This document shows positions 1 through 64,000 of a stretch of 64,000 nucleotides of DNA, one piece after another; position 1 is the stretch's first letter, and every line of letters begins with the position of its first letter. A program made the translations under genes and the position numbers. Under the pieces are notes generated by a model that worked only from the letters and a program-made list of their open reading frames with translations, was not told the DNA's origin and did no database searches. This DNA is from Vallicoccus soli (GTDB taxonomy: Bacteria > Actinomycetota > Actinomycetes > Motilibacterales > Motilibacteraceae): contig NZ_QZEZ01000003.1 of assembly GCF_003594885.1 (NCBI RefSeq), positions 124,001 through 188,000 on the forward strand, given 5' to 3'.

Positions 1-1
1 G

Positions 2-277
2 CTGGCGCGGGTGCCCGCCGCGAACGTCCTGACGGTGCAGCTGGAGGACCTCGTCCTGCGCGACCGCGAGGCCACCCTGCACCGCGTGCTGGACTTCCTC
101 GGGCTCGACCCGGCACCGGGCGTGCTGCGCTTCCACGCCGAGCACATGGCGCCGCGCGCGGCGAACCTGGGCCGCTGGGAGCAGGCGCTGCAGGGCGCCG
201 ACCGCGACCGCTTCGCGGCGCGCTACGACGCCGCGCTCGAGCGCCTCAGGGTCGCCGGGGCGCCGGTCCCGCGCTGA
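2..277 (+). CDS. Sulfotransferase family protein, C-terminal fragment
   Basis: The reading frame is open from the first bases of the window, so the start and the PAPS-binding N-terminus lie upstream. The visible ~91 residues match the C-terminal part of bacterial sulfotransferases: a (Q)LEDLV segment, then DREATLHRVLDFLGLD, then a GRWEQAL segment and a closing helix. Such enzymes transfer sulfate from PAPS to hydroxyls or amines of sugars or small molecules. The gene converges on the minus-strand App1-type gene and their 3' ends overlap by 32 nt. Whether it belongs with the adjacent minus-strand pathway cannot be judged from this fragment. Confidence 0.75.
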   Translation: MARVPAANVLTVQLEDLVLRDREATLHRVLDFLGLDPAPGVLRFHAEHMAPRAANLGRWEQALQGADRDRFAARYDAALERLRVAGAPVPR

Positions 278-1289
278 GCGCGCCCCCCGCCGGCAGGACG
301 CCCTCGCGGCGCAGCGCCGCGGCGAGGCCGTACCCGTCCGGGGCGCTGACCCAGGTGACCGGCTCGCCGTGCGGACCGCCGGGCACCGCCGGCACGAGCC
401 CGTGGGAGAGCGCGTGCTCGGTGGCGGTCAGCTCGCGGATCGCGACGGCCAGGACCGTCCCCGGCCGCTCCGCCGCTACCTCGCCGTAGATCACCGGGTC
501 GCGCTGCCCGTCGTCGCCGACGAGCAGGAAGCGCACGCCGGGCAGCTCGCGGGCGAGGCGGGCCAGCGCCTGGCGCTTGTGCGCCGCCCCGTCCCGGAAC
601 CACCCGGTCGCCGTCGGACCCCAGTCGGTGAGCAGCAGCGGGCCGGGCGGGAAGCCGTGCAGCGCGAGGAAGCGGCGCAGCGTCGGCGCGACGTTCCAGG
701 CGCCGGTGGACAGGTAGAGCACCGGCGCGTCGCCGTGCGCGGCCGCCGCCTCGCGCAGCAGCGCCGCCATGCCGGGCACCGGCCGGCGGGCGTGCTCGCG
801 GAGCACGAACGTGTTCCAGGCGGCGATGAGCGGGCGCGGCAGGAACGTCACCATCGCCGTGTCGTCGATGTCGCTCACGACGGCCACCTCGGCGCCGGGG
901 TCGACGACCCGCACGTCGCCCGCGGCCGCCCGCCCGCCGGGGACGGCGAGCACGACCCGGTGCCACCCCGGACCCAGGTCCGACGGCACCTCGGCGTCGA
1001 CGTACCCGCCGCGGTCGCTCACGAGCGGGTGCACCGCGCCGCCGACCTCCGCCTCCACCCGCACGCCCGGTACGGGCATCGACAGGAACGCGCGCCAGCC
1101 CCGGTGCAGCTCGCCGGCGTCGTCGGCGCGCACCGACGGCGCGGTGAGCAGCACGCGGGCGAGCACGCGCACCCGCCCGCCGGCGCCGTACCCGGTGTAG
1201 GGCAGCACCCGGGGCCGCCAGCCCCGCCGCCGCAGCCAGCCCGCGAGCACGCCGCGGACCGCGTCCTCGACCAGGGCTCCGACGTGCAC
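246..1289 (-). CDS. App1-type (DUF2183) phosphatase domain protein
   Basis: A 347-residue protein with a GTG start. The central region carries a HAD-like DxDxT signature, VSDIDDTAMVT, followed by YLSTGAWN and LLTDWGPT, and later LLVGDDGQRDP with an acidic pair. This is the arrangement of the phosphatidate phosphatase App1 catalytic domain (DUF2183). The N-terminal ~150 residues form a predicted beta-rich domain typical of bacterial members. The known yeast App1 dephosphorylates phosphatidate; the substrate of bacterial members is not established. It is the last gene of the minus-strand cluster, 9 nt after the PIG-L gene, and its 3' end overlaps the convergent sulfotransferase gene. It could remove a phosphate from a pathway intermediate, but that is inference. 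Confidence 0.8.
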   Translation of the reverse strand: MHVGALVEDAVRGVLAGWLRRRGWRPRVLPYTGYGAGGRVRVLARVLLTAPSVRADDAGELHRGWRAFLSMPVPGVRVEAEVGGAVHPLVSDRGGYVDAEVPSDLGPGWHRVVLAVPGGRAAAGDVRVVDPGAEVAVVSDIDDTAMVTFLPRPLIAAWNTFVLREHARRPVPGMAALLREAAAAHGDAPVLYLSTGAWNVAPTLRRFLALHGFPPGPLLLTDWGPTATGWFRDGAAHKRQALARLARELPGVRFLLVGDDGQRDPVIYGEVAAERPGTVLAVAIRELTATEHALSHGLVPAVPGGPHGEPVTWVSAPDGYGLAAALRREGVLPAGGALSAGPAPRRP

Positions 1290-1298
1290 GGTGCTGGT

Positions 1299-2114
1299 CT
1301 ACCCCGTGCGGCCGGGGCCGCCGCCCCCGGGGTCCCCCGGGTGCCCCGGCGGCACGGCCAGCGCCTCGGCGGCGCCGCCGCCGAGCAGGCGCGCGCCCTC
1401 GGCGGCGGCCAGGGCGCGCACGGCGCGCTCGGCGCCGTCCGCGCCGCCGAACTGGAAGCCGAGCTGGGTCGCGTACGCCCGGCACGCCGCCGCCTTCGCG
1501 TCGAGCGCGGCGGGGCCGACCGGCACGGCGAGGTCGCCCGGCGACGGCGCGGGGGCGCCGGGGCGCAGGACGTACGGGGTGTCGCGCCACAGCAGGAGCC
1601 GCAGCCCGCGGCGGGCGGCCAGGGCGAGGACGGCGTCGCGCACGTGGCGGTGGTCGACGTGGTCGCCGAGCGCCAGCGGGCCGAGCAGCAGGTCCGGCGC
1701 GGGCCCGGCGTCGAGGGCGCGCTCGAGCGCGGCGAGCACCGCGGCGGGCTGCGCGACGTCGCCGGGGAGCACCGGGCCGAAGAGCGCCGGCGCGTCGCCG
1801 TAGCCCCGGTGCGGGGCCTCGGGCAGCCCGAGGTGCTCGCCGCGCGCGCCGAGCGCGGCCATGGCGGCGTCGTCCTCGGCGCGCCGCAGCGCCATGTAGT
1901 CCACGTCCGCGGCCAGGCCCTTGTCGAGCTGGCAGGCCAGCGCGAAGCCCTGCGGGTCCGGCACGGTCGCCGTGAACACCGTGAGCACCCGCACGCGCGC
2001 TCCGGCCGCCGCGAGCCCGGCCAGCGCGGCGCCGGCGGAGAAGGCCGCGTCGTCGAGGTGGGGCGAGACGGCGACGACCTCGCGCGCCCCGGCGAGGTCG
2101 GCGGCGCCGCTCAC
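1299..2114 (-). CDS. PIG-L/LmbE family deacetylase
   Basis: A 271-residue protein. Residues ~14-25 hold the zinc-binding SPHLDDAAFSAG motif (His, Asp, Asp) and a later LGDHVDHRHVRDA motif supplies the HxxH-type ligands, both diagnostic of the PIG-L/LmbE N-acetylglucosaminyl deacetylase fold. Family members such as MshB, Mca and BshB remove acetyl groups from GlcNAc-inositol or related glycosides. The GTG start overlaps the TGA of the upstream glycosyltransferase gene (GTGA), so the two are translationally coupled. A GT4 enzyme followed by a deacetylase is the gene logic of mycothiol and bacillithiol synthesis. The protein is divergent and I would not call it MshB itself. Confidence 0.88.
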   Translation of the reverse strand: MSGAADLAGAREVVAVSPHLDDAAFSAGAALAGLAAAGARVRVLTVFTATVPDPQGFALACQLDKGLAADVDYMALRRAEDDAAMAALGARGEHLGLPEAPHRGYGDAPALFGPVLPGDVAQPAAVLAALERALDAGPAPDLLLGPLALGDHVDHRHVRDAVLALAARRGLRLLLWRDTPYVLRPGAPAPSPGDLAVPVGPAALDAKAAACRAYATQLGFQFGGADGAERAVRALAAAEGARLLGGGAAEALAVPPGHPGDPGGGGPGRTG

Positions 2115-3373
2115 AGCAGGTGCGGGGCGCGCAGGAACCGGCAGGCCGCGTCGGCGTCCGGCGCCGCCACGTCCCGCCAGGACAGGTCGGGGACCGTGCC
2201 GGCCAGCTCCCCGTACGCCGCCTCGACCCGGCCGGCGAGCACCGGCCAGGCCCAGCGGGTGCGGACCTCCTGCAGCGCGCAGGCGGCGAGCCGGCGCCGC
2301 AGCGGGCCGTCGGCGAGCAGGCGCTCGACCGCGGCCGTCAGGGCCGGGACGTCGTGCACCGGGACGAGCAGGCCGTTCTCGCCGTCGCGCACGCAGTCCA
2401 CGACCCCGACCGAGCGGGTGCTCACGACGGGCAGGCCCGTGGCCATCGCCTCGAGGATGGTGTTGGAGAAGCCCTCGGACTCGGTGGGGCTGAGGAAGGC
2501 GTCGGCGGCGGCGTACACCTCCGGCGCCTTGTCGTGCGCCACGTAGCCGAGCTGGTCGACCAGGTCCTGCAGCCCCAGCTCGGCGACGAGGTCGTCCACC
2601 GCGCGCACGTCCGGCCCGATGCCCGAGACGACGAGGCGCACCGGGCGCCCCGCGTCGCGCAGCGCGGCGACGGCCCGCACGGCGTCGAGCACGCCCTTGC
2701 GCCGGTCCACGCGGCCGTGGAAGAGCAGGACCGGCGGGTCCTGCAGGTCCCCGGGCGCCCGCCCGGGCGCCGGGGCGAACGCCGTCGTGTCGGTCGCGCC
2801 GCCGAGCACGTCGAAGCGCTCCAGCGGCGTGCCGTGGTTGGCCGCGACCTCCTCGGCGAAGGACGCCGAGCCGATGAGGAGCCGCCCCGCGTGGGCGAGG
2901 ACGGTCCGGATGCCGTGCCCGTGCCGGTCGCAGCAGAGCCCCACCCAGTGCCCGTCGCCGCCCTGGATGCTCACGACCGACGGCACGCCGGTCCGCGCCG
3001 ACGCCTCGAGCACGGCCATGCCGGTCGGCCAGCCGTACTGCGCGTGCAGCACGTCGAAGGGCCGCTCCGCGTGCAGGCGCTCGACGACGTCCGCGACGGC
3101 GGTGATGTCGGCGTCGAAGTCCGCGTCGTGCCCGTCGGCCACCCGCTGCTCGCCGACGGCCTCGACCGGGACGGCCCGCACGCCGGCGGGGACCCGCTCG
3201 GCCGGCGGGGGCCCGCCGCCGTAGACGGCCACGCCGTCCGGGTCGCCCCGGAACTGGCTGACGAGGACGACCTCGTGCCCGCGCGCCGCGAGCTGCGCGA
3301 GCAGCTGCTCGGCGTAGACGCTCATCCCGCTCACCGCCGGCCAGTAGCGCCGGCTGACGAAGCAGACGCGCAT
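2111..3373 (-). CDS. Family 4 (GT-B) glycosyltransferase
   Basis: A 420-residue protein. The N-terminus MRVCFVSRRYWPAVSGMSVY is the usual GT4 opening with the glycine-containing acceptor loop. The C-terminal Rossmann domain has FHGRVDRRKG and the EX7E motif ESEGFSNTILE, which binds the nucleotide-sugar ribose and phosphates. GT4 enzymes are retaining; the family includes MshA, which adds GlcNAc to inositol-3-phosphate. The ATG was chosen because it overlaps the YcaO stop codon by one base (TGATG) and begins exactly at the conserved beta strand; longer versions in this frame are not homologous. Donor and acceptor are unknown. The inositol-phosphate synthase at the head of the operon makes an inositol acceptor plausible. 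Confidence 0.9.
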   Translation of the reverse strand: MRVCFVSRRYWPAVSGMSVYAEQLLAQLAARGHEVVLVSQFRGDPDGVAVYGGGPPPAERVPAGVRAVPVEAVGEQRVADGHDADFDADITAVADVVERLHAERPFDVLHAQYGWPTGMAVLEASARTGVPSVVSIQGGDGHWVGLCCDRHGHGIRTVLAHAGRLLIGSASFAEEVAANHGTPLERFDVLGGATDTTAFAPAPGRAPGDLQDPPVLLFHGRVDRRKGVLDAVRAVAALRDAGRPVRLVVSGIGPDVRAVDDLVAELGLQDLVDQLGYVAHDKAPEVYAAADAFLSPTESEGFSNTILEAMATGLPVVSTRSVGVVDCVRDGENGLLVPVHDVPALTAAVERLLADGPLRRRLAACALQEVRTRWAWPVLAGRVEAAYGELAGTVPDLSWRDVAAPDADAACRFLRAPHLL

Positions 3374-4893
3374 CAGCGGCTCCGGGCGCCGAGGGCGAGC
3401 TGCGCGGCGTGCCGCGCGGGCTCGCGGTAGAGCGGGTAGAGCGGGCCGACGACGCGCTCGGCGGCGGCCCGGTCGAACCACGGCCGGCCGCCGAGGCGGT
3501 CGTGCGCCTCCGCGGTGAGCAGGACCGGCGCCGCGCCCTCCGGCGCTGGCCCCAGCCCCACGAGGCCGTGCTCGCCGGTGGTGCCGTCGCCCCGGCGCAG
3601 CAGCTCGGCGACGCCGCGCTCGCCGATGCGCCCGTAGCTCATGGTCTCGACCTCGAGGCCGGGCACCACCACGCGGGCGGCCGCGGCGCCGTCGGCCGAG
3701 CAGTCCAGCACGAGGACGTCGTGCCCGGCACGCCCCAGGACGTCGACGAGGTGGGCGCAGGTGGCCCCCGGCCCGTCGAGCGGGGTGGTCGGCAGGTCGG
3801 CGAAGGGGACGCTCGTCCGACGGGACAGCACGCTGCCGGAGAGCGCTTCCCGCAACTCGTCGGCGTCGAAGGACAGCCAGCGCACCATCTCCTCGAGCGT
3901 GCGGCGCTCCTGGTGCGCCGGGTCGCTCGCCCCCGTGGCGAGCCACCGGTCGAGGTACGCGCCCGGCGCGACGGCCGCCACCGCGTCGAGCGGGCCATGC
4001 ATGAAGGCCTTGCGGGCCCTGGCCGCGGAGAACTCGAGCACCGCCTTGCGCAGCGCCACCTCGCGGTCCGGGTGCGCCGCCTCGCCGGCGGCCGTCACCT
4101 TCAGCGCGAGGTCGGGCTCGCGGTCGTCGCCGACGACGTAGAGGTCCACGACCCCGAGGGCCGTGGTGGCCAGCTTGACCAGCGGCTCCACCCCGGCCGC
4201 CCGCAGGTCCGCGAGCACCTCGCGGGTAACGGGGTCGTGCACGTCGCAGTCGCCGGGGCCGAGGTCGAGCACGACGCCCTGGTCGAGCGCCCGGAAGCGC
4301 AGCCCGTTGCCGTCGCGCTGGAGCAGCTCGCCGAGGCCGTGGGCCACGGCGCGCTCGAGCGTGTCGCCGGCCCCGAGCCCGTTCGTGATGAGGGTCATGA
4401 GCCGCCCGCCGGGCGGCGGCGCGCTGCCCGGTGGCAGGTCCGCCTCCTCCTCGGCGGCGAGCTCGACCGGGACGAGCACCTCCTCCCCGCTCCCCCAGCG
4501 GGTGAAGGGCACCCAGTCCAGAGGGCGCTCCGGCGCGTAGCCGCAGCCGGCGGGCAGGCACAGGGTCAGCGGGTCGGCGACGCCGCGCGGGCCGACCTCG
4601 GCGAGCAGCTCCGCGTACGACGCCCGCCGCGGCGGGGTGCGGCGCAGCCGGCGGCGCAGCAGCGCCGCCTCGGCCGCCTCGCCCCACGTCGAGCGCAGCG
4701 CCTCGTCGTCCGTCGCGCCGTAGCCGTGCCCGGCGGGCACCGACCCGTCGGCGCCGAAGCAGACCGCGGCCCAGGCGGGCACGCCCACGCGGTCCAGCGG
4801 GGACGTGGCGAAGGCGACGAGGTCGCCCGCGGGCATCGCCGCGCGGTAGCGCTCGGCGGCGTCGGCCGCGCTGCTGGTGGTCCCGGCGCTCAC
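3373..4893 (-). CDS. YcaO-like family protein
   Basis: A 506-residue protein starting at a GTG that overlaps the previous stop (GTGA). The YcaO fold shows in order: LDWVPFTRWGSGEEVLVPVE, then the nucleotide-binding segment TNGLGAGDTLERAVAHGL followed by GELLQRD, then KVTAAGEAAHPD and EVALRKAVLEFSAARAR, matching the S/N-G-x-G-x-G, E-x-x-E/D and E-x-x-Q/S-x-R regions of ATP-dependent YcaO enzymes. Known members phosphorylate a backbone amide and make azolines, thioamides or amidines. None of the expected RiPP partners (E1-like/ocin-ThiF protein, TfuA, dehydrogenase or a Cys/Ser/Thr-rich precursor) is recognisable beside it. It sits between a TIM-barrel gene and a glycosyltransferase, so a small-molecule substrate is possible. 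Confidence 0.85.
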   Translation of the reverse strand: MSAGTTSSAADAAERYRAAMPAGDLVAFATSPLDRVGVPAWAAVCFGADGSVPAGHGYGATDDEALRSTWGEAAEAALLRRRLRRTPPRRASYAELLAEVGPRGVADPLTLCLPAGCGYAPERPLDWVPFTRWGSGEEVLVPVELAAEEEADLPPGSAPPPGGRLMTLITNGLGAGDTLERAVAHGLGELLQRDGNGLRFRALDQGVVLDLGPGDCDVHDPVTREVLADLRAAGVEPLVKLATTALGVVDLYVVGDDREPDLALKVTAAGEAAHPDREVALRKAVLEFSAARARKAFMHGPLDAVAAVAPGAYLDRWLATGASDPAHQERRTLEEMVRWLSFDADELREALSGSVLSRRTSVPFADLPTTPLDGPGATCAHLVDVLGRAGHDVLVLDCSADGAAAARVVVPGLEVETMSYGRIGERGVAELLRRGDGTTGEHGLVGLGPAPEGAAPVLLTAEAHDRLGGRPWFDRAAAERVVGPLYPLYREPARHAAQLALGARSR

Positions 4894-5768
4894 GGCTCGG
4901 TCCTCCCGTCGGCTGCGCGGGCCTCGGCCGCGCGCAGGTAGGCGATGGTGCGGGGCACGAGCTCGTGCGCCCGGTGGCTGTCGCGCGAGAGCTCGACCGT
5001 GACGAGCCGGCGGTACCCGACCTCGTCGAGCGCGGCGAGCACGGCGGGCACGTCCATGTCGCCCTCGCCCCAGGCGAGGTGCTCGTGGACCCCGCGGCGC
5101 ATGTCCTCGACGGCGACGGTGCCCAGCCGGTCGGCGTACGCCCGCACGGCCTCGTCGGGCGCGAGGTCGCCCGTGACGATGCAGTGGCCGGAGTCCAGGG
5201 CGAGCAGCAGCGGCGGGGTGCCCGGCGCCGCCTGCGCCACCGCGTCGCGCAGGCGCTCCCACTCCCGCGGCGTCTCCACGAGCATCCCCGGCTCCGGCTC
5301 GAAGCTCAGCGCGACACCGGGGCCGGCGGCGTGCTCGGCGAGCCGGGCCACGCCCTCGACGAGCCACTCCCACGCGGCCCCCCGGTCCACGCCGGCCCGC
5401 GGCACGCCCGCCCAGAAGGACACCGTCTCCGCGCCGAGCACGCCGGCCACGTCGACCGTGCGGCGCAGGAAGTCCAGCCGCCGCGCCCGCCCGGGCGCGT
5501 CCGGGGTCACGAACGTGGGCTCGTGCTTGGCCCGCGGGTCGAGCAGGTAGCGGGCCCCGGTCTCGACGACGGCCGCGAGCCCCAGGTCGTCGAGCCGTGC
5601 GCGCACCCGCTGGGCCTCGGCCGGGGCCCCCGGCGCGAGCGGGTCGAGGTGGTGGTGGTCGAGGGTCAGGGCGACGCCGTCGTACCCGTGCTCGCCGAGG
5701 AGGTCGAGCGCGTCGTCGAGGCGGTGGTGCGCCATGCCGTTGGTGTTGTACGCGTAGCGCAGGCTCAC
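4890..5768 (-). CDS. TIM-barrel sugar phosphate isomerase/epimerase-like protein
   Basis: A 292-residue protein of the xylose-isomerase-like TIM-barrel (AP endonuclease 2) superfamily. The N-terminus reads LRYAYNTNGMAHHRLDDAL, followed by a His-rich LTLDHHHLD strand; metal-ligand candidates recur at SFEPEPG, LALDSGHC and VEDMRRGVHEH. This is the standard arrangement of Glu, Asp, His and Glu ligands at strand ends. Members isomerise or epimerise sugars, inositols (IolE/IolI/IolH) or cleave sugar phosphates. The sequence resembles the EboE-like group that also travels with inositol-3-phosphate synthase homologues, as recalled from family knowledge and not checked. The GTG start overlaps the upstream MBL-gene stop by 4 nt. 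Confidence 0.82.
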   Translation of the reverse strand: MSLRYAYNTNGMAHHRLDDALDLLGEHGYDGVALTLDHHHLDPLAPGAPAEAQRVRARLDDLGLAAVVETGARYLLDPRAKHEPTFVTPDAPGRARRLDFLRRTVDVAGVLGAETVSFWAGVPRAGVDRGAAWEWLVEGVARLAEHAAGPGVALSFEPEPGMLVETPREWERLRDAVAQAAPGTPPLLLALDSGHCIVTGDLAPDEAVRAYADRLGTVAVEDMRRGVHEHLAWGEGDMDVPAVLAALDEVGYRRLVTVELSRDSHRAHELVPRTIAYLRAAEARAADGRTEP

Positions 5769-6649
5769 GCGCGGACACCCGCCATCGCGTCGAGCTGCTC
5801 CATCGGCACCGGCGAGCTCGACGGCGGGGCCGAGAGCAGGTGGTCGACGAGCGCGAGCACGTGCGCGGTCGTCACGCCCTCGGCGTGCTCGAACGGCGTG
5901 AGCACGGTGGAGAAGTCGAGCGACCCGATGACCTCGCGGTAGTGCCGCAGCTCGCCGTGGCTCAGCGGGATCTGCGCGTGGAAGGCCTTGTGGGCGCTGA
6001 GCGCCGCCGCGCTGCCGTCGGGCGCGAGGTCCACCTTGAGGGAGTCGCCGCAGAAGAGCAGCCCGCGCGTCGCGTCGTGCAGGACGCTGTGCCCGTCGAA
6101 GTGCCCGCCGGTCCGGTGCAGGGTCACCCCGGGGGCGAGGTCGAGCACCTCGTCGGCGGGCCAGGTGACGCGGAACGCCTTCGTCCACACCAGGTCCGCC
6201 ACCCCGGTGCTCACCACGGGCGGGTCGAGCTCGTCCTGCAGGCGCCACAGCGCGCCGTAGCCGTGGACGTGGCTGGACGCCAGCACCGCGAGGCCCCCGC
6301 GGCGCCGCAGCTCCTCCACGGCGGCGTCGGAGTACCAGGGCGCGCACTCGAAGCCGAGCAGCCCGGCCGCGGTCTCCAGCACCCAGCCCTTCGAGCCGAG
6401 CCCGAGGTCGGGGGCGCACGAGAACTCGGTGACGCCGGGCAGCACCTCGCGCCAGGAGCAGGTCACCGCCGCGTCCGCCTCCTCGGCGGTGAGGAACGCG
6501 AACCCGTCGTCGGGCAGCGCGTTGCGCACGTCGGCGCAGACCGGGCACGTCGGGGGCGGCGCGTCGGCGAACCAGCGCTGCCAGTGCCCGCAGTTCGTGC
6601 AGGAGTACGCCCGGTGGGCGCGGCTCGCGCGGGTGGGGAGGGGGGTCAT
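5765..6649 (-). CDS. Metallo-beta-lactamase-fold protein with N-terminal zinc ribbon
   Basis: A 294-residue protein. Cys17, Cys20, Cys35 and Cys38 (CTNCGHW...CPVC) form a rubredoxin-like zinc ribbon. The rest has the MBL core order: WVLETAAGLLGFE, then ASSHVHGYGALW, then GGHFDGHS, then LLFCGDS. The usual HxHxDH motif is reduced to His127-x-His129 with Gly-Tyr-Gly after it, so the Asp-His pair of the second metal site is absent, whereas the later His and the GDS aspartate are present. It may bind one metal or have changed chemistry. The ATG overlaps the upstream TGA (ATGA). The role in the operon is unknown; a hydrolase or oxygen-dependent step is possible. Confidence 0.8.
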   Translation of the reverse strand: MTPLPTRASRAHRAYSCTNCGHWQRWFADAPPPTCPVCADVRNALPDDGFAFLTAEEADAAVTCSWREVLPGVTEFSCAPDLGLGSKGWVLETAAGLLGFECAPWYSDAAVEELRRRGGLAVLASSHVHGYGALWRLQDELDPPVVSTGVADLVWTKAFRVTWPADEVLDLAPGVTLHRTGGHFDGHSVLHDATRGLLFCGDSLKVDLAPDGSAAALSAHKAFHAQIPLSHGELRHYREVIGSLDFSTVLTPFEHAEGVTTAHVLALVDHLLSAPPSSSPVPMEQLDAMAGVRA

Positions 6650-7695
6650 GCGGGCTCCTCCAGGGCCTCGAGCGGGTGCTCGCCGGGCGGGACGAGCCCG
6701 GCGGCGTCGTGGAGCAGGGTGAGCAGGGCCAGGTCGCGCTCCAGCGGGTACGGCCACGCGCGCTCCCCGGCGACGGCGGCGGAGAACGCGGCGAGCTGGG
6801 CGGCGAACGGCGAGCGGGCGGTGTCGAACGCGACCGGCTGCGCCGCGCCGGTGGCGCCGTCGAGCAGGGTCAGCGCGCCCCCCGCCGTCTGGCCCATGGT
6901 GTCCACGGCGACGGCCTGCGCGCGCGTCCCCACGACCTCCAGGCGGCGCCGCGGCAGCGCGTCCCGCGTGTTGTACGAGACGTGCAGGCTCACGAGGGCT
7001 CCCCCGCCGGTGGTGCCGACGAGGACGGCGCCGTCGTCGACGGCGTAGTCGTGGACCCGCCGCTGCAGCACCGCCGTGGCGCGCTCGACGTCCTCGCCGA
7101 GCAGCGCCCCGACGAGGTCGAGCCCGTGGGGGGCCAGGTCGACGTACGCCCCGCCGCCCGCCCGCAGCGGGTCGGCCCGCCAGTTGTCGGGCACGGTCGC
7201 GCCCGGCGGCGTCCACGACGGCGGGAGCCAGCAGCCGTAGGCGATGCGCACCGCGGTGACCGGGCCGAGCGCCCCGGCGCGCACGAGCGCGGCGAGCGCG
7301 GTGTGCGCGGGGTGCCACCGCTGGTCGAACGCGCTGCCGGCGAGGACGCCGTCGCAGGCGGCGACGATCGCGGCCGCGTCGCCGAGCGTCGCGGCAAGCG
7401 GTTTCTCGCAGAGCACCGCGCGCCCGGCCCGTGCCGCGGCCACGACCGGCGCGCGGTGCGCGTGGTTGGGGGTCGCGACGTACACGGCCTGCACCGCCGC
7501 GTCGGTCACCGCGTCGTCGACGTCGGTGGTCCACCGGGCGCCCGGCAGCGCCGCTGCCGTGCGCCGGGCGGCCGCCGGGTCGACGTCGCACACCACGACG
7601 GCTCGGTCCCCCGCCGACGCCGCCAGGGCCGGGGCGAAGTGGTCGCGCGCCACCCACCCGCCGCCGACGACGGCCCACCCCACGGGGCGCGTCAC
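6646..7695 (-). CDS. Gfo/Idh/MocA family NAD(P)-dependent oxidoreductase
   Basis: A 349-residue protein, the normal size for the family. The N-terminal Rossmann domain starts VGWAVVGGGWVARDHFAPAL (GxGxxA-type), the CEKPLA motif carries the conserved lysine, and a GGGAYVDLAPHGLDLVGAL segment supplies the catalytic Asp/His pair. Members oxidise or reduce hydroxyls of sugars, inositols (IolG) and glycosides. In this operon it would be the natural candidate to oxidise the cyclitol or sugar made or attached by its neighbours, which is inference. The GTG start is fixed by a GTGA overlap with the methyltransferase stop. Confidence 0.9.
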   Translation of the reverse strand: MTRPVGWAVVGGGWVARDHFAPALAASAGDRAVVVCDVDPAAARRTAAALPGARWTTDVDDAVTDAAVQAVYVATPNHAHRAPVVAAARAGRAVLCEKPLAATLGDAAAIVAACDGVLAGSAFDQRWHPAHTALAALVRAGALGPVTAVRIAYGCWLPPSWTPPGATVPDNWRADPLRAGGGAYVDLAPHGLDLVGALLGEDVERATAVLQRRVHDYAVDDGAVLVGTTGGGALVSLHVSYNTRDALPRRRLEVVGTRAQAVAVDTMGQTAGGALTLLDGATGAAQPVAFDTARSPFAAQLAAFSAAVAGERAWPYPLERDLALLTLLHDAAGLVPPGEHPLEALEEPA

Positions 7696-8801
7696 CAGCG
7701 CTCCGGCAGGTCGAGCAGCACGCGCCGGCGCGCCCAGTGCTCGGGCCGCGCCGCGAGGTCGGCCTCGTCGGGCAGGCGCGGCGGCAGGTACGGCGAGCGG
7801 TCCGCGTAGTCGCGCTCGTAGCGCTCGCTGGGCCAGCGCAGCGCGCCGTCCGGGCCGTAGAGCGGGTTCAGCCGCAGGCGGCGCCCCGGCAGGGGTGCGC
7901 CGAGGTCGGGGGCGGCCACCGGCTCGGCCCCGGGCGCCCGCCACAGCGCGCTCACGGTGACCGCCGCGCCGAGCTCGTCGGGCGTGCGGACGCGCGGCGC
8001 CTCGCGCTCGACGGTCCACCGCACGAGGTCGGCGTCGTCGTAGAGCTCGGCCCCGGGCAGCATCGCGGCCAGGTCGTGCGGCGTGAGCCGCGCACCGCCG
8101 CCCCGCGCCGGCAGCAGGCCGTTGGGCACGCCGCCCACGAGGACGCTGCCCGCCTGCCCGGCCGCGGCGCGCATGCGCGCCGCCGTGCCGGCCGGGTCGG
8201 GCAGGAAGTAGAGCGCGTCGAGGCACACGACGGTGCGCGCCGGGACCGGGCCGGCCAGCGCCCCGGGCCAGGGCTGCGCCGCGTCGAGGCACACCAGCCG
8301 CGGCGCCACGGCCACGCCCGGGTCGTCGAGGACGTGGCGGCGGGCCAGCCAGAGCTTGGCGAGCACCACGTCGGCACCGGCCAGCGGGGCCTGCCCGCGC
8401 AGGGCGAGCTCGCGCAGCAGGGGCCCGGTGCCGCAGGCGAGGTCCAGCACGGGGGTGCCGGGCGCCGGCCAGCCGAGCGAGAGAAGGCCCAGCCCCGCGA
8501 GCAGCACGGGGTCGGACCACCGGTGCACCAGGTAGTCGCCGACCCGCCCGAGCCGGAGCAGCCGCACCGCCTCGCGCAGCGTCCCCGCCGCGCCCGCGGC
8601 CCGGGCCTCCTCCTCGTCCGGCAGCGGCCCGTCCCACCAGTCGTCCGCGTCGCGCAGCAGCACGGCCGCCGCACCGGCCGGGTCGCCGGCACCGAGCGCG
8701 GCGCGGGCCGCGCCCACGAGCGCGTCGCGCCCCGGGCGCAGGTACGGCACCCCGCCCACCTCCAGGCGGCCGTCGACCTCGGTGGCGAGGGCGCCGCTCA
8801 C
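7692..8801 (-). CDS. Class I SAM-dependent methyltransferase-like protein
   Basis: A 369-residue protein. Motif I of Rossmann methyltransferases is clear at VLDLACGTGPLLREL, followed by an acidic strand end near GADVV and a motif-IV-like VVCLDALYFL. The first ~100 residues form an extra helical region ending DADDWWDGPLPDEEEA, and the last ~70 residues (RLRLNPLYGPDG..SERYERDY) form another lineage-specific extension, so it is longer than a minimal methyltransferase. The methyl acceptor is unknown. It starts at an ATG overlapping the previous TGA and is co-translated with the dehydrogenase downstream. Confidence 0.78.
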   Translation of the reverse strand: MSGALATEVDGRLEVGGVPYLRPGRDALVGAARAALGAGDPAGAAAVLLRDADDWWDGPLPDEEEARAAGAAGTLREAVRLLRLGRVGDYLVHRWSDPVLLAGLGLLSLGWPAPGTPVLDLACGTGPLLRELALRGQAPLAGADVVLAKLWLARRHVLDDPGVAVAPRLVCLDAAQPWPGALAGPVPARTVVCLDALYFLPDPAGTAARMRAAAGQAGSVLVGGVPNGLLPARGGGARLTPHDLAAMLPGAELYDDADLVRWTVEREAPRVRTPDELGAAVTVSALWRAPGAEPVAAPDLGAPLPGRRLRLNPLYGPDGALRWPSERYERDYADRSPYLPPRLPDEADLAARPEHWARRRVLLDLPERW

Positions 8802-9760
8802 GCGGCGCCCTCCCCGCCACCCGGTCCCAGCCCCGCCGCGGCGAGCACGTCGAGCTGGTAGCCCTGCACGGGCCCCGGGTGCACAAGGTCGAGGTCGACG
8901 AGCGCCTGGTCCGCGGTGAAGGCCGCGGCCCGCGCGTGGTGGTGCACCTGCAGGACGCGGTCGAGCACGTCGGCGGCGTGGAACGCCCGCCCCAGCGGCG
9001 TGGCCGCGTCCGCGCGCGCGGCGAGGACGCGGCGCACCCGGTCGGCCAGGCCCGCGGCGAGCTCGGCGAGCGCCTCCTGCTCGAGGCGCGCCATGACGCC
9101 CTCGAGGGCGTCGCCGAGCAGCACCTCCCCCGTGAAGCCGCTGTCCGGCAGGACGGCGTTGTGCAGGTGGTGCGCCAGGCCCAGCAGGAACGCGTCCGCC
9201 CGGTCCGCGCCCACCGCCGGAGCGAGCAGGCAGCCGTACGCGGCCGTGACGAGGCAGTGGTCCCCGTGGCTCTCCGGCGGCTCCACGACGACGCGGGCGT
9301 GCCCGGGGCGCGTCGCGCCGGCGCGCGGCTGCTCGGCCAGGGCGAGCGCCCAGCCGGGGGGCGGTGCGGCGGGCGCGCGCCGCACGTCGCCGTGCAGCGC
9401 CGCCCGCAGCTCGTCCCGCGCGGGCAGGTCGCCCGCCAGCTCGTCGAACGAGCGGCGCAGCACGCCCAACGCACCGCTGACCGGCAGCCCGGCGCGCTGC
9501 AGGACGGCCGCGTCGACGCCGCCGAGACGCCCGGCCGCGACGAGCGCCGCGGTCTCCTCGAGCGCGACGGCACGCACGTCCTCGCCCCCCGCGAGCCGCG
9601 CCCAGGAGCGCAGGAAGGCCCGCTCGGCGAGGGAGCGCGGGTTGCCGGCGGTGCGGACGCGCTTGAGGTCGTTGAGCTCGCGCAGCGCCGGCGCGGCCCG
9701 TCCGACGACCGCGAGGACCTCGGCGGGGAGCGGGTCGGCCGCGGGGAGGGCGGCCGTCAC
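8798..9760 (-). CDS. Uncharacterised alpha-helical protein with an HD-domain-like His cluster
   Basis: A 320-residue protein that I cannot assign to a named family with confidence. The first half is predicted helical (PALRELNDLKRVR.., then SLAERAFLRSWARL). The second half contains ESHGDHCLVTAAYGCLLAP and FLLGLAHHLHNAVLPDSGF and, later, HAADVLDRVLQVHHHARAA. The spaced His and Asp residues in helices resemble an HD-type metal phosphohydrolase or inositol-oxygenase-like helical bundle, but this is only pattern resemblance. It is the second gene of the operon, with GTGA and ATGA overlaps on both sides, directly after the inositol-phosphate synthase, so it may act on inositol or its phosphate. Confidence 0.6.
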   Translation of the reverse strand: MTAALPAADPLPAEVLAVVGRAAPALRELNDLKRVRTAGNPRSLAERAFLRSWARLAGGEDVRAVALEETAALVAAGRLGGVDAAVLQRAGLPVSGALGVLRRSFDELAGDLPARDELRAALHGDVRRAPAAPPPGWALALAEQPRAGATRPGHARVVVEPPESHGDHCLVTAAYGCLLAPAVGADRADAFLLGLAHHLHNAVLPDSGFTGEVLLGDALEGVMARLEQEALAELAAGLADRVRRVLAARADAATPLGRAFHAADVLDRVLQVHHHARAAAFTADQALVDLDLVHPGPVQGYQLDVLAAAGLGPGGGEGAA

Positions 9761-11025
9761 TCAGCGCCCGCGACGCTCGCCGAGCCGGTGCGCACCCACT
9801 CCAGGAGCGCCCGCTCCTGCTCGTGCAGCGCGTGCTCGACCCGCGCGCCGGCGGGCACGTGCGGGGACTTGAAGAAGTAGCCGAGCTGCTCCAGCGGGCC
9901 GCTCTCCCCGCGCTGCTGCGCCAGGTCCGCGAAGCGGGCGAGCTCCAGCACGAGGGGCGCGGCCAGCACGCTGTCGCGGCAGAGGAAGTCGACCTTGACC
10001 TGCATGCGCTGGCCGAGGAAGCCGACGAGGTCGATGTTGTCCCAGGCCTCCTTGGCGTCGCCGCGGGGCCGGTAGTAGTCGATGCGCACCACGTGGTCCT
10101 CGACCGGGTAGCCGAGGATGCCGTCGAGCACGCCGCCCTTGGTGCCGAGCTTGCTGGCCAGGCTGGCCGGGTCGTCGAGCGCCTGCCCGTCGCGGTTGCC
10201 GAGGATGTTCGTGGAGTACCAGCCCTCCACGCGCAGGGCCCGGGAGCGGAAGGCCGGGGCGAGCACCGTCTTCATCATCGTCTGGCCGGTCTTGCCGTCC
10301 TTGCCGGCCACGGGAACGCCGTGCCGCCGGGCGAGCTCCTCGAGGGCGGGCACGTCGGCGCCGACGCTCGGGGTGAAGTTGACGAAGGGGCAGCCGGTGA
10401 GGACCGCCGCGTACGCGTAGACCATGGCCGGCGGGATCCCGTCGTGCCCGGCGTCGACCGCGGCCTCGAACGCCGCGGCGGTCGCGAAGGCCGGGTCGGC
10501 GAGGTCGGGGTAGCGCTCGGTGCTGGCCAGGTTCACCACGACCACGGCGTCGAGCGGGCCGCCGTCGCGCCCGCCGGAGGACCGGAAGCGCTCGAGGTCG
10601 GCCACGAGGTGGTCCACGACCGGGCGCAGGCCCGTGCTGCCCCCCGAGGGCGCCACGGCCACGACGTTGTCGCCGCCGACCCGGCGGCAGAACTCCTCGT
10701 CACCGGCGGCCGGCCACGGGACCACGCCCTCGAGGGCCGAGGAGACGGCCTGCATCTGCCGGTAGTCCAGGACGCCGTGCACCTCGGCCGCCTTGGCGAG
10801 GTTGTCGCCGCAGAGGTCCCAGCCGCCGAAGACGAGGTCCTCGTAGCGGGCCAGCCCGGCCACGCCCTCGAGCCCGGCGAAGGGCAGCCCGTCGGTCGTG
10901 CCGGAGCCCAGCCGGAGCAGCTCCACGCCCGCGACGGCGGTCGAGGCGACCGCCCCGCCCAGGCCGACGACGGCCACGCCCACGGTGCGGCCGGGTGCTG
11001 TTCCAGGGGTCGTGCTGGCGGTCAC
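9757..11025 (-). CDS. ino1: Inositol-3-phosphate synthase homologue
   Basis: A 422-residue protein of the myo-inositol-1-phosphate synthase family, which converts glucose 6-phosphate to 1D-myo-inositol 3-phosphate with tightly bound NAD. Visible blocks are the N-terminal VAVVGLGGAVAST dinucleotide fold, GGWDLCGDNL, FVNFTPS (equivalent of the NGSPQN block), the active-site GKDGKTGQT and the SxNxLGNxDG block (STNILGNRDG), plus a KVDF lysine region near residue 340. It is the first gene of the ten-gene run. A GGAGGT ribosome-binding site lies 5 nt upstream of the GTG (11031-11036), the only strong one in the run. The 213-bp gap to the next gene upstream would contain the operon promoter. Confidence 0.85.
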   Translation of the reverse strand: MTASTTPGTAPGRTVGVAVVGLGGAVASTAVAGVELLRLGSGTTDGLPFAGLEGVAGLARYEDLVFGGWDLCGDNLAKAAEVHGVLDYRQMQAVSSALEGVVPWPAAGDEEFCRRVGGDNVVAVAPSGGSTGLRPVVDHLVADLERFRSSGGRDGGPLDAVVVVNLASTERYPDLADPAFATAAAFEAAVDAGHDGIPPAMVYAYAAVLTGCPFVNFTPSVGADVPALEELARRHGVPVAGKDGKTGQTMMKTVLAPAFRSRALRVEGWYSTNILGNRDGQALDDPASLASKLGTKGGVLDGILGYPVEDHVVRIDYYRPRGDAKEAWDNIDLVGFLGQRMQVKVDFLCRDSVLAAPLVLELARFADLAQQRGESGPLEQLGYFFKSPHVPAGARVEHALHEQERALLEWVRTGSASVAGAE

Positions 11026-11238
11026 GTGCTACCTCCGTGTCGGGGCTCCGTCCGGGGCACCTGCGCCCCGTGTGCTCAGGCAATCGCACCCTGCGCCCGC
11101 GCGCATCCCGAGCACCGCCCGGGACGCGGCCGCCGGCCGCTGCTCACCTGCTCGTCACCCCGTGATCATGCCCCGTCGACCGGCCCCGCAGCCGCCGGTC
11201 GCCACCCCTGCGCGCCGACGACCCGGCGCTGCCCGGGC

Positions 11239-12990
11239 TCAGCCGGCCGGGCCCGCCGCGAGCTCGAACCAGACCGCCTTGCCGCCCTCGACCTCGTGCA
11301 GGCCCCAGCGCCGGCTCAGGGCGTCGAGGAGCACGAGGCCGCGCCCGTGGGTGTCCTCCTCGCCGGGCACGCGCAGCGCGGTGCGGAAGGGCGCCCCCTC
11401 GTCGCGGACCTCGACCCGCAGCACGGCGCCGTCCCAGGCGAGGCGCAGGCGGGCCGGGGACGCGGCGTGCAGGACGGCGTTGGTGACCACCTCGCTGACG
11501 CACAGCTGCGCCACCTCCGCGAGGTCCCCCGCCCCGCCGCCCGGGGCGCCCGGCGCCGCGGCGCCGGACCAGGCCGCGAGCCGCTCGCGCACGCAGGCCC
11601 GCGCCGCCGAGGCGCTCGACGCCCGCGCGGGCAGCAGCAGCTCGGCGGTGAGCTCGGTGGCCGGCTCGCGCCCGAGCGCCAGGAGGGTGACGTCGTCGTC
11701 GGCCGCCCCGCCCCCGCCCATCCGCTCGACGAGGGCGTCCGCGAGGGCGTCGAGGGAGGAGCGGCCCTGCCAGGGCCCGACCGTCCACGGCCCGGACCCG
11801 TCGGCCTGCCCGCCCTCGGCGACGAGGAAGGCCGCGTGCTCCTGCAGCAGCGGCAGCCCGTCGAGCAGGGGCCGCCGGCGGGTCTCCACGAGCCCGTCGC
11901 TGTAGAGCAGGACCACCTCGCCGGGCCCCAGGGCCACGACGGTCTCCTCCCGCGCCCCGCCGAGCCCGAGCGGGAGCCCCTCCCCCGGCTCGAGGTAGAG
12001 GGCCTCGCCGTCCGCCCCCAGCAGCAGCGGCGGCGGGTGCCCGGCCCCGGACCAGGTGAAGCGGCCGGTGCCCGCGTCGAGGACGCCGTACGCGAGCGTC
12101 ACGAGCTCCTCGTCGTCCTCCATGGCCGCGACGAGCCGGTCCAGCCGCTCGAGCACCACCGCGGGTGCCGGGTCGGCGTGCAGCAGCCCCCGCAGGGCGT
12201 TGCGCACCTGCCCCATGACCGAGGCGGCGCGCACGCCCTTGCCCATGACGTCGCCGACGACGACCCCGAGCCGGCCGTCGGGCAGGCGCACGGCGTCGTA
12301 CCAGTCCCCGCCGACGTCGGTGCCGGCCGTCGCGGGGATGCAGCGCGCCGCGACCCGCGCGCCGCCGACCTCCGGCAGCGTCCCCGGGAGCAGGCTGCGC
12401 TGCAGGGTGCGGGCGGTCGCGAGCTCGCGCTCGTAGAGCCGCGCCCGCTCCAGCGCCTGCGCGCACTGCCCGGCCAGCGCGAGGAGGAAGGCGCGCTCGT
12501 CCTCGGAGAACGCCTGCGGCGCGGTGAAGCCGAAGCTCAGCACCCCCATCACGCCCGTGGTGCCGACGAGCGGCAGGCGCACCATCGCCTGCTCCCCCGA
12601 GGCCTCGAGGAACGCGCGGATGACGGGCACGTCGAAGCGCGCGAGCACCTCCTGCGGGCTGCCGAGGAACAGCGCCTCGCCGGTGCGCAGGACGTGCGTG
12701 ACCGGCGACCCGCTGTCCATCCCGAAGGCGCTCCAGGTGGCGCGGACGTCGCTGCTGTAGCCGTCGAGGTGGGCGTAGCGCACCTGCTCGCCGTCGCGCA
12801 CCGCCACGCCGCTGCCGCTCGCGCCGGAGCCGGCCCGGCCCTGCTCGAGGATGACCCGCAGCACGTCCGCCTCGCGGACCGCCCCGGACAGCGCGGCCGT
12901 GACCTCCTGGAGCGTGCGCAGGTGGTCCTCGGGGGTCCGCCGCGCGGCGGGCGCGCAGGAGGGGGACACGTCCACCGGGCGCGCTGCCAC
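11239..12990 (-). CDS. GAF - SpoIIE/PP2C phosphatase - HATPase_c regulatory protein
   Basis: A 583-residue cytosolic three-domain protein. A GAF-like sensor covers ~25-180, the PP2C/SpoIIE domain ~190-410 with the metal-binding motifs GTDVGGDWYD, VVGDVMGKG, SGAGHPPPLL and YSDGLVE, and a C-terminal anti-sigma-type HATPase_c domain ~430-583 with SEVVTNAVLHA and a G-box-like HGRGLVLLD. Proteins of this layout in actinobacteria control partner-switching modules by dephosphorylating anti-anti-sigma proteins and by phosphorylating or binding regulators. The gene is monocistronic, upstream of the Ino1 operon in the same direction and divergent from the short conserved gene at 13.06 kb. It starts at GTG; no transmembrane segment is seen. 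Confidence 0.9.
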   Translation of the reverse strand: MAARPVDVSPSCAPAARRTPEDHLRTLQEVTAALSGAVREADVLRVILEQGRAGSGASGSGVAVRDGEQVRYAHLDGYSSDVRATWSAFGMDSGSPVTHVLRTGEALFLGSPQEVLARFDVPVIRAFLEASGEQAMVRLPLVGTTGVMGVLSFGFTAPQAFSEDERAFLLALAGQCAQALERARLYERELATARTLQRSLLPGTLPEVGGARVAARCIPATAGTDVGGDWYDAVRLPDGRLGVVVGDVMGKGVRAASVMGQVRNALRGLLHADPAPAVVLERLDRLVAAMEDDEELVTLAYGVLDAGTGRFTWSGAGHPPPLLLGADGEALYLEPGEGLPLGLGGAREETVVALGPGEVVLLYSDGLVETRRRPLLDGLPLLQEHAAFLVAEGGQADGSGPWTVGPWQGRSSLDALADALVERMGGGGAADDDVTLLALGREPATELTAELLLPARASSASAARACVRERLAAWSGAAAPGAPGGGAGDLAEVAQLCVSEVVTNAVLHAASPARLRLAWDGAVLRVEVRDEGAPFRTALRVPGEEDTHGRGLVLLDALSRRWGLHEVEGGKAVWFELAAGPAG

Positions 12991-13061
12991 CCGCCCAGCC
13001 TAGACGGGTGAGCGCGGCAGCGCGGGGAGTCACCGGGTTCCGTGGCGGGCATGCTGCCCCG

Positions 13062-13466
13062 GTGCTGCCCGTGACGCTCGCGATGCGCCTGCGCGGCGCC
13101 GGCCTGCAGTGGCTCCCGGCGCGCGGCGACCGGTTCGTGGTCCTCGCGCCCGAGCTCGAGGAGGAGGTGTTCGTGCTCAGCGACATGGTCGTCGAGGTGC
13201 ACGAGTTCCCCACCGGGCCCGTGCTCGGCTTCAACGGCACGACCGAGTGGGCGCTGGACTCCGTCGACACCTCGCGCGCGCTGTGGCTGCCGGCCGAGGA
13301 CCAGCTCCGCTCGATGCTCGGCGCGGAGTTCGCCGCGCTCGAGCGCGAGGGCGGGCGGCACCGGGTGCGCTTGGCGGACGGGACCGCCGTCGACGCCGAG
13401 GGCGCCGCGGAGGCGTACGGCCTGGCCCTGCTGCACGTGCTGACCCGGCCGGCCCGCCGGGCCTGA
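13062..13466 (+). CDS. Conserved actinobacterial protein of unknown function
   Basis: About 134 residues from a GTG at 13062 (a GTG at 13071 is equally possible; no clear ribosome-binding site separates them). The protein begins VTLAMRLRGAGLQW, then DRFVVLAPELEEEVFVLSDM, then LGFNGTTEWALDSVD and LWLPAEDQLRSMLG. Short proteins with these blocks are widespread in actinobacteria and are sometimes labelled 'pilus assembly protein CpaE', a label with no support in this sequence (no ATPase motif). It has no signal peptide. It converges on the PHP gene with a 6-bp gap and a hairpin that spans both stops. Confidence 0.75.
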   Translation: MLPVTLAMRLRGAGLQWLPARGDRFVVLAPELEEEVFVLSDMVVEVHEFPTGPVLGFNGTTEWALDSVDTSRALWLPAEDQLRSMLGAEFAALEREGGRHRVRLADGTAVDAEGAAEAYGLALLHVLTRPARRA

Positions 13467-13478
13467 GCCCGCTCAGGC
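13461..13478. terminator. Hairpin spanning two convergent stop codons
   Basis: Perfect 8-bp inverted repeat GCCTGAGC / GCTCAGGC with a 2-nt loop. Each arm contains the stop codon of one of the two convergent genes. There is no T-tract, as is usual in GC-rich actinobacteria, so termination in both directions is inferred from position and structure. Confidence 0.45.
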
Positions 13479-14648
13479 GGGCGCGTCCTCCTGGTACCAC
13501 GGGCTGGCGCAGGCCAGCCCCCACGCGGTGCCCGGGTGCCCGGACGGCCCCGCGCCGCGGCGCGACGGGTCGGCGACCCGCAGCACGAGCCACGGCTCGC
13601 GCCCCGCGGGCGCGGGCAGGTCCAGCGCCGCGGTCTCCCCGCCCACCGCGTCGTGCAGCGCCACGACCCGCGGCAGGCCGTCGTCGCCCGGCGCGAGCAC
13701 CTGCAGCTGCACCGGCCGCCCGTCGTGCTCCCCCCCGCCGACGTCCACCCGCAGCTCGCGCGCGCCGCCGCCGGGCGCGAGCGTGGCGCCGAAGCGCTCC
13801 CCGTCCAGGGTCGCGTCCAGGCGCAGGCCGACCTCGCGGGTGCCGTACGTCCGCCGCGCGAGCAGCGCCTCGCGCACCCCGGCGCGCGAGTGCTCGCGCG
13901 CCCAGACGCCGGTGCGGCCCTTGCCCCGCAGGCCGTACGAGCGGCTGTGCTCGTCGCTGACCCCGATGAGCCCCGGGCGCCACCCGGCCGCCGTGCAGGC
14001 GACCAGCGGCGACGGCCGGCCGCGGTCGACGCCCTCGAAGAGGTAGTCGTCGTACCGGTTGAACATCTCGAGGGTGACCATCCGCCGCACGAGCGACGGC
14101 TCGAGCTGGAAGTCGCCGAAGCGGCCGGGCTCGCGCCCGGGGTGGTTGTAGCCGAAGAGCGCCTGCGGCTCCTCGTCCTCGAGGAAGGCGTGCAGCCCGC
14201 CGACCCGCCCCGGCGTCGTCACGCCCAGGTAGCCGCTGCTGAACCAGACGTTCGCGTGCCCGAGCCACGGCTCGGTCCACTCGAACCCGCGGACGGCCGT
14301 GAACTCCCCCGGGACGTCGGCCGCCTCGGCCAGCTCCTCGACCCGCGCCCAGCCCTCGTCGGTGATGCTGTGCGGCGCCATCCGCGCCAGCGCCAGCGCC
14401 TCCTCGTCGGGGTAGTCCGCCGGGTCGAGGTAGTCCAGCTGGTGGTGCGGGATCGAGGCGTGGTCGGTGAGCGCCGCCACGTCGAGGCCCGCGCCGCGCA
14501 TGAGGGCGAAGGCCCGCTCGGGGTCGCCGGCGCCGTCGCTGAGCATCGTGTGGTTGTGCAGGTCGGCGAAGAGCAGCCGGGTGCCGTCGTCGAGGACCCG
14601 CGAGGCGCGCTCGGGCCGGGGCGTCTGGTCCTGCCGGTGGTCCTCCAC
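13473..14648 (-). CDS. PHP-domain metallohydrolase (CehA/McbA-like)
   Basis: A 391-residue protein. The N-terminal PHP motifs are clear: FADLHNHTMLSDG (His-x-His), ALTDHASIPHH, VRGFEWTEPWLGHANVWF, FGYNHPGREPG and GVSDEHSRSYG, which together give the His/Asp/Glu set for a bi- or trinuclear metal centre. The last ~110 residues are a beta-rich domain. Relatives include DUF3604 proteins and CehA/McbA carbaryl hydrolases; the native substrate is unknown. No signal peptide is seen, so it should be cytosolic. It stands alone, divergent from the haem monooxygenase gene. Confidence 0.85.
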   Translation of the reverse strand: MEDHRQDQTPRPERASRVLDDGTRLLFADLHNHTMLSDGAGDPERAFALMRGAGLDVAALTDHASIPHHQLDYLDPADYPDEEALALARMAPHSITDEGWARVEELAEAADVPGEFTAVRGFEWTEPWLGHANVWFSSGYLGVTTPGRVGGLHAFLEDEEPQALFGYNHPGREPGRFGDFQLEPSLVRRMVTLEMFNRYDDYLFEGVDRGRPSPLVACTAAGWRPGLIGVSDEHSRSYGLRGKGRTGVWAREHSRAGVREALLARRTYGTREVGLRLDATLDGERFGATLAPGGGARELRVDVGGGEHDGRPVQLQVLAPGDDGLPRVVALHDAVGGETAALDLPAPAGREPWLVLRVADPSRRGAGPSGHPGTAWGLACASPWYQEDAPA

Positions 14649-14710
14649 GGTGACGGGACGCTACCGGGCGGCCCGCGCGGTCCGAGCGGCGGGACGGCAG
14701 GACGGGCAGG

Positions 14711-15040
14711 ATGGGGAGCGTGCCGTACGTCGCCATCAACGTCCTGACCGTCCCCGGCGGCCGCGGGGAGGTGCTCGAGCAGCGCTTCGCCGGCCGCGCC
14801 GGCGCCGTCGAGGCCTCCCCCGGCTTCGAGCGCTTCGAGCTGCTGCGCCCGGTGGAGGGCACCGACCAGTACCTCGTCTACACCCGCTGGCGCAGCGAGG
14901 AGGACTTCCGCGCCTGGACGGCCTCGCAGGCCTTCGGCCAGGGGCACGCCCGCGCCGGCGGCGGCGGAGGCGGCGGGCCGGCCGCGAGCGGCGCGACCGT
15001 CTGGGGCTTCGAGGTCGCCCAGGCCGCCGACCCGGCCTGA
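14711..15040 (+). CDS. mhuD: MhuD-like haem-degrading monooxygenase (ABM fold)
   Basis: A 109-residue antibiotic-biosynthesis-monooxygenase-fold protein that aligns by eye with mycobacterial MhuD: YVAINVLTVPGG (the Asn that contacts haem), RFAGRAGAVEASPGFERFEL, LLRPVEGTDQYLVYTRW, FRAW (conserved Trp) and QGHARA (haem-ligand His). MhuD and IsdG enzymes open haem to release iron. A Gly run separates the His from the C-terminal strand and is unusual in length. The start could be the ATG at 14711 or the GTG at 14720, three codons later. It is followed closely by the luciferase-like oxidoreductase gene. Confidence 0.8.
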   Translation: MGSVPYVAINVLTVPGGRGEVLEQRFAGRAGAVEASPGFERFELLRPVEGTDQYLVYTRWRSEEDFRAWTASQAFGQGHARAGGGGGGGPAASGATVWGFEVAQAADPA

Positions 15041-15088
15041 GGCGCCCGTCACGGAACACGCCCGAGGACGGGCGGGTTGGGCAGGGAC

Positions 15089-16135
15089 GTGCCCGACCTC
15101 GCCACCGTGCCGCTGTCCGTCCTCGAGCTGTCCCCGGTCCTGTCGGATCAGACGCCCCACGAGGCCCTCGAGGCCACCGTCGACGTGGCCCGGCTCGCCG
15201 AGGACCTGGGCGCCACGCGGTTCTGGCTCGCCGAGCACCACGGGATGCCGGGCATCGCCAGCTCGTCCCCGGCCGTGCTCCTCGCGCACGTCGCGGCGCG
15301 CACGTCGACCCTGCGGGTCGGCTCGGGCGGGGTCATGCTGCCCAACCACGCGCCGCTCGTCGTCGCCGAGCAGTTCGCGACCCTCGCGTCGCTGCACCCC
15401 GGCCGGGTCGACCTCGGCATCGGCCGCGCTCCCGGCACCGACGGCGCGACGGCCCGCGCCCTGCGGCGCACCGCGTCGCTGGGCGCCGAGGACTTCCCCG
15501 AGCAGCTCGGCGAGCTGCTCGGGTTCCTGCACGGCACGTTCCCCGAGGACCACCCGTACGCCCGCCTCGTCCTCGTCCCCGAGCTCGCGTCGGTCGAGGA
15601 CGCCCCGCAGGTCTGGCTCCTCGGCTCCAGCGGCTACAGCGCCCAGGTGGCCGGGCTGCTCGGGCTGCGCTTCGCCTTCGCGCACCACTTCGCCGGCCAG
15701 GGCACGGAGGAGGCGCTCGCGCTCTACCGCGGCACGTTCCGGCCGTCGCGGCACCTCGACGCCCCGTACGCCATGGTCACCGCCACGGTCGTCTCCGCGC
15801 CCACCGACGAGGAGGCGCGGCACGTGGCGCGCACCGGGCAGCTCGCGATTCTGCGCCTGCGCACCGGTCGCCCGAGCCGCATGCCGACGCCCGAGGAGGC
15901 CGCGGCGCACGGTTGGACCGAGCTCGACCTCGCGATCGCCGAGCAGGCCTCGCTCGGGCACGTCGTCGGCGACCCCGCCGCCGTCCGCGCCGGGCTCGAC
16001 GAGCTGGTGCAGCGCACCGCGCCCGACGAGCTCATGGTGACCACCCTGTCCGGGCGCCCCGCCGACCGGCTGCGCAGCCTGCGCACGGTCGCCGAGGTCA
16101 CCGGGCGCCTGCCCGCGCCCGCCCCCGTCGCCTGA
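15089..16135 (+). CDS. LLM-class flavin-dependent oxidoreductase
   Basis: A 348-residue luciferase-like monooxygenase. Typical segments are LSVLELSPV at the N-terminus, TRFWLAEHHGMPGIASSSP, LRVGSGGVMLPNHAPLVVAE, RVDLGIGRAPG and VWLLGSSGYSAQVAGLLG, which place it in the MsnO8-like subgroup. Such proteins use FMNH2 or F420 from solution; substrates are mostly unknown. The GTG at 15089 was preferred over an upstream TTG because the conserved core starts about 10 residues later and a GCAGGGA sequence precedes it. It may be co-transcribed with the haem monooxygenase 48 bp upstream. Confidence 0.88.
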   Translation: MPDLATVPLSVLELSPVLSDQTPHEALEATVDVARLAEDLGATRFWLAEHHGMPGIASSSPAVLLAHVAARTSTLRVGSGGVMLPNHAPLVVAEQFATLASLHPGRVDLGIGRAPGTDGATARALRRTASLGAEDFPEQLGELLGFLHGTFPEDHPYARLVLVPELASVEDAPQVWLLGSSGYSAQVAGLLGLRFAFAHHFAGQGTEEALALYRGTFRPSRHLDAPYAMVTATVVSAPTDEEARHVARTGQLAILRLRTGRPSRMPTPEEAAAHGWTELDLAIAEQASLGHVVGDPAAVRAGLDELVQRTAPDELMVTTLSGRPADRLRSLRTVAEVTGRLPAPAPVA

Positions 16136-16138
16136 CCC

Positions 16139-16345
16139 CCGCGACCCCTCCGCGGACGGCGCCCACCCTCCCCGCGAGGGGGACGGCGGCCACCCCTCCC
16201 GCCGCGGTCATGCGCGCAGGACCGCCACCCGTCGGCCGCGACCCTGCACGGAGGGCCGCCACCCGCCGGCCGCGACCCTGCGCGGACGTCGCCGCTCCAC
16301 CCCCACCCGCCGCGATCATGCGCGGATGGCGGAGGCCGGCAGGCC
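16139..16345. repeat. Degenerate tandem array of ~34-bp units
   Basis: Non-coding stretch right after the LLM oxidoreductase stop. About six loosely conserved units each begin with a CCGCGA/CCGCGG block and end with a CCACCC-like block; recognisable unit starts are near 16139, 16172, 16202, 16236, 16270 and 16310. Two units carry the hairpin core CCGCG-(R/A)TCATG-CGCG. No reading frame is convincing in either direction. With the inverted copy at 16421-16449 this fills most of the 334-bp gap between the convergent LLM and DUF445 genes. Confidence 0.6.
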
Positions 16346-16449
16346 CGGAGGGCGTGGGCGACGCCCCCGCGACCTGCCACGCCGAGCGCGCGAGATCACG
16401 GGGGTACGGAGGACCAGCTGCGCCATCCGCGCACGATCACGGCGGGGTG
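16304..16449. repeat. 28-bp inverted repeat pair with 89-bp spacer
   Basis: The left arm 16304-16331 (core CCGCGATCATGCGCGGATGG) reappears in inverted orientation at 16421-16449 with two or three differences (one inserted G, two transitions). The left arm also contains the small hairpin CCGCG/CGCGG. Located between convergent genes, it could form a long stem acting as a bidirectional terminator, or be a pair of REP-like elements. Confidence 0.6.
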
Positions 16450-16469
16450 CGCCGGTGACGGGGCGGGCG

Positions 16470-17744
16470 CTACCCCAGCAGGTCGGCGACGCCGTGGATC
16501 ACGAGCCCGGCGAGGGCGCCGACGACGGTGCCGTTGACCCGGATGTACTGCAGGTCCCGCCCGACCTGCAGCTCCACCTTGCGCGCGGTGCTGCGCGCGT
16601 CCCAGGCGGCGACGGTGTCGGTGATCAGCGTGAGGATCTCGTCGCGGTAGGTCGAGACGACGTACCCGACGAGGTCCTCCACCCGGGCGTCGACCTTGGC
16701 GCGCAGCGGCGCGTCGTCCTCGAGCCGGGCGCCGAGCGCGGCGAGCTCGTCGGTGATGCGCCGGCGCAGCTCGCTGTCCGGGTCGTCCACGAGCTCGAGC
16801 AGGGTGGTGCGCCCGGACTCGACGACCTGCGCGAACGAGCGGTGCACGGCGGGGTGCTCGGCGAGGGCGCGGACCTGGCCGTCCACGCGGGCGACGGTGG
16901 CCGCGTCCTGCTGCAGGTCGCGGGCGAGCTGGGCGAGGAAGCGGTCGATGGCGCCGCGCGCGTCGTGGGCGGGGTCGTCGCGGACGCCCGCCGCGATGCG
17001 GACCAGCTCGGCGTACAGCCGCTCGGACACGCGCTCGTCGAGCCAGCGCGGCGACCACGCCGGCGCCTGGGCGGTCATGAGGTCGAGCAGGCTCTCCCGG
17101 TTGGCGACGAGCCAGTCGTGGGTGCGCTCGGCGGCGAGGTCGACGAGCCCGTGGTGGGCGCCGTCGTCCACGACGCGGTCGAGCAGCCGGCCGAGGGCCG
17201 GCGCGACCGACGTGGTGCCCAGCCGGCGCAGGGCGGCGCGCTCGAGCACGCCGACGACCTGCTCGTCGCGCAGCAGCCCGGCCCCGGCCCGCACGACCCG
17301 GGCCAGCTCCTCGGTGACGCGCGCCGCGCCCTCGGGGCGCCGCAGCCAGCGGCCGAGCCGGCGCGTGACCTCGGCCCGGCGCAGCTTGCCGCGGACCACG
17401 TCCTCGGCGAGGAAGTTGGCGCCGACGAACTCCCCGAGGCTCGTGCCGAGCGCGTCCTTGCGGCGCGGGATGATCGCGGTGTGCGGGACGGGCACCCCCA
17501 GCGGGTGCCGGAACAGCGCCGTGACCGCGAACCAGTCGGCGAGCCCGCCGACCATCCCGGCCTCGGCGGCCGCCCGGGCGTAGCCGACCCAGGCGGGCCC
17601 GCCCTCCTCCTGCGCCCGCAGCACCAGCCAGAGCACCGCCGCCACGAGCAGCAGCCCGGTCGCGAAGGCCTTGTGCCGGCGCAGGCTGGTCCGCCGCGCC
17701 AGGTCGGCGGCGGAGAGCTCGGTGGGGTCGACGGGTGCGCGCAC
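16470..17744 (-). CDS. DUF445 family membrane protein
   Basis: A 424-residue protein. An N-terminal hydrophobic helix (FATGLLLVAAVLWLVL, ~26-41) is followed by the DUF445 hallmark GMVGGLADWFAVTALFRHPLG and IIPRRKDALGTSLGEFVGANFL, then long amphipathic helices, and a C-terminal hydrophobic segment VVGALAGLVIHGVADLL. The family is known as YheB-like or 'DUF445 domain-containing' and is membrane-anchored; a biochemical role is not established. The start is a GTG just before the helical region. It lies 47 bp downstream of the TauE-like gene in the same direction and may share its transcript. Confidence 0.85.
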   Translation of the reverse strand: MRAPVDPTELSAADLARRTSLRRHKAFATGLLLVAAVLWLVLRAQEEGGPAWVGYARAAAEAGMVGGLADWFAVTALFRHPLGVPVPHTAIIPRRKDALGTSLGEFVGANFLAEDVVRGKLRRAEVTRRLGRWLRRPEGAARVTEELARVVRAGAGLLRDEQVVGVLERAALRRLGTTSVAPALGRLLDRVVDDGAHHGLVDLAAERTHDWLVANRESLLDLMTAQAPAWSPRWLDERVSERLYAELVRIAAGVRDDPAHDARGAIDRFLAQLARDLQQDAATVARVDGQVRALAEHPAVHRSFAQVVESGRTTLLELVDDPDSELRRRITDELAALGARLEDDAPLRAKVDARVEDLVGYVVSTYRDEILTLITDTVAAWDARSTARKVELQVGRDLQYIRVNGTVVGALAGLVIHGVADLLG

Positions 17745-17791
17745 GCCCCGATCCTGCCGTGCCGCGGGACCGAGGGGCGCCGGCCCGCCGG

Positions 17792-18685
17792 TCAGGCCGC
17801 GACGAGCTCCTGCGCCCGCTCCTCGCGGCTCGCGAGGTGCTTGCGCACCGCGAGCTGCAGGAACAGCGCCCACACCGCGACGACGGCGAGGTAGACGAGC
17901 ACCCGCAGGGCGCCGGTGACCTCGAGCGCCGCCATGAGCGTGCGGGCGTTCGTGATCATGAGCAGGCCGCCGACGCCGGCGCCGAGCACGTTCACGGGCA
18001 GGGCGCGCACGAGGTACGCCGCGAAGGGGGCGGCGACGACGCCGCCGATGAGCAGCCCGGCGACGCTGACGAGGTTGACGCCCTCGCCCCCGAGCCCGAT
18101 GAGGAAGCCGACGCTCGCGGCGAGCGTCACGAGGAACTCGCTGGTGCTGACCGAGCCGATGACGGTGCGCGGCTGCACCCGCCCCGCCGAGAGCAGGGTC
18201 GAGGTCGCGACCGGGCCCCACCCGCCGCCGCCGGTGGCGTCGACGAAGCCGGCGGTGAGCCCCAGCGGGGCGAGGAAGCGGCGCGAGTGCGGCGGCTTGG
18301 GCTCGTGGACGGCGCGGACGCTCCGCAGCGCGAACTTCACGAGCACGTAGCCGCCGAGCACCGCGAGGACGAGCGCCATCCACGGCGCCGCGAGCTCGGT
18401 GCTGATGCGCGAGAGCAGGGTGGCGCCGGCGAACGCGCCGAGCGCGCCGGGGACGCCGAGGCTGAGCACGAGCCGCCAGTCGACGTTCTTGAACCGCCAG
18501 TGCGAGATGCCCGAGGCGAGCGTGGTGCCGAGCTCGGCCAGGTGCACGGACGCCGAGGCCGCGGCCGGGTTGAGCCCGCTGATGAGCAGCAGGCTCGTCG
18601 AGGTCACCCCGTACGCCATCCCGAGGGCGCCGTCGACGAGCTGCGCGCCGAGGCCGACGAGGACGAAGACGAGGAGCCGTTCCAT
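17792..18685 (-). CDS. Sulfite exporter TauE/SafE (TSUP) family transporter
   Basis: A 297-residue integral membrane protein with about eight hydrophobic segments. The N-terminal LVGLGAQLVDGALGMAYGVTSTSLL and the internal GFVDATGGGGWGPVATSTLL repeat are the two TSUP signature loops. The family exports sulfite, sulfoacetate or other organic anions. It starts at an ATG. On the minus strand the upstream 40 bp include TAGGGATAAGG, a plausible -10 region ~15 nt from the start, so it probably has its own promoter with a very short leader. The uridine-kinase-like gene lies 62 bp upstream in the same direction. Confidence 0.9.
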   Translation of the reverse strand: MERLLVFVLVGLGAQLVDGALGMAYGVTSTSLLLISGLNPAAASASVHLAELGTTLASGISHWRFKNVDWRLVLSLGVPGALGAFAGATLLSRISTELAAPWMALVLAVLGGYVLVKFALRSVRAVHEPKPPHSRRFLAPLGLTAGFVDATGGGGWGPVATSTLLSAGRVQPRTVIGSVSTSEFLVTLAASVGFLIGLGGEGVNLVSVAGLLIGGVVAAPFAAYLVRALPVNVLGAGVGGLLMITNARTLMAALEVTGALRVLVYLAVVAVWALFLQLAVRKHLASREERAQELVAA

Positions 18686-18747
18686 GCGGGGGACCTTATC
18701 CCTACAGGTGCGCTAGGACTGACCGGAACGAGAACGTCACACAGCAT

Positions 18748-19404
18748 TCACTCGACCAGCGCAGGCCGTCGCGGGTCGTCCACCCGCACGACGACGTCCG
18801 CGACCTCCTCGGGCAGCACCTCGGCGCCGTACCGCTCGAGGGCCGGCAGCGTCCAGCGCAGCTGCGGCGGCGTGCGGCGGGCCAGGGCCCCGGGGCCGAG
18901 CGCGAGGTGCACGACGAGGTCGAGCGCGAGCCAGCGCCCGAGCAGCGCCGTCCCGTCGAGGAGCAGGACGGCGCCGGGGGGCGCCTGCGCGTACGCCGCC
19001 CGCGTCGCCCGGTCCCGCTGCGCGTCCCAGAGGCTGGGCAGCCAGCGCCCCGTCCCACCCGGGTCCAGGGGGTCCAGCACCTCGCGGGCGAGCGCCCGGT
19101 CGTCGAGCCGGTCCTCGAGGTACGCGTCCGGGTCCTCCCGCCCGCGCTCGAGCCGCAGCGACGCGGGCCGCAGGAAGTCCTCCGCCGACACCCGCAGCGC
19201 CGCCCGCCCGCCGACGCGCACCGGGTCGACGAGCGCGTCGGCCAGGTCCGCGGGGCGCGCCGCCGGCGCGCCGTCGACGGCGACGCGCAGCCAGGCCCGC
19301 GGGCCGTGCGCGCGCTCGAGCTCCGCGGCCGCCGCGAGCACCCGCCCGGCGAGCTCCTCGACGAGCCGCTCGGGGGTCACGGGGCGCACCTGCACCCGCG
19401 CCAT
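18748..19404 (-). CDS. Uridine kinase-like NTPase homologue lacking the P-loop
   Basis: A 218-residue protein resembling actinobacterial 'uridine kinase' P-loop proteins: LRVAVDG strand, SAEDFLRPASLRLERGREDPDAYLEDRLDD (substrate-binding DxF..P..R..G.. region), VLLLDGTALLG and a C-terminal VVVRVDDPRRP. The Walker A loop that should follow the VDG strand (GxxGxGKS/T) reads VDGAPAARPADLADAL at residues 43-58, with no Lys and no GKS/T, so ATP binding by the normal mode is unlikely. It is either a pseudo-kinase or a nucleotide-independent relative. It is divergent from the ABC-F gene with a 104-bp gap. Confidence 0.75.
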   Translation of the reverse strand: MARVQVRPVTPERLVEELAGRVLAAAAELERAHGPRAWLRVAVDGAPAARPADLADALVDPVRVGGRAALRVSAEDFLRPASLRLERGREDPDAYLEDRLDDRALAREVLDPLDPGGTGRWLPSLWDAQRDRATRAAYAQAPPGAVLLLDGTALLGRWLALDLVVHLALGPGALARRTPPQLRWTLPALERYGAEVLPEEVADVVVRVDDPRRPALVE

Positions 19405-19508
19405 CCTGCCCGCCGCCGGCCGCCGCGCCGCCGTCGCCGCCGTCGCCGCCGCGCCGGCCGGCGCACCGGTCGAGCGGGGCGCCCCCGCGCGGGTAGGGTC
19501 GCCTGCTC

Positions 19509-21182
19509 GTGAGCGCCACCCTCGTCGCCAAGGACCTCGCCGCCGGGCACGGGGACCGCAGCCTCTTCAGCGGGCTGGACCTCGTCGTGGCCCCCGGCGA
19601 CGTCGTGGGCCTCGTGGGGGCCAACGGGGCCGGCAAGTCCACGCTGCTGCGCCTGCTCGCCGGGCTCGAGCGACCGGAGCACGGCGCGGTGCGCCTCGAC
19701 CCGCCGACGGCCACCGTCGGGCACCTGCCCCAGGAGCCCGAGCGGCGCCCCGGCGAGACGGTCGCCGCCCTGCTCGCCCGCCGCACCGGCGTCACCGCCG
19801 CCCAGCAGGAGCTCGACGCGACCACGGAGGCGCTGGCCCGCGGCGACGCGGGCGCCGACGACGCGTACGCCGTGGCCCTGGAGCGCTGGCTGGCCCTCGG
19901 CGGGGCCGACCTCGAGGAGCGCGCCGAGCAGGTCGCCGCCGACCTCGGCCTCGCCGTCGGGCTCGACGCGCCCATGACGAGCCTGTCCGGCGGGCAGGCG
20001 GCGCGCGCCGGGCTCGCGGCGCTGCTGCTCAGCCGCTACGACGTCCTCCTGCTCGACGAGCCCACGAACGACCTCGACCTCGACGGGCTGGAGCTCCTCG
20101 AGCGCTTCGTCGCGGGGCTGCGCTCGCCGGTCGTCCTCGTGAGCCACGACCGCGAGTTCCTCGCCCGCACCGTCACCGACGTCGTCGAGCTCGACCTCGC
20201 CCAGCAGCAGGTCAACGTCTACGGCGGCGGGTACGAGGCGTACCTCGAGGAGCGCGAGGTCGCCCGACGGCACGCGCGCGAGGCGTACGAGGAGTACGCC
20301 GGCACGCGCGCCGGGCTCGAGGCGCGGGCCCGCACGCAGCGGTCCTGGATGGAGAAGGGCGTGAAGAACGCCCGCCGCAAGGCGAGCGACAACGACAAGA
20401 TCGGTCGCAAGTTCCGCAGCGAGGCGACGGAGAAGCAGGCGGCGAAGGCGCGCCAGACGGAGCGCCGGATCGAGCGGCTCGACGAGGTCGAGGAGCCGCG
20501 CAAGGAGTGGCAGCTGCAGATGAGCATCGCCGCGGCGCCGCGCGCGGGGGCCGTCGTGGCCACGCTGCGCGGGGCGGTGGTGCGCCGCGGCGGCTTCGTG
20601 CTGGGACCCGTCGACCTGCAGGTGGACTGGGCCGACCGCATCGCGATCACCGGCCCCAACGGCGCGGGCAAGTCCACGCTGCTCGCGACCCTGCTCGGCC
20701 GGCTCCCGCCGGACGAGGGCTCGGCCGCGCTGGGACCGGCCGTCGTCGTGGGCGAGGTCGACCAGGCGCGCGGCGCGTTCGTCGGCGCGGCGCCGCTCGC
20801 CGACGCCTTCGCCGCGCAGGTCCCGGACTGGCCGACCGCCGAGGTGCGCACGCTGCTGGCGAAGTTCGGGCTCGGCGCCGACCACGTGCTGCGCCCCGCG
20901 GGCACCCTGTCCCCCGGCGAGCGCACCCGCGCGGCGCTCGCGCTGCTGCAGGCGCGCGGGGTGAACCTCCTCGTCCTCGACGAGCCCACCAACCACCTCG
21001 ACCTGCCGGCCATCGAGCAGCTCGAGCAGGCGCTGGGCTCGTACGAGGGCACCCTCCTGCTGGTCACGCACGACCGGCGGATGCTCGGCGCCGTCCGCAC
21101 CACCCGCCGGCTCGTCGTGCGTGACGGAGGGGTGGCGGAGGAGGACGCTGCGGAGCAGGCTGGGGCCCCGGGCCGGGGCTGA
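19509..21182 (+). CDS. ABC-F family ATP-binding protein
   Basis: A 557-residue soluble protein with two ABC domains and no transmembrane segments. The first domain has Walker A GANGAGKSTLL, signature LSGGQ and Walker B LLLDEPTNDLDLDG; the second has GPNGAGKSTLL, LSPGER and VLDEPTNHLD. The linker (~235-330) is charged and helical, with GVKNARRKASDNDKIGRKF, matching the P-site tRNA-interaction motif region of ABC-F proteins. Members bind the ribosomal E site, and some give resistance to ribosome-targeting antibiotics; the actinobacterial ones most like this are of unknown specificity. The start is GTG with a TAGGGT -10-like element about 12 nt upstream, which suggests a short or absent leader. 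Confidence 0.9.
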   Translation: MSATLVAKDLAAGHGDRSLFSGLDLVVAPGDVVGLVGANGAGKSTLLRLLAGLERPEHGAVRLDPPTATVGHLPQEPERRPGETVAALLARRTGVTAAQQELDATTEALARGDAGADDAYAVALERWLALGGADLEERAEQVAADLGLAVGLDAPMTSLSGGQAARAGLAALLLSRYDVLLLDEPTNDLDLDGLELLERFVAGLRSPVVLVSHDREFLARTVTDVVELDLAQQQVNVYGGGYEAYLEEREVARRHAREAYEEYAGTRAGLEARARTQRSWMEKGVKNARRKASDNDKIGRKFRSEATEKQAAKARQTERRIERLDEVEEPRKEWQLQMSIAAAPRAGAVVATLRGAVVRRGGFVLGPVDLQVDWADRIAITGPNGAGKSTLLATLLGRLPPDEGSAALGPAVVVGEVDQARGAFVGAAPLADAFAAQVPDWPTAEVRTLLAKFGLGADHVLRPAGTLSPGERTRAALALLQARGVNLLVLDEPTNHLDLPAIEQLEQALGSYEGTLLLVTHDRRMLGAVRTTRRLVVRDGGVAEEDAAEQAGAPGRG

Positions 21183-21241
21183 CCGGCCCGCGGCGGGGGC
21201 GCGCCCGGGCCCTCGTCCCACCTCGGCCAGGAGGCACCGGC

Positions 21242-21922
21242 ATGGAGCACGCGCACGAGGACCGCGGGACGCGGCACGGCCCGCACGAGCAGGGCACCCC
21301 CCGCCGGGGCCTGCCCACGCGCTGGATGGCGGTCGGGCTCGCGGCGGCGGCCGCCGCCACGGCCACCGCCGTCGTGACGGGCGGCTCCGCGCAGGCGGAG
21401 CGGCCCGACGCCCGGACCACCCTGCGCCTGGCCGACGGGCGCGCCGTCGGCACGGTCGCCTTCTACGACGACCCGCGCCTGCAGCGCACCCAGGTCCGGG
21501 TGTCGCTGGACCTGCCGCGCGGGGTGACGCCGCTCAACGCCTTCCACGGCTTCCACGTCCACGCCAACGGCGACGGCGCGGGCTGCGTCGCGGACCCGTC
21601 GGCGCCGAGCAGCACCTGGTTCACCGCCGTCGGCGGGCACTACGCGCGCCCCGGCCAGCCCCACGCGTACCACGCGGGCGACATGCCCAGCCTGCTCGTC
21701 AACCGCGACGGCACCGTGAGCATGACCTTCACGACCGCGCGCTTCTCCCCCGAGCAGCTCGAGGGCCGGGCGGTCATCCTGCACGACGACGAGGACAACT
21801 TCGGCAACGTCCCGGTGGGCAGCGGCGCGGACGAGTACCGGCCGGGCCCGGACGCGCTCGCCGTCACGCGCAGCACCGGCAACGCGGGCGACCGCATCGC
21901 CTGCGGCGTCGTGCGCCGCTGA
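21242..21922 (+). CDS. sodC: Cu/Zn superoxide dismutase, membrane-anchored or secreted
   Basis: A 226-residue protein that dismutates superoxide outside the membrane. After a 28-residue His-rich cytosolic tail (HAHEDRGTRHGPHEQG) a hydrophobic segment MAVGLAAAAAATATAVVTGG acts as signal or anchor. The catalytic domain keeps the copper and zinc ligands: FHGFHVHANGD, WFTAVGGHY, a later His and GDMPS, VILHDDEDNFGN, and the active-site Arg with disulfide Cys in GDRIACGVV paired to GAGCVAD. The ATG has an AGGAGG ribosome-binding site. The His-rich N-terminus is not part of the enzyme fold and may bind metal. Confidence 0.93.
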   Translation: MEHAHEDRGTRHGPHEQGTPRRGLPTRWMAVGLAAAAAATATAVVTGGSAQAERPDARTTLRLADGRAVGTVAFYDDPRLQRTQVRVSLDLPRGVTPLNAFHGFHVHANGDGAGCVADPSAPSSTWFTAVGGHYARPGQPHAYHAGDMPSLLVNRDGTVSMTFTTARFSPEQLEGRAVILHDDEDNFGNVPVGSGADEYRPGPDALAVTRSTGNAGDRIACGVVRR

Positions 21923-21943
21923 GCGGCCTCCGCGGCCGGGGCG

Positions 21944-22333
21944 TCAGGCGGCGGGCGCCCCGGTCCGGGCGGGCCCGGCGGGGGTCAGCGCGTGGACGAC
22001 CTTGCGCTCGGCGACGAACGAGGCGAAGGGCACGGTGCCCGCGAGCACGACGAGCAGCGAGCGCCCGAGCCCCCAGCGCGCCTTGTAGCAGAGCACGCCG
22101 GCGGCGAGGACGTAGAGGATGTAGATCCAGCCGTGGGCGATGCCCACGACGCTCACCAGGGTGCCGTCGTCGCCGAGGTACTTCATCGGCATCGCGACGA
22201 GGACGAGCACGAGGAGCAGGACGCCGGTGACGTAGGCCATGGCGCGGTAGCGCAGCAGGTCGCCGGGCGTGACGCCCGCGCCGCGGTCGGCGCGGTCCGT
22301 GCGGGACGGGGTCGTGGGAGCGCCGGGGGTCAC
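21944..22333 (-). CDS. DUF3817 family membrane protein
   Basis: A 129-residue protein with three hydrophobic helices (AYVTGVLLLVLVLVAMPMKYL, GIAHGWIYILYVLAAGVL, SLLVVLAGTVPFASFVAE). The MKYL, HGW and FERK/AERKV pattern is typical of DUF3817, a small integral membrane family found next to SURF1 in actinobacteria, as here. The function is unknown, perhaps in respiratory-chain assembly given the neighbour. The start is a GTG; the first ~28 residues are polar. It is divergent from the SURF1 gene with a 108-bp shared upstream region. Confidence 0.88.
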   Translation of the reverse strand: MTPGAPTTPSRTDRADRGAGVTPGDLLRYRAMAYVTGVLLLVLVLVAMPMKYLGDDGTLVSVVGIAHGWIYILYVLAAGVLCYKARWGLGRSLLVVLAGTVPFASFVAERKVVHALTPAGPARTGAPAA

Positions 22334-22441
22334 GGCACCGAGGCTAGCCCGCCGCGCCCGGGTGCGCCCCGCGCGCGCGTGTGCGGCTGCTCACCCGCTG
22401 CGCGGGCGGCCCCCGGTGGGGCGACGGGTTAGGTTCGGAGG

Positions 22442-23239
22442 GTGCTCCGCGTGCTGCTCGCCCCCCGGTGGCTGGCGCTGCACGCCCTGCTCGTCGTGGC
22501 GGTCACCACCTGCGCGGTCCTTGGCTGGTGGCAGTGGCGGGCGTTCCGCGCCGAGTCCGTCGCGCAGCCGGTGGCCCCCGCGGCGGCCCGACCGATCGCC
22601 GAGGTGCTCGGCCCGGCGACGCCGCTCGACGGCACGACGGCCGGGCAGCGGGTCGCCGTCGAGGGGACGTACGACCCCGCGGAGCAGCTGGTGGTCCCCG
22701 GCCGGGAGCTCGACGGCCGCGTCGGCGTGCACGTCGTGACCCCCCTGCGGACCGCGGACGGCGTCGTCGTGGTCCGCCGCGGCTGGGCCCCGTCGGCGCA
22801 GGACCCCGCGGCCGCGGTGCCGCGCGGCGAGGTCCGCCTCACCGGGGTGCTGCACCCCAGCGAGGACCGCGCGCTCGACGCCACCCGCGGCGCGCGCCCG
22901 GGACCGGGCGAGGTGCCGGTGCTCACGACGACCGAGCTGCACGTCGCGCTGCCGTACGCGCCGCGCGAGCTCTACGACGGCTTCCTCGAGCTGACGACGC
23001 AGGACCCGCCGCCGCGGCTCGCGCTGGTGACGAGCGAGCCGCAGTTCGCCTCGGGCGGGGCCGGGCGCTGGCAGAACCTGTCGTACGTCGGCCAGTGGTG
23101 GGTCTTCGGGCTCGCGGCGGTCGGCTTCTGGCTCGCCTTCGTGCGCAGCGCCCTGCGCACGCGGCGCGAGGAGCTGGAGGATGCCGCGTACGAGGAGTGG
23201 TCGCGCCGGCCCGACGGGGGCCGGGCCGCCACCGGCTGA
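22442..23239 (+). CDS. SURF1 family cytochrome oxidase assembly protein
   Basis: A 265-residue protein with the SURF1 layout: N-terminal transmembrane helix ending LGWWQWRAFRAE (the conserved GxWQxxR motif), a periplasmic domain with VEGTYDP, VVTPLRTADGVVVVRRGW and VRLTGVLHPSED, and a C-terminal helix YVGQWWVFGLAAVGFWLAFV. SURF1 helps insert haem a3 in cytochrome c oxidase. The GTG start directly follows TTCGGAGG. It is followed after 9 bp by the Tat-exported hydrolase gene, possibly on the same transcript. Confidence 0.93.
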   Translation: MLRVLLAPRWLALHALLVVAVTTCAVLGWWQWRAFRAESVAQPVAPAAARPIAEVLGPATPLDGTTAGQRVAVEGTYDPAEQLVVPGRELDGRVGVHVVTPLRTADGVVVVRRGWAPSAQDPAAAVPRGEVRLTGVLHPSEDRALDATRGARPGPGEVPVLTTTELHVALPYAPRELYDGFLELTTQDPPPRLALVTSEPQFASGGAGRWQNLSYVGQWWVFGLAAVGFWLAFVRSALRTRREELEDAAYEEWSRRPDGGRAATG

Positions 23240-23248
23240 GGAGGATCC

Positions 23249-24094
23249 GTGGCGGGGTCGAGGGGGGTGACGCGGCGCGCGCTGCTCACCGGGGGCGCGG
23301 GGCTGCTCGTCGGGGGCGCCGCGGTGGTGGGCGCGGACGCCGCGACGGGCGGGCGGCTGCGCGGGCGGGTCGCCCGCGAGCTGGCCGACGAGGGCCCGGC
23401 GGGCGTCGTGCCGGACGTGCCGCAGGGCCGGGTGCGCCTCGAGCGGGTGCGCTCGCGCGCCCGCGGGCGCGAGGTCGGCCTCTGGACCGCGGCGCCCCAC
23501 GGGCACGGCGACGGCGCGGGGCTGCCGGTCGTCCTCGTGCTGCACGGCGCGAGCGCCACGACCGCCGACCTCGAGCGCTTCGGCTTCGCCCGGTTCCTCA
23601 CCGCGGCCGTCCGCGACGGGGCGCCGCCGTTCGTCCTCGCCGGCGCCGACGGCGGGCGCACCCGGTGGGAGGGCGACGGCGCCGCGGACGACCCGCAGCG
23701 CATGCTCGCCGAGGAGCTCCCCGGGTGGTGCGCGGAGCGCGGCTTCGACGCGGGGCGGGCCGCGGCCTACGGCTGGTCGATGGGCGGGTACGGCGCGCTG
23801 CGCGCCCTCGCCCTGCGCCCGGGCGGGCTGCGCGCCGTCGCGGCCCTGAGCCCGGCCGTCGCGCGGGACGACGCCCTGCTCGAGGAGGCCGCGACGCTCG
23901 ACGGCCGGCGGGTCGGGCTGTGGTGCGGCACCGCCGACCCGCTGCTGCCGGCGGTGCAGGAGCTCGCGGAGCGCGTCGGCGGGGGCGGACCGGCCGTCGC
24001 CGCCTGGGCGCCGGGCGCGCACCGGCGCCGCTACTGGGACCGGGTCACGCCCGACGCGCTGCGGTTCCTCGCCGCCGCGCTGGCCGTCGGCTGA
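23249..24094 (+). CDS. Tat-exported alpha/beta hydrolase (esterase)
   Basis: A 281-residue protein. The N-terminus has a twin-arginine signal, VTRRALLTGGAGLLVGGAAV. The catalytic domain shows the oxyanion strand VVLVLHGASA, the nucleophile elbow GWSMGGYGAL, an acid near GTADPLLP and a His in APGAHRRRYW, the complete Ser-Asp-His set of the esterase-D/antigen-85-like fold. It should act outside the cytoplasmic membrane on esters or acyl chains; the substrate is not known. The GTG start has GAGGAT upstream. It ends 8 bp from the convergent small gene, with an inverted CTGAG/CTCAG pair around the stops. Confidence 0.88.
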   Translation: MAGSRGVTRRALLTGGAGLLVGGAAVVGADAATGGRLRGRVARELADEGPAGVVPDVPQGRVRLERVRSRARGREVGLWTAAPHGHGDGAGLPVVLVLHGASATTADLERFGFARFLTAAVRDGAPPFVLAGADGGRTRWEGDGAADDPQRMLAEELPGWCAERGFDAGRAAAYGWSMGGYGALRALALRPGGLRAVAALSPAVARDDALLEEAATLDGRRVGLWCGTADPLLPAVQELAERVGGGGPAVAAWAPGAHRRRYWDRVTPDALRFLAAALAVG

Positions 24095-24101
24095 GGGCGG
24101 C

Positions 24102-24230
24102 TCAGTAGCGCCCGCCCGAGGGCCGCGCCCCCGTGCGGGCGGTGCGGCGGCTGTCGATCTGGCGGCGCACCGCGCGGTAGACGCGGGGGGCCGCCCAGGC
24201 GACGACGGCGCGGGTGATCATCTTGCGCAT
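24102..24230 (-). CDS. Small basic protein (42 aa)
   Basis: Short frame not obvious from long-ORF searches. The ATG at 24230 has a GGAGG ribosome-binding site 6 nt upstream, and the frame runs MRKMITRAVVAWAAPRVYRA and on to a Tyr before TGA. It is rich in Arg and Ala, with one amphipathic or weakly hydrophobic helix at residues ~4-20 and a polar tail. Proteins of this shape are common in actinobacteria without known function. The larger 70-aa frame covering the same bases is low-complexity Arg/Pro and is rejected. Confidence 0.65.
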   Translation of the reverse strand: MRKMITRAVVAWAAPRVYRAVRRQIDSRRTARTGARPSGGRY

Positions 24231-24300
24231 GCTGGGCCTCCATCGGCTCGGGGGGGACGGGGTGTCCGCTGCACCCCGTCCTACCCCGGCCGGGCGCGGC

Positions 24301-25242
24301 TCAGCCCTGCCCGCGGGCCGCCTGCCGGGCGCGGTACGCCGCGCGCTTGTCCTCGAAGCGCTGCGCGTTGCGGTCGAGGCCCTGCATGAACTCGGCGAGC
24401 TGCTGGCGCGCCTTCTCGCCCTCGCCGGACAGGCCCTCGCGCTCGAAGACCTTCCACTTGCGCAGGACCGGCATCAGCACCTCGTCGTGGTGGATGCGCA
24501 GGTCGTAGATGCCCGCCATGGCGATCTGCACCGAGCGGCGGGTGAAGCCCTCGATCGTGCTGCCGGGCATCTGGAAGTCCGAGACGACGTCCCAGATGGC
24601 CTTCATGGTCTCGTCGGGCGCCAGCTCGAGCGCCTTCTCCATGAGGTTCCGGTAGAAGACCATGTGCAGGTTCTCGTCGACCGCGATGCGCGCGAGGAGC
24701 TGGTCGCAGAACGGGTCGGCGCTGAACTTGCCGGTGTTGCGGTGCGAGATGCGGGTCGCGAGCTCCTGGAAGGAGACGTAGGCGACCGTGTGCAGCATGT
24801 CGACGTCGAAGGAGCTCTCGAAGCCCTGCGTCATGTGCACCATGCGCTCGCGCTCGAGCGCCACCGGGTCGACGGCCCGCGTGGTGAGCAGGTAGTCGCG
24901 GATGGCCATGCCGTGCCGGCCCTCCTCCGCCGTCCAGCGGCCGACCCAGGTGCCCCACGCGCCGTCGGCGCCGAAGGACTCGTAGATCTCGCGGTGGTAG
25001 CTCGGGAGGTTGTCCTCGGTGAGGAGGTTGACCACGAGCGCCGTGCGGGCGGTCTCGGACAGCTTCGACTGCGTGACGTCCCACGGCATCCCGTCGAGCA
25101 CCCCGTCGAAGTTCCGGCCCTCCGTCCACGGGATGTACTCGTGGGGCATCCACTCCTTGGCCACCTTGAGGTGGCGCTCGAGCTCGACCTCCACGACGGG
25201 CTCGAGCTCGTGCAGGAGCTGGGTCTGCGTCCAACCGGCCAT
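24301..25242 (-). CDS. Acyl-ACP (stearoyl-ACP-type) desaturase
   Basis: A 313-residue ferritin-like diiron enzyme. Diiron ligands are visible in LLTEDNLPSYH, in the EEGRHG helix (ExxH) and in the second DENLH helix. KEWMPHEYIPWTEGRNF near the N-terminus is typical of mycobacterial DesA and plant-type acyl-ACP desaturases, which introduce a cis double bond in ACP-bound fatty acids. The ATG is preceded by an excellent AAGGAGG site (spacing ~7 nt) and by a repeated motif that looks like an operator. Upstream in-frame extension is low complexity and rejected. Confidence 0.92.
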   Translation of the reverse strand: MAGWTQTQLLHELEPVVEVELERHLKVAKEWMPHEYIPWTEGRNFDGVLDGMPWDVTQSKLSETARTALVVNLLTEDNLPSYHREIYESFGADGAWGTWVGRWTAEEGRHGMAIRDYLLTTRAVDPVALERERMVHMTQGFESSFDVDMLHTVAYVSFQELATRISHRNTGKFSADPFCDQLLARIAVDENLHMVFYRNLMEKALELAPDETMKAIWDVVSDFQMPGSTIEGFTRRSVQIAMAGIYDLRIHHDEVLMPVLRKWKVFEREGLSGEGEKARQQLAEFMQGLDRNAQRFEDKRAAYRARQAARGQG

Positions 25243-25266
25243 GCGGTCGACCTCCTTCTTACGTCC

Positions 25267-25293
25267 GCGTAGGTTACGCAACCGTAGGTCACG
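25267..25293 (-). promoter_or_regulatory. Candidate operator of the desaturase gene (repeated CCTACG motif)
   Basis: On the plus strand GCGTAGGTTACG (25267-25278) and CCGTAGGTCACG (25282-25293) are near-identical direct repeats offset by 15 bp. Read on the minus strand this is TGACCTACGGTTGCGTAACC, which also holds an imperfect palindrome TACG-GTTG-CGTA. It lies 25-51 nt upstream of the desaturase ATG, where a TetR- or FadR-type repressor of unsaturated-fatty-acid synthesis would bind. Confidence 0.5.
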
Positions 25294-25360
25294 CTCCCCG
25301 CAACCCGCTACCCCTCCCCCCGAGACGCGCACCACAAGCCTGCGCGGGCATGCTGGCCCG

Positions 25361-25795
25361 GTGGACCAGGACGACGTACGCGTGCGGGGCGGGCTCGTCG
25401 TGCCCGCCCGCGAGCTGCGCTGGCGGTTCTCCCGCGCGTCCGGCCCCGGCGGGCAGTCGGTCAACACCTCGGACTCGCGGGTCGAGCTCTCGTACGACCT
25501 CGCCCGCTCCCCCGCGCTGCCGCCGGTCCTGCGCGAGCGGGCCCTGCGGGCGCTCGCGGGCCGGCTGGCCGGCGGCGTCCTCACCGTCGCCGCCTCCGAG
25601 CACCGGTCGCAGCTGCGCAACCGCGAGGCCGCGCGCGAGCGGCTCGCGGCGCTGCTGCGCGAGGCCTTGGCGCCGCCGCCGCGGGCGCGGCGCCCCACCC
25701 GGCCGGGCCGCGGCGCGGTGGAGCGGCGCCTGCAGGACAAGCGCGCGCGCTCGCGCACGAAGGACCTGCGCCGCCGTCGCGCGGGCGAGGAGTAG
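25361..25795 (+). CDS. arfB: ArfB-like peptidyl-tRNA hydrolase (ribosome rescue)
   Basis: A 144-residue protein. The release-factor GGQ motif sits in FSRASGPGGQSVNTSDSRVEL, and the C-terminus is Arg/Lys-rich (GRGAVERRLQDKRARSRTKD..), the tail that enters the empty mRNA channel in ArfB/YaeJ. No stop-codon-recognition domain is present. It hydrolyses peptidyl-tRNA on ribosomes stalled without an A-site codon. The GTG at 25361 is chosen because the family starts about here; the longer upstream frame crosses the desaturase promoter. It stands alone between divergent and co-directional neighbours. Confidence 0.9.
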   Translation: MDQDDVRVRGGLVVPARELRWRFSRASGPGGQSVNTSDSRVELSYDLARSPALPPVLRERALRALAGRLAGGVLTVAASEHRSQLRNREAARERLAALLREALAPPPRARRPTRPGRGAVERRLQDKRARSRTKDLRRRRAGEE

Positions 25796-25969
25796 CCGGC
25801 CCGCGGGTGGTTATGGTGGTGGGGCGCCGGTCCGGTCATGGCCCCGGGCCCAACCTTCGCCGCTGCGAGCGGCCACGTGCCGAGAGGCGCCTGCCGGGCC
25901 GGCGCACCCAGCTCCCGGACTGACTCGGTCCCCCGGCGCCGCGCCGTCCCGGGTGGCAGGGTGTCCCCC

Positions 25970-27391
25970 GTGCCGTCGACCGCCCTGCCGCCGAGCGCCG
26001 CGCCGCGCAACGGCGCCGTCTCCTTCTGGTACGCCGCGACCGGCCTCCCGCCACGCCGGGCGCCGCTGCCGGGCCCGCGCGAGGCCGACGTGTGCATCGT
26101 CGGCGGGGGCTACACCGGGCTGTGGACGGCGTACTACCTGCTGCGCGCGGACCCTGCGCTGCGCGTCGTGGTCCTCGAGCGCGAGTTCTGCGGGTACGGC
26201 GCCTCGGGCCGCAACGGCGGCTGGGTCACCGCGGCGCTGGCCGGCACCCGCACCCGCTTCGCGGCGACGCACGGGCGCGAGGGAGTGGTCGCCCTGCAGC
26301 GGGCCATGGAGGCCACGGTCGACGAGGTGCTGCGGGTCGCGCGCGAGGAGGGCGTCGACTGCGACGCGGTCAAGGGCGGGGAGCTCACGGTGGCGCGGAC
26401 CCCCGCGCAGCTCGCGCGGCTGCGGGCGGCGGTGGCCGAGGACCACGCCTGGGGCGCCACCGACCACGTCCTGCTCGACGCCGACGAGACCGCCCGCCGC
26501 GTGCGCGTCGAGGGCGCGCTCGGCGGCTCGTGGACGCCGCACTGCGCGCGGGTGCAGCCGGCGAAGCTCGTGCGCGGCCTCGCCGCGGTCGTCGAGGGCC
26601 TCGGCGCGGCGGTGCACGAGTCGACGCCCGTGACGCGGGTCGAGCCGGGGCGGGCCGTGACCCCGTACGGCGACGTCGTCGCCCCCGTCGTCCTGCGCGC
26701 CACCGAGGGCTTCACCGCGCGGCTGCCCGGGCTGCGCCGCACCTGGCTGCCCATGAACTCCTCGATGGTGGTCACCGCGCCGCTGGGCGACGCCCGGTGG
26801 GCCGCGATCGGGTGGGACGGCTGCGAGACCCTCGGCGACGCCGCCCACGCGTACGTCTACGCCCAGCGCACGGCCGACGGGCGGATCGCGCTCGGCGGGC
26901 GCGGGGTGCCGTACCGGTACGCCAGCCGGACGGACGCCGACGGGGCGACGCCCGCCACGACCGTGCGCCAGCTGCAGGGGGTGCTCGCGCGGATGTTCCC
27001 CGCCGCCGCGGACGTGCCGCTCGAGCACGCCTGGTCCGGGGTGCTCGCCGTGCCCCGCGACTGGTGCTCTACGGCCGGCCTCGACCCGCGCACCGGCCTC
27101 GGCTGGGCCGGCGGCTACGTCGGGCACGGCGTCGCCACCGCCAACCTCGCCGGGCGCACCCTGCGCGACCTCGCGCTCGCGCACCTCGGCGGCGGCCCGG
27201 CGGGCACCGCGCTGACCCGCCTGCCCTGGGTGGGCCGGCGGGTCCGCGGCTGGGAGCCGGAGCCGCTGCGGTGGCTCGGGGTTCAGGCGCTGTACGCGGC
27301 GTACCGCTCGGCCGACCGGCTCGAGGAGGCCAGGGGCGGCTCCACGTCGACCGTGGCGAGGGTCGCCGACGTCGTCTCCGGGCGGCACTGA
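25970..27391 (+). CDS. FAD-dependent amine oxidoreductase (DAO family)
   Basis: A 473-residue protein. The FAD-binding VCIVGGGYTGLWTAYYLL (GxGxxG) and LEREFCGYGASGRNGGWVT are the N-terminal hallmarks of the gamma-glutamylputrescine oxidase/glycine oxidase-like DAO group; WAGGYVGHGVATANLAGRTL near the C-terminus closes the FAD site. It probably oxidises an amine or amino acid; the substrate is unknown. The start is GTG 25970 (GTG 25961 is an alternative). Its 3' end overlaps the convergent PQ-loop gene by 109 nt, so the last ~36 residues are encoded opposite another gene. Confidence 0.87.
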   Translation: MPSTALPPSAAPRNGAVSFWYAATGLPPRRAPLPGPREADVCIVGGGYTGLWTAYYLLRADPALRVVVLEREFCGYGASGRNGGWVTAALAGTRTRFAATHGREGVVALQRAMEATVDEVLRVAREEGVDCDAVKGGELTVARTPAQLARLRAAVAEDHAWGATDHVLLDADETARRVRVEGALGGSWTPHCARVQPAKLVRGLAAVVEGLGAAVHESTPVTRVEPGRAVTPYGDVVAPVVLRATEGFTARLPGLRRTWLPMNSSMVVTAPLGDARWAAIGWDGCETLGDAAHAYVYAQRTADGRIALGGRGVPYRYASRTDADGATPATTVRQLQGVLARMFPAAADVPLEHAWSGVLAVPRDWCSTAGLDPRTGLGWAGGYVGHGVATANLAGRTLRDLALAHLGGGPAGTALTRLPWVGRRVRGWEPEPLRWLGVQALYAAYRSADRLEEARGGSTSTVARVADVVSGRH

Positions 27392-28029
27392 GCCGCCCGG
27401 CGGGCGGCCGCCACCAGCGACAGCGTCCACAGGTGCACGCCCGTCTGCAGCGCGGCCGGCACGCAGACCGCGGCCTCCCCGCGCAGGGCGCCGTACGCCG
27501 CCCAGGTCGCCGCGCACGCCACCGTGGCCACGAGGCCCGGCAGGGAGATGCCGCTGACGTCCGCCCCGCGCTCGCGCAGCAGGTGGAGCAGCTGCGGCAG
27601 GGTGCTGCCCACGCCGACGACGGCGCCGAGCAGGCCGACGGCACCCGCCCCGCCCGACACCGCGGCCGCGCCGACGAGCCCCAGCCAGGCGGCCAGGCCG
27701 GACGCGTACGACGACGCGGTCTCGCGCGCCTCGGCCGAGAGCCGGAGCAGCGCGACGAGCTGCGCGACGCCCATCGCGCCGACGACGGCGTTGGTGACGA
27801 GCTGCGCCGGGTCGAGGGTCACCACCCCGTAGACCAGCCAGCACGCGCTCATCGCGACGCCCAGCCAGAACCGCGCCGGCGGCAGCCCCGCGACCTCGCC
27901 GCGCCCGCACGTGCGCCACAGCTGCGGCAGCCCGCACGTCATGCTCAGCGCCGACGCGAGGGTGCCCAGGACCGGGACGAGCGGCGGGAGGGCGGGCAGG
28001 GCGACGGGCAGGTCGAGCGGGGGCAGCAC
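27283..28029 (-). CDS. PQ-loop repeat membrane protein
   Basis: A 248-residue integral membrane protein with two PQ-loop units, each carrying a Pro-Gln pair at a helix start: MTCGLPQLWRTCGRGEVAG (~31-49) and GSTLPQLLHLLRERGADVSG (~145-164). About seven hydrophobic segments fit a two-triple-helix-bundle layout like SemiSWEET dimers fused in one chain. Related proteins move sugars or amino acids; the substrate is unknown. The GTG start follows GGAAGGA. The C-terminal ~36 codons overlap the convergent oxidoreductase gene. Confidence 0.8.
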   Translation of the reverse strand: MLPPLDLPVALPALPPLVPVLGTLASALSMTCGLPQLWRTCGRGEVAGLPPARFWLGVAMSACWLVYGVVTLDPAQLVTNAVVGAMGVAQLVALLRLSAEARETASSYASGLAAWLGLVGAAAVSGGAGAVGLLGAVVGVGSTLPQLLHLLRERGADVSGISLPGLVATVACAATWAAYGALRGEAAVCVPAALQTGVHLWTLSLVAAARRAAQCRPETTSATLATVDVEPPLASSSRSAERYAAYSA

Positions 28030-28196
28030 GGGGGGTCCTTCCGGGCACGGGGTCCGTCCCCGGGTTCGCCCGGTGACGCGGTCCCCTGTCCCTCGTCCGG
28101 CCCCGCCCCGGGCTGGAGCCCCCGCTCGGCGTCGGGTGGGTCACACCCTCCCGAGGGCACCCGGTCCCGGGTCCGCGGCCCCCGCCGGCGCGGCGC

Positions 28197-28919
28197 TCAG
28201 GCGACGCCCCACTGCCCGGGCCGGGCCGCCGACGGCCGGGTGCCGTCCACGCTGCTCCCCCCGGTGCCGTCGTCGCTGCCGTCGTCGCTGCCGTCGTCGC
28301 TGCCGCCGTCGCTGCCGTCGTCGCTGCCGCCGTCGCTGCCGCCGCCCCAGCCGCCCGGCCCGTGCGGGCCGCGACCCGGGCCGCCGACGGGACCGGAGCG
28401 CTCGACCAGCGCCTCGACCCGCTCGCGCAGGCCGTCGGCGCGCTCGTCCGCCTCCTCCTGGGTGAGATCGCCCTCCTGCACCTCCTCGGCGAGGTGCTCC
28501 TGCGCCGCGGCGACGAGGGCGTCGACGACCGCCGACACCTCGACGCCCCGCTCCTGCGCGACGTCCGCGAGGCTGGAGCCCTCGCGCAGGGCCGTGAGCA
28601 GCTCGTCCTCGGTGACCCCGAGCGCCTCGGCGGCCGCGTCCAGCGCCGGCGGGCCGCCGAGCCCGCCCGGACCGCCGCGGTGCCCGCCCGGCCCGCGCCC
28701 GAGCGGCGCGTCGGCGAGCGCGTCGGCGACCTCGTCGGCCTGCGCGTCGCTGAGCGTGCCGTCGTCGACGAGGCCCTGCAGGGCCTCGCGCACCGCGCCC
28801 ACCCGGTCCGCGAGCGCGCTCGCGCCGTCCGTCGCCGCCACGGCCGTGCCGCCCAGCCCCACCGCCGCGAGCGCCACCAAGCCCATCCCCGCCACTACCC
28901 TGCCCGTCGTCCTGCGCAC
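28197..28919 (-). CDS. Secreted acidic repeat protein
   Basis: A 240-residue protein with a clear signal peptide (RRTTGRVVAGMGLVALAAVGLGGTAVAA, cleavage near 28-30). The middle has helical blocks (GTLSDAQADEVADALADAP; LGVTEDELLTALREGSSLADV) similar to repeats in other actinobacterial secreted proteins with unknown roles. Residues ~193-222 are a Gly-Ser-Asp repeat encoded by a 12-bp tandem repeat. It has no catalytic motif I recognise. It probably resides in or near the cell wall, and the Asp-rich tail may bind cations. Confidence 0.75.
   Translation of the reverse strand: MRRTTGRVVAGMGLVALAAVGLGGTAVAATDGASALADRVGAVREALQGLVDDGTLSDAQADEVADALADAPLGRGPGGHRGGPGGLGGPPALDAAAEALGVTEDELLTALREGSSLADVAQERGVEVSAVVDALVAAAQEHLAEEVQEGDLTQEEADERADGLRERVEALVERSGPVGGPGRGPHGPGGWGGGSDGGSDDGSDGGSDDGSDDGSDDGTGGSSVDGTRPSAARPGQWGVA
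28266..28343. repeat. 12-bp tandem repeat inside the secreted-protein gene
   Basis: About six copies of CTGCCGTCGTCG (or CTGCCGCCGTCG), coding in the minus direction for Asp-Asp-Gly-Ser and Gly-Gly-Ser-Asp steps. Copy number may vary between strains by slippage. Confidence 0.75.
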
Positions 28920-29037
28920 GGTCCGCTCCCCTCCGTCGGGGGCCGGCGGCGGTCCCGCCGGCCCTGCGCACGAGGTTCGGCGGCCGGCCTGTCAGGGGGC
29001 TGTGAGCGGCCTGGGTCGCGGCTGCGAGCCGCGGGCC

Positions 29038-29310
29038 TCAGCCGCTCTTGCGCCGGAACTGGCGCTGCTGGCGCGCCGGGCCGGTCGAGGCGTGCGGCGC
29101 GCCGCCGCGGCGGGCACCCTCCTCGCCGGCGCCCCCGCCGTGGCGGTGGCGCTTGCGCTCGAGGGCCTCCTCGAAGCGCCGGCGCACGTCGTCCCCGCCC
29201 GACGCGCCCTGCGCGGGCGGCGTGGGGGCGCCGCCGGGCTCGCTCGCGCCCTGGGCGGCCGGCGCCGGGTCGGGGACCTGCTCGGCGGGGGCGGTCGGCT
29301 CGGTGCTCAT
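29038..29310 (-). CDS. DUF5302 family small protein
   Basis: A 90-residue polar protein. The N-terminal half is Pro/Ala/Glu-rich and disordered; then DDVRRRFEEALERKRHR, a short helix, is followed by a basic tail ending RQQRQFRRKSG, the conserved features of DUF5302 in actinobacteria. The function is unknown; the basic tail suggests binding to nucleic acid or ribosome. The ATG at 29310 is chosen because it opens the disordered region and an AGGGAGCACCGC sequence lies upstream. Confidence 0.75.
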   Translation of the reverse strand: MSTEPTAPAEQVPDPAPAAQGASEPGGAPTPPAQGASGGDDVRRRFEEALERKRHRHGGGAGEEGARRGGAPHASTGPARQQRQFRRKSG

Positions 29311-29487
29311 GCGGTGCTCCCTGTCGCTGGCGGTGACCCACCCTGGCACCGCGCCCGGGCCGGGCACCACCCGGTACCGGCCGGGCCCCGCCCGGGGGGG
29401 CACCATGGGCGGCCGCGCACCCCGCACCCCGGACCCGCGCCCCTGGACCCCGCACCCCCGCCCCGCACCCGTACGGAGAGGCCGCCC

Positions 29488-30006
29488 GTGGACGTCGACG
29501 CCCTGCCCGAGCCCGCGGTCCGCGCGCTCAACGCCGAGGACCGCGCCCGGGTGGTGGACCTGCTCCTCACCTGCTGCGCCGCCCCGGCCTGGGCGGCGGC
29601 GGTGGCGGACCGGCGCCCGTACGCCTCCGCGGAGCACCTGCTCTCCACCGCGCGCGCGGAGCTGGAAGCCCTGCCCGAGGACGAGGTGGACCGTGCCCTC
29701 GCCGCGCACCCGCGCCTCGGCGAGGTGCCCCCCGGGTCGGCCGGGGCGCTGGCCCGCGCCGAGCAGGCCGGCGTGGCGGGGTCCGACCCGCAGGCGCGCG
29801 CGCTGCTGGCGCGGGCCGTGGAGCGCTACGAGCAGCGCTTCGGCCACCGGTTCCTCGTGCACGCCACGGGGCGCGGGGCGGCCGAGCTGGTCGGCGTCGC
29901 GAAGCTGCGCACGACGAACGCCCCGGCCTTCGAGCGGCAGGTGGTGCGCCGCGAGCTCGGCGAGGTCACGCTCCAGCGCCTGCGCGGGCTGCTGCGGGTC
30001 GGCTGA
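29488..30006 (+). CDS. uraD: OHCU decarboxylase (uric acid degradation)
   Basis: A 172-residue protein. 2-Oxo-4-hydroxy-4-carboxy-5-ureidoimidazoline decarboxylase makes S-allantoin from the product of 5-hydroxyisourate hydrolase. Diagnostic pieces are the catalytic HPRLGEVPPGS (His), EQAGVAGSDPQARALLARA, YEQRFGHRFLVHATGRGAAELV and RRELGEVTLQRLRGLL. The start is GTG 29488 with a GGAGAGG site 9 nt upstream. The usual partners (urate oxidase, HIU hydrolase) are not in the window, so the rest of the pathway must be elsewhere if it works. Confidence 0.9.
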   Translation: MDVDALPEPAVRALNAEDRARVVDLLLTCCAAPAWAAAVADRRPYASAEHLLSTARAELEALPEDEVDRALAAHPRLGEVPPGSAGALARAEQAGVAGSDPQARALLARAVERYEQRFGHRFLVHATGRGAAELVGVAKLRTTNAPAFERQVVRRELGEVTLQRLRGLLRVG

Positions 30007-30042
30007 CCCGCAGCGGCCCGCGCGCGCCGGTCCTGCGCCCGC

Positions 30043-30582
30043 TCAGCCCTGCGCGGGCTGCTGGTGCGTCGCGACGAGCACGGCCCGGGCGAGCGTGTGG
30101 AACGCCAGGTTGAACGACACGACGGCCGGGCTCGGGTCGCGGCCGGGGCCGAGCTCGGCGACGTCGACGGCGTGCACGACGTAGTAGTAGCGGTGCGGCA
30201 CGTCCCCCGGCGGCGGGGCCGCGCCCTGGTAGGTCACGTCCCCGCCGTCGTTGCGGACCCCGTACGCCGGCGCGGGCAGGTCGGCGTCGGCGCCGCGCGC
30301 CAGCTCGGTCGTGGTGGCCGGCAGGTCGACGACGCACCAGTGCCAGTAGCCCGACGGCGTCGGCGCGTCGGGGTCGAAGCACGTGACGGCGTAGCTGCGC
30401 GTGCCCTCGGGCGCCCCGCTCCAGCGCAGGTGCGGAGAGACGCCCCCGCCGCCGGCGGCGTCGTCGACGTGGTCGAGGGGCATCGGGGCCCCGTCGACCA
30501 GGTCGTCGCTGACGACCTGGAACGACGGGACCGCGGGCAGCTTGGCGTACGGGTCCTCCGCACGAGGACGGTCGAGGCTCAT
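30043..30582 (-). CDS. YbhB/YbcL family Raf-kinase-inhibitor-like (PEBP) protein
   Basis: A 179-residue PEBP-fold protein. The conserved SPHLRWSGAPEGTRSYAVTCFDPDAPT block and the YWHWCVVDLPA and PHRYYYVVHAVD strands form the anion-binding pocket. Bacterial members are cytosolic with unclear ligands. The ATG start is followed by a hydrophilic N-terminus and no signal peptide is present. It is a single gene, converging on uraD and 67 bp downstream of the osmoprotectant operon in the same direction. Confidence 0.9.
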   Translation of the reverse strand: MSLDRPRAEDPYAKLPAVPSFQVVSDDLVDGAPMPLDHVDDAAGGGGVSPHLRWSGAPEGTRSYAVTCFDPDAPTPSGYWHWCVVDLPATTTELARGADADLPAPAYGVRNDGGDVTYQGAAPPPGDVPHRYYYVVHAVDVAELGPGRDPSPAVVSFNLAFHTLARAVLVATHQQPAQG

Positions 30583-30649
30583 GCCGCTGGCCTTCCCGCG
30601 CCGCCCCGCGGGGACACCCGGGGCACCCCGGGCACCAGCGGCCCCGGGC

Positions 30650-31582
30650 TCAGAGCAGGCCCTCGGCCTCGAGGAACTCCTGCGCCACCTGCTCGGCCGG
30701 CTGCTTGTCGACCTGGACCTTGGCCAGCTCGGTGGTGAGCTTCTCCGTGGTCAGCGCCGCGGACAGCCCGTTGAGCGCCTCCTCGACCTCGGGGGTCACC
30801 TTGTCCGAGCTGATGACGGGGACGACGTTCTCGGCGAGGAACAGGTTCTCCGGGTCCTCGAGGGTGACGAAGCCGTTGGTCTCGATCGACGAGTCGGTCG
30901 AGAAGATGTTGGCCACGTCCACCTCGCCGTCCTTGAGCGCGCCGACGGTCAGCGGGCCGCCGACGTCGAGCGGGCGGAACTGGCCGAAGGTCACGCCGTA
31001 CACCTCCTCCAGGCCGACGAGGCCCTGGCGGCGGGTGCGGAACTCGGGCCCCGCGCCGACGACGAGGTCCCCGGCGACCGGCGCGAGGTCGGCGATGGTC
31101 TCCAGGCCGTACCGCTCCGCGGTCTCCGCGGTCACCGAGAGGGTGTCCTTGTCCTCGGCCTCGGACTGCTCGAGGAGCGTCAGCCCCTCCGGCAGCGCCT
31201 CCTGCAGCTCCCGGTAGACGCTCTCGGAGTCCGTCGCCTCGACGTCGCCCTCGGCGAAGTAGGTGAGCAGCGCGCCGTTGTACTCGGGGATGAGGTCGAT
31301 GGACCCGTCCTGCAGCGCGGGGATGTAGACCTCCCGCGCGCCGATGTTGAGCTCCTTCTCGACGGTGACGCCGGCGGCCTCGAGCACGCCGGCGTACATC
31401 TCGGCGAGGAGGACGTTCTCGGGGAAGTTCGCCGAGCCGACGGTGATGGTGCCGGCGGCGGACGTCCCGCCGTCGGTGGTGCCGCTGCCGCCCTGCAGGG
31501 CGTCGTCGGAGTCGCCGCACGCGCTGAGCGCGAGGGCGGAGGCGGCGAGGGCGGCGAGGACGCCCCGGCGGGTGAGGTTCAT
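30650..31582 (-). CDS. Glycine betaine/choline-type ABC transporter substrate-binding lipoprotein
   Basis: A 310-residue lipoprotein: MNLTRRGVLAALAASALALS signal and lipobox LSAC with Cys at ~22. The mature part has ITVGSANFPENVLLAEMYAGVLEAAG, LQDGSIDLIPEYNGALLTYF and VDVANIFSTDSSIETNGFVTLEDPE, typical of OpuAC/OsmF/ProX-type periplasmic binding domains for quaternary ammonium compounds. It is the last gene of a four-gene operon (ATPase, permease, permease, binding protein) and its ATG overlaps the stop of the permease (ATGA). Confidence 0.92.
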   Translation of the reverse strand: MNLTRRGVLAALAASALALSACGDSDDALQGGSGTTDGGTSAAGTITVGSANFPENVLLAEMYAGVLEAAGVTVEKELNIGAREVYIPALQDGSIDLIPEYNGALLTYFAEGDVEATDSESVYRELQEALPEGLTLLEQSEAEDKDTLSVTAETAERYGLETIADLAPVAGDLVVGAGPEFRTRRQGLVGLEEVYGVTFGQFRPLDVGGPLTVGALKDGEVDVANIFSTDSSIETNGFVTLEDPENLFLAENVVPVISSDKVTPEVEEALNGLSAALTTEKLTTELAKVQVDKQPAEQVAQEFLEAEGLL

Positions 31583-32289
31583 GCGGTCGCCTTCCGTGGA
31601 CGGGGTCGCGCGGCGGCCGCTCGGCCGCTCACGCCGGGGGACACGACGGCGCGCTGGACGCCGGCGAGGAGGAGGTCGAGCAGGATCGCGAGGGCCGCGA
31701 CGAGGACCGCGCCCGCGACCATCTGCGGGTAGTCCTGCACGGCGAGGCCGTCGACGAGGAAGCGGCCGAAGCCGCCGAGGGCGACGTACGCCGCGACGGT
31801 GGCGGTGGACACCACCTGGAGGGTGGCGGCGCGCAGACCGCCCATGATGAGGGGCAGCGCCATGGGCACCTCGACGCCCAGCAGCACCTGGCGCTCGGTC
31901 ATGCCCTGCCCGCGCGCGGCGTCCACCGCCGCGCGGTCGACGGCGCGCACCCCGGCGTAGGTGCCGGTGAGCAGCGGGGGCACGGCCAGCACGACGAGCG
32001 CGACGACGACCGGGGTGAGCCCCAGCCCGACGAGGGTGACGACGAGCGTCAGCAGGCCCAGCGTCGGCAGCGAGCGGCCCGCGTTGCCGGCGTTGATCGC
32101 CAGGAACGCGAACCGGCCGGTGTGCCCGATCCACAGGCCCAGCGGGACGGCGACGAGCGCGCCGAGCCCGAGCGCGATGCCGGTGTACTGCAGGTGCTCG
32201 ACCAGCCGGTTCGGCACGTCGTACGGGTCGTCGAGGCTCCAGTTGGCCCCGTCGGCGAGGAAGGCGACGACGTCGCCGGCGAGGCTCAC
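31579..32289 (-). CDS. Osmoprotectant ABC transporter permease
   Basis: A 236-residue binding-protein-dependent permease with five or six helices. RAVDRAAVDAARGQGMTERQVLLGVEVPMALPLIMGG is the EAA loop that docks on the ATPase. VEHLQYTGIALGLGALVAVPLGLWIGH is the N-terminal helix pair of OpuCB/OpuCD-like proteins. The GTG at 32289 is preferred because it overlaps the previous stop (GTGA) and starts VSLAGDVV; an upstream in-frame alternative would read into the other permease gene. Confidence 0.92.
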   Translation of the reverse strand: MSLAGDVVAFLADGANWSLDDPYDVPNRLVEHLQYTGIALGLGALVAVPLGLWIGHTGRFAFLAINAGNAGRSLPTLGLLTLVVTLVGLGLTPVVVALVVLAVPPLLTGTYAGVRAVDRAAVDAARGQGMTERQVLLGVEVPMALPLIMGGLRAATLQVVSTATVAAYVALGGFGRFLVDGLAVQDYPQMVAGAVLVAALAILLDLLLAGVQRAVVSPGVSGRAAAARPRPRKATA

Positions 32290-32942
32290 CGCGCCTCCCC
32301 CGCGCGCACCCACGGGGTGAGCGCGCGCTGCGCGAGGACGATCGCGGTGTCGAGCAGGAGGGCCAGCGCCACCGAGAGCACGATGCCCACGACGATCGGC
32401 GGGGTGTAGTCGAGCTGGAAGCCCGAGGTGAAGAGCTCGCCGAGGCCGCCGACCCCGAGCAGCGCGCCGACGCTGACGAGCGACACGTTGGACACCGTCG
32501 CCACGCGCAGCCCGGCCAGCACGACGGGCAGCGCGACCGGCAGCTCCACCTGCAGCAGCCGCCTGCCCCGCCGGTAGCCGACCGCGGTGGCCGCGGCGGT
32601 GACCGCGGGGGGCACGCTGCCCAGCCCGTCCACGACGGTGCGCACGAGCAGCGCGAACGTGTAGACGCTGAGCGCGACGACGATGTTGACCGGGTCGAGG
32701 ATCCGGGTGCCGAGGATGCCCGGCAGCACGACGAAGAGCGCCAGCGAGGGCACGGCGTAGAGCACGCTCGTCACGCCGAGCAGCGGCGGGCGGAGCAGGC
32801 GGTAGCGGTGCGCCAGCGCCCCCACGGGCACGGCGAGCAGCAGCCCGACGACGACCGGGAGCAGCGCGAGCTCGAGGTGCTCGCGCAGCGCCGCGAGCAC
32901 GGCGTCCTCGTTCTGCCGGAGGTAGTCCGCGAGCCCGCTCAC
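32286..32942 (-). CDS. Osmoprotectant ABC transporter permease
   Basis: A 218-residue permease, paralogous to the next gene: LREHLELALLPVVVGLLLAVPVGAL, SVLYAVPSLALFVVLPGILG, and the EAA loop TAAATAVGYRRGRRLLQVELPVALPVVLAG, then GVGGLGELFTSG. The two permeases would form a heterodimer. Translation is coupled to both neighbours by GTGA overlaps. Confidence 0.92.
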   Translation of the reverse strand: MSGLADYLRQNEDAVLAALREHLELALLPVVVGLLLAVPVGALAHRYRLLRPPLLGVTSVLYAVPSLALFVVLPGILGTRILDPVNIVVALSVYTFALLVRTVVDGLGSVPPAVTAAATAVGYRRGRRLLQVELPVALPVVLAGLRVATVSNVSLVSVGALLGVGGLGELFTSGFQLDYTPPIVVGIVLSVALALLLDTAIVLAQRALTPWVRAGEAR

Positions 32943-33904
32943 GCGCGGGCCGCCGCGTGCCGCTCGCGCAGGTGCCGCGCGATGGCCTCGTGGCTGACGC
33001 AGCCGTCCGGGCGCCCGTCGGGGCCGAGCCGCACGGCGCAGCCGTCGCGCGCGCTGATCGCCAGGTCGAGCACCTGGCGCAGCGGGTCGCCGCGGCGGAA
33101 GCCGCCCTCGGGCGGGACCGGGCCGTCGTACGGCTCCACGGGCAGGTCGCCGGCGTCGACGAACGACAGCCCGCGGAACCCGCGGTCGCGCCCGACGAAG
33201 TCGGCCACGAAGGCGTCGGCGGGGCTCTCCAGCAGCCGCTGCGGCGTGTCGACCTGCGCCAGGTGCCCGCCCTCGCGGAACACCGCGACGAGGTCGCCGA
33301 GCACGACGGCCTCGTCGATGTCGTGGGTGACGAAGACGATGGTCTTGCCGAGCTCGCCCTGCAGCCGCAGCAGCTCCTGCTGCAGCTGGCCCCGCACGAC
33401 GGGGTCGACGGCGCTGAACGGCTCGTCCATGAGCAGCACCGGCGGGTCGGCGGCCAGCGCGCGGGCCACGCCCACCCGCTGCTGCTGGCCCCCGGAGAGC
33501 TGCACGGGGTAGCGGTCGGCGTAGGCGCCCGGCAGCCCGACCCGCTCGAGCACCTCGAGGGCGCGCCGGCGCGCGTCGCGGCGGCTGCGGCCGAGCAGGC
33601 GCGGCACGGTGGCGACGTTGTCCACGACGGTGCGGTGCGGGAAGAGACCGGCCTGCTGGATGACGTAGCCGATGCCGAGGCGCAGCCTCGCGGGGTCCTG
33701 GGCCATGACGTCGCGCCCGTCGACGAGCACGCGCCCGGCGGTCGGCTCGACCATGCGGTTGACCATGCGCAGCGAGGTCGTCTTGCCGCAGCCGGACGGC
33801 CCGACGAGGACGGTGACGCGGCCGGCGGGGACCTCGAGGTCGAGCGCGTCGACGGCGGTGGTGCCGTCGGGGTAGCGCTTGGTGGCGGACTCGAAGCGGA
33901 TCAC
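32939..33904 (-). CDS. Osmoprotectant ABC transporter ATP-binding protein
   Basis: A 321-residue ATPase. Walker [11 protein letters not shown]-loop [11 protein letters not shown], signature [10 protein letters not shown], Walker [12 protein letters not shown] and H-loop VTHDIDEA are all intact. The last ~75 residues resemble a shortened CBS-like regulatory tail ([22 protein letters not shown]), as in OpuCA/OsmV, where CBS domains sense ionic strength. The GTG at 33904 is preceded by GGAGGGACGGGAGG. Some 140 bp of leader with a possible TAGGGT -10 region lies between this start and the HAL-like gene upstream. Confidence 0.92.
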
Positions 33905-34045
33905 CCTCCCGTCCCTCCGCGCGGCGAGGACAGGAAGCACGCGGGCAGCCTCATCGGCGGGCCCTCCTTCTGGAGCCGGGACGTGTCGCGCAACCCTACG
34001 CAGCGGTCCTGACAGGGTGCGCGGCGGCGCGCGGTGACGAGCGCC

Positions 34046-35551
34046 TCAGCGGCGGGCGGCCCCGGCGCCGGCGGGACCCGTCGGCAGCCCCTCCCGCAGG
34101 GCGGCGCGCAGCTCCTCGACGTCGGCGCCGAAGGGCCGGTCGCCGAGGCCCGCGGGGACCCGCAGGTCCACCGCCCGCAGCAGCGGCGCCACCCCGGCCG
34201 GCGGCGGGCGGCGCGCGAGCAGCCAGGCCCGGTGCACGGCGAGCAGCTCGCAGGCCAGCACCTCGCGCAGCGCCTCGAGCGCCAGCCGCGCCTGCTCGGC
34301 GGCCTCCCAGGCGAACGACTGGACGTCCTCCTGCCCGCCCGAGGTCTCCACGGGGCCGAGCGCCGCGGGCAGGGCGAGGCGCCGGGCGGCGTGGGCGGCC
34401 GCGACCGCCCGCTTGTGCACCGCGACGAGGCCGCACTCCGGGCCCGGGCGCTCGGTGAGCTGGCGCGGCAGGCCGGTCACCTCCTCGTCGAGCAGGCGGT
34501 GCAGCCGCGCCACCGACACCTCGGCGGCGTGCACGAGGGCCGCCACGAGCGCGTCGAGGTGCCCGGCGAGGTCGACGCCGTGGAAGCCGGCCGTGCCGAC
34601 GAGGCCCCCGTCGAGGTGGGCGGGGCTGTCCGTGACCCCGTCGAGCGCCCGGTCGACGGCGCCCTCCAGCGCCCCGGCCGCGCGCAGGGCGTGCGCCGCC
34701 ACCGCACCGGCGACGCGGAAGGAGACCGGCGCCTGCACCGAGCGGGGCGCGGGCTCGGGGCCGGCGAGGTCCCGCAGGTGCTCCAGCACGTCCGCCAGCA
34801 GGTCGTCGCCGCGCGCGGCGAGCGGGTGGTACGGGTCGCGCGGCGCCCGGACGACGGCGATACCGGCGGCGGCGACCGCGAGGGCGTGCTGCAGGAGCGT
34901 GCGCGCCTCGTGGGCGCGCAGGAGCGCGAGCGCCGTCGCGCCGGGCACCCCGGCGAGCAGGGCGATGCCCTCCTTGGGCCCCACTCCCGCGCGGCCGAGG
35001 CCGAGGGCGCCGAGCACCGGCGCGGCGAGGCGCACGGTGCGGTCCCCCGTCCCGCGGTCGAGGACCGCGCCGAGCCCCACGAGGACCTGGAAGGCGTGGG
35101 CCAGCGGGACGATCTCGCCGGCGGAGCCGGAGCCGTGGCGCGGCACGGCGGGCGCGACGTCGTGCTCGAGCAGCCCCGCGAGGCGCGCGCAGAGCCCGGG
35201 CGACACGGCGGCGTCGCCGGAGAGGAAGGTGCGCAGGCGCACGGCGACCAGCGCGCGCACCTCGGCGCGGTCGAGCCACGGCGGCCCACCGGCCGCGCGC
35301 CCCACGAGCAGCCGGCCCTGGTGCTCGGCCTCCTCCTCGGCGCTGAGCCGCACGCCGCTCTGCGCGCCCATCCCCGTGCTGACCCCGTAGACGGGGCGCC
35401 CCCGCGCGAGGATCGCGAGGACCTCGGCGCGCCGCTGCGCGAGCCCGTCGAGCAAGCGCTCGCCGAGCACCGGCACCCGCCCGTCCAGCGCGACCGAGAG
35501 CAGCGCCTCGCGGTCGAGGTCCTCGGGGTCGTCGACGGCCAGCGGGCGCAC
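34046..35551 (-). CDS. Histidine/aromatic ammonia-lyase homologue with altered MIO tripeptide
   Basis: A 501-residue member of the HAL/PAL family. Conserved parts are VYGVSTGMGAQ (active-site Tyr loop), PRHGSGSAGEIVPLAHAFQ (MIO loop), GPKEGIALLAGVPG, RDPYHPLAARG and SGGQEDVQSFAWEAAE. In active enzymes the MIO electrophile forms from Ala-Ser-Gly; here residues 143-145 read Ser-Ala-Gly (codons 35117-35125), so the reactive central Ser is Ala. The NGT segment is also changed to AGV. It may therefore be inactive, use another chemistry or another cofactor. The neighbours, an osmoprotectant importer and PTS genes, do not indicate a substrate. The GTG start is the first in frame before the conserved region. 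Confidence 0.85.
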   Translation of the reverse strand: MRPLAVDDPEDLDREALLSVALDGRVPVLGERLLDGLAQRRAEVLAILARGRPVYGVSTGMGAQSGVRLSAEEEAEHQGRLLVGRAAGGPPWLDRAEVRALVAVRLRTFLSGDAAVSPGLCARLAGLLEHDVAPAVPRHGSGSAGEIVPLAHAFQVLVGLGAVLDRGTGDRTVRLAAPVLGALGLGRAGVGPKEGIALLAGVPGATALALLRAHEARTLLQHALAVAAAGIAVVRAPRDPYHPLAARGDDLLADVLEHLRDLAGPEPAPRSVQAPVSFRVAGAVAAHALRAAGALEGAVDRALDGVTDSPAHLDGGLVGTAGFHGVDLAGHLDALVAALVHAAEVSVARLHRLLDEEVTGLPRQLTERPGPECGLVAVHKRAVAAAHAARRLALPAALGPVETSGGQEDVQSFAWEAAEQARLALEALREVLACELLAVHRAWLLARRPPPAGVAPLLRAVDLRVPAGLGDRPFGADVEELRAALREGLPTGPAGAGAARR

Positions 35552-35607
35552 GCCGCGATCCTGGCACGCGCGCGCCCCGCCATCCGGCGGCGGCGCGCCC
35601 GCGTCCC

Positions 35608-36069
35608 TCAGCCGCCCCAGGAGAAGAGCACGTCCCCCGCGGCGACCTCGCGGCCCGCGCCGTCCGCGGGCACCGCGCCCGGCGGGGTGTCGAGGACGAC
35701 GACCGGGCACGTGAGGGCGTACCCGGCCTCCCGGGCCACCTGGGCGCGCTGGCGCACCACCGGCTGCCCGGCCACCACGTCGTCGCCCTCGGCGACGAGC
35801 AGGTCGAAGCCCTCGCCCTTGAGCCGCACGGTGTCCAGCCCGAGGTGCACGAGCACGCCGGTGCCCGACGGGGCCATGACGACGTACGCGTGCGGGTGCA
35901 GCTTGACGACCCGGCCCGCCACGGGGGCCACCGCCTCCACGACGCCGTCGACCGGCGCGGGCTCGACCGCGAGCCCGGCGCCGACCATCTCGCCGGCGAA
36001 CACGGGGTCCGCGACGTCGGCGAGGGCGAGGACCCTCCCGGCGACGGGCGCGAGGACCTCGAGGCTCAC
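35608..36069 (-). CDS. PTS glucose-type EIIA component
   Basis: A 153-residue EIIA-Glc-like protein. Phosphorylation-site His is in VLVHLGLDTVRLKGEGF, and the upstream His is in KLHPHAYVVMAPSG. It receives phosphate from HPr and passes it to EIIB. It starts at a GTG overlapping the EIIB stop (GTGA). It is divergent from the GntR-IIC-nagA-SIS operon, so IIA, IIB and IIC are three separate polypeptides. Confidence 0.92.
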   Translation of the reverse strand: MSLEVLAPVAGRVLALADVADPVFAGEMVGAGLAVEPAPVDGVVEAVAPVAGRVVKLHPHAYVVMAPSGTGVLVHLGLDTVRLKGEGFDLLVAEGDDVVAGQPVVRQRAQVAREAGYALTCPVVVLDTPPGAVPADGAGREVAAGDVLFSWGG

Positions 36070-36296
36070 AGGAGGTCCTGGATGTCCTCGGCGAGCGAGT
36101 CGGCCTCGGGGCCGACGACGACCTGCACCATCGTCCCCTGGGCCATGACGCCGTGGGCGCCGGCGGCCTTGAGGGCCGCCTGGTCGACCTTGGACGGGTC
36201 GTTGACCTCGGTGCGCAGCCGGGTGATGCAGCCCTCGACCTCGGCGATGTTGTCGGCCCCGCCGAGCCCCGCGACGATCTGCTCCGCCTTGCCCAT
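36066..36296 (-). CDS. PTS EIIB component (glucose/N-acetylglucosamine type)
   Basis: A 76-residue EIIB domain with the phosphocysteine in VEGCITRLRTEV (Cys ~23) and a C-terminal VQVVVGPEADSLAEDI strand-helix. The ATG has a GAGGAGG site 6 nt upstream. It is the first gene of the minus-strand IIB-IIA pair and is transcribed from the promoter and operator region between 36343 and 36421. Confidence 0.93.
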   Translation of the reverse strand: MGKAEQIVAGLGGADNIAEVEGCITRLRTEVNDPSKVDQAALKAAGAHGVMAQGTMVQVVVGPEADSLAEDIQDLL

Positions 36297-36342
36297 CGAC
36301 GTCCTCCTCGGTGCTCGGGCCGACCGGCGCCGGCCCGGGTGG

Positions 36343-36371
36343 TTGACACGCAGGGTGTCGGGCGCCACAGT
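36343..36371 (+). promoter_or_regulatory. Sigma-70-type promoter for the gntR-PTS-nagA operon
   Basis: TTGACA at 36343-36348 and CACAGT at 36366-36371 with a 17-bp spacer, directed toward the GntR gene. The -35 is perfect; the -10 matches three of six. Confidence 0.5.
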
Positions 36372-36378
36372 GGCGCCG

Positions 36379-36392
36379 CTGGTCATGACCGG
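36379..36392. promoter_or_regulatory. DasR/GntR-type operator palindrome
   Basis: CTGGTCATGACCGG contains the perfect palindrome GGTCATGACC (36381-36390). It resembles the DasR-responsive element of actinobacteria (TGGTCTAGACCA core). It lies at the expected transcription start of the minus-strand EIIB promoter and just downstream of the plus-strand -10, so one bound dimer could repress both directions. Confidence 0.6.
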
Positions 36393-36421
36393 ACAGTACC
36401 GGCGGCCAGGACCACCGACAA
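36393..36421 (-). promoter_or_regulatory. Sigma-70-type promoter for the EIIB-EIIA genes
   Basis: On the minus strand TTGTCG (36416-36421) and TACTGT (36393-36398) are separated by exactly 17 bp. The predicted start near 36386 falls inside the operator palindrome. Confidence 0.55.
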
Positions 36422-36462
36422 GACCCCGCCGACGCCCCCGAGGCACCGAGGGAGGTGCGCCG

Positions 36463-37202
36463 TTGATCAGCCAGGGCCCGGTCCCGAAGCACGAGCAGCT
36501 GCGCCTCCTCCTGCTGCGCGAGTGCACCGAGCGGCTGCGCCCCGGCGACGCCCTGCCCTCGGAGCGCCAGCTGTGCGAGGAGCACGGCGTCAGCCGCATC
36601 ACCGTGCGCGAGGCGGTGGGCCAGCTCGTCGCCGAGGGGGTCCTCGTCCGCGTGCGCGGCAAGGGCACCTTCGTCGCCGAGCGCCGGGTCCAGAGCCGCC
36701 TGCACCTCGCCTCGTTCACCCAGGACATGCGCCGGCGCGGGCACGAGCCGCGCACGGCCGTCCTCGGCCTCTCCGAGGTCGCACCGCCCGGGCACGTCCG
36801 GGCGGCGCTGCGCCTGCGCCGCCAGGACAGCGCTGTCTGGGTGCGTCGGCTCCGCACGGCCGACGGCGAGCCGATGGCCCTCGAGGACAGCTGGTACGTC
36901 CCCGCGCTCGTCCCCGGCCTCACGCGCGAGGACGCCGAGGGCTCGCTCTACGCCCTCTTCGCCGACCGGTACGGGCTCGTCATCGACAGCGCCGAGCAGA
37001 CGGTCACCGCCGTCACCGCCGGGCCCGACGACGCGCCGCTCCTCGGGGTGCCGCTCGGCGCCCCCCTCCTGCTCTTCGACCGCGTCTCCTGCGCGGCCGG
37101 GCGGCCCGTCGAGGTGACCTCCTCGTGGTACCGCGCCGACCGCTACTCCGTCTCCATGTCCCTGGACCGCACGTCCCCCGAACGCCCCACGGAAGGACAG
37201 CC

Positions 37203-37206
<4 letters not shown>
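36463..37206 (+). CDS. GntR/HutC-type (DasR/NagR-like) transcriptional regulator
   Basis: A 247-residue repressor. The winged helix ALPSERQLCEEHGVSRITVREAV and VRVRGKGTFVAERR cover ~25-80; the rest is a UTRA effector domain (LHLASFTQDMRRRGHEPRT, SWYVPALVPG, SVSMSLDRT). DasR/NagR-type proteins bind phosphorylated amino sugars and regulate N-acetylglucosamine uptake. The TTG at 36463 is chosen because GGAGG lies 7 nt upstream; there is no ATG/GTG at that point. The stop overlaps the EIIC ATG. It probably controls both divergent units through the palindrome at 36379. Confidence 0.88.
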
Positions 37207-38449
<1,243 letters not shown>

Positions 38450-38453
<4 letters not shown>

Positions 38454-39703
38454 CGGAGGGCCCCGCGCTCACGCTGGAGGACGTCACGCTCGTCGACGCG
38501 GTCGGCGAGCGGACGTCCCCCGGGTGGGTACGGCTGCGCGGCGGCCTCGTCGAGGAGGTCGGCACCGGCCGGGACCCGCACCCGTCGACCCGGCGGGTCC
38601 CGCTCGCCGGCCACCGCCTGGCCCCGGGCTTCGTCGACCAGCACGTGCACGGGGGCGACGGCGCCGAGGTGAACGTGGCCGACCCGGCCGACCTGCCCGC
38701 CGCCCTGGCGCGCATCACCGCGTTCCACGCGCGGCACGGGACGACCGGGCTGCTGGCGACCACCGTGTCCGACACCCACGAGCGGCTCACCGCGCTCGTC
38801 CGCGGCATCTCGGCGGCCCGGGAGGACGGCGGGCGCCCCTCGGGCGCCCGCGTCCTGGGCGCGCACCTGGAGGGGCCGTACCTCTCCCCCGCCCGGTGCG
38901 GCGCCCAGGACCCGGCCGTGCTGCGCCCCGCCGACCCCGCCGAGCTCGAGGAGCTCCTCGAGCCCGGCGCGGTCCGGCTGGTGACGCTGGCGCCGGAGCT
39001 GCCGGGGGCCGAGAAGGCCGTGCGCCGCCTCGTCGAGGCCGGGGTCGTCGCCAGCCTCGGGCACACCGACGCGGACCACGCGACGGCGGGCGAGGCGTTC
39101 GGCTGGGGCATGGCCTCGGTCACCCACCTCTTCAACGCCATGCCGGGGCTGCACCACCGCCGCCCCGGCCCCGTCGCGGCGGCGCTGGAGCGCCCGGACG
39201 TCACCGTGGAGCTCGTCGCCGACGGGGTGCACGTGCACCCGTCGGTGCTGCGGCTGGCCTTCGCCGCGGCGCCGGGCCGGGTCGCCCTCGTCACCGACGC
39301 GATGGCGGCCGCGGGCCTGCCCGACGGCGACTACGCGCTCGGCGGGCTCCGGGTCCGCCGGGAGGGCCGGCGGGTGGTGCTCGTCGGCGAGGACGGCGCG
39401 CCGGGCGCCATCGCCGGCAGCGTCCTCACCATGCGCGACGCGGTCGCCTGCGCGGTCGGGGCGGGGGTCCCGGTCGCCGACGCGCTCGCGGCCGCGTCGG
39501 CGACGCCCGCCCGGCTGCTCGGCCTGCCGCACGCGGGCCGCGTCGCACCGGGCGCGCCCGCGGACCTCGTCGTCCTCGACGACGCCCTCGAGGTGCGCCT
39601 CACCCTCGTCGGCGGGCACCCCGTGCACGACCCGGGCGGGCTCCTCGCCGCCACGACCACCGGACCGACCGGCACCGACCCCAGCGGGAGCGACGACCGA
39701 TGA
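38450..39703 (+). CDS. nagA: N-acetylglucosamine-6-phosphate deacetylase
   Basis: A 417-residue amidohydrolase-fold enzyme that converts GlcNAc-6-P to GlcN-6-P. Metal and substrate residues are visible: PGFVDQHVHGGDG, HLEGPYLSP (metal Glu), LGHTDADHATA, VTHLFNAMPGLHHRRPG and VTDAMAAAG (catalytic Asp). The GTG start overlaps the EIIC stop (GTGA) and its own stop overlaps the next ATG. The context places it directly after import of phosphorylated GlcNAc. Confidence 0.95.
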
Positions 39704-40746
39704 CGACGACCCAGATGGCGCGCGAGATCGCCGAGCAGCCGGAGGCGGTCGCCCGTACGCTCGACGCCCTCCTGCCCCTCGTGCCCGAGCTCGCGGCCCT
39801 CGCCCGGCCCCGCCGGCGCGTCCTGCTCGCGGGCCGGGGCACCTCGGACAACGCGGCGGTCTACGGCCGCTACGTCTGCGAGGCCCTGGCCGGCGTCCCG
39901 GCGGCGCTCGCCGCCCCCAGCGTCGCCACGCACTACGGCGCGCGGCTCGACCTCTCCGACACGCTCGTCGTGTCGCTCTCGCAGTCGGGCAGCACCGGCG
40001 AGATCGTCGAGACGCAGCGGTGGGCGCGCGACTGCGGCGCCGCGACGCTCGCGGTCACCAACACCGCCGGCAGCCCGCTCACCGAGGAGGCCGACCTGGC
40101 CTTCGTCACCGAGGCCGGTCCGGAGCGCGCGGTGCCGGCGACGAAGACGTTCACCACCGCCCTCGTCGCCGTCGGCCTGCTGCTGCCCGCGCTCACCGGC
40201 CGCGAGCCGGAGGGGCTGCGGGCGCTGCCCGACGCCGTCGCGGAGGCGGTCGGCCGGGGCGGGGCCGCCGAGCGCGCCGCGTCGGTCCTCGCCGCCCGCC
40301 GCGGCGGGACGGTGGTCACCGGCCGGGGCCTCACCTTCCCCGTCGCGCTGGAGACCGGCCTCAAGCTCGAGGAGACGTGCCTGCGACCGGTGCGCGGGCT
40401 CTCGTACGCGGACCTGCAGCACGGCCCGCGCGCGGTGCTGGACGGGACGACCGCGGTCGTCGTCGTGGCCCCGACCGAGGGGCCGGTGCTGCCCGACCTC
40501 ACGGCCTTCACGGCCTCGCTCCCGGCCACGGGGGCCGCGGTCGTCGGCCTCGGGGGCGACGAGGCCCTCGGGGCGCACTGCGACCCCTGGGTGCGCGGCC
40601 CCGTGCTCGGCGAGGCGCTCTCGGCGGTGACGACCGCGGTGCTCGGCCAGCTCGTCGCGGAGCGGCTCGCCGCCGAGCTCGGCCTCGACCCGGACGCCCC
40701 CCGCGGGCTGCGCAAGGTCACGCAGACCGAGGCGCGCACGGCCTGA
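39700..40746 (+). CDS. SIS-domain glucosamine-6-phosphate deaminase/isomerase-like protein
   Basis: A 348-residue protein with two SIS domains and no glutaminase domain. [65 protein letters not shown] and [22 protein letters not shown] are the sugar-phosphate-binding segments, as in GlmS C-terminal halves, AgaS and NagB-II. NagB-II-type enzymes deaminate glucosamine-6-P to fructose-6-P, the step that must follow NagA, and no classical NagB is seen here. The ATG overlaps the nagA stop (ATGA). I assign the reaction by context. Confidence 0.85.
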
Positions 40747-40858
40747 CGGCCCGGCCCCTGACCGTCCCGCCGAACCGGTCGTGCACGACGCTCAAGCCGT
40801 GGCGCCGGGCGCCGATGGAGGGAGGACAGGCCGCCGCCGCCGCACCAGGAGCCCGACC

Positions 40859-42409
40859 ATGCCGTTCGGACGTCGTACCGCCCCGCAGCCCAGCGCGCCC
40901 CAGCCCCGGGACGTCGAGGCGCTCGAGGCCGTCCTCGTCGCGCTCGACCAGGGCGTCACCGGTGAGCGCGACGCGCACCGGCGCATCGTCGAGTCGCTCG
41001 TCTCCTCGCTGTCGGTGGACTACGGCGCGGTCTGGCTCCCGGCCGGGCGCGGGCAGTTCGAGCTGGCCAGCGAGGCCGGTCCCCTCGTGGGCGTCATGGG
41101 CCGGGCGGCCGGCGGCGCGCGCGTCATCGGCGAGGGCGACGGCCTGCTCGGCGCCGCGGTCCGCGCCCGGCGCCCCGTGGTGGTCGTCGACGGCGAGCGC
41201 GGCCCGGGCGTCTCGTGCCAGCGCTGGGAGGCCGCGCTGACCGAGGGCATGAGCGGCGGCTGCTGCATCCCCGTCCTGCAGGACGGGCGGGTCGTCGCGG
41301 TCCAGGAGTTCTACGCCAAGGGCGACCTGCCGTTCTTCGGCGTGCGCGCGGAGAAGTGGGAGGCCATCGGGCGCATCACCGCGCACGCGCGCCTGTCCGC
41401 GCTCAACGCCGCCGAGGTGCGCCAGGTCGCCGAGGACCGGCTCGCCGTGACGAAGGTCATCACCGCCGTCAGCGCGGCCGCCGACCCCGACGCCGCGCTG
41501 CGCGTCGCGCTCGACACGGTCCGCTCGGCCTTCGGCTGGGCCTACGGCTCCTTCTGGGCGCACGACGAGGAGCAGGACGTCCTGCGGTTCCAGGTCGAGT
41601 CGGGCTCGGCCGGCGAGGAGTTCCGCCGGGTCACCCTCTCCGCCAGCTTCGCCGAGGGCGTGGGCCTGTCGGGGCGCGCCTGGGCGCGCCGCGACCTGGT
41701 GTTCGTCCGCGACCTGGCCGAGGTCACCGACTGCGTGCGCGCCCCCGCGGCGCGCCGCGCGGGCGTCCGCTCCGGCGTCTGCCTGCCGATCATGAGCGGC
41801 GACCGGGTGCTCGGCACGATGGACTTCTTCACCACGGAGTTCATCGAGCTCTCCGACTCGCGGGCCAACGCGCTGCGCATGGTGCAGCAGCTGGTGTCGC
41901 AGCGGCTCGACATCATGCGCCGGTCCGAGGCGGACACCCGCACGGCGCGCGCGCTGCTCGACACCGTCGACCGGCTGCGGGCCGCGACGACGGACGCCGG
42001 CCGGGTGGCCGACGAGGCCGTCGACCAGGCGCGCACGATGACCGGTGCGGTCGACGCGCTCGTGCAGGCGTCCGAGGCGATCGGCGACGTCATCAAGATC
42101 ATCTCCGGCATCGCGGACCAGACGAACCTGCTCGCCCTCAACGCCACCATCGAGGCCGCGCGGGCCGGTGAGGTGGGCCGCGGGTTCGCGGTCGTCGCCG
42201 GCGAGGTCAAGGACCTCGCCCGCGAGACGGCCGAGGCGACCGGCCGCGTGGCGGACCAGATCGCCGGCATCCAGTCGAGCAGCGGCTCGGTGTCGACCGG
42301 CATCGGCCGCACGAGCGAGATCATCGGCCAGCTCGACGCGGTGCAGGCCCGGATCTCCGACGTGCTGGAGGAGCAGGCGCGGATGGCCTCGGAGTTCGAG
42401 CGCCACTAG
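40859..42409 (+). CDS. Soluble GAF-GAF methyl-accepting chemoreceptor-like protein
   Basis: A 516-residue protein without transmembrane helices. Two GAF-like domains cover ~25-175 and ~190-350, with cysteines in GGCCIPVL and GVCLPIM that could ligate a cofactor. The C-terminal ~150 residues are an MCP signalling helix pair containing the highly conserved hairpin tip [21 protein letters not shown] and [17 protein letters not shown]. The signalling domain is short and ends only ~75 residues after the tip. A CAGGAG site precedes the ATG by 7 nt. No che genes are in the window; the role may be chemotaxis or another CheA-like pathway. Confidence 0.85.
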
Positions 42410-42427
42410 CCGCACCGCCACGTCCCC

Positions 42428-42441
42428 GGGGCCGCGGCCCC
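42428..42441. terminator. GC palindrome between convergent genes
   Basis: Perfect 14-bp palindrome GGGGCCGCGGCCCC between the chemoreceptor-like gene and the DUF3140 gene. It is a likely bidirectional stem without a T-tract. Confidence 0.4.
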
Positions 42442-42446
42442 CTGCG

Positions 42447-42839
42447 TCAGTCGCGCAGGGGGTCGTGGCCCCAGTTCATGAGGCTGTAGCGCCACCGAGA
42501 GTGCTCGACGTCGCCCTTGGGCGGGCCCTGCGCCAGGTGCCGGTGGACGTACGCCGTCACGCGCTTCATCTGCGCCACGTCGTCACCGTCCAGGGACCCC
42601 TTGCCCTTGCGCAGGATCTCGACGATGAGCCGGCCGGACTCGTGGCCCTTGGACTCGCCCCCGCCGCTGCCGGTCTTCTTGTCGCCGCCGGAGGTCACGC
42701 CGACCGACTGCGACTCCTCCGTCGCGAGCCAGTCCTCGAGCTGCTTCGGCGTCATGGTCACGGCCTCGCGGAAAGCGTCCCAGGCCTCGTCCCGCTCCTG
42801 CGCGTCGACGCTGTCCCCGCCGCCGTCCCCGCCCGCCAT
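42447..42839 (-). CDS. DUF3140 family protein
   Basis: A 130-residue polar protein. EAWDAFREAVTMTPKQLEDWLATEESQSVG and GRLIVEILRKGKGSLDGDDVAQMKRVTAYVHRHLAQGP followed by SRWRYSLMNWGHDP are the DUF3140 hallmarks. Proteins of this family are DNA-binding-like small proteins with no established role. It starts at an ATG; a Gly/Lys-rich linker interrupts the domain. It is monocistronic, divergent from the M14 peptidase gene with a 147-bp gap. Confidence 0.88.
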   Translation of the reverse strand: MAGGDGGGDSVDAQERDEAWDAFREAVTMTPKQLEDWLATEESQSVGVTSGGDKKTGSGGGESKGHESGRLIVEILRKGKGSLDGDDVAQMKRVTAYVHRHLAQGPPKGDVEHSRWRYSLMNWGHDPLRD

Positions 42840-42986
42840 GCCGCCTCCCGCCGATCACGCTGCGTCGTACCCCGTCGCACGGACCTTCCCTGCCGAACCC
42901 GCTGAAAACGCTCACCGGTCCCTTGACGGCCCCCGCGGGCGCGAGGACGCTGCGGCTCTCGGTCCGCACCAGCAACCGGAGACCCC

Positions 42987-45900
42987 GTGCGCGTCCCAGC
43001 CCTCGCCACCGCAGCCGCCGTCCTCGCCGCCCTGCTCGGCGTCGCCCCGTCCGCCGGCGCCGCGCCGCCGACCCGCTCCCCCGCCGCGGCCAGCGCGGCG
43101 GACGCGGGCGACCGCCTGCAGGCCTACCGGGGCGAGACCGACCTCGCGGGCCTGGCGCGCATCCGCGCCCTGGGGGTGGACCCGCACGACCTCTCCGTCG
43201 CGCCGCTGGAGGGCGGCCGCGCGCGGGTCGAGGTCGTGCTCACCGGCGCCCAGGCCCGCGGCCTCGAGCGCGCGGGCGTGGACCTCGACGCGACGGCGGC
43301 CGACCGCGGGGCGGCGCGCACCCTCGCCGCCGCGGGCGACGGGGTGTTCCGGCCCTACTCCGGGCCGGGCGGGCTCGCCGAGGAGCTGCGGGCGCAGGCC
43401 CGGGCGCACCCCGGCATCGCGGAGCTCGTGACCATCGGGCGCACGGTGCAGGGCAAGCCGATCCTCGCGGTCAAGGTGACCAAGGGGGCCCGCGCGGTCC
43501 GCGACGGCTCCCGGCCGGCGACGGTCTACCTCGGGGCCCAGCACGCCCGGGAGTGGATCACCCCGGAGATGGTCCGCCGGCTGCTCGACGACGTGCTCGA
43601 CGGCTACGCCACCGACCGCTCGCTGCGCCGGCTCGTCGACACCAACGAGCTCTGGTTCATCCCGGTGGGCAACCCCGACGGCTACGACTTCACCTTCACC
43701 GAGGGCAACCGCCTGTGGCGCAAGAACCTGCGCGACAACGACGAGAACGGCGTGACGACCGTCGGGGACGGCGTCGACCTCAACCGCAACTTCGAGACCA
43801 AGTGGGGGTACGACGACGAGGGCTCGTCGCCGAACCCGGCCAGCGACACGTACCGGGGGCCGTCCCCGGGCTCGGAGCCGGAGACCCAGTCGCTCAACCG
43901 GCTCTTCGCCCGCATCACCCCCGAGTTCCTCGTCAACTACCACTCCGCGGCGGAGCTGCTCCTGCACGGCGTGGGCTGGCAGGTCGCGACGCCGACCCCG
44001 GACGACGTGCTCTACCAGGCGATGGTCGGCGACGACGACGACCCGGCCGTGCCGGGCTACGACCCCGACATCTCCGCCGAGCTCTACACGACCAACGGCG
44101 ACACCGACACGCACGTGCAGGAGGCGTACGGCACGCTCGGCTTCACCCCGGAGATGGCCACCTGCCAGAGCGCGTCGGCGGTGGACCCGGACGACGCGTG
44201 GGACCCGGACGACTGCCAGAGCGTGTTCAACTTCCCGGACGACGAGGCCCTGATCCAGGCCGAGTACGAGAAGAACGTCCCGTTCGCGCTGGCCGTGGCG
44301 CGCAGCGCCGCGGACCCCGACGACCCGGTGTCGGTGACCGGGATCGACACGCCGGACTTCGTCGTGGACGCCTTCGAGGTCTCGTACGGCACGCGGCAGC
44401 CGGTCGCGGTGACCGCGAAGCGCGCGCTGCGCGACGTCGTGATGCGCTACCGGGTCAACGGGCGCGGCCCCGTCTACCGGGTGCCGGTGCGCGAGTGGCG
44501 CGGCGGCGAGCGCTACGGCGACGAGAACGACGACTACTACGCGGAGCTGCGCGGGGTGGTGCGCGGCGCCCGCGAGGGCGACCGGGTGACCGTGTGGTTC
44601 GAGGGCCGCGAGCGCGGGCTGTCCCGCAGCGAGCGGTTCACGTACACCGTGGAGAACGCTTCCCGCAACGACGTGCTCGTCGTGGCCAACGAGGACTACA
44701 CCGGCGTCAACCCCACGTACCCCGACGAGGTCACCGCCCCCAAGCACCTCCAGGCGCACCTCGACGCGCTGGCCGCCAACGGGGTCGGGGCCGACACGTG
44801 GGACGTCGACGCGCAGGGCGTCCCGCACCACCTGGGCGTGCTCGGCCACTACGGGACGGTGCTCTGGTACCTGGGCGACAACCGCCTGACCCAGGACCCG
44901 GAGGACGAGCTCACCGAGTACGGCTCGGCGCAGCTGCCCGACGCGTCCGTCGCCGAGCGCCAGCAGTACCTCACGATCGCCGTCCGCGACTTCCTCAACG
45001 AGGGCGGCAAGCTCGTGCACGCCGGCGAGACGGCGGCGTACTACGGCATCCTCGGCAGCTCGCTCGGCGGCATCTACTACGGCCTCGACGGGCGGCCCGA
45101 GGAGCCGTGCGCCGTGACCGTCGACCCGACCGCGGACTGCCTGCTGCTCGCCGACGACTTCTCCCAGTACTACCTCGGGGCGTACGCGAGGACCGCGATC
45201 GCGGAGGCGGACGGCGTCGCCGGCACCGCCGGTGCGCTCGCCGGGCTGGCCGCGGACTTCGGCGGCCCGGCGACCGTGGCCAACCCGGTCGACGAGGTCG
45301 GCGCCTTCACCCCGCTCAGCGAGGTCCTCGACCCGGCGACGCACCCGTGGTTCGGCCCGAGCACCCCGGCGGCGGAGTACGTCGGCGCGTCCGGCCCGTT
45401 CCTGCCCGTCGAGGGGCGCCAGGGCGCGGCGGCGGAGCACGCGGACGACAGCTGGATGCGCCTGACCCGCACGTACGACCTCACCGGGCTCACCGCGGCC
45501 GACGCACCGGCCTTCGCCGCGCAGCTGTCGTGGGACACCGAGGAGGGCTACGACCACGTGGTCGTCGAGGCGCGCACGCCCGGCGGGGAGGACTGGACGA
45601 CCCTGCCCGAGGCGGGCGGGGCCACCTCGAGCGCGGTGCCGACCGAGTGCGAGGCCGGCTTCCTCCTCGAGGAGCACCCGGCGCTGCTGCGCTACCTCAC
45701 CCCGGGCGACCCCTGCACCGCCACGGGGACGAGCGGTGCGTGGAACTCGCTCACCGGGTCCTCCGACGGCTGGCAGGACCTGCGGTTCGACCTGTCGGCG
45801 TACGCGGGCGGCGCGGTGGAGGTGACGGTCTCCTACGTCACCGACCCCTTCACCGGCGGCGCCGGGGTGATCGTCGACGACACGCGGCTCGTCACGGCGG

Positions 45901-46148
45901 GCGGCGAGCAGCAGGAGGCGGGCTTCGAGGACGGGCTCGCCCCCTGGACCGTCCCCGGGGAGCCCGAGGGCAGCCCGGCGAACACCCGCGACTTCGAGCT
46001 CTCGCTCGGCCTCGGCGGCATCACCGCGGCGATCGCCACGGAGGACACGGTCCTGCTCGGCTTCGGGCTGGAGCAGCTGGCGAGCGACGAGGCCCGCGCG
46101 GCGCTGGCGGGCGCGGCGCTGCGGCAGCTGGGCGCCGTCCGGCCGTAG
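42987..46148 (+). CDS. Secreted M14-family zinc carboxypeptidase, multidomain
   Basis: A 1053-residue secreted protein. The signal peptide covers residues ~1-26 (ending PSAGAAP). A short propeptide-like region precedes the M14 catalytic domain (~120-440): zinc ligands in GAQHAREWITPEM (HxxE) and LVNYHSAAELLL, and the catalytic Glu in FTPEMATC; substrate Arg/Asn pairs are in NRNFETKWGY. The remaining ~600 residues include a Rossmann-like block (NDVLVVANEDYTGVNPTY.., HYGTVLWYLGDNR) and a C-terminal jelly-roll or MAM-like domain (FDLSAYAGGAVEVTVSYVTDP). It cleaves C-terminal residues from extracellular peptides. The GTG start has a CGGAGA site 6 nt upstream. Confidence 0.9.
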   Translation: MRVPALATAAAVLAALLGVAPSAGAAPPTRSPAAASAADAGDRLQAYRGETDLAGLARIRALGVDPHDLSVAPLEGGRARVEVVLTGAQARGLERAGVDLDATAADRGAARTLAAAGDGVFRPYSGPGGLAEELRAQARAHPGIAELVTIGRTVQGKPILAVKVTKGARAVRDGSRPATVYLGAQHAREWITPEMVRRLLDDVLDGYATDRSLRRLVDTNELWFIPVGNPDGYDFTFTEGNRLWRKNLRDNDENGVTTVGDGVDLNRNFETKWGYDDEGSSPNPASDTYRGPSPGSEPETQSLNRLFARITPEFLVNYHSAAELLLHGVGWQVATPTPDDVLYQAMVGDDDDPAVPGYDPDISAELYTTNGDTDTHVQEAYGTLGFTPEMATCQSASAVDPDDAWDPDDCQSVFNFPDDEALIQAEYEKNVPFALAVARSAADPDDPVSVTGIDTPDFVVDAFEVSYGTRQPVAVTAKRALRDVVMRYRVNGRGPVYRVPVREWRGGERYGDENDDYYAELRGVVRGAREGDRVTVWFEGRERGLSRSERFTYTVENASRNDVLVVANEDYTGVNPTYPDEVTAPKHLQAHLDALAANGVGADTWDVDAQGVPHHLGVLGHYGTVLWYLGDNRLTQDPEDELTEYGSAQLPDASVAERQQYLTIAVRDFLNEGGKLVHAGETAAYYGILGSSLGGIYYGLDGRPEEPCAVTVDPTADCLLLADDFSQYYLGAYARTAIAEADGVAGTAGALAGLAADFGGPATVANPVDEVGAFTPLSEVLDPATHPWFGPSTPAAEYVGASGPFLPVEGRQGAAAEHADDSWMRLTRTYDLTGLTAADAPAFAAQLSWDTEEGYDHVVVEARTPGGEDWTTLPEAGGATSSAVPTECEAGFLLEEHPALLRYLTPGDPCTATGTSGAWNSLTGSSDGWQDLRFDLSAYAGGAVEVTVSYVTDPFTGGAGVIVDDTRLVTAGGEQQEAGFEDGLAPWTVPGEPEGSPANTRDFELSLGLGGITAAIATEDTVLLGFGLEQLASDEARAALAGAALRQLGAVRP

Positions 46149-46160
46149 GCCGCGCGCCAC

Positions 46161-46192
46161 GAGGCCCGGACCCCGTCGGGGGTCCGGGCCTC
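46161..46192 (+). terminator. Strong intrinsic-type hairpin after the M14 peptidase gene
   Basis: Perfect 14-bp stem (GAGGCCCGGACCCC / GGGGTCCGGGCCTC) with the GTCG tetraloop, 13 nt after the stop codon. It is followed by short TCGTGCG-type repeats and no T-run. It is the clearest terminator in the window. Confidence 0.75.
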
Positions 46193-46265
46193 GTCGTGCG
46201 TCGTGCGTCGTGCCTCGTCCGTCGGGCGCCCGGCCGCTCCGGCTCGGCGCCGGGCGGCCCGGCGC

Positions 46266-46445
46266 TCAGCCCAGCCGGCGCCGGCGCGCCGGGCGGCGCC
46301 CCTGGGCGGCGGCGCCGCCCAGCAGGCTGCCGAGCAGCCCGCCGCCCGAGCGACCCGCGGCGCGGCCGCCCGCCGACCGCCTCCGCGCGCCCTGCGCGCC
46401 GCGCGCGACGGCCGCACCCGTGAGCAGCTTGCCGAGCAGTCCCAT
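46266..46445 (-). CDS. Small Gly/Arg-rich protein (59 aa)
   Basis: A short frame supported by a GGAGG ribosome-binding site 6 nt before the ATG. It begins MGLLGKLLTGAAVARGAQGA; a second LLGSLLGGAAAQ segment follows an Arg/Gly-rich linker, and a basic tail ends RRRRLG. The two short hydrophobic repeats resemble each other. No known family is recognised; it could be a membrane-associated small protein. It lies between the M14 terminator and the cobalamin riboswitch, divergent from the latter. Confidence 0.6.
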   Translation of the reverse strand: MGLLGKLLTGAAVARGAQGARRRSAGGRAAGRSGGGLLGSLLGGAAAQGRRPARRRRLG

Positions 46446-46577
46446 GCCGACCTCCGTGTCCCCGGTCTCCCGGTGCTCCTGCGGGGCCTCTCCCGGCCCC
46501 GTCCTGGGTCCTGCGCTACCCCGCGGCGCCGCGCCGCACGCCCCGCCGGGGACCCCGGTCGGCGGCGGGCCACCGGT

Positions 46578-46745
46578 CCGTGGTGCACTGGTGCGTCAGG
46601 CGATGGCGGACAGAGGAAGCCGGTGCGATCCCGGCGCGGTCCCGCCACTGTGACCGGGGAGCGAGCCCCGCGACGGCCACGGCCCACCAGGGCGGGAAGG
46701 CCGGGGCGAGCGGCGATCCGGGAGCCAGGAGACTCACGTCATCGC
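46578..46745 (+). promoter_or_regulatory. Cobalamin (adenosylcobalamin-type) riboswitch
   Basis: Clear consensus pieces in order: GGTGC near 46582, AGAGGAAGCCGGTGCGAT (46612-46629), GGCGCGGTCCCGCCACTGTG (46633-46652), a variable stem, and the B12 box GCCAGGAGACTCACGTC (46724-46740). It ends ~50 nt before the start of the corrinoid-importer operon. In bacteria such RNAs shut off expression when cobalamin is plentiful. Confidence 0.93.
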
Positions 46746-46772
46746 GACCTCCCAGCGGGGCGGATCTCCCCC

Positions 46773-46795
46773 AGAGAGGTGGCCGAGCCACCGTG
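46773..46795 (+). promoter_or_regulatory. Ribosome-binding-site hairpin (riboswitch expression platform)
   Basis: The Shine-Dalgarno-like AGAGAGG is followed by a perfect 6-bp hairpin GGTGGC-CGA-GCCACC (46778-46792) that ends directly at the GTG start codon (46793). It overlaps the end of the ribosome-binding site, so it can block initiation. Confidence 0.55.
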
Positions 46796-47992
46796 CGCAC
46801 CACCCGTCGTGCCCTGCCCGCGGCCCTCGCCGCGGGCGCCCTCCTCCTCGCCGGCTGCGGCGGGGACGGGCCCCCCTCGACCGCGGCCGCGCCGCCGGCC
46901 GAGCGCTGCATCGGCGACTTCGACCCCGCGGCGGACTACGTCCCCGACACCGGCGGGGTGCAGGACGCCGAGGGCTTCACGCTCTCGGACGAGCGCAGCT
47001 ACCAGGTCCTCACCGTGGAGCAGCCGTACCCGGGCGGCTCCCCCGAGTCGTACGTCCTCGTGCGCTGCGGGGCCCCGGACCCCGAGCTCACGGGCGACCT
47101 CGCCGACGCCCCGCGCATCGAGGTGCCGGTGCGCAGCCTCTACTCCGCCTCGACGACCCACCTGCCGATGCTCGAGGAGGTCGGAGCGCTCGGCGTCCTC
47201 ACCGGCGTCGCGGACGGCGGGCTGGTCACGAGCCCCGCGGTCAACGAGCGCCTCGAGGCCGGCACCACCACCGCGTACGCCGCGGGCGGCACCGTCGACA
47301 CCGAGTCCGTCGTCGCGGCCGACCCGGACGTGCTCGTCACCGGCGGCTACGACGACGCGGCGTACCCGGTCCTTCGCGAGGCGGGCGTCCCCGTGCTCGC
47401 CGACAGCGAGTGGCTCGAGCCCACGCCGCTGGGGCGCGCCGAGTGGGTCAAGGTGTTCGGCGCGCTGACCGGCCGCCAGGAGGAGGCCGCCCAGGCGTAC
47501 GAGCGGGTCAAGGACGCGTACGAGGGGACCCGCGCGCTCGCCGAGGGCGCCGAGCCGGTCGAGGTGCTGCCGGGCAGCACCTACGAGGGCACCTGGTACG
47601 TCCCCGGAGGCGGCTCGTACCTCTCGCGGCTGCTCGCCGACGCCGGCGGGACGACCGCCTGGGCGGACGACCCGAGCACCGGCAGCCTGCCCGTGCCCCT
47701 GGAGGAGGTCGTGGCCGAGGCGGGCGACGCGCCCGTGTGGCTCGTCACCGACGACTGGGCGACCACGGCGGACGCCCTGGCGGCCGACCCGCGCTACGCC
47801 GAGCTGGCCGCGCTGCGCGACGGCGGGCTGTGGACGTCGGCGAAGGTCGTGGGCCCCGGCGGCGGCAGCGACTTCTACGAGCGCGGCGTGGCCCGGCCGG
47901 ACCTCGTGCTCGCCGACCTCGTGCACGTGCTGCACCCCGAGCTGCTGCCCGAGCACGGGACGACGTTCTACCGCCCGGTGCCGCAGGGGTGA
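46793..47992 (+). CDS. Corrinoid/iron-siderophore-type ABC transporter substrate-binding lipoprotein
   Basis: A 399-residue lipoprotein. The signal TTRRALPAALAAGALLLAGC has a lipobox with Cys at ~21. The mature protein has the helical-backbone BtuF/FepB-like fold: VPVRSLYSASTTHLPMLEEVGAL.., SVVAADPDVLVTGGYD, GTWYVPGGGSYLSRLLADAG and VWLVTDDWATTADAL. The riboswitch upstream points to a cobalamin-type ligand. The GTG was chosen from the lipoprotein signal position; the longer frame runs through the riboswitch. The stop overlaps the permease start (GTGA). Confidence 0.9.
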   Translation: MRTTRRALPAALAAGALLLAGCGGDGPPSTAAAPPAERCIGDFDPAADYVPDTGGVQDAEGFTLSDERSYQVLTVEQPYPGGSPESYVLVRCGAPDPELTGDLADAPRIEVPVRSLYSASTTHLPMLEEVGALGVLTGVADGGLVTSPAVNERLEAGTTTAYAAGGTVDTESVVAADPDVLVTGGYDDAAYPVLREAGVPVLADSEWLEPTPLGRAEWVKVFGALTGRQEEAAQAYERVKDAYEGTRALAEGAEPVEVLPGSTYEGTWYVPGGGSYLSRLLADAGGTTAWADDPSTGSLPVPLEEVVAEAGDAPVWLVTDDWATTADALAADPRYAELAALRDGGLWTSAKVVGPGGGSDFYERGVARPDLVLADLVHVLHPELLPEHGTTFYRPVPQG

Positions 47993-49017
47993 ACCGCCGC
48001 CCGGTCCTGGTCGGGGCGGGCCTGCTGGTGGCGCTGGCCGCCGCCCTGGTGGCGGCGGTCGCGCTGGGGCCCGTACGGGTGCCGCTCGGCGAGACCGCGC
48101 GGGTGCTGGTGGGCGCCGCGCCCGAGGACCCGCGGTGGTCGACGGTGGTCGGCACGCTGCGGGTGCCGCGGGCTCTGACGGCGGTGCTCGCGGGCTCGGC
48201 GCTCGGGGTGGCGGGCCTGCAGCTGCAGACGCTGTTCCGCAACCCGCTCGCCGAGCCGTACGTCCTGGGCGTCTCCTCCGGCGCCTCCCTGGGCGTGGGC
48301 CTCGTCGTCGTGGGCGCGGGCGGCTCCGGGGCGGGCTTCGCGGCGGGGCTGGCGGGCGCGGGGCGCGTCGGCGTGGTCGTGGCTGCGGCGCTGGGCTCGG
48401 CGCTCGTGCTCGCGCTGGTGCTCCTGCTGGCCCGGTGGGCCCGCTCGGCGGTGACGCTGCTGCTCGTCGGGGTCATGGTGGGCTCGGCGAGCACCGCGGC
48501 GCTGTCGGTGCTGCTGGTGTGGACCGAGCCGGAGCGGGCGCAGCAGTTCCTGCTGTGGGGGCTCGGGTCGTTCTCCGCGACGACCTGGTCGGACCTGCGC
48601 GTGCTCGCGCCGTGCGTCGTCGCGGGGCTCGCGGCCGCCGCCGCGTCCGCCCGCGCCCTCGACGCGCTGCTGCTCGGCGAGGCGTACGCCCGGACCATGG
48701 GCGTCGACGTGCGCCGCACCCGCCTCCTCACGCTGCTCTCGGCGTCCCTGCTGGCCGGCGCGACGACGGCGTTCTGCGGGCCGGTCGCGTTCCTCGGGCT
48801 GGCGGTGCCCCACCTGGCCCGGCGGGCGTTCGGGACGTCGGGGCACCGGGTGCTGCTGCCGGGGTGCGCGGTGCTCGGCGCGGTGCTGGCGCTGGTGTGC
48901 GCCGTCGTGTCGCAGGCCCCGGGGTCCGGGACGGTGCTGCCGCTCAACGCGGTGACGTCGTTCGTCGGGGCGCCGGTCGTCGTGGCCGTCCTGCTGCGCA
49001 GCCGGGTGGCGCTGTGA
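47989..49017 (+). CDS. btuC: FecCD/BtuC-family ABC permease
   Basis: A 342-residue permease with about nine or ten helices. LRVPRALTAVLAGSALGVAGLQLQTLFRNPLAEPYVLGVSSGASLG is the diagnostic FecCD segment; FCGPVAFLGLAVPHLARRAFGTSGHRVLLPG is the coupling region. The symbol btuC rests on the riboswitch context, since siderophore permeases look the same. It is coupled by GTGA overlaps to both neighbours. Confidence 0.9.
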   Translation: MNRRPVLVGAGLLVALAAALVAAVALGPVRVPLGETARVLVGAAPEDPRWSTVVGTLRVPRALTAVLAGSALGVAGLQLQTLFRNPLAEPYVLGVSSGASLGVGLVVVGAGGSGAGFAAGLAGAGRVGVVVAAALGSALVLALVLLLARWARSAVTLLLVGVMVGSASTAALSVLLVWTEPERAQQFLLWGLGSFSATTWSDLRVLAPCVVAGLAAAAASARALDALLLGEAYARTMGVDVRRTRLLTLLSASLLAGATTAFCGPVAFLGLAVPHLARRAFGTSGHRVLLPGCAVLGAVLALVCAVVSQAPGSGTVLPLNAVTSFVGAPVVVAVLLRSRVAL

Positions 49018-49979
49018 GCGGGCTGGTGCTCGACGGGCTCACCACCGGGTACGGCGGCCGCCGCGGCCGCCCGGTGTCCACCGCCCTGTCCGCGGCGGCC
49101 CTGAGGGGCACCCTCACAGCGGTGCTCGGGCCCAACGGCTCCGGCAAGTCGACCCTGCTGCGCACCCTCGCCGGCCTGCAGCCCGCGCTCGGCGGGCGGG
49201 CGCTGCTCGACGGCGAGGACCTGCTCGCGCTGCCCGGCCCGGAGCGCGCGCGGCGGGTCGGCGTGGTGCTGACCGAGCGCGTCGAGCCCGGCCTGCTCAC
49301 GGCGCGGGACGTCGCGGCGCTGGGGCGCACGCCGCACCTGCCCTGGGGCGCGCGGCTGCGCCCGCAGGACGACGAGGCCGTCGGCTGGGCGCTGGACGCC
49401 GTGGGCGCGGCGGGCCTGGCGGGCCGGCGCTTCGCCGAGCTGTCCGACGGCGAGCGCCAGCGGGTGCTCACCGCGCGGGCGCTCGCCCAGGAGCCGGGGC
49501 TGCTGCTGCTCGACGAGCCGACCGCGTTCCTCGACGTGCCGGCGCGGGTGTCGCTGCTCGCCCTGCTGCGCCGCCTCGCCGCCGAGCGGGACCTCGTCGT
49601 CGTGCTGTCGACGCACGACCTGGAGCTCGCGCTGCGCCTCGCGGACCGGGTGTGGCTGGTGGGGGCGGACGGCGCCCTGCGTGAGGGGTCCCCCGAGGCG
49701 CTCGCCCTCGACGGCACCCTCGGCGCCGCCTTCGACCGCGACGGCCTGCACCTCGACCCGCAGCGCGGCGCCTTCGTCCTCGACCCCGGCCCCGACGCCC
49801 CCGTCGCCCGCTGCGCCGACCCCGTCGCCGCCCGCGCCCTCGCCCGCCGCGGCTGGCGCGTCGTCCCCGACGGCGACGCCGAGCTCGCCGTCACCCCCGC
49901 CGCCGACGGCCTCGTCGTGACCCACCGCGGGGTGCGGCGGGTGGTCGCGTCCGTCGACGACCTGCCCTCCCCGCGTTGA
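49014..49979 (+). CDS. btuD: BtuD-like ABC transporter ATP-binding protein
   Basis: A 321-residue ATPase with Walker A GPNGSGKSTLL, signature LSDGERQRV (instead of LSGGQ), Walker B LLLLDEPTAFLDVP and H-loop LSTHDLELAL. After the ATPase core (~240 residues) comes a ~75-residue C-terminal extension with FDRDGLHLDPQRGAFVL and RRGWRVVPDGDAELAVTPAAD; such tails occur in other actinobacterial FepC/HmuV-like proteins, but the function is unknown. It is the last gene of the operon, followed by a long hairpin. Confidence 0.9.
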   Translation: MSGLVLDGLTTGYGGRRGRPVSTALSAAALRGTLTAVLGPNGSGKSTLLRTLAGLQPALGGRALLDGEDLLALPGPERARRVGVVLTERVEPGLLTARDVAALGRTPHLPWGARLRPQDDEAVGWALDAVGAAGLAGRRFAELSDGERQRVLTARALAQEPGLLLLDEPTAFLDVPARVSLLALLRRLAAERDLVVVLSTHDLELALRLADRVWLVGADGALREGSPEALALDGTLGAAFDRDGLHLDPQRGAFVLDPGPDAPVARCADPVAARALARRGWRVVPDGDAELAVTPAADGLVVTHRGVRRVVASVDDLPSPR

Positions 49980-49993
49980 CCACGCGGAGCACC

Positions 49994-50041
49994 CGTACGG
50001 GTGCCTCGCGAGGCGTCCTGGCCTCGTGAGGCACCCGTACG
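49994..50041. terminator. Long hairpin downstream of the corrinoid importer operon
   Basis: 21-nt arms (49994-50014 and 50021-50041; core CGTACGGGTGCCTC / GAGGCACCCGTACG) with one mismatch and a 6-nt loop. The left arm overlaps a perfect 16-bp palindrome GCACCCGTACGGGTGC at 49989-50004, so two alternative structures are possible. Terminator function is inferred. Confidence 0.55.
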
Positions 50042-50063
50042 CCTTGTCCGGCGCCACCTGCGG

Positions 50064-50079
50064 CCGCGACCATGCGCGG
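50064..50079. repeat. Dispersed hairpin element CCGCGACCATGCGCGG
   Basis: CCGCG-ACCATG-CGCGG followed by TGGCGGAG. The same core (with GATCATG), also followed by (G)ATGGCGGAG, occurs at 16310-16335. Here it abuts the GTG of the hydroxyacid dehydrogenase gene. Confidence 0.55.
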
Positions 50080-51336
50080 GTGGCGGAGTCGTACGGGCGT
50101 CGGGTGCAGTCGCGGATCTACCGCGAGGGGGTGCTCGGCCGGCGCCCGGCGGTCCCCGTCGACCCCGTACGCCTCGCCGCCGCGGCCCGCCGCCGCATGC
50201 CGCGGCGCGCGTGGGCGTACGTCGCCGGCTCCGCGGGGCAGCAGGCGACGGAGCGGGCGAACCGGGCGGCGCTCGACGCGTGGCGCATCGTGCCGCGGAT
50301 GCTCCGCGCCGTGGAGGAGCGCGACCTGTCGGTCGAGCTGTTCGGGCAGCGCTACCCCGCACCGGTGCTGCTCGCGCCCATCGGGGTCCTGGAGATGGCG
50401 CACCCCGAGGCGGACCTGGCCGTCGCGCGCGCGTCGGCGCGGCTGGGCCTGCCGATGCTCGTCTCGACGCAGGGGTCGGCGCCGGTGGAGGCGACGGCAG
50501 CGGCGGCCGGCGCGACCGCGCCCTGGTTCCAGCTCTACTGGAGCCGCGAGCCGGACCTCGTCGCGAGCATGGTCCGCCGTGCCGAGGCCTCCGGGTGCCG
50601 CGCGCTCGTCGTCACCGTCGACACCCACCTGCTCGGCTGGCGCCCGCAGGACCTCGACCTCGGCCACCTGCCGTTCGCCCGCGGCCTCGGCATCGCGCAG
50701 TACACCAGCGACCCCGTCTTCGCCCGCCTCGTCGCCGAGCGCCCGCGCAGCCGCACGTCCGCGCGGCCCACCCCCGCGGCGGTCGGCGCGCTGCTGTCCA
50801 TGGCCCGGCACCACCCGGGGGGCACGTGGGCGAACCTGCGCTCCCCCGCGCCCCGCGCCGCCGTCGAGACGTTCCTCGACGTCTTCAGCAACCCCGCGCT
50901 CACGTGGGACGACCTCGGCCGGCTGCGCGGCCTCACGAGCCTCCCGGTGCTGGTCAAGGGCGTCCAGACCCGCGAGGACGCCCGGCTGGCCGAGGAGCAC
51001 GGCGCCGACGGCGTCGTCGTGTCGAACCACGGCGGCCGGCAGGTCGACGGCGCGCTCGGCTCGCTCGACGCCCTCGCGGACGTCGCGGGCTCGGTCGACG
51101 TGCCGGTCCTCTTCGACAGCGGCATCCGCGGCGGCGCCGACGCCTTCAAGGCGCTCGCCCTGGGCGCCCGGGCCGTCCTGCTCGGTCGCCCGTACGTCTA
51201 CGGCCTCGCCCTCGCCGGCGAGGAGGGCGTCGTGCAGGTGGTCGAGCACCTCGTCGCCGAGCTCGACCTCACCCTCGGGCTGGCCGGCTGCCGGACCCTC
51301 GCCGACGTGGGACCGGCGGCGGTCCGGCGCTGCTGA
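50080..51336 (+). CDS. FMN-dependent alpha-hydroxyacid dehydrogenase/oxidase
   Basis: A 418-residue TIM-barrel flavoenzyme of the L-lactate dehydrogenase (LldD)/glycolate oxidase/lactate oxidase family. Active-site elements are present: WAYVAGSAG (Tyr), LAPIGVLEMAHPEADLAVARA, APWFQLYW, LVVTVDT, PVLVKGVQTREDA (Lys), VVSNHGGRQVDGALGS (catalytic His and Arg) and FDSGIRGGADAFKAL. It oxidises (S)-2-hydroxyacids. The start is GTG 50080, with GTG 50104 an alternative; neither has a clear ribosome-binding site, and a repeat element sits directly before 50080. Confidence 0.9.
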   Translation: MAESYGRRVQSRIYREGVLGRRPAVPVDPVRLAAAARRRMPRRAWAYVAGSAGQQATERANRAALDAWRIVPRMLRAVEERDLSVELFGQRYPAPVLLAPIGVLEMAHPEADLAVARASARLGLPMLVSTQGSAPVEATAAAAGATAPWFQLYWSREPDLVASMVRRAEASGCRALVVTVDTHLLGWRPQDLDLGHLPFARGLGIAQYTSDPVFARLVAERPRSRTSARPTPAAVGALLSMARHHPGGTWANLRSPAPRAAVETFLDVFSNPALTWDDLGRLRGLTSLPVLVKGVQTREDARLAEEHGADGVVVSNHGGRQVDGALGSLDALADVAGSVDVPVLFDSGIRGGADAFKALALGARAVLLGRPYVYGLALAGEEGVVQVVEHLVAELDLTLGLAGCRTLADVGPAAVRRC

Positions 51337-51370
51337 GCACGCCGCGCACCGGAGGGCGACCCCCCGGGAC

Positions 51371-52447
51371 TCAGGGCACGTACGCCACGCTCCACCGCAC
51401 GTCGACCCCGTAGTGGAAGCTGGAGCCGTCGCTGCTGGGCGGGCAGTCGAGGCGCATCTGGGCGCCCGTGACCTCCTCCCACGGCCCGGACGGCAGCGGC
51501 AGGCGCACGCCCCACGAGCCCGCTGCCTCGTCCGGCTCGAGGAAGCCGTCCTCCTCCAGGCCGCGCGACGCGACCCACACGTGCTGCTCCCCGTCCCGCA
51601 CCCGCTGGGGCTGACCGACGTGGGCGAACCCGAGGGCGTACGGGCGGGCGGTCTCGCCCCAGTCGTCGATGTCGGCCGTGGGGCGGTGGAACTCCTGCAG
51701 GAGGACCGGGTCCGGCGCCCTCCGGTGCAGCACCTGGAACGTGAACGACGCCTCGCCGTAGCCGCCCGGGTCGCCGTCGTCGTACACGTGCAGCGTGGGG
51801 AACTCGACCGTCAGCTGCCGTCGCAGGGTGTCCAGCTCGGTGACGAGGACGTCCCAGTCACCGGCGTCGTCGGCGACGACGACGGTGCAGAAGCGGTGCT
51901 GCCCGGGCAGCAGCGGCAGCAGGACGAGCTCGTGCAGGGTGCCCGTGCCGTCGCGGGTCGCCCGGGCCTCCGCCACGGCCGTGAGCACGGGGAAGCCGGC
52001 GGGCCCGAGGACCGGCGGTACGGGCGTCACGGCGGCGAGCACGACCCGGGTCGGCACGTGCGTCGCCACCGACTGGCGGTGCCACGTGCCACCGGTCTGC
52101 TGGCCCCGGTCGCTGATCAGGTCGCGCCGCCCCAGCAGGCAGTGGACCCGCACGTACGCCTCCGCGCGGAGCTGCTCCTCGACCTCCTCGGACGGCATGA
52201 GCCCGTCGCGGTAGACGACGACCTGCAGGACCTCCCCCGGCCGCAGCACGAACGCGAAGCTGCCGCGCTCCTCCGCGTCCGCCTCGCCGACGAGGAGGAA
52301 GAGGTTCGGGCGGTCCCAGCCGCCGCCGGGGGGCCGCAGCCACAGCACCTCGTGCTCCTGCTTCTGGTACGTCACCACCGTCGTCGCGTCGGTCTCACCG
52401 GCATCCCGGTCCACGACCACCGGGTCCGTCGCGCTCAGCACCGCCAT
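51371..52447 (-). CDS. Uncharacterised protein downstream of the Tad operon
   Basis: A 358-residue protein that I do not recognise. It has no signal peptide or membrane segment, and predicted alternating beta strands (FAFVLRPGEVLQVVVYRDG, THVPTRVVLAAVTPVPPVLG, ASFTFQVLHRRAPDPVLLQEF) with a C-terminal WGVRLPLPSGPWEEVTG and YGVDVRWSVAYVP. Acidic and aromatic residues are frequent. The ATG at 52447 has a GGAGGTGCG site 8 nt upstream. It follows tadG by 75 bp in the same direction but need not be functionally linked; in style it is closer to the large unknown proteins at 60-64 kb. Confidence 0.65.
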   Translation of the reverse strand: MAVLSATDPVVVDRDAGETDATTVVTYQKQEHEVLWLRPPGGGWDRPNLFLLVGEADAEERGSFAFVLRPGEVLQVVVYRDGLMPSEEVEEQLRAEAYVRVHCLLGRRDLISDRGQQTGGTWHRQSVATHVPTRVVLAAVTPVPPVLGPAGFPVLTAVAEARATRDGTGTLHELVLLPLLPGQHRFCTVVVADDAGDWDVLVTELDTLRRQLTVEFPTLHVYDDGDPGGYGEASFTFQVLHRRAPDPVLLQEFHRPTADIDDWGETARPYALGFAHVGQPQRVRDGEQHVWVASRGLEEDGFLEPDEAAGSWGVRLPLPSGPWEEVTGAQMRLDCPPSSDGSSFHYGVDVRWSVAYVP

Positions 52448-52522
52448 CGCCCGCACCTCCGCTCCGCCGCCGTGGCCCGGCGGCTCCGCCCGGGAGAGGG
52501 CGGCGGAGGCGGCAGGGATACC

Positions 52523-52948
52523 TCAGGGCCCGTACGGGCTCCGCGCGCTCGCCGTCACCTCGACCCGCCACGACGCGTCGGGGGCCACCACGCCCACGAA
52601 CGGCAGCGGCACGTCGGCGGCGAGCACCACCGTCGCGGTGGTGCCGTCCGACGCGGCGTCGACCGCCAAACCGGGGAAGCGTTGTCCGACGCCTGCCGCG
52701 GTGACCTGCTCCACGACGGCCGAGCGCACGTCGCCGAGCGGCAGCGTCGCGCCGCCGGCCGTACCGCGGTAGACGGCGTCCTCGTCGACCGCCCCCGCGG
52801 CCGCCACCGCCGCGGCGTCGGCCGCGCCGGACAGCGATCGCTGCGCGATGAACACCGCCGACACGTCGACGACGACGGTCACGAGGGCGACGAGCACGAG
52901 CACCAGTCCGAGCACGAGCACGCTCACCGAGCCCTCGTCCCGCCTCAC
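52523..52948 (-). CDS. TadG-like/pseudopilin-type secreted protein
   Basis: A 141-residue protein. An N-terminal RRDEGSVSVLVLGLVLVLVALVTVVVDVSAVFIAQRSL hydrophobic segment preceded by a charged tail, followed by LSGAADAAAVAAAGAVDE, is the Rv3658c/TadG-like (DUF4190-free) short form found at the end of actinobacterial tad operons. The rest is a small periplasmic domain. It is translationally coupled to the preceding TadE gene by GTGA. It should be part of the pilus assembly machinery outside the membrane. Confidence 0.8.
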   Translation of the reverse strand: MRRDEGSVSVLVLGLVLVLVALVTVVVDVSAVFIAQRSLSGAADAAAVAAAGAVDEDAVYRGTAGGATLPLGDVRSAVVEQVTAAGVGQRFPGLAVDAASDGTTATVVLAADVPLPFVGVVAPDASWRVEVTASARSPYGP

Positions 52949-53370
52949 GGTGCGCCCCGGAACCGGTCGACGGGCTGCACGTGCGTCGCCTCGACCCGGA
53001 ACGTCGCGGCGTCCCCGAGGAACCGGGGCAGCAGCGGCAGCGGGACGTCGACCGCGATCGTCGTCCGGACGGTGCCGCCCGGGCTCGAGCACGGGTCGGC
53101 CGAGCAGGTCAGCGCGTAGTCCTGGTCGGCGAGGTCGACGCCGTGGTCGGCCAGGGCCACGCCGGCCGCCGCCCACGCGCGGCCCTCCGCGTCGCCGCCG
53201 GCGGGCGTGGTCGTGTACGCCCGCCCCGACTCGCGGGTCGCCGCCGCCGCGCCGTAGGCCGCGGCCTGCACGTGGAAGACGGCCAGGACGACGTACGCCA
53301 GGGGGACCATGAGCAGCACCCCGAGGAAGCAGAACTCGACGATCGCGCTGCCGGTGTCGTCGCGCCTCAC
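52945..53370 (-). CDS. TadE-family pilus assembly protein
   Basis: A 141-residue minor pseudopilin-like protein. The start RRDDTGSAIVEFCFLGVLLMVPLAYVVLAVF contains the TadE pattern (Gly-Ser-Ala-x-Val-Glu-Phe before the hydrophobic helix), the site of prepilin-peptidase processing. Two cysteines (LTCSADPCSS) may form a disulfide. The GTG start overlaps the upstream stop (GTGA). Confidence 0.88.
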   Translation of the reverse strand: MRRDDTGSAIVEFCFLGVLLMVPLAYVVLAVFHVQAAAYGAAAATRESGRAYTTTPAGGDAEGRAWAAAGVALADHGVDLADQDYALTCSADPCSSPGGTVRTTIAVDVPLPLLPRFLGDAATFRVEATHVQPVDRFRGAP

Positions 53371-53777
53371 GCGCCCTCCCGGAGTGCGTGGCCGGTGACG
53401 ACGAGCCCGCGGTCCGGGCCGAGCAGCCCGACGACCGGCAGGACGGCCTCGACCCGCACGACGACGGTCGGGACCCCGTCGACCGTCTCGTAGCCGGCGC
53501 TGACCGCGCGGGCGTACCGCGGGTCGAGCGCGTCGGTGATGAGCTCGCGCGCCCGCTCCGCGCCGTCCGCGGGGGTGCGGTCGGCGTTCGCCCCGTGGCG
53601 CGCGCCCTCGGCCGCGGACGCGACGAGGGTGTTCCGCACGTGCAGGGCGAGCCCGAGCTGCAGGATCGCGAGGAAGAGCCCGAGCAGGACGACGGTGACG
53701 AGCGCGGTCTCGACGACCGCCGAGCCCTCGTCGCCGCGCCGCTCAGGCGCCGGGGCCGGTGACGCCGCTGAGCGCAT
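53367..53777 (-). CDS. TadE-family pilus assembly protein
   Basis: A 136-residue protein. GDEGSAVVETALVTVVLLGLFLAILQLGLALHVRNTL carries the TadE/TadF-type processing motif and helix, followed by a periplasmic domain with ASAAEGARHGANA. The ATG at 53777 lies inside the 3' end of the pilin-like gene, giving a 35-nt overlap. No later in-frame start precedes the motif, so this start is kept. Confidence 0.85.
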   Translation of the reverse strand: MRSAASPAPAPERRGDEGSAVVETALVTVVLLGLFLAILQLGLALHVRNTLVASAAEGARHGANADRTPADGAERARELITDALDPRYARAVSAGYETVDGVPTVVVRVEAVLPVVGLLGPDRGLVVTGHALREGA

Positions 53778-53961
53778 CGGTGAAGAGGGTCTGCAGCTGC
53801 TCGCCGGCCAGCGCCCACAGGACGGTGACCAGCCCCGCGGTCATGAGCGTGACGAGCACCCAGCCGGGGACGTCGCCGCGGTCGCGGCCGCCCTCGTGCA
53901 GGCGGTCGCGCACGGCCAGCGCCAGCGTGACGAGCGCGAGGGTCAGGGGTCGGACGGGCAT
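53743..53961 (-). CDS. Flp-pilin-like small membrane protein
   Basis: A 72-residue protein in the position of the Flp pilin between tadC and tadE. The helix VPGWVLVTLMTAGLVTVLWALAG follows a charged stretch RDRLHEGGRDRGD, and the tail is EQLQTLFTDALSGVTG. The canonical Flp processing motif (G-x-x-x-E-Y/F) is missing, so it is either a divergent pilin or a small inner-membrane partner. The ATG is preceded by GAGGAG at 8-9 nt spacing. Confidence 0.75.
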   Translation of the reverse strand: MPVRPLTLALVTLALAVRDRLHEGGRDRGDVPGWVLVTLMTAGLVTVLWALAGEQLQTLFTDALSGVTGPGA

Positions 53962-53994
53962 GGGTGTGCTCCTCGTACGGTGGTGGTGGGGCCG

Positions 53995-54942
53995 TCAGGC
54001 GGTGAAGCTGAGCCCGACGATGCCCGGGAACAGGGCGAAGACGACGGTGACGGGCAGGACCAGGAAGACGACCGGCACCATCATGGCGATCTCCTTGCGG
54101 CCGCCCGCCTCGAGCAGATGGCGCTTACCCGCCTCGCGGACGTCGACGGCCTGGGCGCGCAGGACGTCGGCGAGCGGGGTGCCGCGCTCCACCGCGACGG
54201 AGATGCCGTCGACGAAGCGGGCGAGCGCGGGCAGGCTGGTGCGCGAGGCGATGCCCTGCAGGGCCTGGACGAGCGAGGCTCCCGCGCGGGCGTCGGCCAG
54301 GGCGCGGGCGAGCTCGCCGGACAGCTCGCCGCGGCTGGTACGGGTGGTGCGCTCGAGAGCGCCGATCGGCCCCTCCCCCGCCGCGACGGCGAGGGCGAGC
54401 AGCTCGGCGACGGTGGGGAACTCCTGGAGCATGCGCTGCTCGCGGCGGGCGACCTGCGCGCCGAGCGCCCGGTCGCGGGCGACGACACCGCCGGCGCCGG
54501 CGAGCAGGCAGCCCACGAGGAGCACGACGGGCTGGTCCACGGAGCCGCGGGCGATGAGCAGCAGGCTGGCGGCGAGGGCCGCCAGCAGCGCGCCCGCGCC
54601 CCAGAGCACCTGCTCGACGCGGAACTCCTCCAGCGTCGTCCCCCGGCCGGCTTGCTCGAGCCGGACCCGCACGGCGTGCCCGCCACCGAGCACCCGCTCC
54701 AGCCCGCGGGTCGCGTCGCGCAGCAGCGGCCCGACGATCCGCTCGAGGGTGGGGAACGGGGTGAGGGCCCGCTGGGAGGCCAGCAGGCGGGAGGTCCGCC
54801 CGGGGTCGCGCAGGTACGGCGCCAGCCGGTCGTCGAGCGTCGGCCGGCGCAGGGCCGGCACGCGGGTCACGGCGAGCAGGAGCCCGACGGAGGCGAGCAG
54901 GCCGACGAGCGCACCGGACAGGTGCGGGGGCAGGGCGGTCAC
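53995..54942 (-). CDS. tadC: TadC-like type II/IV secretion platform protein
   Basis: A 315-residue inner-membrane protein with a GspF-type domain. Cytosolic EFPTVAELLALAVAAGEGPIGALERT and VDGISVAVERGTPLADVLRAQAVDVREAGKRHLLEAGGRKEI precede the final helices MMVPVVFLVLPVTVVFALFPG. With TadB it forms the platform that TadA pushes on. The GTG overlaps the tadB stop by 4 nt. Confidence 0.9.
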   Translation of the reverse strand: MTALPPHLSGALVGLLASVGLLLAVTRVPALRRPTLDDRLAPYLRDPGRTSRLLASQRALTPFPTLERIVGPLLRDATRGLERVLGGGHAVRVRLEQAGRGTTLEEFRVEQVLWGAGALLAALAASLLLIARGSVDQPVVLLVGCLLAGAGGVVARDRALGAQVARREQRMLQEFPTVAELLALAVAAGEGPIGALERTTRTSRGELSGELARALADARAGASLVQALQGIASRTSLPALARFVDGISVAVERGTPLADVLRAQAVDVREAGKRHLLEAGGRKEIAMMVPVVFLVLPVTVVFALFPGIVGLSFTA

Positions 54943-55799
54943 CGCAGCACCCGCTCCTCCTCGGGCAGCCGCCCGAGGCGCACCATGAGCCGGTACGCGA
55001 CGACGCACACCGCGCCGCCGCCGGCGAGGACGACGAGACCGGCGCCGCTGTTGTACTCGTCCACCGCGTCGGGGCTCGTCGAGAGCATGAGCAGCACGAG
55101 CCACGGCGCCGCCACCGCCAGGCGCGCCGCGTTGACCGTCCAGCCCTGGCGGGTCTCCAGCTCCGCGCGGGTACGGGCGTCCTCGCGCAGGAAGCCGGAC
55201 AGCGTGCGCAGTAGCGTGCCGAGGTCGGAACCGCCGACCTCGCGCGCCATCCGCAGCGACTCGACGATCCGGTCGGCCACGGGGTCCGCGAGCGCGTCCT
55301 TGAGCCGGTCGAGGCACTCGGCGAAGCGCCCGGTGGCGCGGTAGTCCTCGCCGAAGCGCCGGAACGGTGCGCGCAACGGCTCCGGGCCCCGCACCCCGAC
55401 CTGCGCCAGCGCCTCGGGCAGGGACAGCCCCGCCCGTACGGCCGAGGCGAGGTTGTCCGTGACCTCGGGCCACAGGTCGCGCAACTCCGTGCGCCGCTTG
55501 CGCTGGCGCATGCGCACCAGGGCCGCCGGCGCCCAGCCGGCGATGAGCGCGAAGGCGCCGGCGATGGGGAACGAGCGCGAGACGACCAGCAGCGCCAGCC
55601 CGACGACGAGGGCCGTACCGAGGCAGGAGAGCAGCAGCGCTGCCGGCGTCACCGCCTCGATGCCGGCCTGGGCGAGCATCTCGCGCGTCCGCTCCCGCAC
55701 CGTCAGCCGCGTGCGGGGCCGCGGCGGCGCCGGGGGCGCGGTGGACTGCCAGACCAGGAGCAGCCCGATGCCCAGCAGCAGGCCCAGCGCGGCGCCCAT
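54939..55799 (-). CDS. tadB: TadB-like type II/IV secretion platform protein
   Basis: A 286-residue GspF-domain membrane protein, paralogous to TadC. LWPEVTDNLASAVRAGLSLPEALAQVG is the conserved GspF helix, with EVGGSDLGTLLRTLSGFLREDARTRAELETRQGWT and the transmembrane pair following. The ATG overlaps the tadA stop by one base (TGATG), a coupled start. Confidence 0.9.
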   Translation of the reverse strand: MGAALGLLLGIGLLLVWQSTAPPAPPRPRTRLTVRERTREMLAQAGIEAVTPAALLLSCLGTALVVGLALLVVSRSFPIAGAFALIAGWAPAALVRMRQRKRRTELRDLWPEVTDNLASAVRAGLSLPEALAQVGVRGPEPLRAPFRRFGEDYRATGRFAECLDRLKDALADPVADRIVESLRMAREVGGSDLGTLLRTLSGFLREDARTRAELETRQGWTVNAARLAVAAPWLVLLMLSTSPDAVDEYNSGAGLVVLAGGGAVCVVAYRLMVRLGRLPEEERVLR

Positions 55800-57031
55800 C
55801 AGGCCGCCGCCCGCGCGCCGAGGATGCGCTGCAGGTCGTACCCGGCGCGCTCGAAGCGCTCGGTGTGCGGCGGCCAGCCGTCGGCGCGCACCAGCCGCTC
55901 ACCGCGCTCGACGAACAGGTCCGCCACCTCGACGACGTCGCCCTCGACCCGCCCCGGGACGGCGACGACCTCGCGCACGCGCCGCCGGCCCTCCCGGTCG
56001 GTCGCCACGTGCACCACGACGTCGATGCAGGAGGCCACCGTGGGCACCACGAAGCCGTGCCCGACGTTCTCGCCGGCGAGCAGCGGCAGGGTGCACATCT
56101 TCGTGACGGCCTCGCGGGCGGAGTTCGCGTGGATGGTGCACATGCCGGGCAGCCCGGAGTTCAGCGCGATGAGCAGGTCCAGGCTCTCCTCCTGGCGCAC
56201 CTCGCCGACGATGATCCGCGAGGGCCGCATGCGCAGCGCCTCCTTGACCAGGCGGCGCAGCTTGATCTCGCCGCCGCCCTCGAGGTTCGGCTGGCGGCAC
56301 TGCATCGCCACCACGTCGGGCACCGGCGGCTTGAGCTCGAAGACCTCCTCGCAGGTGATGACCCGCTCGCGGCTCGGGATCGCCGCGGAGAGGCAGTTCA
56401 GGAGGGTCGTCTTGCCTGCCTGCGTCCCGCCCGCGACCAGGACGTTCAGCCCGCTGGCCACCGCCGCGTCGAGGAACTCCGCGGCCTGCGCGCTCAGCGT
56501 GCCGAGCTGCACCAGGTCCTCCAGGTGCGTCGCGCGCACCACGAACTTGCGGATGTTCACCGACCAGTGCTCCCGGGTGATGTCCGGGATCGCCACGTGC
56601 AGCCGGCTGCCGTCCGGCAGCATCGCGTCCACGAACGGCGTGGACAGGTCCACCCGCCGCCCCGAGAACTTGAGCATCTTCTCGACCAGGTCCCGCACCT
56701 GCTCCGCGGTGAGGATCGTCGTGGTCAGCTCCGGCACCCCGCGCCGCGCGACGAACACCCGCGTCGGCTCGTTGACCCACACCTCCTCGACCGTCGGGTC
56801 GTCGAGGAACTTCTGCAGCGGCCCGAACCCGGCCACCGCGTCGTACACGTGCCGCGCCGCGCCCGCCAGGTCCGCCAGCGGCGGCAGGCTCCCGGACAGC
56901 GACCGCTCGTCGTAGTCCGCCACCACCTCGTCCACCAGGCGGCGCACCGCCTGCGGGTCCGCCACCGGGTCCAGGCCGCGCCGGCGCACCAGCTCGCGCA
57001 CCTCGTCCTCGACCACCGCGACCGCGCCCAC
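55799..57031 (-). CDS. tadA: TadA/CpaF-type secretion ATPase
   Basis: A 410-residue ATPase that powers pilin export or assembly. Walker A is VAGGTQAGKTTLLNCL, the Asp box RERVITCEEVFEL, Walker B-type RPSRIIVGEVRQEESLDLLIALNSG, and the His box GMCTIHANSAREAVTK. The N-terminal domain contains VYDAVAGFGPLQKFLDDPTVEEVWVN, the CpaF signature. It is the first gene of a seven-gene minus-strand operon. No TadZ/CpaE or prepilin peptidase gene is in the window. The start is GTG. Confidence 0.93.
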   Translation of the reverse strand: MGAVAVVEDEVRELVRRRGLDPVADPQAVRRLVDEVVADYDERSLSGSLPPLADLAGAARHVYDAVAGFGPLQKFLDDPTVEEVWVNEPTRVFVARRGVPELTTTILTAEQVRDLVEKMLKFSGRRVDLSTPFVDAMLPDGSRLHVAIPDITREHWSVNIRKFVVRATHLEDLVQLGTLSAQAAEFLDAAVASGLNVLVAGGTQAGKTTLLNCLSAAIPSRERVITCEEVFELKPPVPDVVAMQCRQPNLEGGGEIKLRRLVKEALRMRPSRIIVGEVRQEESLDLLIALNSGLPGMCTIHANSAREAVTKMCTLPLLAGENVGHGFVVPTVASCIDVVVHVATDREGRRRVREVVAVPGRVEGDVVEVADLFVERGERLVRADGWPPHTERFERAGYDLQRILGARAAA

Positions 57032-57198
57032 GCCCCGCCCCCGCTCACCCGCCCAGCACCGTCACGCCGGGCAGGCCCACCGGCCCCCGACCGACGACGA
57101 GGCTAGGTCGGCGCGCGCACCACCGTCGGGCGCCTTCCACAGGAACCACCCGGGCGGACGAAGCCGTACGACCCGTGACCGAACGGGCACAACGCCCG

Positions 57199-57396
57199 TC
57201 AGCGGCCCCGCTCGCGCCTGCGCGCCTCCTTGGCCGCGCGCTTCACCTCGGGGTCGTACTTGGTGCCCGTGAACGGGTTGGGCGGCGGGGGCTTGTCGGG
57301 GTCGAGGTCCGGCGGGCCCCAGAGCCCCAGCGCGACCCGGTCGAAGAGTCCGCGCAGCCCGCGGCGGCGTCCCTCGCTGCTGCCAGTGGTGCTCAT
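57199..57396 (-). CDS. Small basic hypothetical protein (65 aa)
   Basis: A 65-residue frame from ATG 57396. GLRGLFDRVALGLWGPPDLD is followed by PDKPPPPNPFTGTKYDPEVK and a strongly basic helix KRAAKEARRRERGR. The Pro-rich centre and amphipathic ends make it a credible small gene, and codon use fits, but the ribosome-binding site is weak. Function unknown. It lies between the tad operon and the DUF2235 gene, same direction. Confidence 0.5.
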   Translation of the reverse strand: MSTTGSSEGRRRGLRGLFDRVALGLWGPPDLDPDKPPPPNPFTGTKYDPEVKRAAKEARRRERGR

Positions 57397-57440
57397 GCCG
57401 CCATGGTGCGCCGGTCCGGGGCGCGTTGCACGCCGAGGTG

Positions 57441-58481
57441 TCACGCCGTGGGGACCCTGCTCCCGGCGCCCCGCTGCGCCTGCAGCCACGCGAGGAGGTT
57501 GCGCGGGGCGTACGGCGGGCGCACCCCCCGCTCGTGCCGGTCCCGGGCCGCCCGGTGCACGTCCGCGGAGCCGGCGGGACCGATGGCCCGGTCACGGAGG
57601 GACAGGACGCGGAAGAGGGCGCGGGCGGAGTCGTGCAGCGGGGCGTCGTACCGGTCGTCGCGCGGCAGGCGCCCGGTGTCCAGCCCGAGCCCGGCCTCGG
57701 CCGCGCCCTGCGCCATCCACCGCAGCGTGATGTCCGAGAGGCCGCTGTCCGGGCAGCCGCCGCCGACGTCGCTGTGCGAGCCGGTGAACCAGGTCTGGCG
57801 CACCACCTGGTGCCCCGCGTGCGCCGGGTCGACCGTCCAGAGCGTCGGGGCGAAGGTGCCGCGCCGCTCGTCGATGGCCAGGGCCTGGTACGCCCGGTCG
57901 ACGATGCCGCTGAGCTGCACGTCGTGGAAGCCGTACCGGCGCCGGGTCCACCACGCGAGCGGCCCGCCACCGGGCACGCCCAGGGCGCCCACGGTGTCCC
58001 AGACCCCGAGGAAGGCGATGCGCGGCAGCGGGTGCGCGTACGCCTGCCGGAACCGCCGGGCGAGGTCGCCCTCGGGGGCCCAGCGCTCGTCGCGGTCCCG
58101 GTAGTGCGCGTACGCCTCGTCGACGCGCCCGGCGTGCTCCGGGCGCAGGATCCCCAGGTTCCGGACGAGCCCGGCGAGGCTGCGCACCGTGTACGCCCCC
58201 CGGCTGAACCCGAGGAGGAAGACCTGGTCGTCCGGCCGGTACCGCTCGACCAGCCAGCGGTACCCCTCGAGCACCTTCCCCGACAGGCCCGCCCCGACCG
58301 CGCCGCCGAGCCACCGGTCGAGCCCGCCGCGGGTGCCGACGCCCTCGAGGTAGCGGCAGTCCTGCAGCACGCCCCCGTCGTCCTGCACGACGAGGTCGCG
58401 CAGCTTCTCCACGTTGGTCCGGTCCGAGGCGTCCTCGTCCGACTTCCACGTCCCGTCGGCGAGGACCACGAGTCGCTGCAC
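57441..58481 (-). CDS. DUF2235 alpha/beta-hydrolase (Tle1-like phospholipase family)
   Basis: A 346-residue protein. LVVLADGTWKSDEDASDRTNVEKL is the DUF2235 N-terminus; the nucleophile elbow is VFLLGFSRGAYTVRSLAG (GxSxG), followed by IAFLGVWDTVGALG and TWFTGSHSDVGGG (HSDVGG), the acid/His pair region. DUF2235 includes the type VI phospholipase effector Tle1 and many proteins of unknown role. No signal peptide or membrane helix is seen. The GTG start follows GGGAGGGGCT. It is divergent from the papain-like gene with an inverted repeat between them. Confidence 0.88.
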   Translation of the reverse strand: MQRLVVLADGTWKSDEDASDRTNVEKLRDLVVQDDGGVLQDCRYLEGVGTRGGLDRWLGGAVGAGLSGKVLEGYRWLVERYRPDDQVFLLGFSRGAYTVRSLAGLVRNLGILRPEHAGRVDEAYAHYRDRDERWAPEGDLARRFRQAYAHPLPRIAFLGVWDTVGALGVPGGGPLAWWTRRRYGFHDVQLSGIVDRAYQALAIDERRGTFAPTLWTVDPAHAGHQVVRQTWFTGSHSDVGGGCPDSGLSDITLRWMAQGAAEAGLGLDTGRLPRDDRYDAPLHDSARALFRVLSLRDRAIGPAGSADVHRAARDRHERGVRPPYAPRNLLAWLQAQRGAGSRVPTA

Positions 58482-58576
58482 AGCCCCTCCCCTGGTCGCT
58501 CCTGGTCGCTCCTGGCTCCACGGTCGTCCCGGCGGCGCGGCACGTCCAGCCCTCCGAGGGACGGACCGCCCTGCTG

Positions 58577-58599
58577 GATACCGCTTGCTCGGCGGTATC
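58577..58599. promoter_or_regulatory. Inverted repeat between divergent DUF2235 and protease genes
   Basis: GATACCGC-(7 nt)-GCGGTATC, perfect 8-bp arms, in the 181-bp divergent spacer. AT-rich for this genome and symmetric, so a good candidate operator. A short tandem CTGGTCGCTC repeat lies nearer the DUF2235 start (58491-58520). Confidence 0.5.
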
Positions 58600-58662
58600 T
58601 CGCCCAGGGCCCCGACCGTCGTCAGGGGCGAGACCGTCCCGCTCCGGCACCTGGAGGACACC

Positions 58663-59772
58663 GTGGCCCGGAACCCCTCGCTCGACCTCGACCTGCTGCG
58701 CGCCACCCTGGACGAGGTCCGGGCGCCCTGGCGCATGGCGTCCACCCCCATGACGGAGCTCGTCGAGGACGAGCGGGAGTGGCGCCTGGGCGTGCCGCCG
58801 CCCCCCGCCTCGGCGCGGCCGCTGCCCGCCGCGAGCGTCGCCGCTGCCACGAGCGACGAGCTCCCCGCGCGCTTCGACGTCCGCGACGTCGACGGCGTCG
58901 ACTACGACACCCCGGTCAAGGACCAGGGCGCCTGCGGCTCGTGCGTCGCCTTCGGCACGGCGGCCGCGATGGAGGTGACGTACCGGAGGACGGGCCTCAC
59001 CACCGAGCCGCTCGACCTGTCCGAGGCGCACCTGTTCTACTGCCACGCCCGCGACGAGGGCCGCACCTGCGGCACCGGCTGGTACCCGGAGCGGGCGCTC
59101 GTCGCCGCCCGGTCCAAGGGCGTGACGACGGAGGACAAGTACCCCTACGTCGCCGGCGACCAGGACGGGTCGGGCCTCGCCCCGGACTGGCAGGACAGCC
59201 TCGCCACCGTCACGGACTTCGAGATGGTCACTGGCGACCCGCTGGCGATGAAGCGCGCGATCGTCGAGCGGGGCGCCGTCGTCGCCTGCCTGCACGTCTA
59301 CCAGGACTTCTTCAGCTACGGCGGCGGCGTCTACACGCACGTCACCGGCGAGCACGCCGGCGGGCACTGCGTCCTGCTCGTCGGCTACGACGACGACGAG
59401 GGCTGCTGGCTCGGCCGCAACTCCTGGGGCACCGGCTGGGGCGAGGGCGGCTACTTCCGCATCGCCTACGGCGAGTGCCTCATCGAGGGGTACGAGTCCG
59501 CCGCCGTCACCGACGTCGTCCTCTCGGGACCCGCGCCGGAGCCGACCGAGCCGCCCGAGTGGCCCGGGCGCTACCTGCGCTACCCGCCCCTGACCGTCGG
59601 CGACGACGTGCGCCAGTGGCAGGAGCGCATGCTCGAGCGGGGCCACGACCTCGACGCCGACGGCCAGTACGGCCCCGCCTCCCGCGACGCCTGCCGGCTG
59701 CTGCAGGAGGAGCACGGCCTCTGGGCCGACGGGGTCGTGGGGCCGCTCACCTGGCAGGCGACGTTCTCGTGA
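58663..59772 (+). CDS. Papain-like (C1A) cysteine protease with C-terminal peptidoglycan-binding domain
   Basis: A 369-residue protein. The catalytic set is complete: oxyanion Gln and nucleophile Cys in VKDQGACGSCVAFGTA, His in HAGGHCVLLVGYDDD, Asn in RNSWGTGWGEGGYFRIAY. A pro-like N-terminus (~1-70) precedes it and a peptidoglycan-binding domain_1 closes it (LTVGDDVRQWQERMLERGHDLDADGQYGPASRDACRLLQEEHGL). No signal peptide is visible, surprising for a protein with this C-terminus. The GTG start has GGAGG 5 nt upstream. It is the first gene of a four-gene plus-strand run. Confidence 0.88.
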   Translation: MARNPSLDLDLLRATLDEVRAPWRMASTPMTELVEDEREWRLGVPPPPASARPLPAASVAAATSDELPARFDVRDVDGVDYDTPVKDQGACGSCVAFGTAAAMEVTYRRTGLTTEPLDLSEAHLFYCHARDEGRTCGTGWYPERALVAARSKGVTTEDKYPYVAGDQDGSGLAPDWQDSLATVTDFEMVTGDPLAMKRAIVERGAVVACLHVYQDFFSYGGGVYTHVTGEHAGGHCVLLVGYDDDEGCWLGRNSWGTGWGEGGYFRIAYGECLIEGYESAAVTDVVLSGPAPEPTEPPEWPGRYLRYPPLTVGDDVRQWQERMLERGHDLDADGQYGPASRDACRLLQEEHGLWADGVVGPLTWQATFS

Positions 59773-59806
59773 CCGTCCTGCCGCCCGGCCGCCGCCGGGA
59801 CGGGCC

Positions 59807-60112
59807 GTGGCCACGGTGACCGCCGCGCAGCGGGGGCCGGCCGTCGTCGTCACCGTGACCGGTGACCTCGACCCGGCCTCCCTCGCGGCGCTGCACACCG
59901 ACCTCGTGCGACTCATCGCCGCAAGCGCTTACCGCCTCGTCGTCGACCTCACCGGCACCGCCGGCGAGCCCACCGGCACCGCCCGGGTCCTCGCCGACGT
60001 CGCCCAGCGCGTCGGGCGCCGACGCGGCTGGCTGCGCGTCGCCGGCGGCGCGCTCACCGAGGCGCCGGCCGGCACCACCCTGCACGACTCGGTCACCTCG
60101 GCCCTCGGCTGA
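59807..60112 (+). CDS. STAS-like small protein
   Basis: A 101-residue protein with the STAS rhythm: PAVVVTVTGDLDPASLAALHTDLVRL, then YRLVVDLTGTAG, then GRRRGWLRVAGG. Anti-anti-sigma proteins have a phosphorylatable Ser/Thr after the VVDL strand; here a Thr follows. It probably binds or switches a partner protein. The start is the GTG at 59807, 34 bp after the protease gene; a role in regulating this locus is possible but inferred. Confidence 0.6.
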   Translation: MATVTAAQRGPAVVVTVTGDLDPASLAALHTDLVRLIAASAYRLVVDLTGTAGEPTGTARVLADVAQRVGRRRGWLRVAGGALTEAPAGTTLHDSVTSALG

Positions 60113-60152
60113 GGACCGGGACCCGAGCACCACCACCGGACCAGGAGGAACC

Positions 60153-62180
60153 GTGGCCACCAGCATCATCACCCCGGTCGGGCCGCTCTTCGGCCCCGAC
60201 TTCGTCGTCGTCACCGCGAACGACGAGACCGGGCGCGAGTACAGCCTGCACGTCTACCCCGACGCGATGAACCACGAGCTGCGGGAGGCGGGGCTCCCGC
60301 AGCACTACTACTTCCAGCCGTCGCGGGTGTACCTCGCCCGCAAGGAGACCTCCCCCGACGACTTCGACTTCGGCATGACGATCTTCAAGGGCCTCATGAC
60401 CGACGAGTCGACGCTCGGCATCGACCCCGGGCAGACGGACGGCGGGTCGGCCGAGGTCGGCGGCGGCTTCTGCGCCTTCAGCACCACCTTCGCGATCCCG
60501 GACAGCGTCATCGAGGACGCCCGCCGCAAGATCCGCGACCAGCAGCACACGCCGCCGCCCGGGCGCCTCGCGCAGCTGTTCGGCCGGCGCGCCGGCGGGC
60601 CCGAGCCGCTGCTCGGCATCGTGCCCATCACCCACAGCGATGTGTCCATCGCGGTGCCCGACCTCGTGCAGGCCGGCACCGAGAAGGTCCCGATGATGAT
60701 CACCGCGGCCGGGACCGGCAAGGGGAGCATCGAGGCGCACGGCTACAACAGCTTCCTCGTCACCTGCAACCAGTTCGCCGCCGGCGCGATCGCCGGGGCG
60801 TTGCAGGAGGGCAAGTCCCCCTTCACCGTCTACGACGAGCTCAAGGAGTCGTTCTACGTCAACGCGGTGACCATCAAGGTCACGGTCGACGTGGCCAAGA
60901 TGTACGACTCCTTCTCGGCGGCCCTCAGCACCGGCGGCTTCCTCGGCATCAGCAGCCTCGCGGCCAGCTACGCGTACGAGCGGTGCCGCACCACCGGGGG
61001 CATCACGACCGAGATCACGCAGAACAGCGCGGCGCTGACTCCCGAGCTGGAGGCGTGGGTGACCCAGAACGTCGACGAGATGCGCAAGACCGCCATGGAG
61101 CTGGTCAAGACGGAGATCTTCGACTGGCAGCCGACACCGGACGCGCCCGCGACGGCGGACCGCGGCTGGTTCGGCAGCCTCTTCGGCGGCAGCGCGGTCT
61201 CGCTCAAGGGGAAGCAGGCCCGGCGCGAGGTGAAGCTCACGCAGGAGCTCAAGCTCAACCGGACGATCACCGTGACGCACCGGGTGAGCGGCACGCTCAA
61301 CGACCTCGAGCCCGCCGTGCGCGCCGACCTCGACAAGTACCTGTCCGTCATCGACATCGGCCAGTGGTTCAGCAAGCTCCAGGTCGCCGGCACCTGCGCG
61401 GTGAACTTCGGCGAGAAGCTGCCCGACGGCACCGACCTGCGCGACCCGATCCGCTCGGTGCAGATGCAGGTCAGCTACCCCGACTACAGCGACCCGGTCC
61501 GCGCCGACGGCTCGGTCAACCTCGTCACCCGCGCCGAGGGCTTCCACTACACGGCGGGGCAGCAGGACCGCGCCGCGCCGGCAGCGCTCGCGCTGTGGTC
61601 CGAGGTCAACCCGGACGACATCGTCAACGTCGCCTTCCTGCGCCTCGACCGCGAGGTCCCGGAGTGGCCGGCCGACCAGGTGCGGGTCCGCAAGACGCTC
61701 GTGTACGACGCCGCCGACCCGCGCGTCGACCTCGACGGGGGCCGCTCGCAGGTCGTCGTGGAGCGGACCGGCACCGACCACGCGCCGATCCTCGACCCCG
61801 CCGAGGTGGGCTACGTCTTCGTCCACTTCGTCCTCGACCGGCAGCTGCCCAAGGACAACGTGACGGTGACGCTCACGGTGTCCATCGGCGACCGCACGGA
61901 CGTCATCGAGGTCGACCGGGCGCGGCAGAAGAACGTGGTGTGGGAGCTGTTCTCCGACAAGTACTTCGATGCCGACGAGATGACCTGCACGGTCGAGGTC
62001 ACCGTCGCCGGCCCGAGCTTCACGGACGACCCCGTCGTGTGGACCGGCGAGCCGGAGACCTTCCCGGTGCCCGTGGGCCGGCTGAAGTACCTCAACCCCT
62101 TCAAGCTGTCGCTGCCCCCGGCGCCGGCCGAGGAGGTCGCGCGGATCAACGCCTACATCGCCGGCTACCCCACCACCTGA
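60153..62180 (+). CDS. Large protein of unknown function (675 aa)
   Basis: A soluble-looking 675-residue protein; no signal peptide, no clear transmembrane segments. Features seen: a beta-rich N-terminus (FVVVTANDETGREYSLHVY), AGAIAGALQEGKSPFTVYDELKESFYVNAVTIKVTVDV around ~210-250, STGGFLGISSLAASYAYE, a central helical region (ELEAWVTQNVDEMRKTAMELVK), an Arg/Lys-rich WFGSLFGGSAVSLKGKQARR segment, and beta-rich repeats at the end. I recognise no family. GTG start with an AGGAGG site 5-6 nt upstream, well supported. It lies in a run with the papain-like protease, the STAS-like protein and the next large gene. Confidence 0.6.
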   Translation: MATSIITPVGPLFGPDFVVVTANDETGREYSLHVYPDAMNHELREAGLPQHYYFQPSRVYLARKETSPDDFDFGMTIFKGLMTDESTLGIDPGQTDGGSAEVGGGFCAFSTTFAIPDSVIEDARRKIRDQQHTPPPGRLAQLFGRRAGGPEPLLGIVPITHSDVSIAVPDLVQAGTEKVPMMITAAGTGKGSIEAHGYNSFLVTCNQFAAGAIAGALQEGKSPFTVYDELKESFYVNAVTIKVTVDVAKMYDSFSAALSTGGFLGISSLAASYAYERCRTTGGITTEITQNSAALTPELEAWVTQNVDEMRKTAMELVKTEIFDWQPTPDAPATADRGWFGSLFGGSAVSLKGKQARREVKLTQELKLNRTITVTHRVSGTLNDLEPAVRADLDKYLSVIDIGQWFSKLQVAGTCAVNFGEKLPDGTDLRDPIRSVQMQVSYPDYSDPVRADGSVNLVTRAEGFHYTAGQQDRAAPAALALWSEVNPDDIVNVAFLRLDREVPEWPADQVRVRKTLVYDAADPRVDLDGGRSQVVVERTGTDHAPILDPAEVGYVFVHFVLDRQLPKDNVTVTLTVSIGDRTDVIEVDRARQKNVVWELFSDKYFDADEMTCTVEVTVAGPSFTDDPVVWTGEPETFPVPVGRLKYLNPFKLSLPPAPAEEVARINAYIAGYPTT

Positions 62181-62181
62181 G

Positions 62182-64000
62182 ATGCCCGCCCCCACCACGG
62201 CGGCCGCAGCCTCGCGGGCCCTCGCCCGCGGGCTGCGGCCCCCCGCCCCCGACCGGACCGCCACCCCCGCGGCGGTCGCCGTCGCGCCCGTCCTGCGCCT
62301 GAGCCCCGTCGTGCTCGCCCAGCTGGTCGTCCCCCTCGTCCCGCCGGGGGCGAGCGGCGTGGAGGAGCACCTGCCCGCGGCCGACCGCCGCGAGGGCCCG
62401 CTGCTGCCGGACCGCTCCGACCCGACCCTCACCTGGTACGTCCCCTCGGCCGCCCTCGTGGTGCCCGACCCGTCGTTCTCCTTCGCCGCCCGCCGGGTCG
62501 GCGCCGACCGCGACGGCGACCCGTTCCACGCGGCCCGCCTGGAGCTGGGGGTGCGGCTCGACGAGCCCCCGGAGGTGGCGCGGGCCCGGGCCGAGCGGCC
62601 GGGGACGACGTACCGGGCCGTGCCCCTGCTGGACCTCGACGCCGAGCTGCACCTGCCCTGGACCGACGCCGCCGGGCAGCCGCAGGCCGTACGGGTCCCG
62701 GCCGCCGTGGACCCGGCCCCTGACGGCACGCACCGCATCGTCGTCGACGGCCTCCTCGGTCCCGACGTCGTCCTCTGCTACACCCAGCTGCGCCTGCTCC
62801 ACGCCGCCGAGCTCCACCTGGCCCTGCGGTACCGGGCCGTCCGCACGCGCAGCCGCCGGCCGTGGTGGCCCCGGCGGCTGCCGGTGCTCGACGAGCTCCG
62901 CCCGCCACGTCCCCTGCGCCCGGTACGGGCGGTGCCACCGGGGCGACCCGTCCGCGAGCCGCTGGTCGCCGGCGCCCTCCGGCGGCCCCTCGAGGACGTG
63001 CTCGACCGGCGGCCGCGGCGCGAGCCCCTCGAGCCGCCCGAGCCCGTCGAGCCCGTCGAGCCGCCCGAGCCGGTGGAGCGGGCCGTGGTCGTCGAGGAGC
63101 ACGAGCAGCAGGTCGTCCGCCTCGCCGACGCCCTCGCCCGCGGTGACCACCCCCAGCGGTACACGCTCCAGGTCGGCGGCACCACGCGGACCATCGTCGA
63201 CGAGGCCGACCTCGCGGAGTTCCGCACGGCGCGCTCGGAGTACGTCGAGCTGGCCTCCCTGGGCGACGTCAGCGCCCGCTTCCCGTCGGTCCGGCGGGTG
63301 TACGCGGGTCGGGTCACCGGCACCGTCGTGGTCGTCCCGGCGGAGTACGCCCTCGTGCGCTCGGCCGCGGGCTGCGCGGCCCTGTGCCAGGCGCTCGTCG
63401 ACCCGCAGGCGGGCGGCGGGCAGGGCTCGCGCTTCGCCCTGGTGCTGGGCCTGGCCCCGCGCGTGGACCCGGTGGACCTGGCCGGCCTGGCCCGGGAGGT
63501 CGCCACGGCACCGGAGCTGGCCGGGCTGGTCCCGCGCCTCACGCTCCCCCGGGGGCTCGACCCGCGGCACCCGGCGACGCTCGCCACGCCGTTCGCCAGC
63601 GGTGCCACGTTCACCGAGGGGGCGGACCCCGGGACCGTGGTCCTGACCCTCGACGTCCGCGACGACGCGACACCCGCCGTCAACAAGGTCAACCTGCTGC
63701 TCGGCGCCCTCGCCGGGTCCGTGCGGAACGCGCTCACCGGCGAGCTCGCGGTCCGGGTCGACGACGTCCTCGAGGTCCCGGTGCGCACGGCGGTGACCCT
63801 CGACCTGCACGCGACGAGCGGGAGCGACGACGTCACGGTGCAGCCGGCCGACGGGGCGGGCACGGGGGTGGTGCTCGTGAACCGGACCCCGTACGACCTC
63901 GACGTCGTCCGCAGCGCCGCCGTCACCGACGCGGGCCTCGACGTCGCCCCCGTCGGGCAGCGGCTGGCCCCCGGCGCGTCCCTCGCGCTCGCGGCGCCAC
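62182..64000 (+). CDS. Large protein of unknown function, 3' end beyond the window
   Basis: Open for 606 codons from an ATG directly after the previous stop (gap 1 bp), no stop before the window edge. No predicted membrane segment and no signal peptide. The N-terminal ~250 residues are beta/alpha with many Pro; a Pro-Glu-Val repeat (EPLEPPEPVEPVEPPEPVE, residues ~283-301) marks a flexible linker, followed by a beta-rich part (RYTLQVGGTTRTIVDEADL.., VVLVNRTPYDLDVV). Translated from the raw sequence; codon usage fits its neighbours. It appears co-translated with the preceding unknown gene. Confidence 0.65.
   Translation, partial: MPAPTTAAAASRALARGLRPPAPDRTATPAAVAVAPVLRLSPVVLAQLVVPLVPPGASGVEEHLPAADRREGPLLPDRSDPTLTWYVPSAALVVPDPSFSFAARRVGADRDGDPFHAARLELGVRLDEPPEVARARAERPGTTYRAVPLLDLDAELHLPWTDAAGQPQAVRVPAAVDPAPDGTHRIVVDGLLGPDVVLCYTQLRLLHAAELHLALRYRAVRTRSRRPWWPRRLPVLDELRPPRPLRPVRAVPPGRPVREPLVAGALRRPLEDVLDRRPRREPLEPPEPVEPVEPPEPVERAVVVEEHEQQVVRLADALARGDHPQRYTLQVGGTTRTIVDEADLAEFRTARSEYVELASLGDVSARFPSVRRVYAGRVTGTVVVVPAEYALVRSAAGCAALCQALVDPQAGGGQGSRFALVLGLAPRVDPVDLAGLAREVATAPELAGLVPRLTLPRGLDPRHPATLATPFASGATFTEGADPGTVVLTLDVRDDATPAVNKVNLLLGALAGSVRNALTGELAVRVDDVLEVPVRTAVTLDLHATSGSDDVTVQPADGAGTGVVLVNRTPYDLDVVRSAAVTDAGLDVAPVGQRLAPGASLALAAP

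Follow-up and report, generated by a model that had tools for sequence, protein, structure and literature searches.

A dispersed REP-like repeat family in Vallicoccus soli and its association with an AbiEi-like, PD-(D/E)XK-type nuclease gene

What accounts for a degenerate repeat array filling the intergenic gap between two convergent genes of Vallicoccus soli? Below, we describe this array and the family to which its units belong, examine a nuclease gene found between inverted copies of that family, and weigh the explanations that these observations allow.

The array between two convergent genes

The original prediction placed degenerate units of about 34 bp and an inverted repeat in a 334-bp gap of the window, the whole stretch of 64,000 nucleotides analysed here, and both are present by tandem-repeat detection (TRF), by the pairing of the arms and by weight-matrix scanning (Table 1). 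TRF delimits a period-34 array at 16181-16286 with 3.1 copies and 79% matches, and the arms of the inverted repeat (16306-16334 and 16418-16446) are 90% complementary over 29 nt each, where 28 had been claimed. The 34-bp spacing is confined to the units starting at 16198, 16232 and 16266, the step to the unit at 16306 being 40 bp. The weight matrix was derived from the genome copies and used with a threshold of 14 bits, which four units of the gap pass; third-order Markov sequence, 400 kb in all, peaked at 12.4 bits. A count of about six units, as first proposed, is reached if the weak units are included, but falls to four at 14 bits. Matches to the 22-bp core of the unit at up to three mismatches number three in the window, two of them in the gap and one at position 50064, and average 0.00 in 100 shuffles. 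The closest relatives found for the flanking DUF445 protein are actinobacterial. Elsewhere in the window, positions 28241-28355 hold a 12-bp tandem repeat (TGCCGTCGTCGC/TGCCGCCGTCGC) of up to 7.6 copies.

Table 1. Repeat units and flanking genes in the window
Feature	Position	Strand	Remarks
Flanking gene, luciferase-like monooxygenase	15089-16135	+	Bac_luciferase, 2.4e-41
Intergenic gap holding BIME-like cluster of REP-like units	16136-16469		334 bp
Very weak possible unit	16146-16173	+	Direct repeat, 79% to 16276-16303; below 8 bits
Degenerate REP-like unit	16198-16224	+	16.3 bits (weight matrix)
Degenerate REP-like unit	16232-16258	+	10.4 bits, sub-threshold; supported by 34-bp register
Degenerate REP-like unit	16266-16292	+	17.0 bits (weight matrix)
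Consensus-perfect unit, left arm of inverted repeat	16306-16332	+	40.9 bits; core 16310-16331, 0 mismatches
Weak possible inverted unit within doublet	16371-16404	-	74% to 16412-16445; below 8 bits
Inverted unit, right arm of inverted repeat	16420-16446	-	37.3 bits; 2 core mismatches
Flanking gene, DUF445 protein	16470-17744	-	2e-110
Solitary unit, same family as cluster	50060-50086	+	25.6 bits; 100-bp gap, tandem genes

A dispersed extragenic family concentrated at gene 3' ends

Three units in 34-bp register would suit a purely local tandem duplication of no wider meaning, a reading that is refuted by the copies found elsewhere and to which we give practically no credence. The V. soli genome (G000; 4.04 Mb, 20 contigs, about 77% G+C) contains 88 copies of the 22-bp core CCGYGATCATGCGCNNNTGGCG at up to three mismatches, 44 per strand, with 0 for the reversed control, making the genome-wide recurrence of the unit clear; the original prediction thereby withstands the check for recurrence that it had named. 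The window occupies C3:124001-188000 of this assembly. With a sequence-only profile, at least 143 matches reach E<=0.01 in the same genome, a minimum since scoring covered 150 of 15,657 candidates. We then placed the units relative to genes in 999,050 surveyed bases, made up of the window, the surroundings of copies, two loci with DUF222 and 20 control stretches, each 20 kb long. The 147 matrix matches of at least 14 bits are overwhelmingly intergenic (141, in 63 gaps, assigned with a tolerance of 15 bp), with four in called genes and two unassigned. With genes called by a codon-usage script instead of a standard annotator, and with the site of locus L050 entered as one convergent gap inside which a broken gene remains uncalled, the 63 gaps divide into 36 convergent, 23 tandem and four divergent ones. 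Convergent gaps are thus in excess (36/63 sites versus 23.4% of gap length in the control stretches; binomial p 9e-9), and divergent gaps in deficit (4/63 versus 31.2%; binomial p 2e-6). The unit is therefore a dispersed, extragenic element concentrated at gene 3' ends.

This bias could reflect a bidirectional terminator or an mRNA 3'-end stabiliser serving convergent genes. The window gap itself folds strongly, its two strands reaching z -2.45 and -4.26 and each beating 100/100 shuffles, which lends some substance to the 'complex terminator' that had been proposed for it. The proposal is nevertheless unproven, as no Rho-independent terminator (stem-loop with T tract) was found in the gap. Moreover, 23/63 sites lie between tandem genes, and the repeat is at background level in the genomes sampled outside the taxonomic family, a distribution more fitting for an invader than for a housekeeping terminator. 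We regard a terminator or stabiliser as an improbable explanation of the cluster, although such activity could be a secondary effect.

Part of the family is organized in inverted doublets. Several copies are present at 32/63 sites, and both orientations at 25/63. Among 125 matches, 22 neighbouring pairs of opposite orientation lie no more than 200 bp apart, nine of them spaced 71-77 bp and seven 41-51 bp, while four of 32 same-strand pairs are spaced exactly 33 bp. Several of the inverted doublets at unrelated loci have homologous spacers (for example L053 and L058, 83% over 113 bp), which argues for the spread of a composite of about 105 bp. The family thus takes the form of a REPIN-type inverted doublet with a conserved spacer, although in the V. 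soli genome this applies to only a part of it. Additionally, 278 bp are common to L048 (4236-4513) and L069 (4395-4671) at 94%, including a doublet and a coding-like remnant, and part of this stretch recurs in L052. The remnant may resemble DUF222/HNH genes, which prompted a look at DUF222/13E12 as a partner; the two DUF222 loci, one matched below the family cut-off, hold no unit of at least 14 bits and one of 12.8, and the candidate was rejected.

The unit itself is unevenly conserved, with 5/31 columns invariant in 108 copies and a variable stretch (NNN) inside. Two hairpin models gave paired cells of 75.4% and 91.0% versus shuffled means of 75.4% and 91.1%, with no covariation excess, and the single V. 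soli unit folds about like its shuffles (z about -0.2); hence, this unit alone is not a proven palindrome. Rfam returned no match for the repeat cluster, nor did a genome contig collection searched with the exact IUPAC core. REPs and REPINs, as described in PMC3733652 and PMC3116915, match the family in arrangement and location, as would be expected if this were a classical REP family that has lost its RAYT, or whose RAYT the assembly does not contain. Against this stand the consensus of the 108 copies, which carries neither a GTAG nor a CGTC tag, the lack of Y1_Tnp in all five genomes of the taxonomic family (V. soli included), and the lack of any RAYT family match in V. soli, leaving a classical family very improbable. 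The 'REP-type cluster' of the original prediction holds broadly, given the dispersed, extragenic, mostly 3'-end location and the partial arrangement in inverted doublets, but the family is not a classical REP with a GTAG or CGTC tag and a RAYT.

At up to three mismatches, the core was found in none of four other genomes of the same taxonomic family; across 60 genomes, 11 including V. soli had a match, the other ten with one each, about the reversed-control rate. A class-wide pattern run on 393 genomes matched 65 times in V. soli and once in each of 21 others, and these single matches are background because the reversed control also matched, once or twice, in six genomes. Of the other loci returned by this pattern, the 18 scanned (L018, L161-L166, L168-L178) gave no second unit of at least 11 bits, and only L167, from the sister genus, was positive. 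The profile also matched once in G001 and twice in G003, both genomes of a sister genus, and these matches turned out to be inverted pairs.

A pattern for this sister-genus repeat, run on 40 genomes, gave 60 matches in G003, 19 in G001, six in V. soli, two each in G004 and G017 and one in G012; its reversed control matched once, in G016, and never in G001 or G003. In G003, 50/60 matches make 25 inverted doublets with spacings of 39-50 bp. The 27 doublets in G001 and G003 loci, taken at up to five mismatches, have the form CGCTGATCATGCRCNNNTGGCGAGTTGTCCACAG followed by its inverted copy, with an outer half recognisable as the V. soli unit, and are strong hairpins by their raw mean folding energy of -62.9 kcal/mol. 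No match for the sister repeat was found in viral contigs or plasmids. The inner arms of these doublets (L154, L155, L167, L211-L228) mostly read TTGTCCACA or close variants, a sequence that resembles the actinobacterial DnaA box.

A nuclease gene between inverted repeats

Two sister-genus inverted pairs are not doublets but have their copies 1,014 and 850 bp apart. Each surrounds a gene, and both genes belong to one protein family. The gene at L209 (G003) has an open reading frame of 305 aa, and that at L210 (G001; 2856-3700) is also open, with an internal stretch missing relative to L209. In V. soli, repeats at +4161, +4194, +4227 and -5286 of L050 enclose a frame-broken gene of the same nuclease family. 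A nuclease gene flanked by inverted family copies is thus associated with the repeats in V. soli and two sister-genus genomes. L209 and L210 are not independent support, since they were found through their repeats, and the flanking repeats of L050 are recognised by the matrix only, its repeat-blind flank score of 19 lying within the range of 161 control genes (maximum 19). Further homologues were not found in 40 fetched sister-genus and G004 loci.

The proteins combine two kinds of domain match. AbiEi of PADLOC matched 7/7 proteins scanned, best in L209 (2e-12) and at 9e-6 in L270, and AbiEi_1 was above cut-off in the N-terminal part of L050 and below it in L209. DUF559 exceeded its cut-off in 4/9 genes (L267, L272, L273, L274), and MTES_1575 matched 7/9, every match being below cut-off. 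Pfam gave no match for L270, scanned with cut ends; a PDB sequence search with L209 returned nothing relevant, NCBIfam nothing, and searches of phages and viral contigs no match for the nuclease. Across ten nuclease sequences, the pattern E...D...EYDG..H...D..R is largely kept, which we take to be typical of the PD-(D/E)XK-type nuclease fold. Close to the start of the gene, L209, L268, L269 and L270 also have a TGTGGATAA-like stretch, which was not seen at the three Tsukamurella genes.

Homologues gathered without regard to repeats mostly show a comparable arrangement. Seven were taken from a plasmid collection by tblastn with repeats ignored, and in six of them repeats or palindromes lie on either side of the gene, different ones in each case: those of Arthrobacter ERGS1:01, StoSoilB13 plasmids 1 and 2, and the Tsukamurella records 'plasmid' 12, 22 and 9. 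The Nonomuraea homologue has short repeats upstream only, without clear downstream repeats. The ERGS1:01 repeat, TTGAGGGCCCAGATAATCCGC, has 13 copies at up to four mismatches in 49 kb and none in the reversed control. Flanking repeats also recur within the same organism, at nine places for ERGS1:01, 39 and 11 for StoSoilB13 plasmids 1 and 2, and 20, 12 and six for Tsukamurella 12, 22 and 9, counts that include the source places and some partial matches. Repeat-blind flank scores, from windows of 300 to 400 bp of which some reach 30 bp into the gene, were 22 for L268, 29 for L209, 26 for L210, 40 for L269, 20 for L270, 11 for L267, 47 for L272, 48 for L273, 28 for L274 and 29 for L324. Controls scored up to 14 (42 other L271 genes), up to 19 (the 161 V. 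soli genes) and up to 13 (six Tsukamurella neighbours), StoSoilB13 and the sister genus being without control genes. A weakly related DUF559-like gene of Streptomyces (L115), with a flank score of 13, is not repeat-flanked.

Control stretches chosen blind to repeats and nuclease (400 kb in each of the genomes G001 and G003, and a further 400 kb of V. soli) were searched with ten nuclease queries, together with the first 400 kb of V. soli control. No homologue was found in the G001 and G003 stretches, and one, L324 (17612-18652; 346 aa with a chosen start, open), in the 800 kb from V. soli. At L324, the window repeat type has no match of at least 14 bits, and the gene is flanked by a second repeat type sharing a GATCATGC core. 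Upstream lie six 22-bp units, four of them identical (CGGTGATCATGCACCTGCCCGGC), and the 3' end of the gene is crossed by four inverted units in 22-bp steps, which have diverged beyond the pattern of up to five mismatches. Within the 20-kb stretch around L324, GATCATGC is confined to these ten flanking units. The second type also forms tandem arrays elsewhere, with 22-bp units like CCGTGATCATGCAGCCGCTCGGC; for example, L077 3862-4257 (C9) holds 18 units at exact 22-bp steps. In total, it gave 101 matches at up to five mismatches in the V. soli stretches and 0 in the reversed control, those at five mismatches being probably in part due to chance. With L050 tied to the window type and L324 to the second type, two nuclease genes of V. 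soli go with two repeat types, a gene count that applies to the roughly 35% of the genome covered. Altogether, 7/8 unselected homologues (eight genes, five organisms) are repeat-flanked on both sides.

These pairings bear on another explanation, in which a host DNA-binding protein, gyrase-like or involved in chromosome organisation, binds the repeats as dispersed sites. Recombination would have spread the repeats and selection retained them, and the nuclease genes would merely have inserted in repeat-rich gaps. The very unequal column conservation, invariant columns around an inner NNN, is what a bipartite protein site would give, and the lack of hairpin covariation and the 3'-end location also agree with it. 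Chance insertion, however, leaves unexplained why several nuclease genes each have their own repeat, among them the two of StoSoilB13 and the three of Tsukamurella. Spacers common to several loci speak against this explanation as well, as does a survey of 61 stretches in which 0/661 called V. soli genes had units on each side at a distance of up to 300 bp, the broken L050 gene being outside these 661. We consider a host-protein site unlikely.

Proposed origin and comparison with known systems

We read the window cluster as a BIME-like array that has decayed and been amplified locally, its units belonging to a lineage-specific REP-like family, and that family as one partner in a RAYT/REPIN-like arrangement in which a PD-(D/E)XK-type nuclease takes the place of the HuH transposase, mobilisation being what we infer from the gene-repeat pairs. 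As a whole, this explanation, comprising a BIME-like array, a nuclease-driven family, decay and local slippage, seems to us reasonably probable. The nuclease would recognise its cognate repeat and drive, or have driven, its spread, and the doublets would stand to the gene-bearing element as REPINs stand to RAYT elements, as its non-autonomous relatives. One possible route is that the repeat or its extruded hairpin is cut and then copied during repair. The window array may then have been enlarged locally by tandem slippage; it would persist because insertions are tolerated between convergent 3' ends, perhaps with some secondary influence on transcript ends. Given the frame-broken gene and the diverged repeats, the window repeat type is probably decaying in V. 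soli. Exact copies of the sister-genus repeat make up 23/60 matches in G003 versus 3/19 in G001, and exact copies alongside an open gene (G003), set against diverged ones alongside damaged genes (G001 and V. soli), fit an active versus a decaying family across these three points.

More broadly, we tentatively propose, as a conjecture that falls somewhat short of probable, a second, independent REP class in Actinomycetota, in which a protein with an AbiEi-like DNA-binding domain and a DUF559/MTES_1575 nuclease has its own palindromic family per gene and spreads it, convergent with RAYT/REPIN and based on unrelated chemistry. Among the papers surveyed, none linked DUF559 or AbiEi to REPs or palindromic repeats, and such a link may be described elsewhere. 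The pairing of dispersed repeats with a nuclease gene would be new for such mobile DNA and, if true, would bring a second enzyme into REP evolution. Furthermore, if a DUF559-type nuclease mobilises REPs, actinobacterial proteins now called 'hypothetical' or 'DUF559 domain-containing' would gain a function. The gene-repeat pairs found here make the mechanism directly testable.

Compared with the REP/BIME/REPIN and RAYT systems, as presented in PMC2817692 and PMC3116915, the family is alike in its dispersed extragenic repeats, inverted doublets and 3'-end location. Shared with RAYT systems are also a nuclease-type gene between two inverted repeats and one repeat family per gene, but the enzyme there is a HuH Y1 transposase, whereas here it is an AbiEi-like and PD-(D/E)XK-type (DUF559/MTES_1575) protein; unlike REP/BIME elements, the repeats here are without the GTAG tag, and the single V. 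soli unit is not a significant hairpin. The REPs of PMC3733652 that carry a CGTC tag and lack a dedicated transposase are palindromic and, like the family here, are high-copy, have no RAYT and favour convergent or unidirectional gaps, but differ in the tag, which the consensus here does not carry, and in the candidate partner enzyme found here. How such REPs are mobilised is left open in the abstract of that paper, and 'Actinobacteria' has 0 occurrences in its main text. MITEs are comparable in being short elements with inverted ends and common spacers, accompanied by a longer relative that has the same ends and carries a gene; no DDE transposase parent came to light in the pairs examined here. 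Finally, AbiEi antitoxins and DUF559 or Vsr-like nucleases are alike in domain matches, but here both parts stand in one protein, and dispersed repeats flank its gene.

Follow-up and report, generated by a model that had tools for sequence, protein, structure and literature searches.

The stretch of Vallicoccus soli DNA analysed here (64,000 nucleotides, referred to as the window) encodes a full-length member of the aromatic amino acid lyase family in which the Ala-Ser-Gly triad that forms MIO reads Ser-Ala-Gly. Comparison with its relatives indicates that MIO loss is family-wide and old in the actinobacterial clade to which it belongs (LYA) and in a proteobacterial sister group (AAD). The likeliest reading, to which we give an even chance, is that LYA works as a lyase without MIO and that its substrate is an amino-acid derivative brought in by the importer; any single named substrate is much less probable.

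The Lyase Gene and Its Active-Site Loop

Translation of the lyase frame gave no internal stop and a loop reading PAVPRHGSGSAGEIVPLAH, with codon 143 beginning at 35125 and codon 145 finishing at 35117 on the minus strand (Table 1). The first-pass annotation had described Ser-Ala-Gly at residues 143-145, a change of the Asn-Gly-Thr block to Ala-Gly-Val, retention of the Tyr loop (GVSTG) and QED region, and a frame open over 501 residues, all of which the translation bears out. The protein matches PF00221 (Lyase_aromatic) at 274 bits against a cut-off of 27.3 across residues 14-452, which amounts to the full length, and scores 217 bits with the HutH equivalog TIGR01225, below the cut-off of 539. 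Just ahead of the triad its loop is one residue shorter than that of HutH (GS-GSAG vs GSLGCSG). No other PF00221 gene was found in the window's genome, which is 98.6% complete.

Table 1. Positions of the lyase, its altered triad and the adjacent importer genes in the window.
Feature	Position	Strand	Basis or remarks
LYA, MIO-less aromatic-amino-acid-lyase family protein	34046..35551	(-)	501 aa, GTG start; PF00221, AlphaFold2, structure matches
Ser143-Ala144-Gly145 replacing MIO-forming Ala-Ser-Gly	35117..35125	(-)	Translation and homologue alignment
ABC transporter ATPase, betaine/proline/choline (ProV) type	32939..33940	(-)	TIGR01186 297 bits, PF00005; start may be internal Val near 33904
ABC permease 1	32286..32942	(-)	PF00528, ProW/ChoW-like
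ABC permease 2	31579..32313	(-)	PF00528, ProW-like 76 bits
Substrate-binding lipoprotein (SBP), OpuAC family	30650..31582	(-)	PF04069 175 bits; best PDB matches Lmo1422 (4z7e), EgtUC

Active-site residues are numbered here as in P. putida HAL, whose Tyr53, His83, Arg283 and Glu414 correspond to Tyr55, Arg85, Arg279 and Glu408 of the window protein. Arg, Ala and Val occupy the positions of HAL His83, Asn195 and Tyr280, the last of these (in VQAPVSFR) removing the second catalytic tyrosine, and HAL Phe329 is retained. When the MIO serine of PbPAL was replaced by engineering (S154A), no MIO was formed and hydroamination activity was lost (PMC12535398), and since that variant is unable to make MIO, MIO chemistry is not expected in the window lyase. 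Judging from its sequence, the protein should not use MIO.

An AlphaFold2 model built with 34 homologues had a mean pLDDT of 91 and a pTM of 0.92, and it matched known structures end to end: SgTAM (3kdy) with Z 42.5, T. acidophilum HAL (7tqr) with 41.6, ergothionase (6s7j) with 41.5 and P. putida HAL (1b8f) with about 40. These scores are too close to choose among SgTAM, HAL and ergothionase.

A Clade Without the MIO Serine

Homologues of the lyase were sought across 84,980 species genomes, which yielded 71 loci. Close homologues are rare, occurring in 2 of 394 genomes of the same class besides the window's own; genomes of this class mostly carry only a MIO-type HutH with 30-36% identity to the window lyase. 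In the tree made without 6s7j, LYA and the nine proteobacterial AAD loci group together (ultrafast bootstrap 100 and SH-aLRT 99 for the joint clade), and LYA alone is recovered with the same support (100/99); another tree gave a similar picture. A single-protein scan of viral contigs with the lyase gave no match.

Among the 57 LYA members usable for residue counts, the MIO serine position holds Ala in 50 and Ser in seven, all seven being SSG sequences from Amycolatopsis; the following Gly is invariant, and the preceding residue varies (Ala, Ser, Thr, Val, Cys or Met). The Amycolatopsis sequences (L069-L072, L075, L076 and L101) have Arg83 and Leu280 and are nested within LYA beside a CAG member, so their serine looks regained. 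AAD sequences read GFAAD or GMAAD at the triad site.

The rest of the active site has changed along with the triad. LYA retains Tyr53, Gln277 (56/57), Arg283 and Glu414 in the 57-member alignment, His83 is replaced by Arg, Asn195 by Ala, Gln, Glu or Gly, and Tyr280 by Val or Leu (Thr in one case). A new Lys380 has been gained (in HKRA), and both it and Arg381 are near-invariant. AAD shares Ser143Ala, His83Arg, an aliphatic residue 280 and Lys380 with LYA but retains Asn195. The residue after HAL Phe329 differs within LYA (GFHG, GFAG, GFDG), so that members of the clade may have unlike pockets and perhaps different substrates.

Chance does not explain the same change in over 50 genomes of one clade, and the 57 relatives rule out an isolated mutation or sequencing error in the window. 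Gene decay is likewise ruled out by open frames, dN/dS values of 0.13-0.34 between close LYA pairs and conserved gene order. The earlier suggestion of a non-MIO enzyme is thus well supported by sequence, the only members with Ser at the MIO position being the SSG sequences of one genus; the possibility that homologues would all carry ASG fails, and the view that the change is not random decay gains from the purifying selection, the coordinated active-site changes and the conserved gene order.

Other MIO-less Lineages

MIO-less sequences also occur elsewhere in the family. In five loci from Rhizobium, Sinorhizobium, Aureimonas and Agrobacterium plasmids (L114-L117 and L120) the triad is deleted (GSVG-YLTH), and where annotated the genes are mostly labelled histidine ammonia-lyase; that of L116 sits within a hutF-H-I-G-U operon. 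A Klebsiella pneumoniae plasmid, pMB2930_1, carries an 'aromatic amino acid ammonia-lyase' without the triad (GSVGYLIAT; L123, 4959-6488) between an ABC importer and hutC/hutF/hutU, and homologues of the L117 query with about 40% identity are listed on many Klebsiella plasmids. These six loci resemble LYA in having no MIO triad and an aliphatic residue in place of Tyr280, with several adjoining ABC importers and hut or Ert genes. They differ from it in that the triad is deleted and not substituted, His83 is kept, Lys380 is absent and they fall on separate branches; the rhizobial MIO-deleted 'hutH' genes also keep Asn195, which LYA replaces. On an Alisedimentitalea plasmid (L121, 5881-8404) an OCD (ornithine-cyclodeaminase family) gene overlaps a MIO-less lyase (GSIGAADL) with Arg83, Leu280 and the Lys, which lies far from LYA on the tree, although on a long branch with unsure placement.

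By its sequence, a second PF00221 paralogue, LYB, is a further MIO-less lineage. It occurs within the actinobacterial loci L037-L100 (e.g., L039, 14048-15526, and L046, 14137-15645, both on the minus strand), with GTAD, GTGD or GTSD replacing ASG, Ser for Asn195 and Phe for Tyr280, and its gene is divergent from that of the ABC ATPase.

Gene Neighbourhood

The genes for the ABC ATPase, two permeases and the OpuAC substrate-binding protein come after the window lyase in the same orientation, and a phosphatidylethanolamine-binding-protein family gene (PF01161; 30046-30582, minus strand) ends the importer run. PTS EIIA/EIIB genes (35608-36302) in that same orientation immediately precede the lyase, separated from it by 56 bp, and divergent from these on the plus strand (36350-40746) are genes for a GntR-like regulator, a PTS IIC-like protein, a NagA-like deacetylase and a SIS-domain aminotransferase-like protein. 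These are apparently amino-sugar genes unrelated to the lyase.

We counted neighbours by tblastn in the 40 actinobacterial loci whose flanks each extend for about 9 kb or more, and checked family identities with Pfam and NCBIfam. OCD was present in 35 of these loci, an ABC component or SBP in 32 (within about 10 kb), LacI in 26, an amidohydrolase (AmH) in 25, a cysteine-dioxygenase-like (CDO-like) gene and LYB in 24 each, RpiR in 23 and HutU in five. The usual order is RpiR< OCD> LYA> LacI< AmH> CDO> LYB< ABC> P> P> SBP>, with OCD lying directly upstream of LYA in 46 of 55 actinobacterial loci; no OCD was found in the partial upstream DNA of the two Kineococcus copies (L079 and L096). The OCD protein resembles imine reductases and alanine dehydrogenase. 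Nocardioides clusters have a true hutH and hutU 2-5 kb from LYA, and a true HutH with CSG or ASG is found in some genomes that also have LYA. The HutU of L046 is a urocanate hydratase (925 bits), scoring 667 with the thiourocanate hydratase model, below its cut-off of 930. In proteobacterial loci OCD, the lyase and HutI (449 bits against a cut-off of 298) form one run, OCD and the lyase overlap by 4 bp, and TauD and PhyH dioxygenase genes precede the pair.

The window locus retains only the lyase and importer of this neighbourhood. A search of the window's genome for OCD, HutU, AmH and LYB detected none of them, the same-family OCD and AmH queries detecting both in many other loci by tblastn, and its one CDO_I gene is unlinked to the lyase. 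With no OCD, HutU, AmH or second PF00221 gene there, the product is not obviously used in this genome.

The Importer and Its Binding Protein

Among the best PDB matches of the window SBP is EgtUC, an ergothioneine-binding protein in which Glu375 contacts the imidazole and Arg379 the carboxylate, and which has an aromatic cage of Phe293, Tyr341, Tyr419 and Tyr443 plus Gly244 (PMC9732360). The equivalents of Glu375 and Arg379 are kept in all 22 cluster SBPs. The cage is a different matter: Tyr341 is Asp in 20/22, Tyr419 is Phe in 20/22 and Tyr443 is Glu or Gln in 22/22 (in a column that is aligned with less certainty), while Phe293 is replaced by Tyr, Asn339 by Asp and Gly244 by Phe, and neither Thr296 nor Lys242 is retained. 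These substitutions thus remove half of the trimethylammonium cage and put acidic or polar residues there. The window SBP itself has Tyr, Asp, Phe and Glu at the four cage positions and Phe for Gly244, and so lacks the EgtU-type cage. With half of the cage lost and Glu375 and Arg379 kept, the ligand would be expected to carry a carboxylate and an amine still bearing a proton, and perhaps an imidazole as well.

Proposed Function and Alternative Explanations

The protein most likely functions as an acid-base lyase that needs no cofactor. Plain loss of ammonia from histidine is implausible without MIO, which implies that the substrate's ring is activated or that its leaving group is a better one. 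We propose that the adjacent four-gene OpuA-type importer takes up a cationic amino-acid-like compound, and that this substrate is probably of the imidazole type (histidine-derived), a link drawn from the neighbours in other genomes and the two SBP residues. In the lyase, Arg279 (HAL Arg283) would clamp the substrate carboxylate and Tyr55 (HAL Tyr53) would abstract the beta-proton, with the alpha-substituent expelled without MIO. The invariant Arg85, Lys380 and Glu408 may replace the electrophile, handling the leaving group or ring. Such a route would be feasible only with a better leaving group than ammonia, or with a ring that acidifies the beta-proton, as in ergothionase. The OCD-family enzyme encoded beside the lyase in most relatives could carry out a coupled step of redox or imine chemistry, and in hosts with hut genes these neighbours suggest a histidine-type product that may join histidine breakdown. 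What the data show directly is sequence, conservation, phylogeny, fold and gene order, and from these we infer the catalysis, the substrate and the order of steps. Counting against the proposal are the partner genes missing from the window's genome, the serine of the Amycolatopsis members and the variable residue after HAL Phe329. Taken across Actinomycetota and Proteobacteria, it is about as probable as not that this OCD-coupled ammonia-lyase-family clade carries out an elimination that needs no MIO, on some substrate that is not ergothioneine, which would be an undescribed activity in a catabolic pathway with its own importer.

It is possible, but unlikely, that the protein acts just as ergothionase does, as a betaine trimethylamine-lyase converting ergothioneine or hercynine to thiourocanate or urocanate and trimethylamine. 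Ergothionase is the sole characterised MIO-less member of the fold that we found and matches the model over its full length (tied with HAL and TAM), but the window lyase is nearer in sequence to MIO-type HAL and TAM (126 and 120 bits) than to 6s7j (79 bits). The importer's membership of the quaternary-amine family and the EgtUC match of its SBP both fit this reading, yet the SBP has other residues at two of the four aromatic positions of the cage and lacks Thr296 and Lys242. A thiol-dioxygenase-like CDO gene lies in 24/40 clusters and Tyr280 is aliphatic in the ergothionase-like L120 too; however, LYA groups apart from L120, the Agrobacterium homologue beside ErtD, and no thiohydantoin desulfurase was found in the window's genome. 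We regard as more doubtful still that a beta-substituent (hydroxyl, thiol or amine) is removed from an alpha-amino acid and that OCD then reduces the imine, as BhcD does after beta-hydroxyaspartate dehydratase. The lyase family is known solely for cleaving or moving alpha- and beta-amines, and OCD was found neither in the window's genome nor beside the Kineococcus copies. The attraction of such a beta-elimination lies in OCD being the most constant neighbour in both Actinomycetota and Proteobacteria, often with overlapping stop and start codons, in its preceding the MIO-less homologue of Alisedimentitalea as well, in its likeness to imine reductases and alanine dehydrogenase, and in the TauD/PhyH dioxygenase genes ahead of the proteobacterial pair.

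Since MIO, His83, Asn195 and Tyr280 are all replaced, the protein could instead be a non-catalytic pseudoenzyme that, for instance, senses a ligand or pairs as a subunit with another lyase, and MIO-less LYB co-occurs in enough loci to make hetero-oligomers conceivable. We rate this as improbable, as Tyr53, Gln277, Arg283, Glu414 and the new Lys-Arg pair are near-invariant, RpiR and LacI genes already serve regulation, and LYB was not found in the window's genome; on the sequences, an enzyme is favoured by the retention of Tyr53, Arg283 and Glu414, by the metabolic genes nearby and by the importer. An ordinary histidine ammonia-lyase altered by a sequencing error or chance mutation would fit the family match and the lack of another PF00221 gene in the genome, but we consider it very remote indeed given Ala in 50/57 relatives, several further active-site changes, a true HutH (CSG/ASG) coexisting in some LYA genomes, and no HutU found in the window's genome.

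If the MIO-independent lyase we propose is correct, MIO loss would not be one oddity, that of ergothionase, but would have occurred in several lineages whose active sites were rebuilt, and LYA would offer natural examples of what the ammonia-lyase fold does without its electrophile. It would also open a catabolic pathway comprising an importer, lyase, OCD enzyme, thiol-dioxygenase-like enzyme and amidohydrolase, of a kind that current annotation as histidine ammonia-lyase can hide.

Comparison with Known Systems

The window lyase shares with HutH (1b8f, 7tqr) the full-length fold (Z 40-42) and Tyr53, Gln277, Arg283, Glu414 and Phe329, and differs from it in having no MIO triad, in His83 to Arg, Asn195 to Ala and Tyr280 to Val, and in the new Lys380, at about 30-35% identity. 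SgTAM is the closest structure by a small margin, with 28% identity, but is MIO-dependent, unlike LYA. The Ala/Cys-Ser-Gly triad, Asn195, Tyr280 and His83 that mark MIO-dependent HAL, PAL, TAL and TAM are all absent from the window lyase.

The 2019 study of T. denticola ergothionase reportedly identified four essential catalytic residues. That enzyme (6s7j) resembles the window lyase in fold and in being MIO-free, but the 79 bits between them compare with 126 for the best HAL and 120 for TAM. Ergothionase frees trimethylamine from ergothioneine (PMC7653990; PMC13405746) and does so without MIO (PMC13405746). No ergothioneine pathway genes were found alongside the LYA clade, and no ergothionase model was among the NCBIfam matches to the window lyase. 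The best context-supported ergothionase-like sequence among our loci is L120, an Agrobacterium plasmid 'hutH' with the triad deleted whose neighbours are a betaine-type ABC importer and the hydantoin-5-propionate amidohydrolase ErtD (783 bits, above the cut-off of 600); unlike LYA it keeps His83 and Asn195, has no Lys380 and falls on a separate branch of the tree made without 6s7j. A Burkholderia ambifaria plasmid (L124, 3-7476) has ErtD and ErtE beside a hutH, which was ruled out as a possible ergothionase by its intact ASG.

A simple ergothionase orthologue is not supported, given the 6s7j score, the lack of a desulfurase, the partial loss of the SBP cage and the branch separate from L120; from the sequences, LYA appears to be like ergothionase in being MIO-free. 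The first-pass annotation had also proposed a new role, which holds insofar as this is a non-MIO subfamily but is only partly new in kind, as ergothionase is already MIO-less (PMC13405746). The window lyase is a PF00221 protein that has, as ergothionase does, the PF00221 fold without MIO, and what is new here is a coherent, separate MIO-less subfamily and not a new kind of system.
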